Source of the DNA: Promethearchaeota archaeon
Lineage (GTDB): Archaea > Asgardarchaeota > Lokiarchaeia > Sigynarchaeales > MK-D1
Length of the DNA stretch: 13,503 nt
Reading direction: 5' to 3'
Assembly: GCA_016839865.1 (NCBI GenBank)
Contig: JAEOTN010000131.1
Coordinates: 1-13,503 of the forward strand
A model generated the notes under the pieces. That model was not told the DNA's origin, did no database searches, and saw only the letters and a program-made list of their open reading frames with translations. This document shows positions 1 to 13,503 of this stretch, piece after piece. Position numbers and translations under genes: made by a program. How positions within the stretch are numbered: the stretch's first letter is position 1; each line of letters begins with the position of its first letter.

Positions 1-2633
1 CCTACATTTTCAATAGTTAGATTATAAGTGTTTAGCATCCCTGGTGTCGAATTGTAATGGCCTAACTCCGCAGTTGCTAATAGAATAGGAGCTGGATCTG
101 ACACCGCAGGAACGGGATTAGAATCAATATAATAAGTATTGTGCCCTGTATAAGTGGAATATGCGACAATAGCAGGAGATTGCAGAATTGGTTCTAGATC
201 TCTATCGTAAAAATGCAAATTAATCCGCTCGATTGATAGAATTTGAGCAGAATCAGTGTTGAAGGTCAATTTAAAAAAACTTTGGTAATCATTTGATGGA
301 TTTATATAATCCATTAAATTCGATGGAGTAGTGAAATTAATACTTGTATTGGTTGTGCTGTATAAGGACTTTGGAATAAGGTCATATGCCATACTTGTTG
401 TGTTGTAGAATTCTAATGTAAATTGTGTATCCATAATGAGTTCTTGATTTGAACTAAAATTACATTCCAATCCAATTTGATCTAATGAATTTTGGAGGAA
501 ATCAATAATTGAAGTGTTCTCAAATGAGAAAAATACTTGAATAAGGTTGTCTTGACCGATTTGCTCAGAAGCGATATCCCAGCTTGTCCCATCTTCAGTC
601 GTTGCATTTATGGGTTCACTTGGACCCACCGAGGTGCCGTATGAGAGATAAGGTTCCAAATTGTCTCCAGAGATGGTGAAATTAAAATCATGGAATCTTG
701 TGTAATTATAAAAAGGCTCAATAGATAGATCACTCAAGGTATAGGTAATACTTTCACCCGGATCCAATTTCCAGTTGGCATTATTAAAAATACTGTTAGA
801 TTGATTGAATAATTCTGCAAAAATTTCTCGTTGTTCTTGTGTAACTCCTGATGAATTAAAATAATCGTCATGAACAGGATCTAAGATGTCCTCAGCAAAC
901 TCAGGTTTATAGAATGTAAGTTGTGTGAAATCGGTTATTTCAGGATAGAGATGATCATAAACACCCGATCCCAACGAATCTATGAAAATGAATCGAGGTT
1001 CTTCTTCTGGTATTAAGAATTCTTCAACAGTCATCCCATATTGCATATCAATGAAATCAGTAATTACATCAGGGATTGGAAGAAATGTTTGGTTAAGTAC
1101 TGGGAATTCAATTTTACGACCCCATGCTGGAACTTCTCCAACATTTGTTACGTTAATATCAATTTCATAATCTCCTGTATCAAAAGATAAAAAACGGTAA
1201 TCTTTTTCGATTCGCAAGACTGGTTCAGTTGAATTTACTGCATATTGAATAGAAAATTCACCTATGGGTTCTAATAAGCCTGTAGGTACTACAGGCAATC
1301 CGGTTAAGCTCAAAGTCGTAAGTAGGTTTAAAATATTCCCTACCGTTTCATGATCGTATAAATTTGTAACAATCCGATTTACCGCATCATCCGTTCGCCA
1401 AAAAGTCCTTAGAGAATAATTGGAAATTATGGAAATATCTAAATTTTGCCCTAGGAGAAATGCTGCTTCTACTATTGAATCTAAAATATAACTGGAAAAA
1501 TTATTGTAAAGGGGTGTAAATGATAAAATATCCGAGGAATAGATTGAAACATCAATTTCAGAGAGTAAAGCTCCAACTAAGGAAATATATACTTTTTTAC
1601 TTGGGCTAAGTAACCCTCTTTCTGAAGTATCGTAATTAAGAGCTTTGAATAAATCAAACTCATACTTATCTCCTGAGATGTGCTGTATACCTTCTTCGTT
1701 TCCTTCATATTGAAGTATGGTAGTTATAAATTTAGAATCTCCTTCAAGAAGTTGGGCGGTGTCAAATGCCGAGAATGCACCACTTGAAACATTTAATAAA
1801 TCGAATACACCACCAAACAGGCCTGATATTTGTGATACATCCGCAAATGAAGTAGCTATGTAGTCAATCTCAAATTTCTTAAATTCATCTGGGAAATCAA
1901 AACCATCTGTAAGAGTATCTACTGAATCTAACATTAAAATATAAGAACTAATATGACTTTGTGTCAAGTATTCGTTGCTCAATAATCGATCAGCATCAAT
2001 TGCACCCCAATATCCATCTTGAGGGGCATTACTGATCACTAAATCGAATAGATCACCCCAATTAGGATAAAATCCCATAAATGGATAAAAAGTATCTTCA
2101 CTGAAACTTTCAAGCATAAATAATTGGATGTTAAAATTATTTTCAATGATGTCTAAAGCCCTACCAGCACGATCTGCAATAGTTTTTCCTGATCCAACCG
2201 CGGATTCATAATATAAAAATCCATAAAAACAGTCATAAGTGAGAAACTTCTCTGAACCAAATGCGCTTTCGCTAAAAGGGCTTGGAAACATTTGAGGGGT
2301 TATTCCATTTGAAGACGCAATTAAAACTGAGCATTCATGAAATGCAGGATCATTATAGTCAAATCCTTTCAAGATATTTGAATCATTTGTTATGTATCCT
2401 TGTTTTATAATTGATGTGTCTCCTGCTATGTAAGCGGATAGTTGTTCACTATACATTTCAGATCCTGCGACATCGGAGTCTTTTGGAGAATCTAACACAG
2501 TTTCGGTAGGTCCTGCAAATGAAATTAACGGGAAATTCTGGGAAAATATACTAAATACAATAAAACTGAAGAAAATACTCAGTTGAATTGTTTTCCGAAT
2601 GGCTTTATTAATTGAATTTAGAGATTTCATCAT
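1..2633 (-). CDS. Large secreted protein of an ABC-exporter operon, C-terminus cut by window edge
   Basis: The frame is open from the ATG at 2633 to the left edge, giving 877 codons with no stop, so the protein is incomplete. Residues 16-40 are a hydrophobic export signal after a basic start (KAIRKT), with possible cleavage near SFA-GPTE at about 40. The rest is polar, acidic and rich in aromatic residues and N-x-S/T sequons, with very few cysteines, as in archaeal surface glycoproteins. NVTNVG at 494-499 and NLTIENV at the window end resemble strands of CARDB/DUF11-like immunoglobulin-type folds. I do not recognise the family of the N-terminal 480 residues. Its start overlaps the permease stop in an ATGA, and GGGAG lies 5 bases before this ATG; a second ATG at 2630 has 8-base spacing and is equally possible. 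The operon suggests it is an extracellular partner or cargo of the adjacent transporter (inference). A C-terminal membrane anchor could lie outside the window. Confidence 0.85.
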   Translation of the reverse strand, partial: MMKSLNSINKAIRKTIQLSIFFSFIVFSIFSQNFPLISFAGPTETVLDSPKDSDVAGSEMYSEQLSAYIAGDTSIIKQGYITNDSNILKGFDYNDPAFHECSVLIASSNGITPQMFPSPFSESAFGSEKFLTYDCFYGFLYYESAVGSGKTIADRAGRALDIIENNFNIQLFMLESFSEDTFYPFMGFYPNWGDLFDLVISNAPQDGYWGAIDADRLLSNEYLTQSHISSYILMLDSVDTLTDGFDFPDEFKKFEIDYIATSFADVSQISGLFGGVFDLLNVSSGAFSAFDTAQLLEGDSKFITTILQYEGNEEGIQHISGDKYEFDLFKALNYDTSERGLLSPSKKVYISLVGALLSEIDVSIYSSDILSFTPLYNNFSSYILDSIVEAAFLLGQNLDISIISNYSLRTFWRTDDAVNRIVTNLYDHETVGNILNLLTTLSLTGLPVVPTGLLEPIGEFSIQYAVNSTEPVLRIEKDYRFLSFDTGDYEIDINVTNVGEVPAWGRKIEFPVLNQTFLPIPDVITDFIDMQYGMTVEEFLIPEEEPRFIFIDSLGSGVYDHLYPEITDFTQLTFYKPEFAEDILDPVHDDYFNSSGVTQEQREIFAELFNQSNSIFNNANWKLDPGESITYTLSDLSIEPFYNYTRFHDFNFTISGDNLEPYLSYGTSVGPSEPINATTEDGTSWDIASEQIGQDNLIQVFFSFENTSIIDFLQNSLDQIGLECNFSSNQELIMDTQFTLEFYNTTSMAYDLIPKSLYSTTNTSINFTTPSNLMDYINPSNDYQSFFKLTFNTDSAQILSIERINLHFYDRDLEPILQSPAIVAYSTYTGHNTYYIDSNPVPAVSDPAPILLATAELGHYNSTPGMLNTYNLTIENV

Positions 2634-5473
2634 TGAGTCTCCCGGAAAATTTCCATTAAGTTCTTTCTTTTAATGGGTCTAAGGATTCCCCACATCCCAA
2701 TTAATAGTACGGATAGACTAATCCCAAATAAAATGAGAGTAGTCACTGATGGAAAACTCAATAATCGCGGTGATTGGGCGAAAATTGAGAGATTTTGAGA
2801 TAACAACGCTGCGGTCAAAAAACCCACTATTGTACCAGTAGAACCGCTTGATAACAGAATAATAACGGATTCCACTGTAAATAACCTACTAACTCCATCT
2901 CTTTTTAGACCTAATGCACGTAAAATTCCTATTTCTCGTTTTCGTTCTAAAATACTGGAATAGGAGCTCGCAAAAAGACCGAACATGCAAATAATAACTG
3001 TTAAAGATAAAATTAACTGAAGAACGATTTGGACAGTGAGAAATCCTTCTTCTACTTCTCGGATCCAATTTTGAACGTCCCATACACGAAAATCCCAGTC
3101 TTCAGATAAAGTTTCATATATTGTCTCTTGTATAATACGAGTTTGATCGAGTTTATCTTCTCGAACACTCACAAAAATTCTCCAAACCCATGCAGGATCT
3201 GGAACTTCCATGTACTCAAGATATTTCTCATGAGATATTGCTACTCCATCAGCTCCACCAAAAATGGAACTGTCCTTAAACCGTTCTAATCCTGGTAGTT
3301 GAGTAGCAATCCCAACTATTTCGAATTCAGCATAAGAAGTTTCTTGACCACGATAGAATGTAAATCTGACTGTATCATGTAGATTAAGAGAAAGATCTTC
3401 ACTAATAGCAGTTGAAATAATACATGTGTTATTTCCATTGAACAAAGCTGGAAAACTGCTCTTAATTGTACCCCTTTTCATTTGGATATATTCAGTGTAA
3501 ACTGTATCGACATAATCCTCATCAATAGCATATAATCTAATATCTTCTGATTTCAGATTCATTATATCCCCAATATCGGCATCAAAATCTTCGTCTTCTT
3601 CTCCTTGTGTATATATGGACCTAAGTAACTCGGGATGTGCAAGAACTACGCTACTACGCTCTATCCCATCTATTTGCATTAATTCTTCTTGATAATCTGT
3701 AGTTATAGCACGAGAATGCCCGGATCGACGAACCACTATTGGAGATCCCATTTCGGTTCGTACCAAAGCTCCTACCTGGGCGGTTTGAATATTTACCATA
3801 CTAGTTGCGAATAAGACAAATGAAAATGATAAACAAAACATCAATATTGTTGAGGAATTTCTCCTTTCGTGCCGAAAAATAGTTACTCTGATAATGGATA
3901 TCAGCTTACGCGCAAATGGTCTTAAAGCATTGATCCAAAATCGTAATAAAATAGGCATTAATCCGATACCAGCCATAGTTAATCCAACTAGAAATGCAAG
4001 TAGAACTACAATCAGTACAGTTGATAACATTGTAAAGTTCAGTGTTATAATCAATCGTGGGAGGAAGAAGAAAATTAATCCACCATTAACCGCTAGGATT
4101 AATCCAATCGCAATAAGTCTGATATTGACACCTTCCTCTTTCACCAATTTGTATACAGATTCCTCGTGTCGATAAGGATTAATAGATTCCACAATTTGAA
4201 GTCTCATTACTTTTATTGCAGGAGACAAGGATACCAGTAAAGACACTCCGATTCCAATAGCATAGGACGTAAGGAGAGTCATAGGTCGTAATACGAAATT
4301 TATGGGTTCGTAAAGAATATCCGAGGGGATGTATCGAGAAGCTATAGGTAAACCGATATAGGAGACACCTATCCACGATAACAACACACCAATTGTGGTG
4401 CCGGCAACACAGATAATTAAACCTTGGACAATAACTAGTTTTAAATTGAAGTTTTTTCTGGCACCTAAAACGCGAAAAATACCAAACTCTCGTATTTTCT
4501 CTTCAACTGAAGTGGATAGAATTCCATTAATCAAAATTCCTGAGATGAGCATAGATATTAGACTGATGAAAATGAAAATGATTCTTGTACCAATCGATAA
4601 ATATTGAGCATCATCCAAACTGGTCATTTTAGGTAAATCTACCCAGTAGCCATACCCTAACGCATTTTGAATTTTCGCACCTATAGCTTCAACAGCACGT
4701 TCTGAACCTTTTATATCTCTTATATCATAAAGATTCTCTGAGTTTTTAAACGTCATATGGAGATTATTAATCCGCCCTTCCATTCCTCCATAAGAATTAT
4801 TGAAATATGTTGGGATAGTCTCGAGATCAACAATGACCACATCTTCCATATGGGCAGGAAATTTAAGGAGATGATCAAATACCGATAGGATAGTGAGTTC
4901 ATGGAAGTGACGTATCCAATAACTGTCAGATGGGTCTCTTTCCCACCAGTATAATCTTAATGAATCGCCAACATAGATGTCCCATTCTTCTGCCATGCTG
5001 GTAGTTATTGCACAATAACCTTCTGGTATTCCGTGGGTCACGAAATCATATCCCGTATTTAGAAACCTACCAAATCCGATCTCTTCTTCGTAAGAAATAT
5101 TCAGACCCACCATTTGGGTTCCACGCCAACCCCATTGCTGTGTATAAAAATAGTGCCAGTTTTCATATCTAGGAATGAAATTTTCTATCTGATCGGTTTC
5201 AGCTTCAATTTTCTCGATCATTTCATTATAACTAAAATTATATTCAGATCCATAAGTATTATCTGTGTATCCATCAAGCCAACGATAATAAACCGAAGCA
5301 TCCATTCCTCCAGAATCTGTCGTGAGGTAATCTACATAAGATGAGGATACAGCATCAGTAAGGAATGAAACGGAAGTCAAAAGAAATATACTTACTGCAA
5401 CACCTACCACACCTAAAATTGCCCGAAACTTTTGGGTTTTTAGATCTTTGAAAGCATATACAAATACATTCAT
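2630..5473 (-). CDS. FtsX/MacB-type ABC transporter permease, 10-helix duplicated form
   Basis: This 947-residue membrane protein is the permease of a MacB/LolE/FtsX-like (type VII) ABC system, which moves substrates or force across the outer face of the membrane rather than importing solutes. Predicted helices are near 18-40, 297-320, 345-374, 398-423, 452-475, 482-509, 540-562, 813-838, 868-890 and 910-932. Two large extracytoplasmic domains lie at about 41-296 and 563-812. Each FtsX core carries the typical cytoplasmic motif after its first core helix: EKIREFGIFRVLGARK (325-340) and ERKREIGILRALGLKR (843-858). The two halves plus a central helix pair match the ten-helix YbbP-like layout, so one chain could form the whole channel. 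It starts 31 bases after the ATPase stop, with a modest GGAAG site 7 bases before the ATG, and overlaps the secreted-protein gene by 4 bases. Family assignment is firm; substrate is unknown. Confidence 0.93.
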   Translation of the reverse strand: MNVFVYAFKDLKTQKFRAILGVVGVAVSIFLLTSVSFLTDAVSSSYVDYLTTDSGGMDASVYYRWLDGYTDNTYGSEYNFSYNEMIEKIEAETDQIENFIPRYENWHYFYTQQWGWRGTQMVGLNISYEEEIGFGRFLNTGYDFVTHGIPEGYCAITTSMAEEWDIYVGDSLRLYWWERDPSDSYWIRHFHELTILSVFDHLLKFPAHMEDVVIVDLETIPTYFNNSYGGMEGRINNLHMTFKNSENLYDIRDIKGSERAVEAIGAKIQNALGYGYWVDLPKMTSLDDAQYLSIGTRIIFIFISLISMLISGILINGILSTSVEEKIREFGIFRVLGARKNFNLKLVIVQGLIICVAGTTIGVLLSWIGVSYIGLPIASRYIPSDILYEPINFVLRPMTLLTSYAIGIGVSLLVSLSPAIKVMRLQIVESINPYRHEESVYKLVKEEGVNIRLIAIGLILAVNGGLIFFFLPRLIITLNFTMLSTVLIVVLLAFLVGLTMAGIGLMPILLRFWINALRPFARKLISIIRVTIFRHERRNSSTILMFCLSFSFVLFATSMVNIQTAQVGALVRTEMGSPIVVRRSGHSRAITTDYQEELMQIDGIERSSVVLAHPELLRSIYTQGEEDEDFDADIGDIMNLKSEDIRLYAIDEDYVDTVYTEYIQMKRGTIKSSFPALFNGNNTCIISTAISEDLSLNLHDTVRFTFYRGQETSYAEFEIVGIATQLPGLERFKDSSIFGGADGVAISHEKYLEYMEVPDPAWVWRIFVSVREDKLDQTRIIQETIYETLSEDWDFRVWDVQNWIREVEEGFLTVQIVLQLILSLTVIICMFGLFASSYSSILERKREIGILRALGLKRDGVSRLFTVESVIILLSSGSTGTIVGFLTAALLSQNLSIFAQSPRLLSFPSVTTLILFGISLSVLLIGMWGILRPIKRKNLMEIFRETQ

Positions 5474-5504
5474 GGTTTGTCTTCCAGTTTCTTTAACTTT
5501 TCAA

Positions 5505-6500
5505 TTATTCATTATCTATGAATAGAATGCCTCTATCAAGTTTTCCTTTAATTTTATCTTCATCTATCATCTCTTGGATGATGTCATCAAAATGAAGGGG
5601 TAAATTTGCCATAACTTCCGCAGGTACTCCTGCACGTAATCGTTCAATGCTAACCTCTTCTCTTCCGTTGATGATTTTCAAAACTTTTTCTTTAACAATT
5701 TCTTTATTTTTCTGTTGATGCTCTAATCGAGTTTTCCGTTGTTCTGAAGTTTCTTTTAATCCTTCCGCTTTAAGTCCAGAAACAACTTTTCCATCCCGAA
5801 GATGTAGAACTCGATTACAATATTCTGATACAGCCCCATCATGAGTCGCTGTCACGAATGTTGCCCCTTTGCGATTAAGGTCTCTCAATAAATTAAGTAT
5901 TTCAATCCCAGTTTTACTGTCTAAATCACCTGTAGGTTCATCTAAAATGACTATAGAGGGATCATTTGCAAATGCACGAGCAATTGCAACGCGCTGTTGT
6001 TCCCCACCAGATAATTCACTAGGAGTATGGTTAGCACGTTCATCTAACTTAACAAGACGCAATAATTCCATTGCTTTTCGAGTTTTACCTCGTCGACTTA
6101 ACTTAGCTTGGAAATGAAGAGGAATCATTACATTTTCCAAAGCAGTTAAAAGGGGGAGAAGATTATAGAATTGGAATACATAACCAATATGGTCTCGCCT
6201 CAAGTCAGCAAGTTCATTATCATCAAGTTTAGCCATGTTAATTCCATCCAGGAAGATCTTACCCCGAGTCGGATAATCAAGGCCTCCAATGAGATTAAGA
6301 AGTGTTGTTTTTCCACTTCCTGATGGACCGTAAAGACCTACGAATTCTGCTTCCTTAATTTGAACACTCACTCCGCGAAGAGCTGCTACGGCTGTTTTTC
6401 CTAATAAATAAGTTTTATGTAGATTTTCAGCAATAATCTTGTAGGTTCGATCTATTTCTTCTTCTTCAATTGCCAGTTTTTTCGGTGCTTTTAAGACCAT
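5505..6500 (-). CDS. LolD/MacB-type ABC ATPase with C-terminal winged-helix-like tail
   Basis: This 331-residue cytoplasmic protein is the ATPase that drives the downstream FtsX-type permease. Visible motifs are Walker A GPSGSGKT (58-65), Q-loop VFQFYN (Q110), signature LSGGEQQ (163-169), Walker B VILDEPTG (184-191), D-loop GDLD and switch histidine ATH (H220). The nucleotide-binding domain ends near 245, the normal LolD length. The remaining 85 residues are extra: a charged, probably helical linker (245-265), then about 266-331 with helix-helix-helix-hairpin character (IERLRAGVP, FDDIIQEMIDEDKIKGKLD, GILFID) that reads like a winged helix or PCI-type fold. That part is inference from pattern only. 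The start is supported by GGTGGG at 6507-6512, 6 bases before the ATG. It is the first gene of the three-gene cassette, and a 205-base intergenic region with inverted repeats lies upstream. Confidence 0.95.
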   Translation of the reverse strand: MVLKAPKKLAIEEEEIDRTYKIIAENLHKTYLLGKTAVAALRGVSVQIKEAEFVGLYGPSGSGKTTLLNLIGGLDYPTRGKIFLDGINMAKLDDNELADLRRDHIGYVFQFYNLLPLLTALENVMIPLHFQAKLSRRGKTRKAMELLRLVKLDERANHTPSELSGGEQQRVAIARAFANDPSIVILDEPTGDLDSKTGIEILNLLRDLNRKGATFVTATHDGAVSEYCNRVLHLRDGKVVSGLKAEGLKETSEQRKTRLEHQQKNKEIVKEKVLKIINGREEVSIERLRAGVPAEVMANLPLHFDDIIQEMIDEDKIKGKLDRGILFIDNE

Positions 6501-6525
6501 AGGGTTCCCACCTTTTTAATAACTG

Positions 6526-6537
6526 ATATTTATATTT
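6526..6537 (-). promoter_or_regulatory. Candidate TATA box for the ABC cassette
   Basis: Read on the minus strand, AAATATAAATAT sits about 30 bases before the ATG at 6500. Start of transcription would fall near 6505, which leaves almost no leader although a GGTGGG site lies at 6507-6512. The true start may therefore be a little further upstream, or the alternative TTTATATTAA at about 6641-6650 may be used. Confidence 0.35.
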
Positions 6538-6550
6538 CACAGTAAAATAA

Positions 6551-6579
6551 TTTGACGTAAGTGAGTGTCAAAATTACGT
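6551..6579. repeat. Two interleaved short inverted repeats upstream of the ABC ATPase gene
   Basis: TTTGAC (6551-6556) and GTCAAA (6567-6572) form a perfect 6-bp inverted repeat with a 10-base spacer. ACGTAA (6555-6560) and TTACGT (6574-6579) form a second one with a 13-base spacer. They lie 50-80 bases before the start codon, just upstream of the candidate TATA box, where an archaeal activator or repressor could bind. Arms this short can arise by chance in AT-rich DNA. Confidence 0.3.
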
Positions 6580-6593
6580 ATAGGCAATATAGA

Positions 6594-6627
6594 TTATTTT
6601 GCCTTTTTTTGCCTTTTTGCAAAATAA
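6594..6627. repeat. 9-bp inverted repeat with a T-rich direct repeat in the loop
   Basis: TTATTTTGC (6594-6602) is matched exactly by GCAAAATAA (6619-6627). The 16-base spacer consists of T-tracts around a second GCC, so the left part reads as GCCTTTTTTT then GCCTTTTT in tandem. It lies about 95-125 bases before the ABC ATPase start. It could be an operator or an RNA hairpin; no known family is recognised. Confidence 0.45.
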
Positions 6628-6628
6628 G

Positions 6629-6674
6629 AAGTTCAGATTTAATATAAAACTTCAGTTTTAATCTGGTAGAACTT
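6629..6674 (-). repeat. Nested hairpin between the GTPase operon and the ABC cassette
   Basis: AAGTTCAGATT (6629-6639) pairs with AATCT (6660-6664) and, past a short bulge, with AACTT (6670-6674). Inside the loop a second hairpin, TAAAAC-TTCA-GTTTTA (6645-6660), competes with it or extends it. In minus-strand RNA this lies just after the end of the Rag-like GTPase gene, so it may be a 3' processing or stabilising structure. It could equally be leader RNA of the ABC cassette if that transcript starts upstream. Confidence 0.35.
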
Positions 6675-6677
6675 AAG

Positions 6678-6703
6678 TAAAAAGGCGGATTAGAAAGAAA
6701 AAA
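6678..6703 (-). terminator. T-tract terminator of the GTPase operon
   Basis: Immediately after the TAA at 6706-6708 the minus strand reads CC, six T, C, three T, C, and about 20 bases later another five T. Pyrimidine-rich T-tracts directly after a stop codon are the usual archaeal intrinsic termination signal, and no strong stem is needed. Confidence 0.55.
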
Positions 6704-6705
6704 GG

Positions 6706-8277
6706 TTAATTTGCAGTGCTTTTAATGGTTAAAGCGTTAACTTTCTTAGATAGATCGTTTAATGTACTATAATCTTGATCCAAAATTGCTTGTATGAATT
6801 TTAATTTAAAATTCTTTAATTTAGCACGTAAGGATTCTGAAACCATACTCAGTTGAATACCATCGAGTTTTCGGTATAATTCCTTATATGAATTCAAACT
6901 TTTCTCATCAACGTTAGTATCCATTTGTTTCAGGTATTCCACAGTAATTTTCTGTAAATCTTTAATGAAGTCCTGTGTATAGGAATCAAAGGGTGTAGCG
7001 TTACCAGTGTTCATAAATGTTTCCAGTTCTGAATGAAATCTAACACTAAATCTATCAAACATTTCAATAAATGAATCTTTTACTGCATCAGGATTGAAAA
7101 ATGGTGATGTGAAAGTAGTCAATGTGAAGTTTTCAAAGTGAATTGAATGGACATTGATATTTTTTCCTTGGAGTTGGAATCCATTGAATCCTTGTATGTT
7201 AATTTCTCCTGAGAAACGGTATAAAGCATTGATAAACATCGGTACTAATTCAATATCAAAATCTGGATTATCCTCTGTAGCTAATACTTTTACAAGAGCT
7301 TTCTCACCATTTTCTACAAATATTAACGATCTCCCGTGTTCATCAGAAATGATCATTCCAAAGATTAATTTCTCAGACATTTGTGCAATATATTTCTTGC
7401 TATTGATTTTGGACAAGTTGAAGTCAAATCGCTCAAATGTGATATCTTCTACTGAAGGAAAAGCAAAATTCGGTAAATTCCTAGAATCGGAGACCTCTCG
7501 TTTATGTAGGAATTTCTTAACGAATTCTTGATAATAGGATTCTCCTTCGTCTGATAGGAAAAATACTTGATCTGATCCGTAATTTTTTGTTAGAATATAT
7601 TTCTGTTCGGTAAGTCGGTTGAGTAGATTTGCTAAGTCGTGTTGATGCACATTCAATTGCCCTGCAAGTTCATGGAAATTACCAACTTTGATTTTCTTTA
7701 ATTGATTCAATAATCCAGCTAAAGATCTGAACGTGTTGAAATTATAAGGTGTACTAATGATTTGTTTGGATTGAACATCATCTAAAATGTCCAAAACTAC
7801 GTTTAATGTGTTCAAATAATGCTCATGCTTTATACTGGTGAAATACATTGACGTTCTTTCAACGAGCTTTTTGATTTTTTCTTTCAGGATTTTGAATTCT
7901 TTACTAGATAATAAGTCAATTTTGTGCCAAAGAATGTACATGCTTGCAGAAGTGCATTTCTCTTTACGAATTCTATGCATTTGATTAATGAGTTTCAAAC
8001 ATAATGCGAATTCTATTGTGGCATCAAGAGTAATCAAGATTAGATCAGTTTGTTGAAAAACGTCACTTTCTTGACCTAGCCAACGATTCAATTCTTGACC
8101 AGATAAGTCAAAAACTCCGATTTCTTCTTTTAATCGGTAGTTAAAAACTTCACTTCCACGAGTGGGCTCTAAAGGGTGGCTGAGTAAGTCAAAAGCAGAT
8201 TCCCCTTCAAAAAATAGCCGACGTAATGTGCTCTTTCCTGATCCTGGGGGTCCTACAAAAACAATCTTCTTCGGCAT
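6706..8277 (-). CDS. Rag/Gtr-like GTPase fused to a winged helix and a longin-like domain
   Basis: This is a 523-residue protein if started at the ATG at 8277. I chose that start because GGTGG (8286-8290) lies 8 bases before it; the longer reading from a GTG at 8289 begins inside that site. The N-terminal G domain (about 1-170) has G1 GPPGSGKS (9-16), a switch I PTRG (T39), G3 DLSGQE (57-62), G4 HKID (118-121) and G5 TSIKHE (147-152). HKxD in place of NKxD, and TSI at G5, are marks of the Rag/Gtr GTPases. Residues about 175-255 look like a winged helix with a DEG-containing wing. Residues about 305-435 follow the longin strand-helix order: paired strands GMIISD and RSLIFVEN, a helix at 341-356, three strands, then long helices. 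Eukaryotic Rags carry a related roadblock domain instead. It follows the small GTPase gene by 19 bases. Likely a cytoplasmic nucleotide-controlled switch; partner unknown. Confidence 0.88.
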   Translation of the reverse strand: MPKKIVFVGPPGSGKSTLRRLFFEGESAFDLLSHPLEPTRGSEVFNYRLKEEIGVFDLSGQELNRWLGQESDVFQQTDLILITLDATIEFALCLKLINQMHRIRKEKCTSASMYILWHKIDLLSSKEFKILKEKIKKLVERTSMYFTSIKHEHYLNTLNVVLDILDDVQSKQIISTPYNFNTFRSLAGLLNQLKKIKVGNFHELAGQLNVHQHDLANLLNRLTEQKYILTKNYGSDQVFFLSDEGESYYQEFVKKFLHKREVSDSRNLPNFAFPSVEDITFERFDFNLSKINSKKYIAQMSEKLIFGMIISDEHGRSLIFVENGEKALVKVLATEDNPDFDIELVPMFINALYRFSGEINIQGFNGFQLQGKNINVHSIHFENFTLTTFTSPFFNPDAVKDSFIEMFDRFSVRFHSELETFMNTGNATPFDSYTQDFIKDLQKITVEYLKQMDTNVDEKSLNSYKELYRKLDGIQLSMVSESLRAKLKNFKLKFIQAILDQDYSTLNDLSKKVNALTIKSTAN

Positions 8278-8296
8278 GTCATTTTCCACCTTTTTT

Positions 8297-8905
8297 TTAT
8301 GCTAATAGAAATGAATTATTTTTACGTGAGATGTCAATTAGTTTCTGAGTAACATCCTGGAATAAACTTTCAACATTATATCCTGTTCTGGAGGAAGTCT
8401 CAAAATATTTCGTTACATGGTAATCATGAATCCATTTTTTGATGTAATCAGAATCGATAGAAGCCCATGAGTTGTTTACTAAGTCTTTTTTATTACCAAT
8501 CAGAAAGATTGGGATATCTTTGGCATGAGTACGCGCTCCTTCTAAAACTTCCATCCAATCTACCAAATGATAAAGGGATTTCATACGAGATAGATCAAAA
8601 GCCACCAGGATTATATCAGCACCCTTAGTATAGTCTTTTAATAAAAATCGGAAACGTGGTTCTCCTGCAAAATCCCATAGGAGCAATTTTAAATATACAT
8701 CACAAAACCCATGTGCGAACTTAATATTCTTGACAAAAAAATCAGACCCAATGGTCATTTTAGTGTCTTCAGTAAATTTTCCAGTAGTGTATCTCATCAA
8801 AAGAGAAGTTTTTCCGATTCCTCCTTCTCCTAAAATAATGATCTTTTTGGAAATCACTAGGCACTTGTTACCACCAATATACGATAAATTTCCTAGGTCT
8901 TCCAT
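8297..8905 (-). CDS. Ras/Rab-type small GTPase
   Basis: A 202-residue single-domain GTPase. Motifs are G1 GEGGIGKT (26-33), G2 threonine in MTIGSDF (T51, the Rab-like form), G3 WDFAGE (77-82), G4 NKKD (138-141) and G5 ETSSRTG (169-175). The catalytic glutamine of G3 (AGQ in Ras/Rab) is glutamate here (AGE), which may change hydrolysis rate. About 15 residues precede the first strand, and the C-terminus (NNSFLLA) has no cysteine prenylation motif, so membrane attachment, if any, is by other means. I place the start at the ATG at 8905, with GGAG (8916-8919) 10 bases upstream. The TTG at 8914 would sit 1 base from that site. It is the first gene of an operon with the Rag-like GTPase 19 bases downstream, so the two are probably made together; functional pairing is inference. 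Confidence 0.95.
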   Translation of the reverse strand: MEDLGNLSYIGGNKCLVISKKIIILGEGGIGKTSLLMRYTTGKFTEDTKMTIGSDFFVKNIKFAHGFCDVYLKLLLWDFAGEPRFRFLLKDYTKGADIILVAFDLSRMKSLYHLVDWMEVLEGARTHAKDIPIFLIGNKKDLVNNSWASIDSDYIKKWIHDYHVTKYFETSSRTGYNVESLFQDVTQKLIDISRKNNSFLLA

Positions 8906-8954
8906 TTTGATCAATCTCCATCAATATTTCTTAAATCAATAATGTCGGAAAAAC

Positions 8955-8964
8955 GGTAAATATG
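8955..8964 (-). promoter_or_regulatory. Weak TATA candidate for the GTPase operon
   Basis: On the minus strand CATATTTACC lies about 55 bases before the ATG at 8905. Transcription would start near 8935, leaving a leader of about 30 bases that holds the GGAG site. The match is weak and the surrounding sequence is AT-rich. Confidence 0.28.
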
Positions 8965-9069
8965 ATCACTATTGGAATTTTTTTGGAAAATAATTCAATT
9001 GTTTCTTTTTAGTCGATGTAAGATTTTGAATTTTTTATTGGAATATTTTGCCGAAATTTTCATGGAAAT

Positions 9070-9079
9070 AAATTATAAG
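9070..9079 (+). promoter_or_regulatory. Candidate TATA box for the coiled-coil gene
   Basis: AAATTATAAG on the plus strand lies about 60 bases before the ATG at 9135. The expected start near 9100 gives a leader of about 35 bases ending in a strong GGGAGG site (9122-9127), 7 bases before the ATG. The spacing is right for a normal archaeal promoter and leader. Confidence 0.45.
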
Positions 9080-9134
9080 ACTGTTAGAGATGTAATGGAT
9101 CATATGAGTGGTTTGGTGAAAGGGAGGTTCTTAC

Positions 9135-9320
9135 ATGAAAGATAAGGATATACAAAACATAATCGAAGCTATCAGCTTTATCGAGGATCAACTCCAGAAA
9201 AACCAGAAAAAGTTAAGCAGCAAAGTGGGAGAACTCGAAAAAATGCTCAGTGCAATTAATTTACGTGTAGCTGAACTTGAAGAAAGTACCTATCAAAAAG
9301 TAAGTAAAAATCAAAATTAA
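9135..9320 (+). CDS. Small coiled-coil protein, 61 residues
   Basis: This short gene is credible because GGGAGG (9122-9127) lies 7 bases before the ATG and because the product is a near-continuous coiled coil rather than random sequence. Core positions I6, I9, I13, I16, L20, N23, L27, V31, L34, L38, I41, V45 and L48 follow 3-4 spacing with one irregularity around 27-31. Asparagine in a core position (N23) is often seen in parallel dimers. There are no cysteines, signal peptide or membrane segment, so it is probably a cytoplasmic dimer or a helix that packs on a partner. It is divergent from the two GTPase genes (229 bases between starts) and ends 7 bases from the convergent VWA gene. No family is recognised. 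It might be an adaptor or effector for a neighbouring GTPase, but that is speculation from position. Confidence 0.75.
   Translation: MKDKDIQNIIEAISFIEDQLQKNQKKLSSKVGELEKMLSAINLRVAELEESTYQKVSKNQN
9301..9320 (-). terminator. Probable T-rich terminator of the VWA gene inside the coiled-coil gene
   Basis: After the VWA stop at 9328 the minus strand soon reads TTAATTTTGATTTTTACTTA, opposite the last codons of the plus-strand coiled-coil gene. No other T-rich tract lies between the two stops, so minus-strand transcription probably ends within the 3' end of the facing gene. Confidence 0.4.
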
Positions 9321-9327
9321 TCTCTTT

Positions 9328-10518
9328 CTAAGCTGATCCAGGATTTATTAACCCACCGCAATTTCTACAGGATTTTATTTCATTATACATTTTTTCTAAA
9401 CAGGATTGATGGTAATAGGCACTACAGCTGCATTGGTATACTGTTTCTTCACCGGTCATAAAAATATTGCTACAGAACGAGCATACATCCTCAATATTTT
9501 CTACAATATTGTCCAGAACCTTGGTCATTTTGATAGGTTTCCCTGCAAATCCATCTTCATCCAATACTTTGATGGATTGACCACCAGTGATTTTCATTAA
9601 TTGTTGGACGGAATGTGGAACTTTTAATAAGAAAAAGCAATTCGGGCAGCGAAAGACTGTTTTATCTTGAAATTCCGAGTTATCTCGATCCGACCACATG
9701 CTAGCGCAATGCATATGAATTGGTCTACTACATGAGGGGCAGAAACGACCACACGAATAAAAAGGATTGCTACATACGGGGCATGTATTTTGGTAACATA
9801 TCTGGCATTTATGATCGACCTTCCCCATCATTTCTCGAATCTCACTAATACTGGGGCGGCGTAAATCGACAGCAATTTCAGCAACTAATCGTGGTAATTT
9901 ACTTGCTTTATTCGGATCAAAATAATCAGTATCAGCTGATTGTTTTTTGCTTGCAAATCCCTCTGCTGCTCGATACAGGGCTTTAGCATTTGAAAAGAAT
10001 CCATACTCTGAGTTTGTTGCATTAGCAATTTGTCTATATGGATTTAATGAGCGATCCATTTCGAGAAGCCCAAGTTGGCAGATGTCAATATAAACTCCAA
10101 GACCTTGTGCTGCTTTAATTATCTTCTGCATTCGTGCGGGTTCAATATCAGGCTTAGATGCATCTGTAAAAATGATAATACGCTGATTTGCACCACCAAG
10201 ATGACGAATTTTTTTAACTAGCATCTGAAGAGCAAATGCAATTCCATCTACAACATTTGCGGTACCGGATATTTCCAATTTATTCAACTGACTTGCCAAA
10301 AAATCTGAATTGTTTGAAAAATCCGCCAATTTGATAATGCGAGTTCCAATTGCAGCAATAGCAATCGAATCTTTGGGATCTTTTCGAATTTTGTTTTCAA
10401 TAAAAAGTTTCACCAATTTTTGAATAGTTCTAAGTCGATTTGGCTTAAAATCCGTACGAATCATCGATCGAGAACAATCCCAGAGAATTACAGTATCTTC
10501 TAATGCGATGGAACTCAT
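9328..10518 (-). CDS. VWA-domain protein with two C4HC3 zinc fingers, Ssl1/p44-like
   Basis: A 396-residue protein. Residues 8-190 form a VWA domain with a MIDAS-type metal site: DCSRS (D14, S16, S18), T86 and D119 in FTDAS. The stretch after the first strand, SRSM then DFKPNRL (16-29), closely matches the start of eukaryotic Ssl1/p44 (SRTM, DLKPNRL, recalled from memory), the TFIIH subunit whose VWA domain binds and activates the XPD helicase. Two zinc fingers follow. C246, C249, C260, C263, H268, C271, C291, C294 and C346, C349, C363, C365, H370, C373, C384, C387 both have C4HC3 order, as in PHD, RING-CH or Nse1-type RINGs. C238, C241 and C256 are additional. Ssl1/p44 also ends in zinc fingers. 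It may be a transcription/repair scaffold or a ubiquitin-ligase-like protein. No clear ribosome site precedes the ATG, so the mRNA may be leaderless. Confidence 0.88.
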   Translation of the reverse strand: MSSIALEDTVILWDCSRSMIRTDFKPNRLRTIQKLVKLFIENKIRKDPKDSIAIAAIGTRIIKLADFSNNSDFLASQLNKLEISGTANVVDGIAFALQMLVKKIRHLGGANQRIIIFTDASKPDIEPARMQKIIKAAQGLGVYIDICQLGLLEMDRSLNPYRQIANATNSEYGFFSNAKALYRAAEGFASKKQSADTDYFDPNKASKLPRLVAEIAVDLRRPSISEIREMMGKVDHKCQICYQNTCPVCSNPFYSCGRFCPSCSRPIHMHCASMWSDRDNSEFQDKTVFRCPNCFFLLKVPHSVQQLMKITGGQSIKVLDEDGFAGKPIKMTKVLDNIVENIEDVCSFCSNIFMTGEETVYQCSCSAYYHQSCLEKMYNEIKSCRNCGGLINPGSA

Positions 10519-10547
10519 GTTTAGTTCAATTCTTTGAATGTATTGAG

Positions 10548-10571
10548 AAAAAAATGAGAAAAAAATCTCAT
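10548..10571 (-). terminator. Hairpin and double T-tract ending the ABC-2 operon
   Basis: On the minus strand ATGAGA (10566-10571) is followed by six T, then TCTCAT (10554-10559), then a run of T to 10548. The arms are perfectly complementary, so the RNA can form a 6-bp hairpin with a U loop and a U tail. It starts 18 bases after the permease stop at 10590 and ends 30 bases before the VWA start, separating the two transcripts. Confidence 0.6.
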
Positions 10572-10589
10572 CCTTTTTGCATATTTTAT

Positions 10590-12368
10590 TTAATGGGAAT
10601 TGAAGTTTTTATATGCTATCCCTCTTATTACTCCAGCCAATAGCAATGCTGTTCCCAACATTACTAAAGCACCATAAAGGGCAGATCCACCCAATAATGC
10701 TCCGACATAAAAACCAACAATTATTGGGAGAAAATTCACAATATAAATAATAATGATCCCCAGAGCTATTTTCCAGAATTTGTGTTTCACATTAAGCATC
10801 TGTATAGTGTATTTATTTCGCATTTTACCAAAGAAGCGCGAATATAACACTAATGATAATTCTGTGCCATAGAAATATATCACAAAAAAGCTTACAGTTA
10901 TCAAAATTGCAGGAGTTAACGGATTAAAAACAAGTGGAAATCTTCCTATCAAAGAGAAAATAATCAAGATCAAACTTGGTGCAAGCGCAGATGCTGCTAA
11001 TGAAAGGAACATAATTCTTCTTTTAACACGATATATATCTCGCATATTAGAAGGCAAAATGTATAATAATCCTCCGGTCTCGCTTTCAGGGGCAGTAACA
11101 CACATAATTGCAAAGGATATCGTCATTCCTGAATAAGCAAATGCAAACATTCCAACACTGAAAAATTCTGCATAACCACCCCCGCTAATCATAAATATTT
11201 GTATAAGCAACACTAATGGCATCAATATGGGAAATATGAATTGAAGTGTTGAGGAAAAATTTCGAAATATAAATGTCACATCTTTCTTGAAAATTGCTTT
11301 TGTTGGTTTGTGAAGGTCCAATTTGATAGTTACTTCTTCAGGAGATTTTTGCTTTGATTCATATACTTCCTCTTTAACAAGAGATGACAAAATCTTCATA
11401 GATCGGCGAAACAATAAATAAGCTGCACCAGTAACGAGTAAAAAACCAGCTACAGCTACCCAAATGTATAGCGTTGGAATTAAATGCCATCCAACCGTCA
11501 AACCCATCAAAAAGATTGAATAGAGATGTGTTAATCCAAATGGATAAATAACTAAATTTGTGATGATATTGACTGTTTGTGAATTAACATCAAATCCTGC
11601 TTGCACAACTGGAAACAGCAATGAAATTGCCAAACTTGCTCCTAAACTTACAATAGAATACATTAACGTTACAAGGATTTGTAATACTGTTCGAAATTTC
11701 GATCCACCTGTTGGTTTGTACACTTTTTTTGCAATATAGAGAGAGACAGAGATCATTAGGGAAAACAAGAAGACCACATTCACGAAGGAAATAACTGCCG
11801 AAACTAATACAAACAAAACTATTTCTATCCATGTACCTCCAAATACGAATATTCCCAATCCAGAAGCTACAGGTAATCCAATTAGCATAGTAACTAATTG
11901 CCAATTGATTAATCGGAAATAGGTCAGATAAGCAGTTAGTTTAATTTTCTTTCGGGGTATCGGTAATGTATGCAAATATTTGAAAGCAGATGAAGAAAAG
12001 AATCCAATCAGACTTATTAGACCATAAGTGAAGATAAACATAAATTGGAATACTAAGACCATTGCATTGGAGAATGAAATATCAAAAATTGAACTTTCAA
12101 TAGAACTTGGATCTATAGCCTCCATTGAGCTCACTGTTAATGTATATACGAATAATGCAAATATTGATGAAATGACTTTCATCATGACTGCAGTGGAGTA
12201 TAAATATCGCTGGTTGTCCCGTATCCGTTCTTTTAACCGATCCAAACCTGATCCTGAGGTTGCTATTGATCCTTCTAGGAAAACTTCTCGATGTAATACC
12301 TTTGATAATTTCCATGCATTAAGAGGAACTTTGACATCTTGTGGAGTGCGCATTTTTTGTAAACTCAT
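10590..12368 (-). CDS. ABC-2 type exporter permease made of two fused halves
   Basis: A 592-residue polytopic membrane protein with about 12-13 hydrophobic segments (near 60-80, 100-125, 152-174, 180-212, 226-255, 270-290, 297-320, 373-396, 400-424, 450-473, 484-510, 532-556, 560-582) and charged loops at 1-50 and 320-370. It is the membrane part of an ABC-2 exporter. Two similar cytoplasmic motifs, HTLPIPRKKIKLTAYLTYF (133-151) and YILPSNMRDIYRVKRRIMF (436-454), occupy equivalent places in each half. This suggests duplication and fusion, so one chain may be a complete channel, as in EcsB-like and related permeases. The ATG overlaps the ATPase stop as ATGA, so the pair is translationally coupled. 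A hairpin and T-tract terminator follows. Substrate cannot be told; drugs, lipids or peptides are all known for this superfamily. Confidence 0.9.
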   Translation of the reverse strand: MSLQKMRTPQDVKVPLNAWKLSKVLHREVFLEGSIATSGSGLDRLKERIRDNQRYLYSTAVMMKVISSIFALFVYTLTVSSMEAIDPSSIESSIFDISFSNAMVLVFQFMFIFTYGLISLIGFFSSSAFKYLHTLPIPRKKIKLTAYLTYFRLINWQLVTMLIGLPVASGLGIFVFGGTWIEIVLFVLVSAVISFVNVVFLFSLMISVSLYIAKKVYKPTGGSKFRTVLQILVTLMYSIVSLGASLAISLLFPVVQAGFDVNSQTVNIITNLVIYPFGLTHLYSIFLMGLTVGWHLIPTLYIWVAVAGFLLVTGAAYLLFRRSMKILSSLVKEEVYESKQKSPEEVTIKLDLHKPTKAIFKKDVTFIFRNFSSTLQFIFPILMPLVLLIQIFMISGGGYAEFFSVGMFAFAYSGMTISFAIMCVTAPESETGGLLYILPSNMRDIYRVKRRIMFLSLAASALAPSLILIIFSLIGRFPLVFNPLTPAILITVSFFVIYFYGTELSLVLYSRFFGKMRNKYTIQMLNVKHKFWKIALGIIIIYIVNFLPIIVGFYVGALLGGSALYGALVMLGTALLLAGVIRGIAYKNFNSH

Positions 12369-13165
12369 TTCAGTGTCCCTTGCAGTTTTTTCAAAATATG
12401 TTGCACTGAAGCATCCTCTTCAGTTATTTTAAGGAAAACATCCTCCAAAGATGCACCAGCTTCTTGAACCACTTCACGGAGTTCTTCTAGTGTTCCTTCA
12501 GCTACAATCTTACCATTATTGATGATTCCGATTCGATCTACTAAATCTTCTGCTACTTCCATTATGTGTGTGGATAATAAAACTCCCCCACCATTGGATA
12601 CATGAATTCTCAGTATATCTTTCAAAACCCTGCTCATTTTTGCGTCTAATCCTGCTAAGGGTTCATCCATTATCAATAGCTCAGGATCGTGAATTAATGC
12701 TGCAATAATTTGCATTTTCTGTCTATTTCCCTTAGAAAGTGTGATAATGGGGCTATCATAATACTGCATTGCACCCATCGATTCCATTAAGTTGGTAAGA
12801 ACTCTATATGCCTCATTTGGATCCAACTGACGAACTGAAATGATGAAATTAAATAATTCTCGAGGAGATAAACTTTTGTACAGAAGTGGTTCTTCACTCA
12901 CGTAACCGATTTGCGCTTTAACACTATTTTCATTATTCCCAATGAAGGGATTTACGCCCAATAATTCGATTTCCCCATGGTCAGGATCAAGTAATCCAAT
13001 AATATTTTTTATCGCAGTAGTCTTTCCAGCACCATTAGGTCCTAAAAGACCATAAATTTCTCCTTTTCTCACGGTAAAGGAGATTCCGTCGACTGCCTTA
13101 ACGGTATCGAAGTGTTTAACTAAATTATTAACATACAACACTTTATTATTGCTTTCGTGACTCAT
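12365..13165 (-). CDS. ABC-2 type exporter ATPase (CcmA-like)
   Basis: A 266-residue cytoplasmic ATPase powering the downstream ABC-2 permease. Motifs are Walker A GPNGAGKT (42-49), signature LSKGNRQK (143-150), Walker B LLIMDEPLAGLD (163-174) and the switch histidine STH (H200). The Q-loop position reads GYVSEEP with glutamate (E91) for glutamine, a change common in this exporter ATPase group. Residues 235-243 (GASLEDVFL) are the conserved C-terminal signature of the family, seen in many drug- and lipid-export ATPases. Length is a little under the usual 300, so there is no extra domain. AGGA (13177-13180) lies 11 bases before the ATG. It is first in a two-gene operon, overlaps the permease by 4 bases, and faces a divergent plus-strand gene across 304 bases. 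Confidence 0.95.
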   Translation of the reverse strand: MSHESNNKVLYVNNLVKHFDTVKAVDGISFTVRKGEIYGLLGPNGAGKTTAIKNIIGLLDPDHGEIELLGVNPFIGNNENSVKAQIGYVSEEPLLYKSLSPRELFNFIISVRQLDPNEAYRVLTNLMESMGAMQYYDSPIITLSKGNRQKMQIIAALIHDPELLIMDEPLAGLDAKMSRVLKDILRIHVSNGGGVLLSTHIMEVAEDLVDRIGIINNGKIVAEGTLEELREVVQEAGASLEDVFLKITEEDASVQHILKKLQGTLK

Positions 13166-13210
13166 CTTTTTTTTAATCCTTAAATGTCTGGTTAAGTATT
13201 CTTATTGAAG

Positions 13211-13223
13211 TTAAATTATAACT
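13211..13223 (-). promoter_or_regulatory. TATA candidate for the ABC-2 exporter operon
   Basis: On the minus strand TTATAATTTAA lies about 50 bases before the ATG at 13165. It predicts a transcription start near 13190 and a leader of about 25 bases that contains the AGGA ribosome site. Confidence 0.4.
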
Positions 13224-13304
13224 ATTTTTGAAATGTTTTTGATGTTTTTGTGATTCGATGCGAAATCGCTGAAATAAATCTATAGCATAAATACACATCG
13301 ATAG

Positions 13305-13342
13305 GTGTCAAGCTGATTTGACATGTAAAGTATACTTGACAC
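13305..13342. repeat. 8-bp inverted repeat upstream of a TATA box, possible activator site
   Basis: GTGTCAAG (13305-13312) and CTTGACAC (13335-13342) are exact reverse complements 22 bases apart. A third TTGACA (13318-13323) lies between, making a shorter TGTCAA-N6-TTGACA pair, and AAGTATACTT (13328-13337) is itself a palindrome. The element ends 3 bases before the plus-strand TATA box, the usual place for an archaeal activator or for a repressor that blocks TBP. Confidence 0.5.
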
Positions 13343-13345
13343 ATC

Positions 13346-13353
13346 TATATAAA
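13346..13353 (+). promoter_or_regulatory. TATA box for the rightmost gene
   Basis: TATATAAA on the plus strand is a near-consensus archaeal TATA box. Transcription would start about 13375-13380, giving a leader of about 90 bases before the ATG at 13470. Confidence 0.6.
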
Positions 13354-13380
13354 TGTATTGATCCAGTTTTATTTCATTTC

Positions 13381-13395
13381 TTGAGATTATCTCAA
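13381..13395. promoter_or_regulatory. Perfect 15-bp palindrome at the expected transcription start
   Basis: TTGAGAT, one T, ATCTCAA: seven-base arms match exactly around one central base. It begins within a few bases of the start predicted from the TATA box, where a dimeric helix-turn-helix repressor would block RNA polymerase. The regulator is unknown. Confidence 0.55.
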
Positions 13396-13469
13396 ACAGA
13401 TAAATAGGATATCTATCAGGTAAAAAGATGATGAGCAAGTGATCACAAAGTGACGAATGAGATGTTATT

Positions 13470-13503
13470 ATGGGAAACGAAAAAGGAGCTGCATTAGGTA
13501 TTA
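13470..13503 (+). CDS. Start of a plus-strand gene, cut by window edge
   Basis: ATG at 13470 opens a frame reading MGNEKGAALGI to the window end. It lies about 90 bases after a predicted promoter, and a TGA just upstream in frame limits the start to here. No clear ribosome site is seen; GTGATC at 13439-13444 is too far away. The small and glycine-rich residues after KGAALG look like the beginning of a membrane segment, which is a guess from 11 residues. Too short to name. Confidence 0.5.
   Translation, partial: MGNEKGAALGI

Follow-up and report, generated by a model that had tools for sequence, protein, structure and literature searches.

A VWA-RING-RING protein of Lokiarchaeia, arranged like TFIIH p44, with a possible role as a ubiquitin E3 ligase

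Introduction

The origin of the non-helicase core of TFIIH is unexplained. Archaea possess XPB- and XPD-like helicases, whereas to our knowledge neither p44 nor p34 is generally attributed to them. Lokiarchaea are related to the lineage from which complex cells arose, and a lokiarchaeial protein family with the domain order of p44 bears on the question. RING-type zinc fingers contact E2 enzymes through a hydrophobic residue within a CxxC pair, a tryptophan four residues after the sixth zinc ligand and a proline after the seventh. RINGs of the C4HC3 type occur in FANCL, Listerin and Nse1, set in each case among domains unrelated to those described below; in Nse1 a winged-helix region precedes the RING.

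Within TFIIH, the VWA domain of p34 binds the RING of p44, and yeast Ssl1 has been proposed to act as an E3 (PMC4094531). A working cascade of E1, E2 and a small RING protein has been described in Caldiarchaeum, with homologues in Asgard archaea (PMC5654768). The family termed 'TFIIH-like' in PMC9258230 is a relative of RAD25 (XPB), and the passages of PMC13257274 consulted contain nothing on p44. No report of the present family, or of any Asgard p44 or Ssl1, was found among the openly accessible journal articles searched.

The VWA-RING-RING gene

The window is the whole stretch of DNA analysed here, 13,503 nucleotides from a Promethearchaeota archaeon (GCA_016839865.1, contig JAEOTN010000131.1). 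The features listed below lie on its reverse strand.

9328..10518 (-): group A VWA-RING-RING protein, 396 aa, ATG start
9949..10503 (-): VWA domain, residues 6-190 (Pfam, alignment and Foldseek)
10432..10446 (-): KPNRL motif, residues 25-29
9637..9807 (-): finger 1, a C4HC3 RING variant, residues 238-294, with the E2-contact triad I240, W275 and P292
9358..9483 (-): finger 2, C4HC3, residues 346-387, ligands in register with the p44 C4C4 RING
8297..8914 (-): Ras-family GTPase, the next gene on the same strand after group A
6706..8289 (-): Gtr1/RagA-like GTPase (1e-7) with a long C-terminal part

A Pfam scan of the 396-aa protein returned VWA_2 (8e-14) and placed the domain in the Ssl1 family (PF04056, 3.6e-10, 40.4 bits against a cutoff of 27), a family found above cutoff in 55 of 195 sampled genomes. 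Inspection of the alignment indicates that the metal site of this VWA domain retains DxSxS and D119, the Thr position being lost. In the window's protein CSRSM starts at residue 15 and KPNRL follows from residue 25; the PDB p44 sequence reads DGSRTM...DLKPNRL in register, bearing out the SR-x-M and KPNRL spacing claimed in the preliminary description. The same description had treated KPNRL as a key clue to p44. The motif is indeed present in p44, but its exact form occurs in only 9 of 36 homologues and 25 of 62 group A ORFs (the variant KPSRL in 6 and 17, respectively), and Arg is its sole invariant residue in an alignment of 31 proteins. Since the BatA-like proteins P0037 and P0038, which are devoid of zinc fingers, also carry KPNRL, it is not specific to p44 and was dropped as proof of kinship.

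Distribution of the family and its paralogues

A homologue search among 5.8 billion proteins found 31, the window's own included, with named sources in Lokiarchaeota/Promethearchaeota and one labelled Bathyarchaeota. A scan of GTDB species genomes confirmed 94 loci; among the best 80 of the 94, which were kept, the titles name Lokiarchaeota/Lokiarchaeia, Sigynarchaeota, Helarchaeota and one Bathyarchaeota bin. The last of these (L056) has gene neighbours and a high family copy number in common with the Sigynarchaeota loci L059 and L060, and is probably a misnamed Asgard bin. Across 195 sampled genomes of a single phylum, that of the Lokiarchaeota bin carrying L040 (G001), family matches at E 1e-5 were strong in 56, weak in 12 and lacking in 127. 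The full architecture was not found in the 12 weakly matching genomes, where matches are VWA-only or finger-only. Six loci from other genomes of the phylum (L167, L169 and L171-L174) have frames of 110-275 aa whose similarity to the profile is confined to its finger 2 end.

Two groups, A and B, were told apart by E-value band. The 62 group A ORFs comprise the window and 61 loci (truncated L058 was dropped and L061 left uncalled). Group A is present in 44 genomes, 39 of which hold group B as well. A p34 profile gave a median of 14.8 bits for B, 4.9 for A and at most 1.3 for P0037-P0039, three VWA proteins from outside the family, and by sequence paralogue B appears nearer p34 than A does. The Pfam Tfb4 model matched in 28 of the 195 genomes, seven times above cutoff, and these seven matches were rejected as true p34: each sits inside a B-type member of the family and covers the VWA half only. 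The B protein of locus L068 scores 37.1 bits with Ssl1 against 26.5 with Tfb4, below the Tfb4 cutoff of 27.

Zinc fingers and the ubiquitin system

The ligands of finger 1 are C238, C241, C260, C263, H268, C271, C291 and C294, and those of finger 2 are C346, C349, C363, C365, H370, C373, C384 and C387. None of the 16 varies among the 31 aligned proteins, the window's own counted. The two C4HC3 fingers described after the VWA domain are therefore confirmed, and the doubt raised beforehand over conservation of their cysteines is removed. Three further cysteines near finger 1 of the window's protein (C246, C249 and C256) are lacking in many other members. In the alignment the eight ligands follow the cross-brace order required of a RING-type E3 ligase, and predicted structure gives RING folds for the fingers. 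With its eight ligands, finger 1 is a RING variant like those of FANCL and Listerin; finger 2 is a RING fold in register with that of p44, without the E2-contact triad. The fingers share their C4HC3 type with Nse1 too. Identity with Nse1 was nevertheless rejected, a VWA domain standing in place of the winged helix and the Pfam scan returning no Nse1 family; the Nse1 RING matched the window's protein only weakly.

Residues I240, W275 and P292 of finger 1 occupy the positions at which RING E3 ligases touch E2s. All 62 group A ORFs keep this triad, as do all 36 homologous proteins (a set overlapping the 62) and 16 of the 19 group B ORFs; at the equivalent positions of finger 2, group A carries different residues. 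E2 genes (PF00179) were found in 53 of the 56 genomes that match the family strongly. They also occur in 83 of the remaining 139 sampled genomes, so E2 genes follow lineage and their presence is not independent evidence. No gene for E1, E2 or ubiquitin was seen among the window's Pfam-annotated neighbours; the neighbours of other loci are partly identified. The earlier suggestion of a ubiquitin-ligase-like protein thus draws its strength from the triad, to which the relatives' E2 genes add evidence of the lineage-bound kind, and together these make an E3-like function likelier than regulation of XPD. As an archaeal RING protein from a lineage that has E2 genes, it recalls srfp, the small RING finger protein of the ubiquitin operons in Caldiarchaeum and Asgard archaea (PMC5654768), but srfp is small and operon-encoded, whereas the window's protein, at 396 aa, is multidomain and includes a VWA.

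Comparison with p44, Rpn10 and Bat-type VWA proteins

Group A and p44 share the order of VWA domain, central zinc finger and C-terminal RING-type finger. With the predicted full-length model as query, TFIIH p44/Ssl1 chains occupied Foldseek ranks 1-18 (393-406 columns), and the profile alignment proposed as a check proved co-linear with p44 over 338 columns in hhalign. The eight ligands of finger 2 align on the C4C4 RING of p44, one His replacing Cys, while C3, C4, C7 and C8 of finger 1 align on its central CxxC...CxxC finger. Finger 1 differs from the latter in having a complete second zinc site and the E2-contact triad, both absent from p44's, and is thus a full eight-ligand C4HC3 finger rather than a p44-type C4 one.

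The fingers taken alone are only weakly similar to p44 (hhalign probability 24%, E 8e-4). A finger-only profile run against the PDB as a route to p44 was abandoned, retrieving C1, PHD and RING chains and no p44. Foldseek with a predicted C-terminal model ranked RING E3s first and p44 ninth, all above E 0.001, and the lead of p44 in comparison of predicted structures is less than 1 Z unit. The p44 C-terminal profile reached at best 9.6 bits with groups A and B, and no match to Pfam C1_4, the p44 RING family, exceeded its cutoff in 8 genomes.

The p44 VWA profile scored a median of 37.6 bits with group A (range 4.6-50.5, n=62) and 35.6 with group B (range 9.0-39.7, n=19), against 9-13 bits for P0037-P0039, of which two are BatA-like. 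A within-genome control took the best ORF of each of 30 VWA-matching loci, together with 7 further family loci: four A proteins and one B protein scored 35-48 bits and a sixth, a B, 8.5, other VWA loci in the same four Loki genomes reaching at most 5.5. Foldseek, hhalign, Pfam Ssl1 and this control together support a p44-like architecture for group A. The best matches are not the generic bacterial VWA proteins that had been feared, although the NCBIfam best matches, which are weak, are to generic VWA models.

This does not single out p44 among VWA proteins. By sequence the VWA domain of Rpn10 is at least as close to group A: it is the best PDB match of the window's protein (4.4e-14 against 1.9e-10 for p44) and its VWA profile scores 50.6 bits against 41.7. 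Rpn10, however, matches only the VWA half of the protein. In a comparison at matched depth (three-sequence profiles, median of 25 draws) p44 scored 76.6 with A, 57.4 with Rpn10, 53.7 with B and 52.1 with the Bat type, so that A is its best partner; the Bat-type profile gave 75.9 with A and 89.3 with B, and from the Asgard side there is thus no preference for p44. The VWA tree was set aside as arbiter between p44 and Rpn10, long branches meeting in it without a decision (A, B and p44 as one clade, AU p 0.435; placements of p44, AU p 0.43-0.48). The Bat tie, the closeness of Rpn10 and the lack of the architecture from most sampled genomes call for caution over descent from a common stock with p44. 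The proposal of a p44 forerunner holds for architecture, with probable kinship, and not for membership: by these comparisons group A does not qualify as a TFIIH subunit, and it may plausibly be regarded as a pre-TFIIH VWA-RING family.

Gene neighbourhood

The order group A, Ras, Rag-like GTPase, ABC ATPase and FtsX permease is found in the window and in loci L001 and L002. The fetched flanks represent 81 sources, namely the best 80 of the 94 loci and the window. A GTPase of the relevant cluster flanks group A in only four of these (the window, L001, L002 and L009), a methionyl-tRNA synthetase cluster being present in 53 of the 81 and an M20 peptidase cluster in 46. In all 17 of the loci L064-L080, group B and a GTPase gene of this same cluster are divergently oriented, with a 60-aa ORF intervening in one locus and a cut GTPase ORF in another. 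The divergent GTPase of L068, the only one tested, has 401 aa and matches Gtr1/RagA at 1.7e-22. A 61-aa ORF (9135-9320, forward strand) lies between the VWA-RING and Ras genes of the window and has a relative in L002. At the window's end an 877-aa ORF (3-2633, reverse strand), cut by that end, has no Pfam match at E 0.001.

Possible functions and descent

The gene encodes a VWA-RING-RING protein of Lokiarchaeia in which the domains follow the p44 order, and its most likely role is that of a RING-type ubiquitin E3 ligase or an E3-like scaffold, a reading to which we would give a probability of about 0.45. The VWA domain would hold a partner or substrate, finger 1 would recruit the organism's E2 through I240, W275 and P292, and finger 2 may dock onto a partner, perhaps the VWA domain of paralogue B, in the manner of the p44 RING on the p34 VWA.

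Confidence in the alternatives overlaps, as some concern descent and others function. The preliminary description envisaged a partner of archaeal XPD, and such a protein would be a non-catalytic regulator, its VWA domain binding XPD as in p44 with the fingers structural, a forerunner of the XPD-p44-p34 triad. The p44-like VWA domain and co-linear architecture agree with this, as do the joint occurrence of A and B and the preference of the p34 profile for B. DEAD_2 (XPD/DinG-type) helicases are indeed available in 185 of the 195 genomes, but being near-universal they do not track the VWA-RING family, and the model also matches E. coli and is not specific to XPD. No XPD, other helicase or TFIIH gene was found among the window's neighbours; Tfb2 had no match in 8 genomes, nor in controls, the search thus having no positive control. 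An intact E2-contact triad would moreover be left unexplained, and we regard XPD regulation as distinctly unlikely. The same triad is unaccounted for if A and its B partner form a scaffold for small-GTPase signalling, adjoining Ras/Rag-type GTPases and involving no ubiquitin chemistry. That idea is suggested by the gene order of the window, L001 and L002 and by the constant pairing of B with its divergent GTPase; the rarity of the cluster beside group A, where peptidase and synthetase genes are commoner, makes it an unlikely one. A role like that of Rpn10, in binding ubiquitin or in association with the proteasome, would suit the VWA scores, yet the full-length structural comparison favours p44, and no ubiquitin-interacting motif, itself short, is in the Pfam list for the window's protein. 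This last possibility is highly improbable.

A rival of a different, evolutionary sort, compatible with several of these functions, is that VWA and RING-type fingers were fused in Lokiarchaeia in parallel, with no VWA-finger ancestor shared with p44. The near equality of Bat and p44 scores for A, the closer approach of B to Bat, the failure of the fingers alone to reach p44, the indifferent tree and the restriction of strong matches to 56 genomes are all consistent with it. Against it stand the choice of A by the p44 profile, the common domain order with ligands in register across both fingers and the lead of p44 chains in the full-length Foldseek comparison, and we consider parallel assembly doubtful, though the least so of the alternatives. 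Speculatively, and with rather less assurance, groups A and B may be living relatives of the ancestors of TFIIH p44 and p34. An Asgard VWA-RING E3 family would then pre-date TFIIH, the central C4 finger of p44 and p34 being half of finger 1 after loss of the C1-C2-H5-C6 site, and finger 2 having become the p34-docking RING of p44. If this family gave rise to p44 and p34, the E3 activity suggested for yeast Ssl1 would survive as a relic. Group A, arranged like p44 and with an extra finger seemingly able to recruit an E2, suggests how p44 may have begun; a conserved Loki family with a p34-leaning paralogue and a seemingly intact E2-binding RING would tie the origin of TFIIH to the ubiquitin system.

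Related architectures

Seven further loci form groups C (L095, L096 and L105) and D (L099, L100, L101 and L106, partly in tandem). In their products the metal site of the VWA-like region is degraded, and a C4HC3-like finger and a C-terminal zinc ribbon are present as well. As judged by eye, group C keeps the I and W of the triad and not the P, and L099 of group D has lost W and P.
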